From NCBI GenBank assembly GCA_021770245.1, contig JAETRI010000030.1, positions 1-40,427 on the forward strand: a DNA stretch of 40,427 nt, read 5' to 3'. Position 1 is the stretch's first letter. Every line of letters starts with the position of its first letter. The position numbers and the translations under genes are program-made. Below the pieces are notes generated by a model. It had not been told where the DNA came from and searched no databases. It saw only the letters and a list, made by a program, of their open reading frames with translations. The stretch comes from Lachnospiraceae bacterium. GTDB lineage: Bacteria > Bacillota > Clostridia > Lachnospirales > Lachnospiraceae. Shown piece after piece: positions 1 to 40,427 of this stretch.

Positions 1-20
1 AAAAGGACACAGGGATTTTA

Positions 21-36
21 TGTGCCAAAAGGCACA
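21..36. repeat. small perfect hairpin at window edge
   Basis: TGTGCC, four A, GGCACA forms a perfect 6-bp stem. It lies upstream of the pfp promoter and could be the tail of a terminator of a gene outside the window, but no T-run follows. The rest of 1-132 shows no convincing gene. Confidence 0.4.
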
Positions 37-132
37 GGCGTGAGCGGAGAGTTCTGCAGAACAGGAATCCCGGGGTGTACAGGAGAAGAAATGTATATTT
101 AAGCGTCAGAGCTGAAACCTTGCGCAAGGTAC

Positions 133-161
133 TTGTAATAAGGAAACGAATCTGCTATAAT
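133..161 (+). promoter_or_regulatory. sigma-A promoter of pfp
   Basis: TTGTAA at 133-138 and TATAAT at 156-161 are separated by 17 bases. The predicted start near 168 would give a leader of about 75 bases that includes the stem-loop at 212-227. Confidence 0.75.
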
Positions 162-211
162 GCTAGACGGTTTCAGAATTGTTTTTCGATTGAGTTCCCT
201 TTGAATTGCGA

Positions 212-242
212 GCCGCTCTACGGCGGCAGAATGGAGGTTAAG
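212..242 (+). promoter_or_regulatory. stem-loop plus ribosome site before pfp
   Basis: GCCGC (212-216) pairs with GCGGC (223-227); GGAGG follows at 233-237, five bases before the ATG at 243. This is one member of a stem-loop/Shine-Dalgarno leader type that recurs through the window, and it decides the start codon of pfp. Confidence 0.7.
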
Positions 243-1472
243 ATGAGAGGAAATATCGTAGTAGGCCAGTCCGGCGGCCCCACCGCCGTAATCAATTCGT
301 CCGTCGCCGGCGTATATGCGGCCGCCAAGAAACTGGGTGTGAAGAAGATCTATGGTATGGTTCACGGGATTCAGGGCTTCCTGCAGGACAACCTGATCGA
401 TCTGGGAGAATATCTGGATGACGAGACGGGGATCGAGATGCTCAAGAGGACTCCCTCCGCATTCCTGGGAAGCTGCCGTTTTAAAATGCCCAAGATTGAG
501 GGGCATGAAGAAGTATACGAGAAGGTTTTCGAGATCATGGAGAAGCATGATATCGAGTGCCTGTTCTATGCGGGCGGAAACGACTCCATGGATACGGTAA
601 AGATGCTGTCCGATTATGCGGCCGCTCACAATAAGCCGCAGCGTTTCATGGGCGTTCCCAAAACCATCGACAACGACCTGCCGGTAACCGACCACTGCCC
701 GGGTTACGGTTCCGCGGCCAAATACATTGCCACCAGCATGAAGGAAATCATCCGCGACAACGAGTCCTTCGGCGTGGAAAAGCCCACCGTGTGCATCGTT
801 GAGATCATGGGCCGCCATGCGGGCTGGCTGACCGCGGCGGCCGCACTGAGCCGCGGCGACGACTGCTCCGGCCCGGATGCCATCTATCTGCCTGAGGTTA
901 CCTTTGATCTGGACAAGTTCATGGAGAAGGTAAAATACCTGGCAGCCACCAAGTCCTCTGTCGTGATCGCCGTATCCGAGGGCATCACCCTGGCGGACGG
1001 TCGTTTCGTGTGCGAACTGGGCAATGCCTCCGACTTCGTGGATGCATTCGGTCACAAGCAGCTTTCCGGCTGTGCGGCTACCCTGGCCAACAAAGTGGCT
1101 GCGGAAACCGGCCTGAAGACCCGTGCAGTGGAATTCTCCACTCTGCAGCGTGCGGCTACCCATCTGGCTTCCTTAACGGATATCAACGAAGCCTTCCAGG
1201 TGGGATATGATGCGGTTGTGGCTGCCCAGGAGGGCAAGACCGGTATGATGATCACTCTGGATCGTAACGGGGATGATCCTTATCAGTGCGGTACCAGCGC
1301 CTATGATATCCACGCAATCGCGAACGTGGAGAGGCCCGTTCCCGCAGAGTGGATTACCGAGGACGGCTGCGACGTGAACGAGGGTTACGAGAAGTATGCA
1401 AGGCCGCTGATCATGGGCGAGCTTCAGCCTCTGTTCGTCGGCGGTGTGCCGCGTCATCTTGTGAGAAAATAA
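243..1472 (+). CDS. pfp: pyrophosphate-type 6-phosphofructokinase
   Basis: A 409-residue cytoplasmic enzyme of the phosphofructokinase family that phosphorylates fructose-6-phosphate in glycolysis. The N-terminal GQSGGPTAVIN loop (residues 8-18) and GGNDSMDT (111-118) form the phosphoryl-donor site. PKTIDNDLPVTD (139-150) contains the catalytic aspartates, and MGRHAGWL is the sugar-phosphate motif. The GGND sequence and the lysine in PKTIDND are typical of PPi-using or PPi-like enzymes rather than the ATP enzyme, so PPi is the inferred donor; donor preference cannot be proven from motifs. The start at 243 is chosen because GGAGG lies five bases upstream and the family begins here; the frame stays open upstream without a credible start. 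It is monocistronic, with its own promoter (133-161) and terminator (1493-1535). Confidence 0.92.
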   Translation: MRGNIVVGQSGGPTAVINSSVAGVYAAAKKLGVKKIYGMVHGIQGFLQDNLIDLGEYLDDETGIEMLKRTPSAFLGSCRFKMPKIEGHEEVYEKVFEIMEKHDIECLFYAGGNDSMDTVKMLSDYAAAHNKPQRFMGVPKTIDNDLPVTDHCPGYGSAAKYIATSMKEIIRDNESFGVEKPTVCIVEIMGRHAGWLTAAAALSRGDDCSGPDAIYLPEVTFDLDKFMEKVKYLAATKSSVVIAVSEGITLADGRFVCELGNASDFVDAFGHKQLSGCAATLANKVAAETGLKTRAVEFSTLQRAATHLASLTDINEAFQVGYDAVVAAQEGKTGMMITLDRNGDDPYQCGTSAYDIHAIANVERPVPAEWITEDGCDVNEGYEKYARPLIMGELQPLFVGGVPRHLVRK

Positions 1473-1492
1473 AATCCTGCAGGGGATGAAGA

Positions 1493-1535
1493 AAACGGCA
1501 GCTGCGCTGAGCATTCGGCGGGCTGCCGTTTCTTT
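1493..1535 (+). terminator. Rho-independent terminator of pfp
   Basis: AAACGGCAGC (1493-1502) pairs perfectly with GCTGCCGTTT (1522-1531), and the T-rich TTTCTTTG follows. It sits 20 bases after the pfp stop. The region 1536-1700 shows nothing further that I recognise. Confidence 0.8.
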
Positions 1536-1717
1536 GTGGATATCGAGGGGGACGCCGGTATGGGCGGGGCGGATCCTTCTTCCCGTAATGCTGCCGAAAC
1601 TTTGGCCCGTTTCTAATGGGGCCGTTTATCTGCTTCGGACGATCGTGTCCGGGGAGAAACTCCTCGCTGCGGGAGGAGATTTTTCTAAAACAGACCGGAA
1701 TAGAAGGAGGGATGAAA

Positions 1718-2233
1718 TTGAGGATAAGGCCGTATATAGAGAGTAAGGATTATGGGTATATAGAAGAGTGGATAGATGATGAGAGGATTCATGCCTTGTG
1801 GTGTGCCAACCGTATTCCATATCCTGCTACAAAAGATAGTCTTCGTACTCTTTTGGAGAAAAATGCCTTGGAATGGACTGACAGCGCTTATGTGGCAACG
1901 GAAAACAGCGGAGAGATCATCGGATTCTTCTGCTATTCCGTCAATACTGACGACAATACGGGTTTTCTCAAGTTTATTATAGTGGACCGTAAGAAGCGGG
2001 GATCGGGATACGGAAAGGAAATGTTAAAGTTAGCCTTAAAATATGCCTTCGATATAACGGGCGTTCAAGCGGTCCGATTGAACGTATTTGACGAAAATAC
2101 TGCGGCAAAACATTGCTATGAGAAAGTCGGTTTCGTTGAGGAGAGCATAACAAAGGATGTATTTTCTTATAAAAACGAGGTATGGAGCAGATGTCATATG
2201 GTAATTAGAAAGTGTCCTTCAAACAGTATATGA
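1718..2233 (+). CDS. GNAT-family N-acetyltransferase
   Basis: A 171-residue acetyl-CoA-dependent acyltransferase. The acetyl-CoA pyrophosphate loop reads RKKRGSGYGKEML (R-x-x-G-x-G type), preceded by the FLKFIIV beta strand; the C-terminal part has NVFDENTAAKHCYEKVGF, the usual GNAT motif B. The start is probably the TTG at 1718, seven bases after GGAGG (1706-1710); an in-frame ATG at 1712 lies only one base from that ribosome site and is less likely. The substrate cannot be told. The gene looks more AT-rich than its neighbours and has no stem-loop leader, hinting at acquisition. Its stop codon TGA (2231-2233) runs directly into the long palindrome at 2232. Confidence 0.82.
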   Translation: MRIRPYIESKDYGYIEEWIDDERIHALWCANRIPYPATKDSLRTLLEKNALEWTDSAYVATENSGEIIGFFCYSVNTDDNTGFLKFIIVDRKKRGSGYGKEMLKLALKYAFDITGVQAVRLNVFDENTAAKHCYEKVGFVEESITKDVFSYKNEVWSRCHMVIRKCPSNSI

Positions 2234-2310
2234 CAAACGCATGAACGCTCCTGCGCCCTTGCTGCGGCCCTGTCCGGCTCCGGTGGCGCAGGAGCGTTCA
2301 TGCGTTTGCC
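2232..2310. repeat. long-stem palindromic element, copy 1
   Basis: A perfect 24-bp inverted repeat (2234-2257 with 2285-2308) around a 27-base loop. The outer arm carries ACAAACGCATGAA, shared with copies at 13536, 28098 and (half) 39576, whereas the inner arm is different but still self-complementary. No T-run follows, so it is not a standard terminator even though it begins at the stop codon of the acetyltransferase gene. Confidence 0.85.
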
Positions 2311-2330
2311 TGGAAAACAAAAAACACATC

Positions 2331-2359
2331 TTGACAAAATTTCGGAGTGGGAGTATTAT
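2331..2359 (+). promoter_or_regulatory. sigma-A promoter of the lacI-glgP-malQ genes
   Basis: TTGACA at 2331-2336, a 17-base spacer and TATTAT at 2354-2359. No other promoter is evident before glgP (only 39 bases separate it from the regulator gene), so this one probably drives regulator, glgP and malQ. Confidence 0.8.
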
Positions 2360-2368
2360 CAGCCTTAA

Positions 2369-2382
2369 GGAAAACGTTTTCC
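2369..2382. promoter_or_regulatory. LacI-type operator
   Basis: GGAAAACGTTTTCC is a perfect 14-bp palindrome centred on CG, the shape bound by LacI/CcpA-type repressors. It lies 9 bases after the -10 box, where binding would block transcription, so the LacI protein encoded just downstream may regulate itself and the glucan genes. The same site resembles a catabolite (cre) site with two mismatches. Confidence 0.7.
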
Positions 2383-2410
2383 GGACATTGTCCGGCATTT
2401 GCCGGGATCA

Positions 2411-2439
2411 GGAAACATAGTTTTCGAAACTATATTTCC
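2411..2439. promoter_or_regulatory. inverted repeat in lacI leader
   Basis: Thirteen-base arms (2411-2423 and 2427-2439) around TCG, one mismatch, core TTTTCGAAA. It could be a second operator or an RNA hairpin in the leader of the regulator gene. Confidence 0.5.
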
Positions 2440-2490
2440 AAGAACAGTGTTTCCCAAAACGGCATTTCCGGGAAAGGAAAAGGGATGTAA

Positions 2491-3474
2491 ATGACTTCCA
2501 TAAAGGATGTGGCCCGGCGGGCCGGAGTGGCGGTCTCCACGGTCTCCAAGGTGGTCAACGGTTATCCCAATGTCAGCGAAGAAACCAGGGAAAAAGTGAA
2601 CGGAGCGGTCCGGGAGCTGAATTTTACCCCCAATACCATCGCGTCGGCCCTTTCGTCGAAGAGGGCAGGCCGGGTGGCGCTTCTGATCAACCAGAGCACG
2701 CAGGCGGTGGACGAGGTGGCCATGCAGTATCTTTCCGGGGCCATTAACCGGGCGCAGGAAGAAAAGCTGGATGTGATCACGGTCTTTTTTTCCATGATCA
2801 GGGACAGAGGGGTGGACGATATCGTCCGTTATTTTCAGGCCCAGAGCATAGAAGGGCTCCTGATCTACGGGATGGGCCGGGACGACGATGTGCTCCATGC
2901 GATGATCGACGGGCAGCAGTTCAAGGTAGTGGCGGTGGACGCCCCCTTCGTAAACGAGAATACGTCCTGCGTGGGGATCGACCATGCACAGGCGCAGTAC
3001 GACGTGGCGAAGAAGACCCTCCGGGAAAACCGGGGAAAGGCGGTCCTCTACATCGCCGGAAAGAAGGACGGATACGTCACCAGAGAGCGGCTGGCAGGCA
3101 TGTGGAGGCTGGCGCAGGAAGAGGGACTTTCCCTCACAGTGCATCGGGGCGATTTCAGCGAGAAGAAGGCGCGGGAATTGACATTTGCCCACGGTGCGGG
3201 AGCGGATATGATCTCCTGCGCGTCGGATCTGATGGCCATAGGGGCCATGCGGGCCCTGCAGGAGATGGATATTTTCCGTCCGGTCTGCGGATTTGACGGG
3301 ATCACGCTGATGGGATATGCCGGAAAACAGATGAACACGGTGAAGCAGGATTTTCGCCGGGTTTCCGCCGTGGCGATGGAGGAGATGGCCAGGCTGCTGG
3401 AAGGCGGTACGGGCAGACGGCTCACGCCGGGCTATGAACTGGTAAGAATGCAGTATCTTGATATTATTAGTTAA
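2491..3474 (+). CDS. LacI-family transcriptional regulator of glucan genes
   Basis: A 327-residue repressor-type protein. Residues 1-50 are the LacI helix-turn-helix and hinge helix (SIKDVARRAGVAVSTVSKVVNG, then FTPNTIASALSSKRAG), followed by a periplasmic-binding-protein-like effector domain. The ATG at 2491 follows GGAAAAGGG. It lies 39 bases before glgP and shares its promoter, and an AAAACGTTTT palindrome (2369-2382) sits after that promoter, so autoregulation and control of glgP-malQ by a malto-oligosaccharide or related sugar are inferred. The effector is not identifiable from sequence. Confidence 0.88.
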   Translation: MTSIKDVARRAGVAVSTVSKVVNGYPNVSEETREKVNGAVRELNFTPNTIASALSSKRAGRVALLINQSTQAVDEVAMQYLSGAINRAQEEKLDVITVFFSMIRDRGVDDIVRYFQAQSIEGLLIYGMGRDDDVLHAMIDGQQFKVVAVDAPFVNENTSCVGIDHAQAQYDVAKKTLRENRGKAVLYIAGKKDGYVTRERLAGMWRLAQEEGLSLTVHRGDFSEKKARELTFAHGAGADMISCASDLMAIGAMRALQEMDIFRPVCGFDGITLMGYAGKQMNTVKQDFRRVSAVAMEEMARLLEGGTGRRLTPGYELVRMQYLDIIS

Positions 3475-3482
3475 AAGATTGC

Positions 3483-3513
3483 GCACGCAGGATGTGCAAA
3501 AACGGAGGTTAAT
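3483..3513 (+). promoter_or_regulatory. stem-loop plus ribosome site before glgP
   Basis: GCAC (3483-3486) pairs with GTGC (3494-3497); CGGAGG follows shortly, with the ATG at 3514. It is a weak member of the recurring leader type. Confidence 0.45.
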
Positions 3514-5820
3514 ATGGCAGTGATGGATACGATTCAGAGGGAGATCATCGAAGAGAAGATGGAACAGGAAATGGTTGCCCTGGCGGAAAAGCTGTTTGGG
3601 AAGACGCTGGAGGAATGTTCGGATAAGGAGCTCTACGGCGTGCTGCTGGGCCTTGTGAAGGACATGATGCACAATACCATTCCCATCAGCGGGAACAAGA
3701 GGGTTTATTATATCTCCGCGGAATTTTTGATCGGGAAGCTTCTTTCCAATAACCTGATCAACCTGGGGATCTATGATAAGGTGGATTCCATCCTGAAGGG
3801 ACATGGAAAGGAACTGTCCCGGGTAGAGGACGCGGAACCGGAACCTTCCCTCGGGAACGGCGGCCTGGGAAGGCTGGCGGCCTGCTTTCTGGATTCTATT
3901 GCCACTTTGGGACTGCCCGGGGAGGGCATCGGCCTGAATTATCATTTCGGCCTTTTCCACCAGAAGTTCGTGGATCGTCTGCAGACGGCCGAGAAGGATA
4001 CCTGGCTGGAAAAGGATTCCTGGCTCACCAGGACGGATACCAGCTTTGAGGTTAGCTTCGGGGATACGAAGGTGGTTTCCAGGCTGTATGATGTGGACGT
4101 GATCGGATATGAGGGAGGCGTGAACAAGCTGCGCCTTTTCGACCTGGAGTCCGTGGACGAGGGGCTCGTAAAGAAGGGTATTACCTTTGATAAGGAAGCG
4201 ATCGGGAAGAATTTAACCCTGTTCCTTTATCCGGACGATTCGGACGAGGCGGGAAACCTGCTGCGCATTTATCAGCAGTATTTCATGGTGAGCAATGCCG
4301 CCCAGCTGATCTTAAAAGAGATGAAGGAGAAGCACTACGATCTGCATACGCTGGATGAGCATGCGGTGATCCAGATCAACGACACCCATCCGTCCATGAT
4401 CATCCCGGAACTGATCCGCATCTTGGTGGAGGATAAGGCATTTTCCATGGATGAGGCCATCGACGTGGTGAGCCGCACATGCGCTTATACCAACCACACC
4501 ATCCTGGCGGAGGCTCTGGAGAAATGGCCTCTGGAATATCTGGAGAAGGCCGTTCCCCAGCTGGTTCCCATCATCAAAGAGCTGGATAAGCGGATCCGGG
4601 AGAAGTATGAGGATCCCAAGGTTCAGATCATCGACGAAAACGACCGGGTGCACATGGCCCATATGGATATCCACTACGGCTTCTCCGTGAACGGCGTGGC
4701 GGCCATCCATACCCGGATTCTCCAGGATACGGAGCTGAATTCGTTCTATAAGCTCTATCCGGAGAAATTCAACAATAAGACCAACGGCATTACCTTCCGC
4801 AGATGGCTCCTTTCCTGCAACAGGGAGCTGGCTGCCCTGATTTCCGAAACCATCGGGGACGGATATAAAAAGAACGCGGACGAACTGGAGAAGCTTTTGG
4901 ATTATGCGGACGATCAGGAATTCCTGGATAAGCTGGCCGCAATCAAGACGGACGACAAGGTGGAGCTGGCCGCCTATATCAAGGAAAAAGAGGGCGTGGA
5001 GATCGATCCGAATTCCGTTTACGATATCCAGATCAAGAGGCTGCATGAATATAAGCGGCAGCAGATGAACGCCCTGTATATTATCCACAAATATCTGGAG
5101 ATCAAGAAGGGAAAGAAGCCTTCCGTACCGGTCACCTTTATTTTCGGCGCGAAAGCGGCTCCTGCCTATATCATCGCCCAGGATATCATCCATCTGCTCC
5201 TGGTACTCCAGGATATCGTGAACAACGATCCGGATGTTAACCGGTATATGAAGGTCGTGATGGTGGAGAATTATAACGTGAGCTATGCGGAGAAGCTGAT
5301 TCCTGCCTGTGATATTTCCGAGCAGATTTCCCTGGCGTCCAAGGAGGCTTCCGGCACCGGCAATATGAAGTTCATGCTCAACGGCGCGGTGACGCTGGGC
5401 ACGGCGGACGGCGCGAACGTGGAGATCCACGATCTGGTGGGCGACGAGAACATCTATATCTTCGGTAAGGATTCCGAGACCGTCATCGGCCACTATGAGA
5501 AGGCGGATTACGTGTCGAAGGATTACTATAAGAAGAGCCCGGTGATCAGGGAGGCGGTGGATTTCATCGTCGGAAAACAGGCGCTGGCCAGCGGCCATAA
5601 GGAGAACCTGGAGCGCCTTTATAAGGAGCTTCTGAATAAGGACTGGTTCATGACCCTTCTGGATCTGGAAGAGTATATCGAGGTCAAGGACCGGATGCTG
5701 GAGGATTATCTGGATCGGGAGAGCTGGAAGAAAAAGGTGCTGGTGAATATCGCCAAGGCCGGTTTCTTCTCTTCGGACAGAACCATCCGGGAATACAACA
5801 GGGACATCTGGAAGCTGTGA
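3514..5820 (+). CDS. glgP: glycogen/starch/alpha-glucan phosphorylase
   Basis: A 768-residue GT35 enzyme that releases glucose-1-phosphate from the non-reducing ends of alpha-1,4-glucans. [14 protein letters not shown] near residue 115 and [15 protein letters not shown], with the pyridoxal-phosphate lysine at K619, are the family signatures. The length is within the usual 750-850. The ATG at 3514 has a good GGAGG upstream. It follows the LacI gene by 39 bases and precedes malQ by 125 bases, the expected pairing for degrading storage glucan. Start, core and C-terminus are intact. Confidence 0.96.
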
Positions 5821-5945
5821 CGGAAGATAAGACGGATCCGTGCCGTAAACGGATGCATGCGGTTAAATCATTTTAAGAAAGAACGGACAAAGGCGGCTGA
5901 CCGGAAGGGCCGCCCGGTTCCGTTTCGGAGCGGGGGTAATCATTC

Positions 5946-7421
5946 ATGAGAAGAAGCGGTATCTTAATGCCAATCACCAGCATCCCGTCAAAATACGGGA
6001 TCGGTTCATTTTCCAAAGAGGCATACGAATTTGTGGATTTCCTGGAGAAGGCAGGGCAGAAGATCTGGCAGATCCTGCCGCTGGGCCCCACAGGCTATGG
6101 GGATTCTCCCTATCAGTCCTTTTCCACCTTTGCGGGCAATCCCTATTTTATCGACCTGGAAAAATTGATCCGGGCGGGATGGCTTACAAAAGAGGAATGC
6201 GATGCCTGTGATTTCGGGGACAACGAAAACTATATCGACTATGAGAAGATCTATCTGGCCCGTTTTGACATCCTGCGTAAGGCCTATGAACGCTCCGGAA
6301 TTGAGACGGATCCGGCGTATCAGGCGTTCGTGGAGGAAAACGCTTTCTGGCTGGAGGATTATGCCCTGTATATGGCCGTCAAGGATTCCCTGGACGGGGC
6401 GGCTTTCTTAACCTGGGAAGAGGGATTGAAGAACCGCAGGAAGGAAGCGCTTGCAAAAAGCCGGGAGAAATTCGCAAAGGAGATCGGCTTTTACCGTTTC
6501 CAGCAGTTCCTTTTCACAAAGCAGTGGACAAAGCTGAAGGAATACGCGAATGAAAAGGGGATCAGCATTATCGGGGATCTGCCCATCTATGTGGCCCTGG
6601 ACAGTGCGGACACCTGGGCGAACCCGGAGCTGTTCCAGCTGGACGAGGACGGGACGCCCCTCGCGGTGGCGGGCTGCCCGCCGGATGCTTTTTCCGCCAC
6701 GGGCCAGCTGTGGGGCAATCCTCTTTACCGCTGGGACTACCATAAGCAGACCGGATATGACTGGTGGATGAAGCGGATCGCTTTCTGCTTCAAATGGTAT
6801 GATATCCTGCGGATCGACCATTTCAGGGGCTTCGAATCCTATTATTCCATTCCCTACGGAGACGAAACCGCGGAATTCGGACACTGGGAGAAAGGGCCGG
6901 ATTTCGATTTCTTCAGGGTAATGAAGGAAAAGCTGGGGAAAAAGGCAGTGATCGCCGAGGATCTGGGATATCTGACCCCTGCCGTGCTGAGAATGGTGAA
7001 GAGGACCGGCTATCCGGGAATGAAGGTGCTGCAGTTCGCCTTCGATCCCAGGGAAGCCAGCGATTATCTGCCGCATAATTACGGCTCCAACAGCGTAGTA
7101 TATACAGGCACCCACGATAACCAGACCACGGTAGGCTGGGTGGACGAGATCGGAAGGCCCGATCTGGCCTTTGCGAAGAAATACCTGAACGTGAAAAAGA
7201 AAAAAGACGTGCCCGACGCTATGATCCGCGCGGCGCTCTCCAGCGTGTCGGATACGGCGGTCATCCCCATCCAGGACTGGCTGGGGCTGGGCGCAGAGTG
7301 TCGGACCAACCGGCCTTCCACCCTGGGGATCAACTGGAAGTGGCGGATGAGTGCCGGCGCGTGTGACGAAGCGTTGGCGGAGAGAATCCTGGATTTGACG
7401 AAGCTTTACGGCAGGGCATGA
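5946..7421 (+). CDS. malQ: 4-alpha-glucanotransferase (amylomaltase)
   Basis: A 491-residue GH77 enzyme that moves alpha-1,4-glucan segments between malto-oligosaccharides, feeding longer chains back to the phosphorylase. The three catalytic carboxylates are visible: D291 in RIDHFRG, E338 in AEDLGYL and D391 in THDNQT. The N-terminus MRRSGILMPITSIPSKYGIGSFS and the WQILPLGPTGYGDSPYQS motif are typical. The start at 5946 is preceded by a GGGGG-type ribosome site. It is probably co-transcribed with glgP; a strong hairpin lies 136 bases after the stop. Confidence 0.96.
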   Translation: MRRSGILMPITSIPSKYGIGSFSKEAYEFVDFLEKAGQKIWQILPLGPTGYGDSPYQSFSTFAGNPYFIDLEKLIRAGWLTKEECDACDFGDNENYIDYEKIYLARFDILRKAYERSGIETDPAYQAFVEENAFWLEDYALYMAVKDSLDGAAFLTWEEGLKNRRKEALAKSREKFAKEIGFYRFQQFLFTKQWTKLKEYANEKGISIIGDLPIYVALDSADTWANPELFQLDEDGTPLAVAGCPPDAFSATGQLWGNPLYRWDYHKQTGYDWWMKRIAFCFKWYDILRIDHFRGFESYYSIPYGDETAEFGHWEKGPDFDFFRVMKEKLGKKAVIAEDLGYLTPAVLRMVKRTGYPGMKVLQFAFDPREASDYLPHNYGSNSVVYTGTHDNQTTVGWVDEIGRPDLAFAKKYLNVKKKKDVPDAMIRAALSSVSDTAVIPIQDWLGLGAECRTNRPSTLGINWKWRMSAGACDEALAERILDLTKLYGRA

Positions 7422-7556
7422 GGCGGTGCCCGGTCTGCCGGAGAGCCTTCCGGCCGGAGGGCCGGTGCCGGGATAAGGAGCGGGCCAGGTGATCCTTTGG
7501 CCGGCTGCGTTACGTCGCGTGGCGGCAGCCGTCAGAAATAGGAAAAAGGTACATAA

Positions 7557-7591
7557 GAGGGCAGCAGACCGAGGAATGGTCTGCTGCCCTC
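7557..7591 (+). terminator. strong hairpin after malQ
   Basis: Perfect 14-bp arms (7557-7570 and 7578-7591) around a 7-base loop. No T-run follows, so termination may be Rho-aided, or the hairpin may protect the mRNA end. Confidence 0.6.
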
Positions 7592-7729
7592 GCACGCGTT
7601 TCGGGCGGCTCATCAAGGAACGAATGAGAAACCGTTTCCCATAATCCGTATATGAATTCTCAATAACGGAAAAAATGCACAAGATAAAAATATAATTTTT
7701 GTGAAAAGTAAATATTTTTCACAAAGTAC

Positions 7730-7767
7730 TGTAAAAATTTGAAAACATATGGTATAATTTTTACCAT
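7730..7767 (+). promoter_or_regulatory. glgCD promoter with operator-like inverted repeat
   Basis: TATAAT at 7753-7758 with a weak -35 TGTAAA at 7730-7735 (17-base spacer). The -10 box lies inside the inverted repeat ATGGTA (7749-7754) and TACCAT (7762-7767), so a bound protein would hide it. Confidence 0.55.
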
Positions 7768-7879
7768 AAGTAATCTGAGAATCGGGGACAGGCCGGCGCA
7801 GCGGTTTTCGGACTGCCGGAAGGGAAAAATATCTTCCGCCCTTTTGCGGCGCCGCATACAAGGCGGCCCCGATTCCAAA

Positions 7880-7979
7880 GCCGCCTGTTGGCGGCAGAAG
7901 GAGAAACAGGGTTGAAAAGGGCTTGACGGCCTTTTCAACCGTAGATTTGCGCCCGCTGAAGCGGGCAGGAAGGGTTAAG
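7880..7979 (+). repeat. two tandem stem-loop/ribosome-site units before glgC
   Basis: Unit 1 is GCCGCC (7880-7885) pairing with GGCGGC (7890-7895), followed by AAGGAG (7898-7903). Then comes an 11-bp hairpin, GGTTGAAAAGG (7910-7920) with CCTTTTCAACC (7930-7940). Unit 2 is ATTTG, GCCCGC (7951-7956) pairing with GCGGGC (7961-7966), then AGGAAGGG before the ATG at 7980. The sequence GGGTT(A/G)A after each unit is similar, as if unit 2 had been inserted with duplication of the gene start region. Confidence 0.7.
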
Positions 7980-9188
7980 ATGGCAAAAGAAATGATTGCA
8001 ATGCTTCTCGCCGGCGGTCAGGGTTCGCGGCTGTATGCGCTGACCCAGAAGCTGGCGAAACCCGCCGTCCCTTTTGGCGGTAAATACCGTATCATCGATT
8101 TCCCGCTGTCCAATTGTGTGAACTCCGGTATTGATACGGTGGGTATCCTCACACAGTATCAGCCTTTGGTGCTCAACGAGTATATTGGAAACGGACAACC
8201 CTGGGATCTGGACCGTCTCCACGGAGGCGTCCATGTGCTTCCTCCCTATCAGCAGGCGTCCGGTTCGGACTGGTACAAGGGGACGGCCAATGCGATATAC
8301 CAGAATATCTCTTTTATAGAGAGGTACAATCCGCAGTATGTGATCATCCTTTCCGGTGACCAGATCTGTAAACAGGATTACAGCGATTTCCTGAAGTTCC
8401 ACAAGGAGAAGAACGCGGAATTCAGCGTTGCCGTCATGGAAGTGCCCTGGGAGGAAGCTCCCCGGTTCGGCCTGATGGTGGCCGATGAGAACGGTAAGAT
8501 CACGGAATTCCAGGAAAAGCCCAAGGAGCCCAAGTCCAACCTGGCTTCCATGGGAATCTATATTTTCAACTGGGATATTCTGAAGAAATACCTGATAGAG
8601 GACGAGGAGGATCCCGAGTCCGAGAACGATTTCGGAAACAATATCATCCCCAATCTGCTGCGGGATAACCGGGATATGTACGCCTATCGCTTCAGCGGCT
8701 ACTGGAAGGACGTGGGAACCATTTCTTCCCTCTGGGAAGCCAACATGGAAGTATTGGATCCGGAGCACAGCGGGATCAATCTGTTCGACGACGACTGGAA
8801 GATCTACAGCAGGAACAGCGGCATGACCGGACACCGGATCAGCGCCGACGCGGAGGTGGTCAATTCCATGATCACCGACGGCTGTCATATCGAGGGCAGT
8901 GTGAAGCATTCCATCCTGTTCGCGGGCGTGCAGGTGGAGCCCGGCGCGAAGGTGGAGGATGCGGTGGTCATGGGCGGAACCGTGATCAAATCCGGCGCCG
9001 TGGTGGAGCATTGTATCGTGGGTGAAAATGTGGTGATCGGCGAGAACGCCGTAGTGGGAGCCATGCCGGCGGACGGTGAGAGCGGCGTGGCTACCGTGGG
9101 CCCCGGGGTTTATATCGGAGACGGTGCAAAGGTGGGTCCCAATGCCATGGTCAGCAATAACGTAAAGGGGGGTGAAGAACAATGGTAA
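7980..9188 (+). CDS. glgC: glucose-1-phosphate adenylyltransferase, catalytic subunit
   Basis: A 402-residue enzyme making ADP-glucose from glucose-1-phosphate and ATP, the committing step of glycogen synthesis. The nucleotide-binding [13 protein letters not shown] and the PAVPFGG lysine region lie at the N-terminus, followed by [25 protein letters not shown] and EFQEKPKEP. The C-terminal third is a left-handed beta-helix of hexapeptide repeats. The start at 7980 is fixed by AGGAAGGG and the conserved [13 protein letters not shown]; the upstream in-frame extension encodes only the leader repeats. The gene overlaps glgD by 7 bases, indicating translational coupling. Confidence 0.96.
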
Positions 9189-10324
9189 ATTCTAATTCGG
9201 ATGCGCTGGGCATCATTTTCCCGAACAGCTATGATTCTTTGGTACCCGAACTGGTAGGCGAGCGTCTGATGGCTTCCATTCCCTTTGCCAGCCGTTATCG
9301 GATGGTGGACTTCGTGTTGTCCAGTATGGTAAACTGCGGTATCGGCAATATTTCCATCATCGTTCGGAAGAATTATCATTCCCTGATGGATCATCTGGGA
9401 AGCGGACGTGAATGGGATCTGACCCGGAAAAACGGCGGTTTGAATATCTTTCCGCCCTATTCGGAAAAGACGGTGAAGATTTACAACGGGCGTGTGGAAG
9501 CCCTGGCGAGTATTTTAAGTTTCCTGCAGGATCAGAAGGAAAAATATGTGGTGATGTCGGATGCGAACATCGCGCTGAATTTTGATTTTAACTCCATGCT
9601 GAAAGCCCATATCGAAAGCGGGGCGGACGTGACCGCGGCCTATGTGGAGCAGGAGATTCCGGAAGGGCTCCGCAAGCCCAGGAGCAGCAGCGACGATCTG
9701 TACTATACGCTGAGCATCGAGAACGGGCGGGTACATAAGATTTATATCAATGCCACGGCTCCGGGAATCCAGAACGTGGGCCTGAACATCTATATCATCA
9801 GCAGGGAACTTTTGATCCAGGAGATTAATACGGCCTATGTGCGCGGACATGTCTACTTTGAGAGGGATATCCTGGCACCCCAGATGGGCAGACTGAATGT
9901 GCAGGCGTATAAATACGACGGATATGTGGCGCGCATCAGCGATATGAAGAGCTATTTCGACGAGAACATGAAGATGCTGGAAGAGGAGAACGTGGAAGGA
10001 TTGTTTGCGCGCAGCCCTATCTACACGAAGATCCGTGACGACAATCCCACCAGGTATATCAACGGTGCGGTGGTGAAGAATATCATGGCCGCCGACGGCT
10101 GCATCATCGAAGGAGAGGTGGAGAACAGCATCCTCTTCCGGGGCGTGCGGGTGGCTAAGGGAGCCAAGGTGAAAAACTGCGTGCTCATGCAGGATACCGT
10201 GATCGAAGAAGGCGCCAAGGTGGAATATGTCATTTCCGATAAGGATGTGACTATATCCGCTGGCAAGGAGATCAAGGGTACGGACAGCTTCCCGGTATAT
10301 GTGGCGAAGTACCAGACGGTCTGA
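9182..10324 (+). CDS. glgD: GlgD, regulatory-type ADP-glucose pyrophosphorylase subunit
   Basis: A 380-residue paralogue of GlgC that pairs with it in Firmicutes. It keeps the fold ([18 protein letters not shown], and the hexapeptide helix at the end) but lacks the GGxGxRL nucleotide motif: the N-terminus reads [17 protein letters not shown]. It is therefore expected to be non-catalytic and to tune GlgC. The ATG lies inside the end of glgC after GGGGGGTGAAG. A terminator follows at 10400. Confidence 0.94.
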
Positions 10325-10399
10325 GACTGGAACGTGATCGTTCGGTTCCTGCGCGCTTTTTGCGGATAGGAGCCGAATAATAAATGTGTGGCAGGCGGG

Positions 10400-10435
10400 A
10401 AAGGGACAGGAAGTATATCTGCTTCCTGTCCCTTT
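10400..10435 (+). terminator. terminator after glgCD
   Basis: Perfect 14-bp arms (10400-10413 and 10422-10435) around an 8-base loop, the 3' arm ending in CCCTTT. It separates glgCD from the GH13 gene. Two further GC-rich stem-loops lie at about 10438-10460 and 10479-10497; I see no clear promoter for the next gene. Confidence 0.7.
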
Positions 10436-10566
10436 GCAGCGCGGGCGGAGAAGTCCCGCCGGGGCCGGGAACCGTCTCCTGCGTCATGCGGGAGAAAAGG
10501 CAGTACGGTATGTTGTGAATTGGAGAAAAGAAGCTGCGTATGACAGCGGAAAGAGAGGACGGGAAA

Positions 10567-12249
10567 ATGCAGGAGAAGGCATGGTGGAAGGAGAGCGTGG
10601 TATATCAGGTCTACCCCAGAAGCTTTTGCGACAGCAACGGGGACGGGATCGGAGATCTGAACGGGATCACCTCCAAACTGGACTATCTGAAGGAGCTGGG
10701 AGTGGACGTGGTCTGGCTGTCCCCGGTGTACCAATCCCCCAATGACGACAACGGCTATGATATCAGCGATTATCAGGCCATTATGGAGGACTTCGGCACC
10801 ATGGAGGATTTCGACAGGATGCTGGAGGAAATGCATAAACGGGGAATCCGTCTGGTGATGGATCTGGTGGTAAACCACACCTCCGACGAGCATCCCTGGT
10901 TTGTGGAAAGCCGAAAAGGGAAGGATAATCCCTATCGGGACTATTATATCTGGAAGGATCCCGTGGACGGACATGCGCCCAATAATTGGGGCTCCTGTTT
11001 CAGCGGCCCGGCCTGGCAGTGGGATGAGGAAACGGGGCAATATTACCTTCATCTGTTTTCCGTGAAACAGCCGGATCTGAACTGGGAAAACGAAAAGGTC
11101 AGAGACGAGGTGTTTTCCATGATGAATTGGTGGCTGGACAAGGGCGTGGACGGATTCCGTATGGACGTGATCAGCCTGATTTCCAAGGATCCCTCCTATG
11201 CGGACGGGGAAGCGGGACTGAACGGCTATTCCAGCTTTAACGTGTGCGCCAACGGCCCCCGGGTGCACGAATACCTGCAGGAAATGAGGCGCCGGGTGCT
11301 GGACGGAAGGGATACCATCACCGTGGGAGAGTGTTCCGGCGTTACGCTGCAGGAGGCGCTGAAATACGCGTCCCTGGACGGTAAAGAGCTGAATATGGTG
11401 TTCCAGTTCGAGCACACGAACCTGGACGCGGACGGGGACAACAAATGGACGGATAAGAAATGCCGCCTGACAGAGCTGAAAGAGGTGCTTTCCAATTGGC
11501 AGAACGGCTTGGACGGGAAGGCCTGGAACAGCCTGTTCTGGTGCAACCACGACCAGCCCAGGATCGTATCCCGGCTGGGGAACGACAGCCCGGAATACAG
11601 GGAGCGTTCCGCCAAGATGCTGGCCGTATGTCTGCACATGATGCAGGGAACGCCCTATGTATATCAGGGAGAGGAACTGGGAATGACCAACGTGCCCTTC
11701 CCCGGGGTGGAGGATTTCCGCGATCTGGACAGCATCAACGCCTATCATGAGCTGACGGAAAAGGGGATTTTCACGGAGGAAGAAATGCTGCGCTTCATGC
11801 GCTACAAATCCAGGGACAACGCCCGCACGCCCATGCAGTGGGACGATTCCGCCAATGCCGGCTTTACCACGGGAACGCCTTGGATCATGACCAATCCCAA
11901 CTATAAGCAGATCAATGCGGCGGAGCAGGTGGGCCGTCCGGATTCGGTTTTCCGTTTCTATCAGAAGCTGATCGCCCTGCGTAAGGAAAAGGAAATCATT
12001 GTATACGGCGGCTATAAGCTGCTGGAGCCGGATTCGGAGAGCGTGTACGTATATGAAAGGACGCTGGGAAAAGAACATCTGCTTACGGCCTGTAATTTCA
12101 CGGATCGGGAGCAGGAAGTCCGCCTGCCGGAGGAGGCGGCCGGACGGGAGGCAAGCCTTTTGATCGGAAACTGCGAGGGCGCCGAGTGGGGCGATATGCT
12201 GCGTCTGCAGCCCTATGAGGCGGTGGTCTGGAACTGGAAGGAAGACTGA
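10567..12249 (+). CDS. malL: oligo-1,6-glucosidase / alpha-glucosidase (GH13)
   Basis: A 560-residue cytoplasmic GH13 enzyme, probably subfamily 31, hydrolysing alpha-1,6 (and perhaps alpha-1,4) glucosidic bonds of short oligosaccharides. Catalytic residues fall at D200 (GFRMDVIS), E255 (VGECSG) and D329 (NHDQPR), almost the same positions as in characterised oligo-1,6-glucosidases. QPDLNWEN and the C-terminal beta domain are present. The start at 10567 is preferred (AGAGGA seven bases upstream, family-like MQEKAWWKESVVYQVYP); an ATG at 10540 would add nine residues. The exact specificity (isomaltose, sucrose, trehalose-6-phosphate) is uncertain. It completes a glucan-use block with glgP and malQ. 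Confidence 0.9.
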   Translation: MQEKAWWKESVVYQVYPRSFCDSNGDGIGDLNGITSKLDYLKELGVDVVWLSPVYQSPNDDNGYDISDYQAIMEDFGTMEDFDRMLEEMHKRGIRLVMDLVVNHTSDEHPWFVESRKGKDNPYRDYYIWKDPVDGHAPNNWGSCFSGPAWQWDEETGQYYLHLFSVKQPDLNWENEKVRDEVFSMMNWWLDKGVDGFRMDVISLISKDPSYADGEAGLNGYSSFNVCANGPRVHEYLQEMRRRVLDGRDTITVGECSGVTLQEALKYASLDGKELNMVFQFEHTNLDADGDNKWTDKKCRLTELKEVLSNWQNGLDGKAWNSLFWCNHDQPRIVSRLGNDSPEYRERSAKMLAVCLHMMQGTPYVYQGEELGMTNVPFPGVEDFRDLDSINAYHELTEKGIFTEEEMLRFMRYKSRDNARTPMQWDDSANAGFTTGTPWIMTNPNYKQINAAEQVGRPDSVFRFYQKLIALRKEKEIIVYGGYKLLEPDSESVYVYERTLGKEHLLTACNFTDREQEVRLPEEAAGREASLLIGNCEGAEWGDMLRLQPYEAVVWNWKED

Positions 12250-12332
12250 GGGGCGCCGCCGGATCCTGCGCGGCAGTATGATGCGGTTTCGTATCTGCGA
12301 TTCGGATTTAGGCCGCCTGAGGAGCAAGTCTG

Positions 12333-12370
12333 AGTGTGAGAAACAGGCCGTCAGGCCTGCTTCTCACACT
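12333..12370. terminator. bidirectional hairpin between malL and eutH
   Basis: Seventeen-base arms (12333-12349 and 12354-12370) with one mismatch around GTCA. The core GAAACAGGCC is shared with the hairpin at 37543-37568, so this terminator sequence is itself a dispersed repeat. It lies between the convergent ends of malL and eutH. Confidence 0.75.
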
Positions 12371-12386
12371 GCAGGGGGCGAAAGCG

Positions 12387-13454
12387 TCAGGAAATCTGTT
12401 TTAGCGGCATGCACAGGGCGGCAATCAGGGCGGCCAGGGCCCCGGTCAGCTTGGCGGCGATGAGCGCCCCGGTCATTTCCGGGGCGGCTCCGGCCGTAAA
12501 AGCCAGATGGGCGCCCATGAGGGAAGCCCCGCTCACCAGATAGGCGCAGACCGCCACCTTGCCCCGTCTGTCGGTATCCCGCAGGAGGGTCAGCGCAGGG
12601 ATGATGCTGACCGTGCCGATGAGGATTGCCGTAACGGCAGTATCGTCCAGGCCGATCCGACGGCCCAGGGCATGGAGGGGCCTGCGCAGAATCCGCTGCA
12701 GGAGCAGGGAGACGGGCAGGCTTCCCAGCATGACGATGCAGATAGAAGAAACGGTTTCCATGGCCTGGGCCAGCGGCGTAAGCCACCCGGCCTGGAGGCC
12801 CAGCATGTGGCAGACTGCGCCGCAGATCAGCCCGAAGGTGATCAAAGCCCGAAGAAAATCTGCGAAGAAACGGAAAAAACGCAGCATCCGTTCCGGAAGC
12901 ATCCGAAGCCCCACAATCAGAAGGAGGGCACAGGCAAACAGAGGGAGAAGCTGAAAAAACAGAGAAGGCAGAGAAAAGCCGCCAAGAAGGCCCCCGGCCA
13001 GGAAACCGACGGGCATGACCGTCATGCCCACGATGATTCCCAAAAGAAAACAGCCGCTGTCCTTTTCACAGATAACCCGCATGCCCACGGGAAGGGTAAA
13101 AAGCAGGGTACACCCGAAAACGGCCGCCAGGATAATGCCGGAATAACGCCCCCAGGCCGGATCGTCCGCTAACTGCATGGCCAGGGGATAACCTCCCATA
13201 TCTATGGGAAACAGGGCGGCGGCAATGGACGGGTCGATCCCGGCCAGCCGCAGCGCCGGGGAGAGAAGCGCGCCCAGAAGCCGGGAAAGAGCCGGGGTGA
13301 GGCAGATGATGCCGGCCATGGACAGGGCGGTCTGCCCCAGGAGAAGGAAGCCTTCTTCAAACTTTTCGCCATAGCCCAGCCGGTTCTGGCATATGTAATC
13401 GATGCCGCCCAGGATGGCTCCTGCGGCGAAAACGGCCATGATGATTCGGTTCAT
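12387..13454 (-). CDS. eutH: EutH-like ethanolamine permease
   Basis: A 355-residue integral membrane protein with about ten hydrophobic segments. MNRIIMAVFAAGAILGGIDY, an FEEGFLLLGQTALSMAGII stretch, the DMGGYPLAMQLA motif and a closing segment rich in small residues are those of EutH, the ethanolamine uptake protein of the ethanolamine pathway. The start at 13454 lies seven bases after GGGAG supplied by the stem-loop unit. No other eut gene (ammonia lyase, reactivase, shell proteins) is in the window, so this copy is an orphan. It may serve an enzyme set elsewhere, or transport a different amine. Confidence 0.82.
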   Translation of the reverse strand: MNRIIMAVFAAGAILGGIDYICQNRLGYGEKFEEGFLLLGQTALSMAGIICLTPALSRLLGALLSPALRLAGIDPSIAAALFPIDMGGYPLAMQLADDPAWGRYSGIILAAVFGCTLLFTLPVGMRVICEKDSGCFLLGIIVGMTVMPVGFLAGGLLGGFSLPSLFFQLLPLFACALLLIVGLRMLPERMLRFFRFFADFLRALITFGLICGAVCHMLGLQAGWLTPLAQAMETVSSICIVMLGSLPVSLLLQRILRRPLHALGRRIGLDDTAVTAILIGTVSIIPALTLLRDTDRRGKVAVCAYLVSGASLMGAHLAFTAGAAPEMTGALIAAKLTGALAALIAALCMPLKQIS

Positions 13455-13457
13455 AAA

Positions 13458-13513
13458 CGGCTCCCATCTGTGCGCTTCGGCACGCATACAAATCCGGGGG
13501 AACGCCCGGCTCC
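13458..13513 (-). repeat. stem-loop/ribosome-site unit before eutH with flanking direct repeats
   Basis: On the minus strand the order is GGAGCCG, a small CCGGG/CCCGG hairpin, ATTTGTATG, an imperfect GCGTGC/GCGCAC stem-loop, CAGATG, then GGAGCCG and the eutH ATG. The 7-base direct repeats are at 13458-13464 and 13507-13513. The second copy includes the working ribosome site. Confidence 0.65.
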
Positions 13514-13527
13514 TCGTTTGTAAAATC

Positions 13528-13692
13528 CTTTTCGGCCAGGACAAACGCATGAATGGCCCTGCGGCCCCTGCGCCACCCCCGCCCGTCCCTGCGGAGTGGG
13601 ATGGTCCCCTCTGTGATCATCACACGCCTCGGGGACGGGCGGGGGTGGCGCAGGGGCCGCAGGGCCATTCATGCGTTTGTTCTGCTTTTCGG
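13528..13692. mobile_element. 149-bp palindromic element with 8-bp target duplication, copy 2
   Basis: The element 13536-13684 has perfect 49-bp inverted arms (13541-13589 and 13632-13680) and a 42-base loop. It is immediately bracketed by CTTTTCGG at 13528-13535 and 13685-13692. The outer arm ACAAACGCATGAATGGCCC is shared with the other copies. It encodes no protein, so movement would need enzymes supplied in trans. It lies between eutH and spoVAC, which diverge. Confidence 0.8.
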
Positions 13693-13757
13693 ATTGATTC
13701 CCATATCATATTAAGCGAGTATATCATATCGATTTTAATAAAGCAATGCGGTTTCGC

Positions 13758-13786
13758 GTATAGTTTCCGTGTTTTTGCGCATACTT
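13758..13786 (+). promoter_or_regulatory. sigma-G/F-type promoter of spoVAC
   Basis: GTATA (13758-13762) fits the forespore -35 consensus and CATACTT (13780-13786) the -10, with a 17-base spacer. The predicted start is about 30 bases before the ATG. This agrees with forespore-specific expression of spoVA genes. Confidence 0.65.
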
Positions 13787-13822
13787 TTTCCATAAAAGAT
13801 CATGGAAAAGGACGGACGATCA

Positions 13823-14281
13823 ATGATGGATGAAAAAAGCAAAAAGGAATATCAGGAATATGTGAAGCAGGTCACGCCGACCCATAATCTTTGGCTCCAG
13901 ATGGGAAAGGCCTTTATCGTCGGGGGGATCATCTGCGTACTGGGACAGGCAGTCCTGAATACTTGTAAGGGTATGGGGATGGAGCAGGAAGCGTCCGGCA
14001 GCTGGACTGCCGTTTTGCTGGTGTTGGGAAGCGTGCTTCTCACCGGGTTTAATATCTACCCGTCCATTGTCAAATGGGGTGGAGCAGGCGCGCTGGTGCC
14101 TATTACCGGCTTTGCCAATTCCGTGGCGGCTCCGGCCATCGAGTTCAAAAAAGAGGGACAGGTCTTTGGCGTGGGATGTAAAATCTTCACCATTGCGGGG
14201 CCGGTGATCCTGTACGGGATTTTTACCAGCTGGGTGCTGGGGCTGATTTACTGGGCCGGGAAGTGGCTTGGGGTGTTTTAA
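13823..14281 (+). CDS. spoVAC: stage V sporulation protein AC (SpoVAC)
   Basis: A 152-residue membrane protein of the SpoVA channel that moves Ca-dipicolinate into the developing spore and out again at germination. Family features are EYVKQVTPTHNLWLQMGKAF, four hydrophobic segments and GALVPITGFANSVAAPAIEFKKEGQVFGVG in the middle. Two adjacent ATGs occur at 13823 and 13826; AAAGGA upstream favours the first. Normally spoVAC is followed by spoVAD and spoVAE. Here neither follows, so this is a lone copy with its own forespore promoter. The organism is inferred to make endospores. Confidence 0.92.
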   Translation: MMDEKSKKEYQEYVKQVTPTHNLWLQMGKAFIVGGIICVLGQAVLNTCKGMGMEQEASGSWTAVLLVLGSVLLTGFNIYPSIVKWGGAGALVPITGFANSVAAPAIEFKKEGQVFGVGCKIFTIAGPVILYGIFTSWVLGLIYWAGKWLGVF

Positions 14282-14418
14282 GAGAAAGATAGATATAAGG
14301 CCAGATTTTATGAGCAGGGTGACGGGTTTTGGGAATTCGTTAACCTGCTTTTTTGTATAATCGAAATAAAATGAAAACGGAAGACAGATTATTACGAGAT
14401 AATACATAAAGCAATAAT

Positions 14419-14439
14419 AGTGAAATTGCTTATTTCACT
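14419..14439. promoter_or_regulatory. operator-like inverted repeat upstream of fic
   Basis: AGTGAAAT, five bases, ATTTCACT: a perfect 8-bp inverted repeat ending 5 bases before the -35 box of the fic promoter. It is a candidate binding site for the winged-helix domain of the Fic protein itself. Confidence 0.55.
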
Positions 14440-14444
14440 TTTAC

Positions 14445-14473
14445 TTGATAAATCAAAATAAAATCGGTATAAT
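14445..14473 (+). promoter_or_regulatory. sigma-A promoter of fic
   Basis: TTGATA (14445-14450), a 17-base spacer, TATAAT (14468-14473). GGAGG at 14494-14498 and the ATG at 14508 follow. It is one of the best promoters in the window. Confidence 0.8.
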
Positions 14474-14507
14474 ACAAGTGTTATTTCAACTTTGGAGGTG
14501 TTCTGAT

Positions 14508-15644
14508 ATGGCAAAATCAGGAGCGTTTATCAGTAATTTAAGTGGAGAGGCAGGGTACAAGTCTTTTCGACCGGCACCGCTGCCGCCGGAAATTGAGATG
14601 GATGCAGAAATGACCTCTGCCTTGACAGAAGCGGCCAGGGCAGTCTCCAGACTGGATACGCTGTCCTCCTATATTCCGAATATGAACCTCTTTGTGTCCA
14701 TGTATGTTCGCAAAGAAGCTTTGCTGTCTTCCCAGATTGAAGGTACACAGGCAACACTGGAAGATGTGCTGGATCCCCTGATTGATAAAAATACCAATCA
14801 GAACGTAGCGGATGTTATTAACTATATCCGGGCAACAGAGTACGCTTTGAACCGGCTTGCCGCCTTGCCGCTCTGCAACCGTCTGATTAAAGAAACCCAT
14901 GCCGTTTTAATGGCGGGTGTGAGAGGGCAGGAAAAAAGTCCCGGCGAATTTCGGAAGTCCCAGAACTGGATTGGCGCGGCAGGAAGTACGCTGAAAACAG
15001 CAAGATATATTCCCCCATGTCCGGAGGACATGATCCGGGCAATGTCCGATCTTGAAAAATACATGAATTCAGAGGATAACACATTGGATGTACTGATTCA
15101 GGCGGCACTGATTCATTATCAGTTCGAGACCATTCACCCATTCCTGGATGGGAATGGCCGTGTGGGGCGTCTGATGATTACCTTGTTTCTTATGGAGAAA
15201 AAGCTTCTGCAGACGCCGGCTTTGTATATCTCATGCTATTTGAAACAAAACAGGATTGAGTATTACGACCGGATGAGCGAAGTGCGCAATAAAGATAATT
15301 ATGAGCAGTGGATCAAATTCTTCCTGCGTGCCGTAAAGGAATCGGCGGAAGATGCGTCAGATACCATACTGGAACTGTCGAAACTCCATGCGGAGAATAC
15401 GGAAATCATAAACGGCATGGGGCGGGCAGCCAAGACAGGCATCCGGTTGTTTTCCTATTTGGAGCAGAACCCGATTATAGATATCCGGAAAACATCTGTC
15501 GAACTCGGACTGGCATACAGCACCATATCCGCTACAGTGAACCGCTTTGTGGAATCCTCTATTCTAACGCAGACAAACAATGCGGGCCGCAACAGAGTGT
15601 TTGCATACACGGAATATCTGGACATTTTGCGAAAGGACACATAA
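14508..15644 (+). CDS. Fic-domain protein with C-terminal winged helix
   Basis: A 378-residue protein likely to transfer AMP (or another nucleotide part) to a protein hydroxyl. The Fic motif HPFLDGNGRVGR begins at H210 and is complete. The self-inhibitory motif SSQIEGT (74-80, with the key S74 and E78) is on the N-terminal side, as in SoFic-like two-part proteins. The last 70 residues form a winged helix (IDIRKTSVELGLAYSTISATVNRFVESS). No antitoxin gene is adjacent; inhibition is built in. An 8-bp inverted repeat upstream suggests autoregulation. Its base composition and strong stand-alone promoter hint at acquisition. Target unknown. Confidence 0.9.
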   Translation: MAKSGAFISNLSGEAGYKSFRPAPLPPEIEMDAEMTSALTEAARAVSRLDTLSSYIPNMNLFVSMYVRKEALLSSQIEGTQATLEDVLDPLIDKNTNQNVADVINYIRATEYALNRLAALPLCNRLIKETHAVLMAGVRGQEKSPGEFRKSQNWIGAAGSTLKTARYIPPCPEDMIRAMSDLEKYMNSEDNTLDVLIQAALIHYQFETIHPFLDGNGRVGRLMITLFLMEKKLLQTPALYISCYLKQNRIEYYDRMSEVRNKDNYEQWIKFFLRAVKESAEDASDTILELSKLHAENTEIINGMGRAAKTGIRLFSYLEQNPIIDIRKTSVELGLAYSTISATVNRFVESSILTQTNNAGRNRVFAYTEYLDILRKDT

Positions 15645-15742
15645 AAAACAAATACGATATGTTTCGGGGACTGTTTCACCCATTTGAGAGATTGGATGAC
15701 AATGAGTATCTCAGAGCGACTGGGGCAGCAGGACTTATCATC

Positions 15743-15782
15743 CGTTTTTCCTCCCGCCGCAGGTCTGACGGGAGGAAAAACG
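15743..15782. repeat. 14-bp inverted repeat between convergent fic and esterase genes
   Basis: Perfect 14-bp arms (15743-15756 and 15769-15782) with CGTTTTTCCTCCCG as the left arm. It lies between two convergent genes as a terminator would, but the T-run is in the 5' arm on both strands and none follows the stem, so it is an unusual terminator or something else. The rest of 15645-15808 shows nothing recognised. Confidence 0.6.
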
Positions 15783-15808
15783 TCTGCTCTCAAAAAATCC
15801 CGGATCCC

Positions 15809-16957
15809 TCAACCCTTATACTCGGCCTGCGAGCACAGAAGCGAGCCGCTTTCAGGATCCCTGGAAAACCGTTTCAAAAACGGCCAGGCGAGGTCGAGCA
15901 TATTGACGGGCTCGAAATGGGGGAGGCCCTCTATGAAAACATAGCGGACGCTGTCGATTCCCTCCCGATCGGTGTAATCCAGGCAGAAATGCTGCATGCC
16001 CGCCCACTCCCAGGTTTTGGAACGCTGGGCCCGCATGCCGATCCGCCTCTCCGCAGCGGTTCCCCGACTTAATACGTATTCCCTGTTTTCCTCCGCGGAG
16101 TAAAAGGGGATGTGGTTGATGCGGAAGAAATGGTTGATCCACTCCATTTTGCCTTCCGCGCTAAGGAGCCTGGCGATGAAGTCCGGCACGGGATTGTCGA
16201 TGGGATTGCTGCTGTAAAAAGGGGTATGGTTTCCTTTGTCGGACAGGCAGCCTACGGCAATGAAGGGCATTTTATACTTCACCGCATTTTCGATTTCGGT
16301 TTCGTCCTTCTCCAGGTTGAAGGGGACGCCGGCGCCGATGAGCATGCCGGCGAAGACCTCCGGATGCCGCAGGGCGGCGCGCACGGAGCGGTCGCTCCCT
16401 GCGGAATATCCCGTTAGGTAAACCCTGGATCGATCCACGGGGTAGTTTTCGACAAGGTAATGATAGAAAGCCATGATGGGAGGCGTATCGTGATCCTCCG
16501 GCATGGCGAGGATAAATTCCTCCTCTGCGGCCTTGCGGGCATAACCGGTGGACTCCGCAAGGAAAACGGGTTCTCCGTCGAACTCGCCGGCTCCGCCGCC
16601 GTGAAGGCCGAAAACCAGGGGATACTTCCTGCCCGCATTTTCCGGCAGGTATGCGGACAAGGGCGTGAAAATTGTCCAGTAGTTCCAGGGCTGCGGGCCT
16701 CCCAGCAGGCGTTCTTTGCGCAGGCCTTTCTTCTCCCAGTACGCCAGTACGTAAGGGTCCATGGGATCCTCGCTTAAAAAGAAGGGCTCCATCCCGTCTA
16801 TGGTCCGCTGTCCGTATTCACTGTGCAGCAGCCTGTCCACATCGAAATCCCTGTTTCCGGAGCGGATCAGCGCTTCCCGGAGGGAAAAGGGCTGCTGGGA
16901 GGGATCCTTTGGCTGTAGAAGTCTGTCCCAACGTTCATCATAGGATATCAGTGTCAT
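15809..16957 (-). CDS. alpha/beta-hydrolase esterase
   Basis: A 382-residue hydrolase. The oxyanion-hole sequence GLHGGGAG is at 118-124 and the nucleophile elbow GYSAGSD has S185; a late histidine (HFCL or PHFEP) completes the triad by inference. It has no signal peptide, so it acts in the cytoplasm. It resembles PHB-depolymerase/feruloyl-esterase-type proteins in layout, but the substrate cannot be told. The start at 16957 has GTGAGG upstream. It is transcribed away from the dpp-like transporter, and the divergence suggests it cleaves an ester or acylated compound imported by that transporter. Confidence 0.78.
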   Translation of the reverse strand: MTLISYDERWDRLLQPKDPSQQPFSLREALIRSGNRDFDVDRLLHSEYGQRTIDGMEPFFLSEDPMDPYVLAYWEKKGLRKERLLGGPQPWNYWTIFTPLSAYLPENAGRKYPLVFGLHGGGAGEFDGEPVFLAESTGYARKAAEEEFILAMPEDHDTPPIMAFYHYLVENYPVDRSRVYLTGYSAGSDRSVRAALRHPEVFAGMLIGAGVPFNLEKDETEIENAVKYKMPFIAVGCLSDKGNHTPFYSSNPIDNPVPDFIARLLSAEGKMEWINHFFRINHIPFYSAEENREYVLSRGTAAERRIGMRAQRSKTWEWAGMQHFCLDYTDREGIDSVRYVFIEGLPHFEPVNMLDLAWPFLKRFSRDPESGSLLCSQAEYKG

Positions 16958-16973
16958 TTTTACCTCACATTCT

Positions 16974-17126
16974 GCCGCCGGCAGGCGGCCTCTCAAGTCT
17001 TGGGCGGAAAATTCCGTTTTCACTCTTGCTCCCCTCTGCGCGCCTTGGCGCGCATACAAATCAAGGAGGTTGAAAGCGTACTTCTTTCAACCTTGCTCCC
17101 ATCTGCGCGCGAAATCGCGTATACAA
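16974..17126 (-). repeat. three tandem stem-loop/ribosome-site units before the esterase
   Basis: Nearest the gene, GCCGCC (16974-16979) pairs with GGCGGC (16984-16989), its loop and AGAA tail matching unit 1 of glgC. The middle unit has a perfect 7-bp stem at 17037-17054. The distal unit has a stem at 17104-17121. A 9-bp hairpin, GGTTGAAAG/CTTTCAACC (17068-17092), sits between the two outer units. Middle and distal units are each followed (minus strand) by GGAGCAAG and a GAAA-rich stretch, a 66-base tandem period. Confidence 0.75.
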
Positions 17127-17294
17127 GTCAGGGAGTCTGAAACAAATCTTCAAATTTTGCCTTTTTTTGGTAAAATATAGAGCAAAAAATTGCGCTAAAA
17201 CTTGTTTTGAATCAGGCTTGTGGCTTAAGATTAGCACAGAAATATGGCAAAAGTCAATAAATAAAAAGAAAAAACACAAAATTTGTCGGAATAC

Positions 17295-17323
17295 TTGACA
17301 AAAAAACGGCGCCGGTGTATAAA
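17295..17323 (+). promoter_or_regulatory. sigma-A promoter of the dpp-like operon
   Basis: TTGACA (17295-17300), a 17-base spacer, TATAAA (17318-17323) with TG just upstream. Transcription would start near 17330, about 55 bases before the lipoprotein gene. Confidence 0.8.
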
Positions 17324-17384
17324 GAAATTAAGGCAAACGTGTGCACCAATAGATGCGAACATAACAAAAAAGAGGAGGAAGAGT

Positions 17385-19025
17385 ATGAAACGAAGAGCGA
17401 TTTGTTGCCTTATAAGCGCGGTAATGCTGTTCACTGTGCTGTCCGGATGCGGCGGGAAAACGGAAAATGCAGGCGGAGAGAGTTCGGAGCCCGCAAAATC
17501 CGAAGCGGCTTCAGAGGCCGGTTCCGAGACGGCTCCGCAGGAGGAAGCGGCTTCGGGAAAGACGAACCTTAGGATTGCGGTAAATATGGACGCCCCCGGA
17601 TTCTGTCCTTATACATCCGGATATAATGTGTCTTCCGCGATCGTTATCCGCAATGTCTATGAAACACTGATCAACATGGACGCAGAAGGTAACCTGTATC
17701 CCGGCCTGGCGACGGAATGGGAATGGGGCGAGGGGAATATGTCCGTGATCTTAACGCTCCGGGAGGGCGTGAAATTCTCCAACGGCGAGGACTTCAATGC
17801 GGACTCCGTCATCTATTCCCTGAAAGATTACAGGGGGAAAACCGCCGTGGGCGGCGAAGGGGAATCCCTGTATGATTTTGACAACATGAAGAAGCTGGAC
17901 GACTTTAAGGTGGAGATTCCGCTAAAGCGGGCAGGATCGGACGCGCTGATTACCCTGGCGGATCAGATGTACTGTATCTGCAGCAAGAAAGCGGCAGAGG
18001 AATTCGGCGCGGATTATCCCAACAACCCTGTGGGAACCGGCCCCTATAAGTTCGTGTCTTTCACCTCCGGCGTGGGAGCCAAAATGGAGGCAAACGAGGA
18101 CTACTGGGGAGGCGCGCCCGCCATTAAAGAGGTGGAGACCGTGCTCATCAGCGAGGGTTCCCAGGCGGAAATCGAGCTGGAAAGCGGCAACATCGATCTG
18201 GTTACCAGCCCGGAGAACATCGAAGTGGATCGCATTATGAACGGGGAAGTATCCGGACTCAAGGTGCTGACGCTGCCCTCTGCCCTGGTTAAAAACATAT
18301 GGTTCAATTTCAGGCGTGAAGCCATGCAGGACGTGAATGTGAGAAGAGCGATTTGCTGTGCTATCGATAAGGAAGCCATCATAGACGTAGCATACGGCGG
18401 ATCTGCAACCGTAGCAAACCAGAAGATCGCGGATAATAACGGCGCATACGATCCTGCCTGGGACGAAAATCCCATGTATCCCTATGATATTGAAAAAGCA
18501 AAGGAATATTTGGCTCAGTCCGCCTACCCCGAGGGCCTGAAGCTAACCATTTATTCCGATACCACTCCCTCTGAGGTGCGTATTATGGAATGCGTGAAAA
18601 ACGACCTGGAGCAGATCGGCATTGAACTTGAAATTTTTGCCCTGGACAGCAATGTGGCAGTGCCTACACTGATTGCCGGGGAAGAGGACGACCTCTATGT
18701 GGCAATCGGCTGTACCTCCATCGGCTATGCGCCGGGCTATCTGAAGAATGCGAGCCCGGACATGACTCCCAACTGGGGAAAATGGGACCTGATGGAATGC
18801 GACGCCGAAATCAATGAACTGTACGAAAAGGCCCTTGCCACGACGGATACCCAGGAGTGCAACAATTTGGTAAGGGAAGCCATTAAACTGGAATTGGAAA
18901 ATGCAATGGCCGTTCCCGTCTGCTATCCCGTCGGCCATATGACCTGCAGCGACAAACTGGAGGGAATCATCATCGACGGCGGCAATTCGGTCTATTTCCT
19001 GAAGGATGCATACTTCACGGAATAA
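17385..19025 (+). CDS. ABC transporter substrate-binding lipoprotein (family 5)
   Basis: A 546-residue extracellular lipoprotein that captures the substrate for the permeases downstream. The N-terminal signal ends in the lipobox LSGC, followed by a Ser/Glu/Ala-rich linker to about residue 60. The SBP_bac_5 signature is seen in NVYETLINMDAEGNLYPGLA and the following LREGVKFSNGEDFNADSV. Family 5 proteins bind peptides, nickel or oligosaccharides; which applies here is unclear. AGGAGGAAG sits before the ATG at 17385, and an upstream frame extension is leader only. A GC-rich hairpin after the stop probably raises its level over the permeases. Confidence 0.93.
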   Translation: MKRRAICCLISAVMLFTVLSGCGGKTENAGGESSEPAKSEAASEAGSETAPQEEAASGKTNLRIAVNMDAPGFCPYTSGYNVSSAIVIRNVYETLINMDAEGNLYPGLATEWEWGEGNMSVILTLREGVKFSNGEDFNADSVIYSLKDYRGKTAVGGEGESLYDFDNMKKLDDFKVEIPLKRAGSDALITLADQMYCICSKKAAEEFGADYPNNPVGTGPYKFVSFTSGVGAKMEANEDYWGGAPAIKEVETVLISEGSQAEIELESGNIDLVTSPENIEVDRIMNGEVSGLKVLTLPSALVKNIWFNFRREAMQDVNVRRAICCAIDKEAIIDVAYGGSATVANQKIADNNGAYDPAWDENPMYPYDIEKAKEYLAQSAYPEGLKLTIYSDTTPSEVRIMECVKNDLEQIGIELEIFALDSNVAVPTLIAGEEDDLYVAIGCTSIGYAPGYLKNASPDMTPNWGKWDLMECDAEINELYEKALATTDTQECNNLVREAIKLELENAMAVPVCYPVGHMTCSDKLEGIIIDGGNSVYFLKDAYFTE

Positions 19026-19039
19026 AAAGGGGGAGCATT

Positions 19040-19074
19040 GCGCCGGGGGAGTCGGAAACGCCGGCCCCCGGCGC
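19040..19074 (+). terminator. intercistronic hairpin after binding-protein gene
   Basis: Perfect 10-bp GC stem (19040-19049 and 19065-19074), 15-base loop, no T-run. This is the usual place for a partial terminator or mRNA-stabilising hairpin, giving more binding protein than permease. Confidence 0.65.
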
Positions 19075-19101
19075 TGTCAGGAACGCGGCATGGAGGGTTG
19101 A

Positions 19102-20079
19102 ATGAGCAGATACATATTAAAAAGAATCGGGATGATGATCTTCGTCGTTTTCGGCGTTTTGTTCTTCATCTTTGTCCTTCTGTATTTAACGCCCGGCGAT
19201 CCGGCCCGTCAGGTATTGGGTCTGACCGCCACGGACGAACAGGTGGCCGCGCAGCGGCATCTGATGGGGCTGGATCAGCCCTTCTTAAAGCAGTTCGGGG
19301 ATTATCTCTACCGTCTGTTTTTCCATTTTGACCTGGGTACATCCTATAAAACCAATCTGAGCGTGCAGGAGGAAATCGCCAAGAGGGTGCCGGTGACGCT
19401 TCTGATCGGCAGCCTGGGCGTTGTGTTGAGCCTTCTGATCGGCATTCCGCTGGGAATCCTTTCCGCAGTAAAGCAATACAGTTTTGTGGATCACATTTCC
19501 AATATTTTCGCCGTTATTTTCACGTCCATGCCTTCTTTCTGGTTCGCCCTGGAGCTGTCGCTTCTGTTCGCGCTGCGGCTTCACCTGCTTCCCGCCACAG
19601 GGTTTACGGGTTTTCGGTCGATTATCCTGCCGGTGGTGACGCTGGGGCTGGGAGGCGCGGCAGCCAATTACCGGATGTCGCGCTCGGCGGTGCTGGACGA
19701 GATCAGGAAGGACTATGTCCGGACCGCCCGGGCCAAAGGGACGAAGGAGATGGAGGTCATCATGCACCATGCGGTGAAGAACGCGCTGATTCCGATCATT
19801 ACACAGGTGGGAAACAGCGTGGGCGGCATCCTGGGCGGCGCCGTGGTGGTGGAAAACGTGTTTTCCATACCTGGAATGGGCACCTATCTGTTGGGAGCCA
19901 TCAACAGCCGGGACTATCCGATTATCCGCGGCGGCGTACTGGTGATCTGTATCTTCGTATCCGTGTGTAATCTGCTGACCGATATTATTTCCGCCTATAT
20001 CGATCCGCGGATCAAATCCTATTATAAAAACATGGGAAAGAAAAAGGCGGCCAGGAAAGGGACGGTTGAGACATCATGA
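19102..20079 (+). CDS. ABC transporter permease, DppB/OppB type
   Basis: A 325-residue inner membrane permease with six predicted membrane segments. It begins MSRYILKRIGMMIFVVFGVLF, has the extracytoplasmic LTPGDPARQVLG segment, and the EAA loop reads YVRTARAKGTKEMEVIMHHAVKNALIP. It pairs with the next gene to form the channel. GGAGGG lies before the ATG. Its end overlaps the next gene by 4 bases (ATGA). Confidence 0.95.
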   Translation: MSRYILKRIGMMIFVVFGVLFFIFVLLYLTPGDPARQVLGLTATDEQVAAQRHLMGLDQPFLKQFGDYLYRLFFHFDLGTSYKTNLSVQEEIAKRVPVTLLIGSLGVVLSLLIGIPLGILSAVKQYSFVDHISNIFAVIFTSMPSFWFALELSLLFALRLHLLPATGFTGFRSIILPVVTLGLGGAAANYRMSRSAVLDEIRKDYVRTARAKGTKEMEVIMHHAVKNALIPIITQVGNSVGGILGGAVVVENVFSIPGMGTYLLGAINSRDYPIIRGGVLVICIFVSVCNLLTDIISAYIDPRIKSYYKNMGKKKAARKGTVETS

Positions 20080-20939
20080 AAAAAAGAAAGGCTGCAAAAT
20101 CTGATCTGACCCGCTTCTTTAGGAGATACAGCCGGAACCGTCTTGCGGTGTTCGGCCTGGTCTTTTTGGCGATCCTCGTTCTTGCGGCGCTGTCCGCCAA
20201 TATCATCGCTCCGGACGGTTATGACGTACAGAATTATAAAATAAAATTTACGGGCCCCTGTCCCGAGCATCTGCTGGGTACGGATTATCTGGGGCGGGAT
20301 AACCTGGTCAGAATGATTTACGGGGCCAGGATTTCCCTCTCCATCGGCGTCGTCACTACGGTGATCGGAACGCTGATTGCCGTCTTTATCGGCATGATTG
20401 CCGGATTCTACGGCGGAAAGGCGGACAATATCCTGATGCGTATTATGGATATTTTCCTTTCCATCCCGTCCATCCTGCTTTCCATCGTGCTGGCGGCCGT
20501 ATTCGGAGGCGGGATTGCCTCCATGATCTTTGCGCTTTCCCTGGGGGCCATTCCGGGCGTTTCCAGGCTCGTGCGCGCGATGGTGATCTCGGAAAGGGAC
20601 AAGGAGTACATCGAAGTGGCCCGGACCTCCCGGGCGGGCGACCTGCGGATCATGTTCCGCTATATCCTGCCCAACATCTCATCCTCCCTCATCGTGCTGT
20701 TTACCATGGGGGTGGCGGGCGGCATCCTGAACGCTTCCACGCTGAGTTTCCTGGGGCTGGGCGCGCAGGCTCCCATGCCCGAGTGGGGGAAAATGCTTTC
20801 CGAAGGGCGCAGCTATATCCGGGATTATCCCTATCTGGTGCTTGCGCCCGGAATGATCATCATGCTCACGGTGTTTTCCCTGAATATGATCGGCGACGGG
20901 CTCCGTGACGCCTTGGATCCTCGTTTGAAAGGAAAATAA
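20076..20939 (+). CDS. ABC transporter permease, DppC/OppC type
   Basis: A 287-residue permease with a cytoplasmic N-terminus (RRYSRNRLAVFGLVFLAILV), six membrane segments and the EAA loop EVARTSRAGDLRIMFRYILPN. The GTDYLGRDNLVRMIYGARISL motif is standard for DppC. It overlaps DppB by 4 bases and precedes the first ATPase by 6 bases, a tight operon. Confidence 0.95.
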   Translation: MKKRKAAKSDLTRFFRRYSRNRLAVFGLVFLAILVLAALSANIIAPDGYDVQNYKIKFTGPCPEHLLGTDYLGRDNLVRMIYGARISLSIGVVTTVIGTLIAVFIGMIAGFYGGKADNILMRIMDIFLSIPSILLSIVLAAVFGGGIASMIFALSLGAIPGVSRLVRAMVISERDKEYIEVARTSRAGDLRIMFRYILPNISSSLIVLFTMGVAGGILNASTLSFLGLGAQAPMPEWGKMLSEGRSYIRDYPYLVLAPGMIIMLTVFSLNMIGDGLRDALDPRLKGK

Positions 20940-20945
20940 CAAAAT

Positions 20946-21920
20946 ATGGAAAATACGGAAACGATTCTCTCAATCAGAAACTTGTCTGTGGAATATGGGA
21001 GTGAGGACGGCGATGTCAAGGCAGTCCGTGACGTGAGCTTTGATCTGAAGAGAGGGAAGACGATCGGACTGGTGGGAGAAACCGGTGCGGGAAAAACCTC
21101 CATCGCGCTGGCCGTCATGGGACTGCTTCCCGAACCGCCGGCCAGGATCACTTCAGGAGAAATCCGATATAACGGAAAGAATGTATTTGATATGTCCGTA
21201 AAGGAACGGACCGGCCTGCGGGGAAAGTGTATCTCTATGATTTTTCAGGATCCCATGACTTCTCTGAATCCCATCGAGACGGTGGGAAGCCAGATCGAGG
21301 AAGTGATTTTGAACCATCATAAAATGAGCCGGGCCCAGGCCAGGCAGGAGGCCATGGAAAAGCTGGAGATGGTGGGGATTGCGCAAGAGAGGTTCGACGA
21401 ATATCCCCATCAGTTCTCGGGCGGCATGAAGCAGCGGATCGTGATAGCCATCGCGCTGGCCTGCAATCCGGATTTGCTGATCGCGGACGAACCCACCACT
21501 GCGTTGGATGTGACGATTCAGGCCCAGATCCTGCAGCTCATCAACCGTCTGAAAGAGGAAAAAAATACCTCTAATATCATGATCACCCACGATCTGGGAG
21601 TGATCGCCATGATGTGCGACGAGGTGGCCGTGGTGTATGCGGGCCAGATCATCGAGAAGGGGACGTTGGAACAGATTTTCAACACACCCATCCACCCTTA
21701 CACGAAGGGGTTGTTCCAGGCTCTTCCCGATATCAACGACGGGACGAAAAAGCGTCTTACGCCCATCAGGGGGCTGATGCCGGATCCTGCGAAGCTTCCG
21801 GAGGGCTGCGCGTTCGCGCCCAGGTGTTCGGAATGTATGCATGCCTGCAGCCAAAATCCGGTGGAACTTAAGGATATCGGGGACAGCCACCTGGTACGCT
21901 GTCTGAAAAAAGCGCCGTAG
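20946..21920 (+). CDS. ABC transporter ATPase, DppD/OppD type
   Basis: A 324-residue ATPase energising the permeases. Walker A reads GETGAGKTS (usual GESGSGKS), the signature FSGGMKQR, Walker [13 protein letters not shown], and the H-loop ITHD. The C-terminal oligopeptide-transporter extension with conserved cysteines ([14 protein letters not shown]) probably binds an iron-sulfur cluster or zinc. Confidence 0.95.
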
Positions 21921-21966
21921 GCACGCCGGAATTGCGCACCGGGCTAATGCCGTGCGCTCACACTTT

Positions 21967-21999
21967 GAATGCGTGCTTTGCACGCGGATGGGATCGAGA
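21967..21999 (+). promoter_or_regulatory. stem-loop plus ribosome site before dppF-like gene
   Basis: TTTGAATGCGTGC, TTT, GCACGC, then GGATGGGATCGAG and the ATG at 22000: the recurring leader type on the plus strand. A second imperfect hairpin (GCGCAC with GTGCGC) lies just upstream. It interrupts an otherwise tight operon. Confidence 0.65.
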
Positions 22000-22953
22000 A
22001 TGACGAATATACTTGAAGTAAAGCATTTGAAGAAATATTTTGATACGAAAGCAGGAGTGCTCCATGCGGTGGACGACGTTTCTTTCTCCATTAAAAAGGG
22101 AGAAACCCTGGGCATAGTGGGAGAATCAGGCTGCGGGAAATCGACCTTGGGGAGAACGATCCAGCATCTGCTTCCGGCTACGGACGGTACCATCCTTTTC
22201 AAAGGAAGGGATGTTACCAGACTGTCCAAAAAGGAAACCAGAGACTATATGAAGGAAGTGCAGATGATCTTTCAGGATCCCTATTCGTCCCTGAATCCCA
22301 GGATGACGGTAAAGCAGATCATCATGGAGCCGCTCCTGATCGACGGTAGGAAGAAAAAGGAGGCGGAGTCGGAGGTTCGCGCGATGATGGAAACGGTGGG
22401 CTTGGATGCCAGATTTGAGAATGCTTATCCCAATGAGCTGGACGGGGGACGCAGGCAGAGGATCGGAATCGCAAGAGCGCTGATCCTGAAGCCGGAGTTT
22501 GTCATCTGCGATGAGCCGGTTTCCGCACTGGATGTCTCCATCCAGGCCCAAATCCTGAATCTGATGCAGGATCTGCAGGAACGGCTGGGCTTAACCTATA
22601 TCTTCGTAACCCATGACCTTTCGGTGGTCAAATATATCTCCGACAAAATAGCGGTGATGTATCTCGGCAATTTGGTGGAATATGCCGATACGGAGGAATT
22701 GTTTGCCGCTCCCCGGCATCCCTATACCAGGGCGCTGCTGGCCTCCGTACCCACGACAGACCTTACAAAGGCACGGAAGATACAGGTTATTGCGGGAGAA
22801 ATCACTTCCCCCATCGAGCCTGCGCCGGGATGCCGGTTTGCCGCACGCTGCCAGGCTGCCGGGGAAAAGTGCGCCTGCATCCAGCCGGAGCTGATCGAAA
22901 ACGGTGAAAACCATCGGGTGGCCTGCCATCTTTACGGCGCCAAAGAGGATTAG
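22000..22953 (+). CDS. ABC transporter ATPase, DppF/OppF type, variant signature
   Basis: A 317-residue ATPase paired with the previous one. Walker A is GESGCGKST, Walker B FVICDEPVSALD, H-loop VTHD, and the C-terminal cysteine extension is present. The signature reads LDGGRRQR instead of LSGGQ(R)QR: serine and glutamine are replaced by aspartate and arginine. I believe this variant is seen in other OppF-type proteins, where the second composite site is degenerate. The start at 22000 is set by GGATGGGA; an upstream frame extension is repeat sequence. Confidence 0.93.
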   Translation: MTNILEVKHLKKYFDTKAGVLHAVDDVSFSIKKGETLGIVGESGCGKSTLGRTIQHLLPATDGTILFKGRDVTRLSKKETRDYMKEVQMIFQDPYSSLNPRMTVKQIIMEPLLIDGRKKKEAESEVRAMMETVGLDARFENAYPNELDGGRRQRIGIARALILKPEFVICDEPVSALDVSIQAQILNLMQDLQERLGLTYIFVTHDLSVVKYISDKIAVMYLGNLVEYADTEELFAAPRHPYTRALLASVPTTDLTKARKIQVIAGEITSPIEPAPGCRFAARCQAAGEKCACIQPELIENGENHRVACHLYGAKED

Positions 22954-22955
22954 AG

Positions 22956-22990
22956 TCTATGCCCTCTTGGGCGGACAGGAAGGTTAATTT
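22956..22990 (+). promoter_or_regulatory. stem-loop plus ribosome site before MFS gene
   Basis: GCCC (22961-22964), TCTT, GGGC (22969-22972), then GGACAGGAAGG and the ATG at 22991. A short member of the recurring leader type. Confidence 0.5.
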
Positions 22991-24169
22991 ATGAAGAATA
23001 CGATCTGGAATCGAAACTACACCCTGGTTTTCCTTGTGAATATCCTGAATGCATTCAGCTTCCATATCCTGGCGCCCACCATACCCAAATATCTGGTTTT
23101 CATCGGAAACGGTGTGGAAACGGCAGGATTTGCTGCGACGGCTTTTACGGTTACAGCCATTTTAACCAGGCCTTTTGCCGGTTATTATGTGAACGTTAAG
23201 AAGAAAAAGACAATTTTGTCCGCAGCCCTGGCTATCATATCGGTTTCTATCCTGGGATATGCCTTTTCCCGCCATATCCTGTTTATCCTGCTTTTCAGGC
23301 TGATACACGGAGTGGGCTGGGGGATGGTCACAACGAGCAGCAGCACCGTGGCCGTAGCCTCCCTGCCCGAGGATAAGATCGGAAGCGGAATCGGGCTTTT
23401 CGGCATCGCTTCTTCTCTGGCGTCGGTTTTTGCCCCCAATCTGGGATTGCAGCTGATAGAGTTGTCGGGCTATACCGTGATGTTTTTGATCTCCTTTGCC
23501 CTGGCGGCGCTGGGAGGTGTCCTGAGCCTTGCGATCGAAGAAAAGTCGCTCAGGAGAGCGCAGGTCCGGCAGGAAAAGGGCAAGGTGTTCGACCGTTTCT
23601 TCGCAAAGGAGGCGGCTGTCCCCGCATTTACGATCCTGTGCGTGGGGCTGGGAATGGCCACCATTTCCAATTTTATCGTCCTGTATGCGGAGGAGCTGCA
23701 GGTAGAGAATATCGGCTATTATTTTACCGTAGCCGGAGCCGTGATGCTTGTGATGAGGCCTCTGTTCGGACGTCTTTCTGACAGCAGATATAATCGGGGC
23801 ATTGTATTCGCCGCCCTGGTCGGATATGTCAGCGTTTTCCTGGTACTCGGCCTGGCCAGAACCCTGCCCGGCTTTTTGCTGGCCGCCGTCCTTTACGGCA
23901 CCTTTTATGGGGCACTGTGCCCGATCGTACAGACCTGGTGCGTAAAAGCCGTCGATGCCTCCAAGAGCGGGACGGCCAACAGCACCTATTATACGGCATT
24001 GGATGTGGGACAGGGCCTGGGAGCCTCCCTGGGCGGGATTTTATCCGCAGGGACTAGCTACAGCAGTATGTATTTTATTATGATTCTCCCCCAAATTTGT
24101 GCTATACTATTAGTAGCTGCGAGCTCCTTTCCTGTACATAAAAAGAAATCAGGCCGGAAAACGGCTTGA
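22991..24169 (+). CDS. MFS transporter
   Basis: A 392-residue membrane protein with about twelve hydrophobic segments. The loop after segment 2 contains NVKKKKTILSAALAIISVS, a variant of the family motif, and segment 4 reads RLIHGVGWGMVTTSSSTVAVASLPEDKIGSGIGLFG, typical of drug- or sugar-efflux MFS members. It lies between the transporter operon and a LacI regulator. It may export a product or by-product of the imported compound; the substrate is unknown. Confidence 0.88.
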   Translation: MKNTIWNRNYTLVFLVNILNAFSFHILAPTIPKYLVFIGNGVETAGFAATAFTVTAILTRPFAGYYVNVKKKKTILSAALAIISVSILGYAFSRHILFILLFRLIHGVGWGMVTTSSSTVAVASLPEDKIGSGIGLFGIASSLASVFAPNLGLQLIELSGYTVMFLISFALAALGGVLSLAIEEKSLRRAQVRQEKGKVFDRFFAKEAAVPAFTILCVGLGMATISNFIVLYAEELQVENIGYYFTVAGAVMLVMRPLFGRLSDSRYNRGIVFAALVGYVSVFLVLGLARTLPGFLLAAVLYGTFYGALCPIVQTWCVKAVDASKSGTANSTYYTALDVGQGLGASLGGILSAGTSYSSMYFIMILPQICAILLVAASSFPVHKKKSGRKTA

Positions 24170-24196
24170 GGGAGGGCCCGGACAAAATAATCGGAC

Positions 24197-24228
24197 TGCC
24201 GCAAAGGATGCGGCATGAAGGGATTTCT
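24197..24228 (+). promoter_or_regulatory. stem-loop plus ribosome site before lacI-type gene
   Basis: TGCCGC (24197-24202), seven bases, GCGGCA (24210-24215), then TGAAGGGATTTCT and the ATG at 24229: a perfect 6-bp member of the leader type. Confidence 0.65.
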
Positions 24229-25347
24229 ATGAAGGATAAAGTGACGATCAAGGATATTGCAAAAGCTACCGGCGTTTCCGCCAGTACCGTTTCCCGCATC
24301 ATCAATAATAAAGGAAAGTATACACAAGAGACGCGTCAGGCGGTATGGGATGCGGTTCGGGATTTGAAGTATTCTCCGAATATCCTGGCAAAGTCGCTTC
24401 GCTCGAAGAGGAGTACATTGGTGGGGATCATGGTTCCTACTCTGTATGATGATTTTTTCGGAGTATTGGCGGATCATCTTGCCAGGGAATTGCTGCAGTT
24501 CGGTTTCGCTCCTATGGTCTATTCCACCTATAATGATGAGGAGATCGAAAAAAGATACTGCAGTATGCTGGTGTCCCTCAATGCCAGCGGCATGATTTAT
24601 ATCTTGAAGGAAACCCCTGTTGATGAGGAAGTCGCATCTATTCCTACTATATTCATAGGAAATGCGCCCGAGGTCTCCGAAAACAGTGTCAGGATCCTGT
24701 TCGATATCGTAGGCGGGGCGAAGGAAGCCACCCAGGAGCTGGTGGATGCAGGCTGTCGGCGGATCGTGTATATTGAATCCGCACGCCGCAGGGAGCCACG
24801 GGTAGGACGTTATCTGGGCTACCAGCAGGCCCTTTGGGAGAACGGGATCCCCATAGACGAGAGTCTTGTAATCACGGTAGGGGGAAAGGACTATGCCGAC
24901 ATATCGGACGCATTGGGACGACTGATCGACAGAGGTATCCCGTTTGACGGCGTTTTTTCCAATAAAGTGTCCAGCAGCATTGAGGTTATTAATTTCCTGA
25001 AGAAAAAGGGCCTGCGGGTTCCGGAGGATATTAAGATCGTATCCTTTGAGAACGGGCGGACGGCGGAGCTGTATAATCCGGGCATTTCGGCCATAGAAAT
25101 GGATACCTCCCAGGCGAGCGAATCGGCTGTGACCATTCTCAGGGAAATGATTGAAAGAGAGGAACCGTTAAAAAAGACGATACGGATTCCCGCCGTCCTG
25201 CACAGGCGGGAAACCTCCGTGATAGAAAAGGACCCCGAAACGGGCAGAAAGGCAGTGTATGAAACAGGAATTGGAACGAATCCGTCCGGAGAAAGCGGGA
25301 ATATCCTGCAGGGCGGTGAGAACTTTTTTGGAAAAGGTTCAGCATGA
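24229..25347 (+). CDS. LacI-family transcriptional regulator
   Basis: A 372-residue DNA-binding regulator. The helix-turn-helix VTIKDIAKATGVSASTVSRIINNKGKY is at the N-terminus, the hinge is YSPNILAKSLRSKRS, and a sugar-binding-protein-like domain follows. Family homology should end near residue 335 (HRRETSVIE); the last 35-40 residues are low-complexity and overlap the next gene by 89 bases in another frame. The original stop may thus have been lost by a frameshift or mutation. It probably controls the surrounding transporter and hydrolase genes, suggesting a sugar-like inducer. Confidence 0.88.
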   Translation: MKDKVTIKDIAKATGVSASTVSRIINNKGKYTQETRQAVWDAVRDLKYSPNILAKSLRSKRSTLVGIMVPTLYDDFFGVLADHLARELLQFGFAPMVYSTYNDEEIEKRYCSMLVSLNASGMIYILKETPVDEEVASIPTIFIGNAPEVSENSVRILFDIVGGAKEATQELVDAGCRRIVYIESARRREPRVGRYLGYQQALWENGIPIDESLVITVGGKDYADISDALGRLIDRGIPFDGVFSNKVSSSIEVINFLKKKGLRVPEDIKIVSFENGRTAELYNPGISAIEMDTSQASESAVTILREMIEREEPLKKTIRIPAVLHRRETSVIEKDPETGRKAVYETGIGTNPSGESGNILQGGENFFGKGSA

Positions 25348-26809
25348 TAAGACGCAGATGCATGGCATCATGGCGGCAAAGGACGGGAAGGTTTTCCTGG
25401 AGGGATGGTGGGAGCCTTTTGGGAGCCGGTATCCCCACAGTTGTCATTCCATGGGGAAAAGCTATGTATGTACGGCAATCGGAATCGCCTGTACCGAGGG
25501 TCTGCTCTCCATGGACGCACGGATCGCGGATCTTTTTGCAGAGGAGCTGGAGGAAGGAAAGATCAGCCAGACGGATGCCTTCGAAAGGCTGCGGGTACGT
25601 CATGTGGTTACCATGACCAATGGTATGGATCATATGTCGGAGCTAACCGATGACTGGATCTATCAATATTTAAAAAACCCGGTGGTGATGGAGCCCGGCT
25701 CCGAATTCCTATACAATACGGCCGGCTCCTGTCTCCTTGCCGTCATCATAAAGAAAGTGACGGGACGGGATGTTTTTGCCTACCTGAATGAAAAGCTGTT
25801 TGACAAAATCGGGATTGATCCGGCTTCCGTGGTCTGGCTGAAATTCCACGACGGGAATATTGCGGAACCCGGCTGTTTTTCTTTAACGGAAAATAATCTC
25901 CGCCTCGGCATGCTCTATGTAAACGGAGGAATGTGGAACGGAGAACAAATCATCGATAGGAAGTGGATAGAGGAAGCCCTGAGCGTACACATTGATAATT
26001 CGGATTTTTTGGGAGGGGAGGACTCCCGATGCGGATACGGATATCAGCTGTGGAAGTGCAGTTATCCCGGCGCTTGGCGTTTCGACGGCGGTCAGGGGCA
26101 ATTCTGTATTATGGTCCCGGAAAAGAATCTGGTGGTTGCCATTAATGAGGGCGGTGTGGAACCCCATGGCCCGGGCCGGACCCTGAAGATGGTATACAAG
26201 TATCTGTTCGAAGAAATGAAAGAGGGATCGGCACAGACCGATGAAGAGGAGTATAATGCCCTGTGCGCCTGCCTGTCTTCCCTGCGAGTGGAAGAAACGC
26301 CGCCCAATGAACATGTCCCAATACAGGACCGCTTCTCCGGAGACTATCATGTGACGGAAGGAACCGCCACGCCTTGGATCGGGGTGAGCCCGAACGGATT
26401 CAACTTTTTTGAAAGCTTCTATGATCGGACGAAAAAAAAGGAAATGACGGATTTTAGCCTCTGTGTGGAAAAGGAAAAGGTGGTTTTGCGGGTGGATGGC
26501 TATGCGGATTTTTACGCATGGTTTGACGGACAGATACGCGTCCACCTTACGGACAGCGTCCTCCCCCAGCTGAACAGGACCTATTCCACGGCCCGTTTTC
26601 TGGATGATGATACGTTGGAAATTACAATACACTGGATTTCGGGTTGGTTTGTCACGGTTATGACGTTTAGAAGAAACAGGGATTCCTCTTGTACGATTCT
26701 TGCATCAAAGAATATTCTCAATGAACAGAGGCCTTTCTTCACGGATGAATCAAAGGCCATACTGACTGCGGGAATAGGAAGATCCGATGAAAAACAGCCG
26801 ACTCTTTGA
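25259..26809 (+). CDS. serine hydrolase, class C beta-lactamase fold
   Basis: A 516-residue enzyme of the beta-lactamase/penicillin-binding-like family. The nucleophile motif SMGK is at S64-K67, YNT at 152-154 (EFLYNTAGS). No signal peptide is seen, so it is likely cytoplasmic and probably an esterase, amidase or peptidase rather than an antibiotic-resistance enzyme. The last 170 residues form a separate beta-rich domain I cannot name. The ATG at 25259 fits the family N-terminus (RIRPEKAGISCRAV) and follows AAAGG; it overlaps the LacI gene by 89 bases and the next gene by 23. Together with the divergent esterase it may process the imported compound. Confidence 0.85.
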   Translation: MKQELERIRPEKAGISCRAVRTFLEKVQHDKTQMHGIMAAKDGKVFLEGWWEPFGSRYPHSCHSMGKSYVCTAIGIACTEGLLSMDARIADLFAEELEEGKISQTDAFERLRVRHVVTMTNGMDHMSELTDDWIYQYLKNPVVMEPGSEFLYNTAGSCLLAVIIKKVTGRDVFAYLNEKLFDKIGIDPASVVWLKFHDGNIAEPGCFSLTENNLRLGMLYVNGGMWNGEQIIDRKWIEEALSVHIDNSDFLGGEDSRCGYGYQLWKCSYPGAWRFDGGQGQFCIMVPEKNLVVAINEGGVEPHGPGRTLKMVYKYLFEEMKEGSAQTDEEEYNALCACLSSLRVEETPPNEHVPIQDRFSGDYHVTEGTATPWIGVSPNGFNFFESFYDRTKKKEMTDFSLCVEKEKVVLRVDGYADFYAWFDGQIRVHLTDSVLPQLNRTYSTARFLDDDTLEITIHWISGWFVTVMTFRRNRDSSCTILASKNILNEQRPFFTDESKAILTAGIGRSDEKQPTL

Positions 26810-27692
26810 AATCTTATACCTTCTTGTGGAAAAGAAAGCCGTCACCGCCGGAGAATTGGCTAAGAGGCTGGAGGTGTCGGAGCGGACCGTCTACCGGGAC
26901 ATTGACGCTCTGTCTGCCGCCGGTATTCCGGTGTTCACCCAAAAGGGTCAGGGAGGCGGCATCCGTCTGATGGACCGGTTCGTCTTGGATAAGACCCTCC
27001 TTTCCCAAGCGCAGCAGGATGAAATCCTGTTCGCCCTTCAGGCGCTTCGGGCTGCCAAGGGGACGGAGGAGGGGGAGACGCTGGCCCGGCTGACCGCCCT
27101 GTTTCGCAGGGAAGGCGGCGACTGGCTGGAGGTGGATTTTACCGACTGGGGCAGCGGTGCGGCGGAACGGGAGAATTTTTTCCTGGTGAAGGGGGCCATC
27201 CTGGAACGCCGTCCTCTTTCCTTTACCTATTACAGTTCCGCCGGGGAGAAGAGCCGCCGTATTGCGGAACCCGCCCGGCTGGTGTTTAAAGGAGGATGCT
27301 GGTACCTGTCGGCCTTCTGCCGGACCAGGCAGGACTGGCGCATTTTCCGCCTGGCCCGGATGGAGGATTTGGAGATGGGGGAAGGGGACTGTCCGCTCCG
27401 TTGTCCTCCAAAACGGCTTGAGGCTCCTTCGCCCGACGCTCATCCGGGGACAATCCTGCGGCTGCGGTTTGACCCTGCCGCCGCCTGGCGGGTACGGGAT
27501 TACTTCCATCCGAAACAGATCGTTTCGGAGCCGGACGGCCATCTGCTGGTGGACTGTACCTTTCCCGAGGATCCGTGGCTTATGTCCTTTCTCTTATCCT
27601 TCGGAAGCCAGCTGGAGGTACAGTCGCCGCCCTATTGGAGGGATATTCTTACCGCGGAAGCAAAAAAAGTTATAAAACTTTATGAAACCTGA
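26787..27692 (+). CDS. WYL-domain transcriptional regulator
   Basis: A 301-residue regulator of the YafY/DeoR-like type. The N-terminal winged helix (SRLFEILYLLVEKKAVTAGELAKRLEVSERTVYRDIDALSAAGIPV) is followed by a WYL ligand-sensing domain (about 140-230, LSFTYYSSAGEKSRRIAEPARLVFKGGCWYLSAFC) and a WCX C-terminal extension. It overlaps the hydrolase by 23 bases, so it is translated with it. The ligand is unknown. Confidence 0.9.
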   Translation: MKNSRLFEILYLLVEKKAVTAGELAKRLEVSERTVYRDIDALSAAGIPVFTQKGQGGGIRLMDRFVLDKTLLSQAQQDEILFALQALRAAKGTEEGETLARLTALFRREGGDWLEVDFTDWGSGAAERENFFLVKGAILERRPLSFTYYSSAGEKSRRIAEPARLVFKGGCWYLSAFCRTRQDWRIFRLARMEDLEMGEGDCPLRCPPKRLEAPSPDAHPGTILRLRFDPAAAWRVRDYFHPKQIVSEPDGHLLVDCTFPEDPWLMSFLLSFGSQLEVQSPPYWRDILTAEAKKVIKLYET

Positions 27693-27772
27693 CAAACCAT
27701 GTCATATTTGAGGGCGTATCCTTTTATCAGAGACGGGGAGGAAGCCCCGCCCAATATAAGGAGGTTATCCCA

Positions 27773-28045
27773 ATGGAAGAACGGAAATTTTGTCAGTGCT
27801 GCGGCATGCCCCTGGATAAACCCGAGGACGCGGGTACCGAGGCGGACGGCTCCTCAAGCGGCGATTACTGCCGTTACTGCTATCAGAACGGGGCCTTTAC
27901 CGCCCCGGACGCCACTATGGAGGACGAGATTGCCCTCAATCTGAAATTCAATGAGGAGAACGGGTTTCCTCTGGGTACCCGGGAGGAGGCGGAGCGGATG
28001 ATGCGAAGCTGGTTCCCGACCCTGAAGCGGTGGAGGGAAGCGTAA
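27773..28045 (+). CDS. small zinc-ribbon protein
   Basis: A 90-residue protein with CQCCGMP near residue 8 and CRYC near 36: two CxxC pairs of a zinc ribbon. It then runs DEIALNLKFNEENGFPLGTREEAERMMRSWFPTLKRW. This matches the putative zinc-ribbon family found beside WYL- and AraC-type regulators. AAGGAGG (27758-27764) lies eight bases before the ATG. A CGGGG/CCCCG hairpin sits upstream. Function unknown; possibly a partner of the WYL regulator. Confidence 0.85.
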   Translation: MEERKFCQCCGMPLDKPEDAGTEADGSSSGDYCRYCYQNGAFTAPDATMEDEIALNLKFNEENGFPLGTREEAERMMRSWFPTLKRWREA

Positions 28046-28097
28046 ACGAAACGGAAGGCCGGACGCGTAAGCGCCCGGCTTTTCCCGTTGGGGCAAC

Positions 28098-28182
28098 CCA
28101 GGACAAACGCAGGAATGGCCCTGAGGCCCCCGCCCTGCCCCGCAGCACGGGGGCCTCAGGGCCATTCTTGCGTTTGTCCTGG
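28098..28182. repeat. long-stem palindromic element, copy 3
   Basis: Thirty-five-base arms (28098-28132 and 28148-28182) with one mismatch and a 15-base loop. The ends CCAGGACAAAC and GTTTGTCCTGG show the full termini of the family. Imperfect flanking repeats GCAACCCA (28093-28100) and GCATACCCA (28182-28190) resemble a decayed target duplication. It lies between the zinc-ribbon gene and the kinase gene. Confidence 0.85.
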
Positions 28183-28261
28183 CATACCCATAATTGCCAT
28201 GGATATCTCTTCCCTCCCATGTTATACTAAAACAAAATCATTGTCCGGGGGAGGAAAGGGT

Positions 28262-30112
28262 ATGTGGAGGGAAAAACTGAAAAGCGCGGGAATTGCAGTC
28301 ATTGGCTGGATGAGGAATGTGAACATCTTCAACCGGCTTTTTATCATGTTCATCTTCGCCACGCTGCTGCCTCTGATAATGACGGAAGTGTGGTCCTATC
28401 AAAAGAGCAGCAGCGTCATTCAGGAAAAGGTTTTTATCTCCGTAAACGAAGTGATGAACCAGCTGAGCAGCAATGTGGATAAGAAAATCGAGAAGGTGCG
28501 CAACGACAGCATAGAGATCAGCTATATGTCGGAGATCCAGGATGTACTTTCTCATTATGACGAGTATAACAGTCGTATGCTCAACAGCGCCAAGGTTAAC
28601 ATCACTCAGATGATGAGCACGAAGTACGTCTTTGACAATATCGTATCCAGCATCACCCTATATACCCTGGACCATCAGCGGGTGAACGTGTACGGGGAGG
28701 ATATCTATAATGTCAGTCTGGAGGGGGAATTCCTGGAGGCGTTTTTGGCGGAATGCTATGAGAATGACGGGAAATGCGTATTCCGGGCGTTAAACGGAGA
28801 GGACGCCAGATACAGGGGAAGGGGAAACAAGCGGGGCGGGGAGATCGTCATAGGCAAGGTGGTCAAACAGAGAAAGTCAGGAGCGGTAATCGGCTACATG
28901 GTCATGCAGGTGGACGAAAGCAATTTTTCCGACATTTACAAAGCGATCAACCAGGAAATCCAGGCGGAAACCTTTATCGTGGGTCCGGACGGCATTATCG
29001 TTTCCACGGCAGGGCCATATGCTGTGGTAGGGGAAGCCTATCCCTATCCTCAGATTCTGGAAACGGTGGGCGGGGCGGGAGAAAGAAATACGGAGGCCGT
29101 ATCCATACATGGGCAGAAAATGGTGCCGCTTTGCCGCAGGCTGGAGGAGAATGAATGGCGGGTTTTCTTTTTGATTCCGCAGGAATATCTGCGCGCGGAT
29201 CTGTACTCCGTGCTTCTCAGCTCTCTGGGGGTTGCTTTAGTCGGCCTGCTTTTGGGGGTCGGGTTCACTTTCCTGTTCTCCTATAGCATCCTTGGGCCCA
29301 TGAACGAGACGGTCCGAGGGATTGAAGAATTTGAAAAGGGGAACCTGGAGATCGCGCTGGAGGAGACCGGAAACGACGAAATCACCAGGCTGGTGCGGCA
29401 GTTCAATAAAATGGCCCGCAAGATCAACGGCCTGATGGAACGGGTCAAGAATAACGAAAAGCAGAAGAGGAAGCTGGAGATCCAGGCTCTGCAGGCGCAG
29501 ATCAATCCCCATTTCCTTTCCAATACCCTGAATACCGTATCTTATATAGCCAGAATGAAGAAGGAGGAAACCATTGAAATCCTGGTGAACGCCATCATCG
29601 GACTGCTCTGCGACAGCATGAAAAACGACGACAGCCTGCATACGGTGGAAGAGGAGATCCGGCTGATTAAAAACTATATTATTATCCAGGATTACCGGCT
29701 TCTGGGAAAGTTCACGGTGGACATACAGATTGACGAGGAAATCGTTTCCTGTATGATGCCCCGTTTCATCCTGCAGCCGGTGGTGGAGAATTCCATTATC
29801 CATGGGATCGAACCGGCCAACAGGAGGGGTGTGATTTCCATCAAAGGTTCACAGAGGGACGGGCAGATCTGTTTTACCATTACGGATAACGGAATCGGGA
29901 TCGAAGGCGGCAAGATCGAACAGATTATCGCGAAGCCGCGCAACCAGGAGAAATCCAGATTCAGCGGGATCGGGATCGGAAACGTGGACAGGCGGATTAA
30001 GCTGATGATGGGTGAAGAATACGGACTGACCATGAAAAGCGAAAAGAACATCTTTACCACGGTGGAAATCCGCCTGCCGATGATCCGGAAGGGAGGGACG
30101 CAGGATGCATAA
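28262..30112 (+). CDS. sensor histidine kinase, YesM/LytS type
   Basis: A 616-residue membrane sensor. There is a membrane segment near residues 20-40, an extracellular sensing domain to about 300, a second membrane segment (SVLLSSLGVALVGLLLGVGFTF), a HAMP linker, and then the His_kinase domain with QINPHFLSNTLNTVSYI and the ATPase motifs DNGIGIEGG and GIGIGNVDRRI. The phosphoacceptor is the histidine of NPHF. Start by AGGAAAGGG before the ATG. It overlaps the regulator gene by 8 bases. Such pairs control sugar ABC transporters like the one downstream. Confidence 0.94.
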   Translation: MWREKLKSAGIAVIGWMRNVNIFNRLFIMFIFATLLPLIMTEVWSYQKSSSVIQEKVFISVNEVMNQLSSNVDKKIEKVRNDSIEISYMSEIQDVLSHYDEYNSRMLNSAKVNITQMMSTKYVFDNIVSSITLYTLDHQRVNVYGEDIYNVSLEGEFLEAFLAECYENDGKCVFRALNGEDARYRGRGNKRGGEIVIGKVVKQRKSGAVIGYMVMQVDESNFSDIYKAINQEIQAETFIVGPDGIIVSTAGPYAVVGEAYPYPQILETVGGAGERNTEAVSIHGQKMVPLCRRLEENEWRVFFLIPQEYLRADLYSVLLSSLGVALVGLLLGVGFTFLFSYSILGPMNETVRGIEEFEKGNLEIALEETGNDEITRLVRQFNKMARKINGLMERVKNNEKQKRKLEIQALQAQINPHFLSNTLNTVSYIARMKKEETIEILVNAIIGLLCDSMKNDDSLHTVEEEIRLIKNYIIIQDYRLLGKFTVDIQIDEEIVSCMMPRFILQPVVENSIIHGIEPANRRGVISIKGSQRDGQICFTITDNGIGIEGGKIEQIIAKPRNQEKSRFSGIGIGNVDRRIKLMMGEEYGLTMKSEKNIFTTVEIRLPMIRKGGTQDA

Positions 30113-31661
30113 AATTCTGTTGGTGGATGACGATCCGATCATTCTGCTCCAGCTGAGGAGGATGATCCATTGGGAAAGCCTTTCCTGTGAGCTGGCAGCG
30201 GAGGCGGCCAACGGGAAGGAGGCTATAGAACTGATCGAACGGTATCATCCGGATATCGTGATCACTGACATCAGTATGCCGGGCATAGACGGGATGGAAC
30301 TGATTGACTATATCGACCGGTACGGGGACCGGATGCAGGTGATTGCCATCAGCGCATTCGATAATTTCGATTATGTGAGGAGAAGCCTGAAAGGAGGAGC
30401 CAGCGATTATCTCCTGAAACATCAACTGACGGAAGACGTGCTGGAGAATGCCATCTCCACGGCTATCGCCGCCCTGAAGGTGGAGGGGGAATCCGCGGGG
30501 TATTCCATTCAGGAAAAGAGAGAGCATCTGATTTACCTTCTTCTGCATGACCGCCATTCTCAGCGGCAGGAGGAACTGAAGGAGCTGCATATGGAGTGGC
30601 TGAAGGGTTCCCTGGTGCTGATTCTGGGCAGGATGGATACGGAGAACGTGGCGGTGAATGAGGAAGCCGTGCGGATCCTGATGGATGAAACCATTAAATA
30701 CTACAGGGATTATCTGGTGATCCAGCTGGAGAGATGGAATTACCTTCTGCTTTTGTCCGCCGAAAATAAGGAATCCCAGGAAATCTCGGAAATCGTGGAG
30801 CAGGTTCAGAGGAATGTGAAGCGTTTCTGCAGTGCGGATATGTCCTTTGTGGTATCCAGGATCATGGAGCAGTGTGAAAATATCGCAGAGGTAATACGCA
30901 AGGCCAAGGAAATCCAGAAGGAACACGATTTTCACGGGGAAAAGGCTTTTATCGCTTTCATGGAGGAGCAGGCCGGGACGGGAATCTTTCGATGGAGTAT
31001 CGGGTCGGAAGAGAGGCTGATGCGCTGTCTGCAGGCCGGCGAAGACATGGAAGGGATTTTCGATGAAATTTTTACGCAGATGGAAGAAAAGGCCTATTCC
31101 AAAAGCCAGATGCAGGTATTCTATGTGGAGATCATGACGCTGCTTATCCGGAAGATGGAGGAATATGACTTAGAGGGGGAGCGGATCTTCGGAGAAGAAA
31201 ATCCCTACGAGGAATATTTCCGGATCGGTACGTTTCAGGAACTCAAAGCCTATCTGACGGGGAAATTCCGGCTGCTGCAGGAGGAAATCAGACGGGCGGG
31301 AAAGATAGCCTCCTACAGCGGGATCGTTCAGGATTCCATTGCGTATATTGAGGCTCATTATCGGGAAAAAATATCCCTGTCCGTCATTGCGGAAAAGCTG
31401 GCGGTCAGCCCTTCTTACTTGAGCCGTACGTTTAAGAAAGGGACAGGGATGACCCTGGTGAATTATATCAACCAGGTCCGGATGGAAAAGGCAAAAGAAC
31501 TGATGAACCAGGGCAGGCTTTCGCTGAATGAGGTGGCCTGCGAGGTGGGAATCTATAACTATAATTATTTTTACATGCTGTTCAGGGAAATCTACGGAAT
31601 CGCGCCGTCAGATTATACAAAAAATATGGGAGGACAAGAGGAAAATAGGCAAAATAGTTAG
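30105..31661 (+). CDS. response regulator with AraC-type DNA-binding domain (YesN type)
   Basis: A 518-residue regulator. The receiver domain spans about 1-120, with acidic D8-D10 and phosphorylation site D55 (VITDISMPG); a long middle region follows. The C-terminal double helix-turn-helix (about 415-510: ISLSVIAEKLAVSPSYLSRTFKKGTGMTLVNYINQVRMEKAKEL) binds DNA. It is co-translated with the kinase and expected to activate the sugar transporter genes starting 95 bases further on. Confidence 0.95.
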   Translation: MHKILLVDDDPIILLQLRRMIHWESLSCELAAEAANGKEAIELIERYHPDIVITDISMPGIDGMELIDYIDRYGDRMQVIAISAFDNFDYVRRSLKGGASDYLLKHQLTEDVLENAISTAIAALKVEGESAGYSIQEKREHLIYLLLHDRHSQRQEELKELHMEWLKGSLVLILGRMDTENVAVNEEAVRILMDETIKYYRDYLVIQLERWNYLLLLSAENKESQEISEIVEQVQRNVKRFCSADMSFVVSRIMEQCENIAEVIRKAKEIQKEHDFHGEKAFIAFMEEQAGTGIFRWSIGSEERLMRCLQAGEDMEGIFDEIFTQMEEKAYSKSQMQVFYVEIMTLLIRKMEEYDLEGERIFGEENPYEEYFRIGTFQELKAYLTGKFRLLQEEIRRAGKIASYSGIVQDSIAYIEAHYREKISLSVIAEKLAVSPSYLSRTFKKGTGMTLVNYINQVRMEKAKELMNQGRLSLNEVACEVGIYNYNYFYMLFREIYGIAPSDYTKNMGGQEENRQNS

Positions 31662-31665
31662 AATA

Positions 31666-31680
31666 AAGGATAAAATCCTT
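31666..31680. promoter_or_regulatory. inverted repeat before sugar-transporter operon
   Basis: AAGGAT, AAA, ATCCTT: a perfect 6-bp inverted repeat in the 95-base gap between the regulator and binding-protein genes. It is a possible regulator site or weak terminator; no clear promoter is visible. Confidence 0.4.
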
Positions 31681-31756
31681 AATGGCAGGAAGGGGAGCCC
31701 GCTTCTATAATAAAGCTACTGGAACATTTACATACGAGAGTGGAAAGGAAAAGGGT

Positions 31757-33163
31757 ATGAAAAGAAGAATCGTAGCATTATTATTGAGCAGCGTAATGGC
31801 GGTTTCCCTTCTCAGCGGCTGCGGCGGAAATGCGTCCGGCGGATCGGATGAGGCATCCTCCCAGCCGGCAGCGCAGGAAAGCTCCCAGGAGGAGGCGTCT
31901 GAGCCGGCAGAATCCCAGGCAGCGGAGAGCCGGGAGCAGGCTTCGGCCACAGGGGAAGCTACCCAGTTGACCTTCTGGACTTATGTGGAACAGCATACGG
32001 AGTTCATGCAGGATGCGGTGAGCGTTTGGAATGAAAAGCATCCTGACGAACACATCGAACTTCAGACGGAAACCTATCCCACAGAGGATATGCACAGCAA
32101 GCTGTTGATCACCCTGCAGTCCGGGGACGGAGCGCCGGACATTGTAGACGTGAACGTGGCCAGGTTCAGCGATTTCATGCAGGGGGATACGGAAGTGTTC
32201 GTTCCGCTGAACGATATCATCGAGCCGGAGAAACAGAATTTCCTGGAACCCGTGTTGGATATTTATAAGTACAACGGGAACTATTACGGTATTGAGTACC
32301 ATGTGGGTGCGCCGATCATGTTCTACAACACGGAGATCCTGGATCAGGCCGGGGTTAAGGTGGAAGATATCGTGACCTGGGATGATCTTCATGAGGCCGG
32401 GAAAAAGGTATTGGAGGCCACAGGAAAGCCCATCATTACCTTTGAAGTAAACGATTCCTGGAGCTATTACATCATGGCAGGAGAGAAAAAGGGCGATTAC
32501 TTTGACGAGTCCGGAAACTGTATCATCGACAGCAAGGAAAATGCGGAAGTTCTGGATTTCATGCTGAGCATGATCGAAGATGGGACGGCTGTGACCACGC
32601 CCGGCGGCGGTTTCCATACGGAAGAATATTACGGCTATATGTCTCAGGGCGGTGCGGCATCCATGCTGGAATGCCTGTGGTACATGGGCAGGTTTACCGA
32701 CTATATGCCGGAACTGGCCGGCAAGATCCAGGTGGCGGCTCCTCCGGTATGGGACGAAAGCAGCGTGTACCCGGTATTCGGCGGTACGGCTACCAGCATC
32801 ACCACCCAGTGTGAGAATCAGGATCTGGCTTCCCGTTTCCTGGCAGAGGCCAAGATCAGCGCGGAAGGTGCAGAGAAAATCTGGAACGTGCTCGGGTTTG
32901 ACCCGCTTCGGTGGGATATCTGGGATACGGATGCGATGAAGGCCCAGAACAAATATACCGATTACTTCGGAAGCGATATTTTTGAGGTGGTGCTCGGGAT
33001 GAAGGATAAGTTCCATCCCAGCAACATCACCGCATCCCCGCAGTTCTCGCTGGCCAATTCCCTGATCGCCACGGATATTTTATTCCGGGTGCTCAACGAG
33101 AAGAGCGCCACGCCGGAGGAAGCCTTAGGCAATGCGGCGGCAGAGATTAAAAGCGCACAGTAA
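31757..33163 (+). CDS. sugar ABC transporter substrate-binding lipoprotein (family 1)
   Basis: A 468-residue lipoprotein. The signal sequence MKRRIVALLLSSVMAVSLLSGC ends in the lipobox LSGC; a Ser/Glu/Ala-rich linker follows to about residue 75; the mature domain starts TQLTFWTYVEQHTEFMQ and has the family-1 features LQSGDGAPDIVDVNVARF and GEPF-like GGTATSI. It should bind an oligosaccharide or glycoside. The ATG at 31757 follows GGAAAAGGG. It is the first gene of the transporter set controlled by the kinase/regulator pair. Confidence 0.93.
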   Translation: MKRRIVALLLSSVMAVSLLSGCGGNASGGSDEASSQPAAQESSQEEASEPAESQAAESREQASATGEATQLTFWTYVEQHTEFMQDAVSVWNEKHPDEHIELQTETYPTEDMHSKLLITLQSGDGAPDIVDVNVARFSDFMQGDTEVFVPLNDIIEPEKQNFLEPVLDIYKYNGNYYGIEYHVGAPIMFYNTEILDQAGVKVEDIVTWDDLHEAGKKVLEATGKPIITFEVNDSWSYYIMAGEKKGDYFDESGNCIIDSKENAEVLDFMLSMIEDGTAVTTPGGGFHTEEYYGYMSQGGAASMLECLWYMGRFTDYMPELAGKIQVAAPPVWDESSVYPVFGGTATSITTQCENQDLASRFLAEAKISAEGAEKIWNVLGFDPLRWDIWDTDAMKAQNKYTDYFGSDIFEVVLGMKDKFHPSNITASPQFSLANSLIATDILFRVLNEKSATPEEALGNAAAEIKSAQ

Positions 33164-33279
33164 GATGCGGCATTAGCCCCATGCCTCAGCCGCCGCAGGC
33201 TGTGCGCATACGGTTTACAAAACGGGGGACTCCCGTCCGCAATGTCATGGAAACGCGGTATGGGGCTAAAAAGGAAACA

Positions 33280-33320
33280 GGCGCCTGCAAGCAGGGAGAA
33301 CCTGACTGGCAGGCGCCGTC
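33280..33320 (+). terminator. intercistronic terminator-like hairpin
   Basis: Perfect 9-bp stem (33280-33288 and 33309-33317) with GTCTTT after it. A smaller hairpin ACGGG/CCCGT lies at 33223-33237. The 267-base gap between binding protein and permeases probably lowers permease expression. The rest of 33164-33398 shows no gene. Confidence 0.6.
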
Positions 33321-33398
33321 TTTATGCATATCACGGGGATGTTTCATAGGGAGCGGCTCTATATTGTGACGCTGCCATAAATTACAGCAGCCCGTACG

Positions 33399-33430
33399 GC
33401 CGCGCAGAATGCGGCATGGAGGTAGGGATT
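33399..33430 (+). promoter_or_regulatory. stem-loop plus ribosome site before permease gene
   Basis: GCCGC (33399-33403), seven bases, GCGGC (33411-33415), then ATGGAGG and the ATG at 33431. The tail GCGGCATGGAGG is shared with the leader of the dppB-like gene (19085-19096). Confidence 0.6.
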
Positions 33431-34327
33431 ATGAAGAAAAAAAGACTGATTACCCAGAAAACGGCGCCCTATTTCTTTTGCGCCCCCTTTTTGATCTCCT
33501 TTTTCCTGTTCCTGCTATATCCTATGATAAATATGGTGTATACCAGTTTTCACAAGCTGGAGGGGATCAGCAAGTACCGGTATGTGGGTCTGGCAAACTA
33601 TGAACGCCTTCTGTCGGATACCCACATCGGGGCGGCAGTCATAAACAGCCTGGGCTTCACGGTGGGCATTATCGTGGTCAATGTGGCGCTGGCGCTTTTC
33701 CTGGCAGTGGTTTTGAACAATAAACTGACGCCCTGCCGGAACGTATTCCGGACAGCGATCTATATTCCGGCCCTGACATCCATTATCGTGGCCGGCATCT
33801 TCTTCCGTCTGTTTTTCGGCAGCAACGTGGATACGCCTCTGAATCTGGCAATGCGGTTTTTCGGGGCTCAGCCGAAGGAATGGCTCTATGATACGTCCCT
33901 CACGGGTATCGTGGCTCTGGTGTTCACATCCACCTGGCGCTGGCTGGGGACCAATATCCTCTATTTCCTGTCCGCCCTCCAGACCATCCCGCCGGAGCTG
34001 TACGACGCGGCCTATGTGGACGGAGCCTCCGCCTGGCAGAGGTTCCGGCATGTGACGCTGCCCGGGGTCAAACCCATCCTCATCTTCGTGGTGACGATCC
34101 TCACTTACGGGGGGCTGCGGATGTTCGGGGAAAGCTATGTACTCTGGCCTAACAGCAAGACGCCGGGAGACATCGGCCTGACTATCGTCCTCTACATCTA
34201 TCGTACCGCGTTCGGGCAGTTCGATATGGGCTATGCATCGGCCATGTCTGTCGCCCTCTTCGGGTTTTTGATGATATTAAATGTGGTGTATATTAAATTT
34301 TTCCGGATCGGAAAGAAGGAGGGTTGA
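33431..34327 (+). CDS. sugar ABC transporter permease, MalF/UgpA type
   Basis: A 298-residue permease with six membrane segments; the EAA loop reads AAYVDGASAWQRFRHVTLPGVKP. It begins MKKKRLITQKTAPYFFCAPFLISFFLFLLYPM. The ATG at 33431 is set by GGAGG and a following stretch. It lies four bases before the next permease gene. Confidence 0.95.
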   Translation: MKKKRLITQKTAPYFFCAPFLISFFLFLLYPMINMVYTSFHKLEGISKYRYVGLANYERLLSDTHIGAAVINSLGFTVGIIVVNVALALFLAVVLNNKLTPCRNVFRTAIYIPALTSIIVAGIFFRLFFGSNVDTPLNLAMRFFGAQPKEWLYDTSLTGIVALVFTSTWRWLGTNILYFLSALQTIPPELYDAAYVDGASAWQRFRHVTLPGVKPILIFVVTILTYGGLRMFGESYVLWPNSKTPGDIGLTIVLYIYRTAFGQFDMGYASAMSVALFGFLMILNVVYIKFFRIGKKEG

Positions 34328-34331
34328 AACA

Positions 34332-35177
34332 GTGAAGAAAAGGAATGCAAACATCTATCGATGCTGTGTGGCCGTCCTTCTCCTTGTCGTGGCGGTAGTC
34401 TGCCTGGCGCCCTTTGCCTATTTGGTGACGACCTCTTTCGTTACGGATATGAGCCTGGTATTCAAGAACGGGATCGCTTTGAAAATAACGCCGGATATGC
34501 TGGGTACGGAAAATTACTCCATGCTTTGGACGGACGACAACGGCCTGTTTTTTTCCTGGTTTAAGAACAGCATCCTGATTACGATCCTATTCACCTTTCT
34601 GTCCATCACCCTGTCCTCCATGGTGGGGTACGGCGTGGCGATGTATGATTTCAAGGGCAGGAAGGCGATTGTGGTGCTGATCCTGAGCACCATGATGATA
34701 CCGGTGGAGACGCTGATGATCCCCCTTTATAATGAAATGAACCAGTTCCATCTGCTCAATTCCTATCTGGGGGTGGTGCTTCCCTTCGCGGTATCCGGTT
34801 TTACGATTTATTTCTTCCTTCAGTACGCCCAGTCCCTGTCCCCGGAATACATGGATGCGGCCAGGATCGACGGATGCGGGGAGATCCGGATTTTCATACA
34901 TATCATGGGGCCTCTGATGAAGCCTGCATTCACCTCCATGATTATCCTGCAGGCAACCACAGCCTGGAACGATTTCCTCTGGCCCCTGATCGTCATGTCC
35001 AAGAATGTGAATTTTACGCTGACCGTGGGCCTGCAGACCTATCTGTCGCCCTACGGGAATAATTATAATCTGCTGTTTGCCGGAGCGGTGGTATCCGTCA
35101 TACCGATCATGACTCTTTTCTTCCTGTGCCAGAAGCTGTTCATGGAAGGGATGATCATGGGAGGAATCAAAGGCTGA
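34332..35177 (+). CDS. sugar ABC transporter permease, MalG/UgpE type
   Basis: A 281-residue permease with six membrane segments and EAA loop AARIDGCGEIRIFIHIMGPLMKP. The GTG at 34332 is chosen as start: AAGGAGGG lies eight bases upstream and the upstream frame would overlap the previous gene. No ATPase gene follows, so the pair must share a multi-system ATPase (MsmK/MsiK type) encoded elsewhere. Confidence 0.94.
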   Translation: MKKRNANIYRCCVAVLLLVVAVVCLAPFAYLVTTSFVTDMSLVFKNGIALKITPDMLGTENYSMLWTDDNGLFFSWFKNSILITILFTFLSITLSSMVGYGVAMYDFKGRKAIVVLILSTMMIPVETLMIPLYNEMNQFHLLNSYLGVVLPFAVSGFTIYFFLQYAQSLSPEYMDAARIDGCGEIRIFIHIMGPLMKPAFTSMIILQATTAWNDFLWPLIVMSKNVNFTLTVGLQTYLSPYGNNYNLLFAGAVVSVIPIMTLFFLCQKLFMEGMIMGGIKG

Positions 35178-35230
35178 GAAGGCGGCAGAGCAGGGCCGAA
35201 GCGTAAGAAGGTTGTTTCTTTGATCGGTAT

Positions 35231-35261
35231 GTGCGCCAAAGAGCGCGGAAAGGAGACGGGT
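35231..35261 (+). promoter_or_regulatory. stem-loop plus ribosome site before creatininase-family gene
   Basis: GCGC (35233-35236), CAAAGA, GCGC (35243-35246), then AAAGGAG (35249-35255), six bases before a TTG start at 35262. Confidence 0.55.
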
Positions 35262-36047
35262 TTGGAAGTAAGATTTCATTATCTCAGGCCGGACGAATGG
35301 AGAACGAGAAGGGAGGCCTGTCCGGTCGCATATATCCCTTTGGGGACGTTGGAATGGCACGGTCTGCATAACCCTATGGGAGCGGACGGACTGCAGGCGG
35401 AAGAATTGGCGCTGCGGTGTGCGGCAGCGGGAGGAGTGGCCTTCCCGACGGTTTATTACGGGGAAAGCAGGGTGAATTCCCTGCTGGAAACGGATCCGAA
35501 GTACCGGGAAGGAATCGCCCGGCGGCTGGGGATCGATAAGGCGCTGTTTGATGAAGCCCGGTTTCCCTATTCCGGCATGGAACAGATCAATCATTATCAG
35601 CAGCATTTGGTTCACATCATGACGGAGGCGGCCTCCTATGGTTTTGAATTGGCAGTCTTTATCGTGGGCCACTATCCGCTGATCGAGCATGCGAGAAGTG
35701 CGGTCCTTTCCTATAACCAATGGGCATACGACAAGAAATGGAAGCGGATCGCCGGCATGGCCGTGGCCGATTTTCAGATGCTTGGGGGAAAGTATGAACC
35801 GGCGGGAGACCACGCGGGCGGTTGGGAAACCTCCCATCTTCTTGCATCCCATCCACGGACCGTAGATCTGTCCCTGGCCGCAGAGGAGATGGAATACGGC
35901 GTCATGTCAAAGCGCAGGCCCGGAGAATCCACGGCCGCATTCGGGGAAGAGATTTATGCGGCAGCGGTGGATGAAATCCTGAAAAGGGTGGAGGACTGGA
36001 AGAGCAGTCCGGAGAAATATATGTGCCATGGGATGCGTCTGGATTAG
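35262..36047 (+). CDS. creatininase-family amidohydrolase
   Basis: A 261-residue metal hydrolase. PLGTLEWHGLHNPMGADGLQAE carries the family's metal ligands (E, H and D), with FIVGHYPLIEHAR and DHAGGWETSHLLA further on. The family includes creatininase, MftE and hydrolases opening cyclic polyol or lactone rings. As the last gene of a sugar-transporter set, the inferred job is opening a ring or amide in the imported compound; true creatininase activity is unlikely. The TTG at 35262 is best placed relative to AAAGGAG; an in-frame ATG at 35229 lies in the stem-loop. Confidence 0.83.
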   Translation: MEVRFHYLRPDEWRTRREACPVAYIPLGTLEWHGLHNPMGADGLQAEELALRCAAAGGVAFPTVYYGESRVNSLLETDPKYREGIARRLGIDKALFDEARFPYSGMEQINHYQQHLVHIMTEAASYGFELAVFIVGHYPLIEHARSAVLSYNQWAYDKKWKRIAGMAVADFQMLGGKYEPAGDHAGGWETSHLLASHPRTVDLSLAAEEMEYGVMSKRRPGESTAAFGEEIYAAAVDEILKRVEDWKSSPEKYMCHGMRLD

Positions 36048-36057
36048 GGAAGGGGCA

Positions 36058-36091
36058 GGTTGGAAAATGGCTGTTTGGCCATTTTTCAACC
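36058..36091. terminator. bidirectional terminator hairpin
   Basis: Fourteen-base arms (36058-36071 and 36078-36091) with one G:T pair. The sequence GGTTG(A/G)AAA is shared with the hairpins at 7910 and 17068. The antiporter stop codon lies inside the right arm. Confidence 0.65.
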
Positions 36092-37318
36092 CGGGATTTC
36101 TCCGGCGGCATGCAGCGCTTTTTTGGTGAGGGTCGGCCCCGTTAACTCATAGATCAACACGGAGAAAAGAATCACGTTGCGTACCAGACTGCCGTCGGAA
36201 AGAGAAGCGGCCGTGAGGGTCATGCCGAGGGCAACGCCTGCCTGGGGCAGGAGCGTGATTCCGAGGTATTTCCGGATCTTTTCTTCACAGCCGGTAATCG
36301 CGCAGCTTCCATAGGCGCCGAAAATCTTTCCTGCCGAGCGGGACAGGATAAACAATGCGCCGATCAGGAGGACGGCGGGATTGCTGAGGATCTGCAGATC
36401 CAGCGCGGCGCCGGAGAGGACAAAGAACAGGATGGACAGAGGGGTGGTCCACCGGTCAAGCCGCTCCATAAGCGCTTCGGAGGTCTCGCAGATGTTACAG
36501 AAAACAGTGCCTGTCATCATACATACGAGGAGAAGGGAGAAGCTGCAGTGTACGGGCCCCACATCGAATTCCGCCTTGGACAGGCCGACGGTCAACAGCA
36601 CAAAGGCCACGGAAACGGAGATACGGTTTGCCCGGGAATGGAAATACCGCTCGCTCCAATTCAACAGAAACCCGGTGAAGGTTCCGAGAAGGATAGAGAG
36701 AAGGATCTCCAAAACCGGTTCCACAACCACGGTAATGACGTTGATACCGCCCTGCTCCATGGCGCTGGCGATACCGAAGGACGCGGCAAAGAGAACCAGT
36801 CCCACTGCGTCGTCGATGGCAACCACCATCAGCAAGAGCCGCGTGAGAGGGCCGTTTGCCTGATACTGCCGGACTACCATCAGTGTTGCGGCAGGAGCGG
36901 TTGCGGCGGCAATGGCGCCCAGTGTGATGGCGGAGGGGATGGAAAGGGCAGAAGGAAAACACAGATGAAAAACGATCAGGACGACATCCACCACAAAAGT
37001 GGTGATAACGGCCTGAAGAATACCGACGGTAATCGCCTGTTTTCCCATACTTTTCAGATCCTTGAGACGAAATTCGTTACCAATGGTAAAAGCGATAAAG
37101 CCGAGTGCCGCGTCGGAGATGATTCCCAGAGAACTGATTTCCTCCATGCTGTGAAAGCCGATTCCCGCGAGCTTAAGACGGCCCAGACAATAGGGGCCGA
37201 GAAGCAGGCCGGTGATCAGATAAGCCGTAACGGCGGGAAGTCCGATCTTCTTGGCAATCCGTGACATGAGGAGCCCGCCGATCAGGGCAAGAGAAATACA
37301 AAGAAGAAGATTCTGCAT
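36086..37318 (-). CDS. cation:proton antiporter (CPA2 / Kef-type)
   Basis: A 410-residue membrane protein with about twelve segments, exchanging Na+ or K+ for protons. It begins MQNLLLCISLALIGGLLMSRIAKKIGLPAVTAYLITGLLLGPYCLG, the GLP-x-x-x-AYLxxGxLLGP motif of CPA2. A membrane acidic pair is seen at AIDDAVGLVLF. There is no C-terminal TrkA/RCK domain, unlike KefB/C. AGGAAAGGTGG precedes the ATG. It is transcribed towards the creatininase gene. Ion specificity is not visible. Confidence 0.9.
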   Translation of the reverse strand: MQNLLLCISLALIGGLLMSRIAKKIGLPAVTAYLITGLLLGPYCLGRLKLAGIGFHSMEEISSLGIISDAALGFIAFTIGNEFRLKDLKSMGKQAITVGILQAVITTFVVDVVLIVFHLCFPSALSIPSAITLGAIAAATAPAATLMVVRQYQANGPLTRLLLMVVAIDDAVGLVLFAASFGIASAMEQGGINVITVVVEPVLEILLSILLGTFTGFLLNWSERYFHSRANRISVSVAFVLLTVGLSKAEFDVGPVHCSFSLLLVCMMTGTVFCNICETSEALMERLDRWTTPLSILFFVLSGAALDLQILSNPAVLLIGALFILSRSAGKIFGAYGSCAITGCEEKIRKYLGITLLPQAGVALGMTLTAASLSDGSLVRNVILFSVLIYELTGPTLTKKALHAAGEIPG

Positions 37319-37631
37319 GGTAATTCCACCTTTCCTGTGGCTGTTTAGGATCGGAATTACCGGACTTGTTTATGGAGAGGGTTTCCGGTCTTTTGCAGTC
37401 TGATAAATGAACTTATTTTTACCATTAAGATATCACTTTTTGATGGAAAATCAAGTAGAAAAGTGAACAAGAAATTTTGAATTTCCGGGTCTGAATGTGC
37501 ACTTTGCACGCCTGAGAACATAAAAACACCAATTATCGCACAAGAAACAGGCCATTAGGCCTGTTTCTCATGCTAATTCCCATCTGCCCGCCTCGGCGGG
37601 CATTCAAATCAGGATCGTGAAATCGGAGATT
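37319..37631. other. 313-base intergenic region with mixed hairpins
   Basis: No gene is seen. From the antiporter side it holds an AT-rich stretch (37395-37460) likely to contain the antiporter promoter, though no strong boxes are seen; a plus-strand stem-loop GTGCA/TGCAC (37497-37509) like the leader units but with no gene after it; the hairpin AGAAACAGGCC/GGCCTGTTTCT (37543-37568); and a minus-strand leader-type unit (37581-37631) placed after the exporter stop. Confidence 0.65.
37543..37568 (-). terminator. terminator of ABC exporter
   Basis: Perfect 11-bp stem around ATTA; on the minus strand the 3' arm ends TTTCT and TTGTG follows. It shares its stem core with the terminator at 12333-12370. 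Confidence 0.65.
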
Positions 37632-37644
37632 TCATGCTAATTCC
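37568..37644 (-). repeat. leader-type unit inserted after exporter stop with 13-base direct repeats
   Basis: TCATGCTAATTCC occurs at 37568-37580 and 37632-37644. The second copy is the end of the exporter gene including its TGA. Between them, on the minus strand, lie a TGAAATC/GATTTCA hairpin, CTGATTTGAATG, a CCCGCC/GGCGGG stem-loop and CAGATG. Removing one repeat and the insert would place the stop codon directly on the terminator. Confidence 0.7.
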
Positions 37645-39374
37645 GGCGAAGACTGATAGAGCCTGGCGTATACGCCTCCCAGCGCCATGAGCTGGCTGTG
37701 GGTGCCCTGTTCACAGATGCCGTTTTGATCCAGCACCAGGATCCGCCCGGCGTTTCTCACGGTGGAGAGCCGGTGGGCAATCACCAGGGTGGTGCGGTGT
37801 CTGGCCAGCCGCTCCAGGGACTGCCAGACAAGCCTTTCGTTGACCACATCCAGAGAACTCGTGGCCTCGTCCAGAATCAGGATGGGCGGATTCTTCAAAA
37901 AGGCCCGGGCTATGGAAATCCGCTGCTGCTGCCCTCCGGACAGCTTTACGCCGCGGGGCCCGATGAAGGTGTCGTATCCCTGGGGAAGGCTTTGGATGAA
38001 GTCATGGGCTCCGGCCTGCCTGGCGGCTTCCCGGATTTCTTCTTCGGCAGCCTGGGGCCGTCCATAGCTGATATTCTCTGCCACCGTACCGGTAAAAAGA
38101 TACACATCCTGCTGTACCACGCCTATGCTGCGCCTCAGGGTGCGCAGAGAGATTTCCTCCACAGGTATGCCGTCCAGAAGCACCTGCCCTTCCTGGGGCT
38201 GATAAAACCGGGGAATCAGGGAACACAGGGTCGTTTTTCCCACCCCGGAAGCTCCTACCAGGGCCACATATTCCCCGGGATCGATGGTTAAATGAATGTG
38301 CTGCAGCACAGGTTCGTTATCATAACGAAAGCTGACGTCGCGAAATTCGATCCGTCCCCGGATGTCGGCCGGTTCCGCCGCATTTGGGCTGTCCTGGATT
38401 TGGGGCGCGGTTTCCATCAGTTCCAGATAGCGCCGGAAGCTGGTGCGGCCCTCCTGTAAAAGCCGGCTGGTATTGACCAGGCTCTGGACGGGCCCGGTAA
38501 AGGAACCCACATAGAGCAGGAACACCAGCAGATCGGGCAGCGCCATGGAGCCGTTCAGGATCGCCAGACCGCCAAAGACCACGATCAGGATCGGAAGCAG
38601 GGCAGAGAAGGTGTCCATGCCGCAGTAGAGCTGTGCCTCTCCCCGATAACTCAGGCGGCGGCTTTCCAGAAAACGTTCGTTGCACCGGCGGAATTTTTCC
38701 TCCTCCATCTCTTCGTTGGCAAAGGACTGCACCACCCGGATGCCTGCCAGAGTATCTTCCGCCTGGGCGTTGATCTCCTCCATACGCTGCCGTCCCTCCA
38801 GAAGGGCGGTGGCCATTTTTTTATTAAAATGCAGGGTATAGAGGGTCATAAAGGGCAGAGCCGTCAGAATGACCAGGGCGGTCTGCCAGTGGATGGAAAG
38901 CAGGATGATGGTAGCGCCGACGATTTTTACGACGTTGATCACCAGATCCTCCGGTACATGGTGGAAAAATTCCGCCAAGGATAAGGAGTCGCCTACCAGG
39001 CGGGACATCAGGCCGCCTACGGTGTGTTCGTCATAGTAATCAAAGGAAAGTCTTTCGCAGTGACAGAACATTTCATCGCGCATATCCCGTTCCATCATAG
39101 CCCCCATATAGTGGCCCTGATAATCCAGGAAATAGGCGCAGGCAGCCTGTATGGCCGCCAGGACCGCCAGCGCTGCTCCGGCGAGAAAAAGGCGCCGCAG
39201 GTCGGCCGTCCCCTCCCCCAGAAGAGAGCCTGCCATATATCGTACGCCCAAAGGAAGGATCAGGGTGATGCCCGAAATCGCCAGGGCGCAGGCCAGATCC
39301 GTCCAGAAGAGCCCTGCATAGGGCTTGTAAAAGGAGATAAATAGCTTCAAATTCTGTTTTCTTGTTCGATTCAA
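37632..39374 (-). CDS. ABC exporter, fused membrane and ATPase domains
   Basis: A 580-residue half-transporter working as a homodimer or heterodimer. Six membrane segments fill residues 1-320; the ATPase domain has Walker A GASGVGKTT (about 370), Q-loop, signature LSGGQQQRISIARAF, Walker B ILILDEATSSLD and H-loop IAHR. It probably exports a lipid, drug or peptide; no partner half is adjacent. It starts at a TTG (39374) with GGAGG nine bases upstream. That ribosome site can be masked by an upstream segment (39382-39434). The last codons coincide with a 13-base direct repeat. Confidence 0.93.
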   Translation of the reverse strand: MNRTRKQNLKLFISFYKPYAGLFWTDLACALAISGITLILPLGVRYMAGSLLGEGTADLRRLFLAGAALAVLAAIQAACAYFLDYQGHYMGAMMERDMRDEMFCHCERLSFDYYDEHTVGGLMSRLVGDSLSLAEFFHHVPEDLVINVVKIVGATIILLSIHWQTALVILTALPFMTLYTLHFNKKMATALLEGRQRMEEINAQAEDTLAGIRVVQSFANEEMEEEKFRRCNERFLESRRLSYRGEAQLYCGMDTFSALLPILIVVFGGLAILNGSMALPDLLVFLLYVGSFTGPVQSLVNTSRLLQEGRTSFRRYLELMETAPQIQDSPNAAEPADIRGRIEFRDVSFRYDNEPVLQHIHLTIDPGEYVALVGASGVGKTTLCSLIPRFYQPQEGQVLLDGIPVEEISLRTLRRSIGVVQQDVYLFTGTVAENISYGRPQAAEEEIREAARQAGAHDFIQSLPQGYDTFIGPRGVKLSGGQQQRISIARAFLKNPPILILDEATSSLDVVNERLVWQSLERLARHRTTLVIAHRLSTVRNAGRILVLDQNGICEQGTHSQLMALGGVYARLYQSSPELA

Positions 39375-39381
39375 AATGCGA

Positions 39382-39434
39382 TTCCTCCGTGGGCTGGGAG
39401 GAAAGATTCATCTTCAGAGGTATTCTTTCCTCCC
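39382..39434 (-). promoter_or_regulatory. possible two-state RNA switch in exporter leader
   Basis: On the minus strand three segments follow one another: GGGAGGAAAGA (39434-39424), TCTTTCCTCCC (39406-39396) and GGAGGAA (39388-39382, the ribosome site). The middle segment can pair with the first (11 bp, perfect) or with the third (7 bp, perfect), but not both. The first pairing leaves the ribosome site free, the second hides it. Confidence 0.55.
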
Positions 39435-39575
39435 GTTTTCAGGTCTGCGTTCAATTGTATATTTTCTCATATTTTACCAGTCCTTTCTGATCGTCGTCCG
39501 CTTATAGCGGGGTAAAGATGGATAAGTTGAAAAGAGTATACCATGGGGTGGGGACGATGTAAAGACAGAGGCGCC

Positions 39576-39625
39576 CGGGACAAACGCATAAACGGCACTG
39601 AGCCCGTCTGCCGGGCCTTGTGCCA
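39576..39625. repeat. half copy of the long-stem palindromic element, copy 4
   Basis: GGGACAAACGCATAAACGGC (39577-39596) matches the outer arm of the family, but the right arm is replaced: only a short hairpin GGCAC(N3)GCCCG with CGGGC(N3)GTGCC remains. It lies between the exporter and the recombinase gene. Confidence 0.65.
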
Positions 39626-39640
39626 AAAGGCAAAAAACAC

Positions 39641-39669
39641 TCTTTTTTGCGTGTCTTCTTTAATATAAT
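39641..39669 (+). promoter_or_regulatory. promoter of recombinase gene
   Basis: TATAAT at 39664-39669 with only a weak T-rich -35 at 39641-39646 (17-base spacer). A GCAAAAAA/TTTTTTGC hairpin (39630-39650) overlaps the -35 region. GGGAGG precedes the ATG at 39698. Confidence 0.45.
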
Positions 39670-39697
39670 AGAAAAAAAACAAATGAGGGAGGACAAT

Positions 39698-40303
39698 ATG
39701 GAGAACCAATACGCGTATGTTCGTGTGAGCACCAGGGAGCAGAATGAGGACAGGCAGAGGCTTGCGATGCAGGAACTTGGGATTCCGAAACAGAGGATTT
39801 ATACGGATAAACAATCGGGGAAAGATTTTAACCGGCCAATGTACAGAAAGCTGCTGAAGCGGCTGCAGGCCGGCGATCTGCTTTATATAAAGAGCATTGA
39901 CCGATTGGGACGCAATTATGAAGAAATTTTGGAGCAGTGGAGATATTTGACTAAGGAAAAGAGAGTGGATATCTGTATTTTGGATATGCCGATTTTGGAT
40001 ACACGGCGAAACGGCGACTTGATCGGAGTGTTTATCGGGGACGTGGTGCTGCAGGTGTTATCTTTTGTAGCAGAAAATGAACGCAAAAATATACGAGAGC
40101 GTCAGCGGGAAGGAATCGCCGCAGCCAGGCTGCGGGGCGTAAACTTTGGCCGGCCTGAAAAACCCTTGCCGGAGAATTTTGAAACGGCGTACCGGGATTG
40201 GCAGGAAAAGCGGATTACAGGCACAGAGGCGGCGAGGTCTTGCGGAATGGCAAAATCAACGTTTTATAATCGGGCGAATAAGGTGCGGGCTAAGCAGGTA
40301 TGA
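39698..40303 (+). CDS. serine recombinase (resolvase/invertase family)
   Basis: A 201-residue site-specific recombinase. The catalytic serine is S11 in VRVSTREQ; conserved arginines occur in the RLGRNYEEI segment and ENERKNIRERQREGI. A short helix-turn-helix (RITGTEAARSCGMAKSTFYNRANKV) forms the C-terminus. The length is normal for Hin/Tn3-resolvase types, which act on short crossover sites. No transposase is adjacent in the window and I could not identify a crossover site. It looks AT-richer than most neighbours and has no stem-loop leader, consistent with transfer; mobile genes may continue beyond the window. Confidence 0.93.
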   Translation: MENQYAYVRVSTREQNEDRQRLAMQELGIPKQRIYTDKQSGKDFNRPMYRKLLKRLQAGDLLYIKSIDRLGRNYEEILEQWRYLTKEKRVDICILDMPILDTRRNGDLIGVFIGDVVLQVLSFVAENERKNIRERQREGIAAARLRGVNFGRPEKPLPENFETAYRDWQEKRITGTEAARSCGMAKSTFYNRANKVRAKQV

Positions 40304-40427
40304 CAAGAAGGGCGGAAAACAGTACGAAAAACAGAGAAGGATATGGAGTATAGAGAATTGAAAAGAAATCAGATGATAGGAAACGAACTTTGGGATGAAA
40401 TCTAAAAAAGTGTACATTTTGGGAATG
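40304..40427. other. window end, no feature recognised
   Basis: 124 bases of AT-rich sequence after the recombinase stop. I see no gene, terminator or clear promoter before the window ends. Confidence 0.6.

Follow-up and report, generated by a model that had tools for sequence, protein, structure and literature searches.

Evidence that a palindrome in a Lachnospiraceae genome is a miniature element with ISAs1-family ends and homogenised arms

Introduction

REP sequences and REPINs are small, highly repeated mobile hairpins, and we know of no target-site duplication at elements of this kind. Rickettsia palindromic elements are mobile palindromes of about 150 bp that make up several families and are known for integrating in genes. 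Target duplications of the ISAs1 insertion sequences (ISs) fall in the range of 8 to 10 bp. Our literature search on the duplication length of ISAs1 found nothing, and the accessible parts of PMC3281130 and PMC3606827 hold nothing on an ISAs1 miniature element (MITE) or its duplication length. MITEs are typically AT-rich according to the accessible part of PMC10969869, which also mentions the Rickettsia palindromic elements. Template switching within an inverted repeat makes its arms identical, as set out in the accessible parts of PMC8604942 and PMC8794818. A search for literature on palindromic elements and template switching in bacterial genomes returned a single match, on worm mitochondria, and a search on repeats in Lachnospiraceae or Eisenbergiella found nothing relevant; we make no claim that such work is absent from print.

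Here we describe a palindrome in a contig of 40,427 nucleotides (JAETRI010000030.1 of assembly GCA_021770245.1), the whole of which we call the window, from a Lachnospiraceae bacterium whose genome is designated G000. The palindrome and its family share with the prokaryotic MITEs Chunjie, Correia and QMITE2, as far as the accessible part of PMC10969869 describes them, a length below 500 bp, terminal inverted repeats, direct repeats at younger copies, size variants and a strong hairpin. They differ from prokaryotic MITEs in G+C content (70% in the window element; 53% in the window), in inverted arms that take up almost the full length of the element and co-vary from one copy to the next, and in a core that is conserved at the tip of the full-length form. 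With the ISAs1 family (NF033564) the element has in common a 19-bp end, identical to the right end of the member in its own genome, and a related ISAs1 copy has a 9-bp duplication; unlike an ISAs1 IS, it carries no transposase, and the likeness is confined to the ends in the stretches compared. Target duplications at 15 of 49 copies and IS-type ends set the family apart from REPIN and REP elements. It resembles the Rickettsia palindromic elements as mobile palindromes of about 150 bp, and here an IS partner and duplications are identified. Quasipalindrome correction likewise makes the arms of an inverted repeat identical, in blocks; here this is seen across a whole family of mobile hairpins, whose arms measure from tens of bp to more than 100 bp.

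Results

The palindrome (13537 to 13684, 148 bp) lies between the divergent genes eutH (minus strand; EutH Pfam match, 348 bits), which begins outside it, and spoVAC (plus strand) on its other side. A sequence-only reading of this DNA had described a protein-free palindrome with perfect 49-bp arms and CTTTTCGG on both sides, and direct reading together with a script bore this out. The arms, 13541 to 13589 (plus strand) and 13632 to 13680 (minus strand), form one unbroken complementary run. Outside them, the three outermost pairs match and the fourth (13540/13681) is mismatched; past the 49 bp, pairing continues with scattered mismatches (70-nt arms, 91% complementary). The flanking repeats occupy 13528 to 13535 and 13685 to 13692, and with the element placed at 13537 to 13684 one extra base (C, 13536) remains between the left CTTTTCGG and the consensus end CAGGAC. 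The duplication may therefore be one of 9 bp, with its left copy at 13528 to 13536, whose last base has changed (CTTTTCGGC/CTTTTCGGA). CTTTTCGG occurs four times in the window when both strands are counted.

The element ends in CAGGACAAACGCATGAATGGCC. Its left terminal inverted repeat (13537 to 13555, plus strand, 19 bp) and its right one (13666 to 13684, minus strand) differ by one mismatch. Between the perfect arms lies an asymmetric-loop remnant (13590 to 13631) from which the core hairpin of full-length copies is missing; 13601 to 13628 reads ATGGTCCCCTCTGTGATCATCACACGCC, as does one loop side in L019 and other full-length copies. The single-stranded DNA of the element has a folding energy of -90.1 kcal/mol, and shuffled sequences average -32.6 (SD, 3.0; z, -19). 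The element is, like a MITE, short and devoid of any gene, that for a transposase included, and it has the form of a core-less internal-deletion copy. A search of the whole window against Rfam gave nothing at gathering score. Two further, short family copies lie in the window, at 28099 to 28181 (83 bp) and at 2229 to 2313 (85 bp), both with no duplication found; the latter has a different arm sequence, common to both its arms. In the region 39576 to 39700, a single family arm, at 39576, was also seen shortly upstream of an open reading frame whose start looks, by eye, serine recombinase-like (MENQYAYVRVSTREQ...).

One ISAs1-family transposase locus was found in the assembly, on contig C6 (NCBIfam NF033564, 328.9 bits with a cut-off of 70; PF13808, 86.8 bits; PF01609, 62.6 bits). 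The right end of this IS, CAGGACAAACGCATGAATG, is identical to the left terminal repeat of the palindrome at 19 of 19 bp; its left end is lost at the contig start, and the sequence continues AACGCATGAATG. A complete 1247-bp ISAs1-family IS in genome G215 (L214, 332 bits), with a transposase 85% identical to the one on C6, carries the 19-bp CACGACAAACGCATGAATG at both ends, and an ISAs1-family IS in G250 (L224, 239 bits) has similar ends and, by eye, the 9-bp duplication AGTGTTTGC. We also observed a 334-bp member (L138:313-646) with ISAs1-type ends; its interior, which contains GCAGGCTCCCGGACACCGGGGCGCACAGGG, is just as palindromic but unrelated, and a similar palindrome follows the IS on C6.

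The arm is highly repeated: its 18-bp end, with up to 3 mismatches, matched 352 times in the 4.28-Mb G000 genome, and the reversed control matched 3 times. Among the matches listed, we examined 49 copies with both arms, a sample of the 352 (51 were listed; the second frame of L140 and a false pairing at L033 were removed). These range from 57 to 399 bp. The full-length form measures roughly 200 to 245 bp; shorter copies, including that in the window, are without the inner hairpin, and three longer copies hold an additional insert. The assembly consists of 237 contigs, several of which start or stop inside a copy, which suggests that the element may be one cause of the fragmentation; C81, C37, C83, C152 and C23 are examples of contigs with such ends.

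Direct repeats 8 to 15 bp long stand at, or within 2 bases of, the ends in 15 of the 49 copies, whereas pairing with wrong flanks gave a mean of 0.05 duplications (maximum, 1 in 200 trials). The claim of insertion with target duplication, made from the sequence alone, therefore stands, so far as sequence evidence reaches. The further claim that the duplications are of 8 bp, and the expectation that other copies would show them, fared less uniformly: the length is not fixed at 8 but is mostly 8 to 10 bp, with one repeat of 11 (with a mismatch) and one of 15, and no clear duplication was detected at 34 of the 49 copies. Repeats of 9 bp are common (GATTTCGCC, CGGGTGTGG, ACCGAAAAT, ATTCGCGTC and CCCTTTGAA), and GTATATAGGA and AGTCCGTTTA are of 10 bp. 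The usual length is thus that of the IS, the related copy of which has 9 bp. The longest repeat, a perfect 15-bp GAAATATTCTGATCC at L034:1008-1379, exceeds the usual 8 to 10. Overshoot of the palindrome into its flanks was considered as a cause of missing duplications and rejected, with inverted flanks at 1 of 49 copies (shuffled mean, 0.1 to 0.26). Core-less copies hold 10 of the 15 duplications, which means either that the ends suffice for insertion or that the core was lost afterwards. Four of the five 79-bp copies, at separate places (L053, L098, L100 and L124), have one layout, with a duplication only at L100; this common layout favours movement of the core-less form.

The closest congener found, G011, has about 85% DNA identity in the window region. 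In pairwise alignments it lacks the element at three sites, namely, the window site, that upstream of groES (L019) and L020, with flanks that align across the junction; the family is dispersed in many copies and absent from these orthologous sites. The proposal that relatives would show an empty site with a single CTTTTCGG holds in part, in that G011 has no element at the window site; the target itself has diverged at the empty sites, and no single copy is visible letter for letter. Besides the window, five joined sites were queried in G011; three had matches, among them L100 (after tRNA-Gln), and L072 and L128 had none. A related superfamily element is present in G011 near L100, and another was found near the L072 locus, reached via another locus. 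Flank matches between G000 and G011 link L065 with L259, L072 with L160 and L100 with L263; the left flanks of the last pair align poorly, and it may be one common site whose arms changed together.

The entire 148-bp element found no match at an E value of 1e-6 in 60 relatives. Shorter end patterns do recover a wider family: a 17-mer end is present in 40 of 295 sampled genomes, G000 included, and similar ends enclose different interiors in other genomes of the order (L154, L168 and L179), with duplications of about 10 bp by eye. Neither element nor core matched in phage and plasmid collections, and viral contigs held no exact match to a core pattern or a paired-end pattern.

The two arms of a copy resemble each other far more than they resemble the arms of other copies. 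Arms were compared over positions 13 to 50, with mismatches and gaps counted, in the 27 copies that reach 117 bp or more. The median difference was 2.6% (mean, 6.9%) between an arm and its own partner and 23.7% between an arm and the partners in other copies. The best-matching partner was the copy's own arm in 21 of 27, and none of 10,000 random re-pairings brought the difference below 17%; L143 and L055, with clearly unlike arms, were exceptions. A divergence of about 24% between copies whose own arms match means that both arms changed together. A block marker lies beside the core. In 15 of 23 core-bearing copies its two sides differ, one being ACAGAG and the other CATC; both sides are ACAGAG in 3 and CATC in 5, and the reversed arrangement occurs in none (the states of L148 and L151, 2 of the 23, were read by eye). 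This is most simply read as copying of one side over the other, which took place in both directions. The sequence-only reading had ascribed the perfect arms to recent movement or active homogenisation, and the co-variation and the marker directly support the second of these.

Some decay with age is present as well, since duplicated copies have somewhat fewer mismatches: 19/204 against 56/378 in copies without duplication at positions 1 to 12, and 39/451 (8.6%) against 91/797 (11.4%) at positions 21 to 55, with 17 copies counted here as duplicated (the 15 plus L020 and L128, score 6.0 each). The outermost 12 bp of long copies have more mismatches (47/318) than positions 13 to 30 (12/467), an excess that may reflect an edge effect and that is biased, because the search for copies used an 18-mer at positions 5 to 22 and allowed up to 5 mismatches. 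As the assembly is fragmented, with contig ends within the element, short reads could hide or smooth differences between arms; near-perfect arms also occur in G012, a single 7.29-Mb contig, which counts against such smoothing.

Full-length copies bear at their tip an inner module of about 80 bp, a conserved imperfect hairpin that we call the core; the window copy is without it. The core is repeated in 5 of the 13 genomes searched (G000, G001, G002, G011 and G012). A 20-mer ISAs1-type end, with up to 3 mismatches, had no match in G001 or G002 and one in G012, and in these three congeneric genomes the core is found at the tip of different palindromes, near-perfect ones that lack ends of the ISAs1 type. 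Of 40 loci fetched from them, 32 contained the core by strict anchors, as did 4 of the other 8 by looser anchors. At 27 of the 32 cores the arms are 53 to 114 nt long, and in the aligned part the two arms of a copy are 92 to 100% identical, as judged from local alignments, which select the well-matching part; four of the remaining five lie beside contig ends, and L315 has 35-nt arms. In G001 the arms of L299 (101/101) and L303 (114/114) are perfect. Arms differ strongly between copies in G001 and less in G012, where several copies have most of the arm in common and an end like GGGTGCAGATAAAAAAG. Duplications of 8 to 11 bp flank 6 of 13 G012 copies (null mean, 0.1 to 0.2; maximum, 2), and none was detected at 14 among the giant near-perfect hairpins of G001 and G002 (L297 to L316).

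When ten G001 copies were traced to G012, a flank was found for 10/10 and the core at 0/10 by strict anchors, similar anchors having missed 7 of 20 fetched G012 loci. Both flanks of eight copies match in G012 less than 100 bp apart, too close for the element; those of L309 lie 236 bp apart, and L312 matched on one side only. The base-level alignments of these sites are noisy. The ten copies thus yielded no orthologous pair, and the G001 copies look lineage-specific.

An alignment of 57 cores from the five genomes (59 rows minus a chance match at L020 and the second strand of L308) keeps ACGCCGG, CUUA, UUAGUACCG, UGCGU and the greater part of GAGCGAAAGCG. Most copies have the stem AAAAACGC/GCGUUUUU, and most of those in G012 have UAAGCACGC/GCGUGAUUA. 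A two-base bulge and a mismatched stretch remain unpaired, the stretch having turned complementary in 2 of 57 (L289 and L308), and the tip stem varies between genomes. That the core retains its imperfections while the arms are homogenised suggests selection on its shape. No Rfam family matched the core: a search with six core-bearing loci produced two matches, which lay outside the core and did not reach gathering score. In L034, L035 and L118 a second palindromic mini-element lies within the core; its ends, CAATGTGGTCAACTTAAG, presumably recall IS231/IS4-type elements. By eye, all three have the same 11-bp duplication CGCTAAGTGCC, so these composites were probably copied as units.

Discussion

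We consider it very probable that the window palindrome is a MITE with ISAs1-family ends that was moved by an ISAs1 transposase and whose arms were homogenised by template switching. There is good evidence that the window element itself is of an ordinary kind, a MITE tied to its IS. Its most likely mover is the ISAs1 transposase, to judge from the shared 19-bp end, and the earlier suggestion of a miniature element moved in trans is thereby strengthened. The DDE transposase of the ISAs1-family IS would act on the CAGGACAAACG ends of the non-autonomous element and insert it at a staggered cut, leaving a target duplication of mostly 8 to 10 bp. An internal deletion from a full-length hairpin would have removed the core of the window copy. 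During replication, DNA synthesis would at times switch template within the hairpin and copy one arm from the other, and a change in one arm would then be either erased or passed to its partner. Template switching best explains the homogenisation of the arms. The co-evolving arms, together with a conserved tip on palindromes with different ends, make the family an unusual variant.

The arms might instead be kept complementary by selection on the pairing of a transcribed hairpin RNA or a folded single strand, through compensatory mutations and with no copying from a template. The folds are indeed very strong (-216 kcal/mol for a 245-nt copy; z, -22), five genomes share a conserved core tip, with conserved unpaired features and some compensatory changes, and arm compensation in Borrelia repeats was taken as conserved RNA structure in the accessible part of PMC2674063. 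On the strand defined by the core, the 92 arm mismatches include 23 G-U and 16 C-A, an excess in the direction expected of RNA that is small and that we do not regard as a convincing strand bias. Compensatory mutation fits poorly with blocks of unequal length (ACAGAG and CATC) that agree between the two arms of 8 of 23 copies, in both directions, and core-less copies, too, insert with duplications. We therefore think selection on RNA pairing unlikely as the source of the matching arms. It is also improbable that the copies are perfect merely through youth, having been perfect at insertion and decaying since, with no active homogenisation. The apparent lineage specificity of the G001 copies and the lower mismatch rate of duplicated copies agree with youth, but the gap between duplicated and non-duplicated copies is small, G001 and G002 copies at which no duplication was detected (0/14) have arms 92 to 100% alike over the aligned part, and a difference of about 24% between copies that match within themselves is at odds with it.

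A repeated intrinsic terminator or regulatory palindrome, flanked by repeats through chance and with no transposon behind it, would suit the position between divergent eutH and spoVAC, and such strong hairpins could terminate transcription. End repeats far above those of shuffled flanks, the IS-type ends and the missing element at three sites in a relative make this explanation scarcely credible.

For the core itself, as distinct from the ISAs1-type MITE in the window, we raise a more tentative possibility, which we hold to be rather doubtful at present: that the core is under selection in its own right, acts as a folded single strand or an RNA, and spread through the genus at the tip of giant palindromes with species-specific ends and fast-evolving arms constrained mainly to match. 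In this reading the ends are ISAs1-type in G000 and not recognisably common in G001, and those in G012 resemble GGGTGCAGATAAAAAAG and come with duplications of about 9 bp. If it were true, core and arms would together form a mobile hairpin of a new kind, recognised by a factor of its own.

These elements bear on two old questions: what keeps mobile palindromes perfect, and whether stems that covary are a sign of RNA function. With many copies, copy-specific arm pairs, a marker that is copied both ways and a tip that keeps its mismatches, they provide a natural experiment that can separate template switching from RNA selection, and they indicate that covariation in bacterial repeat hairpins is by itself no proof of RNA. 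The conserved tip, found in several species on differently ended palindromes, points to a hairpin under selection, and the family is a natural resource for work on the ways in which cells maintain perfect DNA palindromes.
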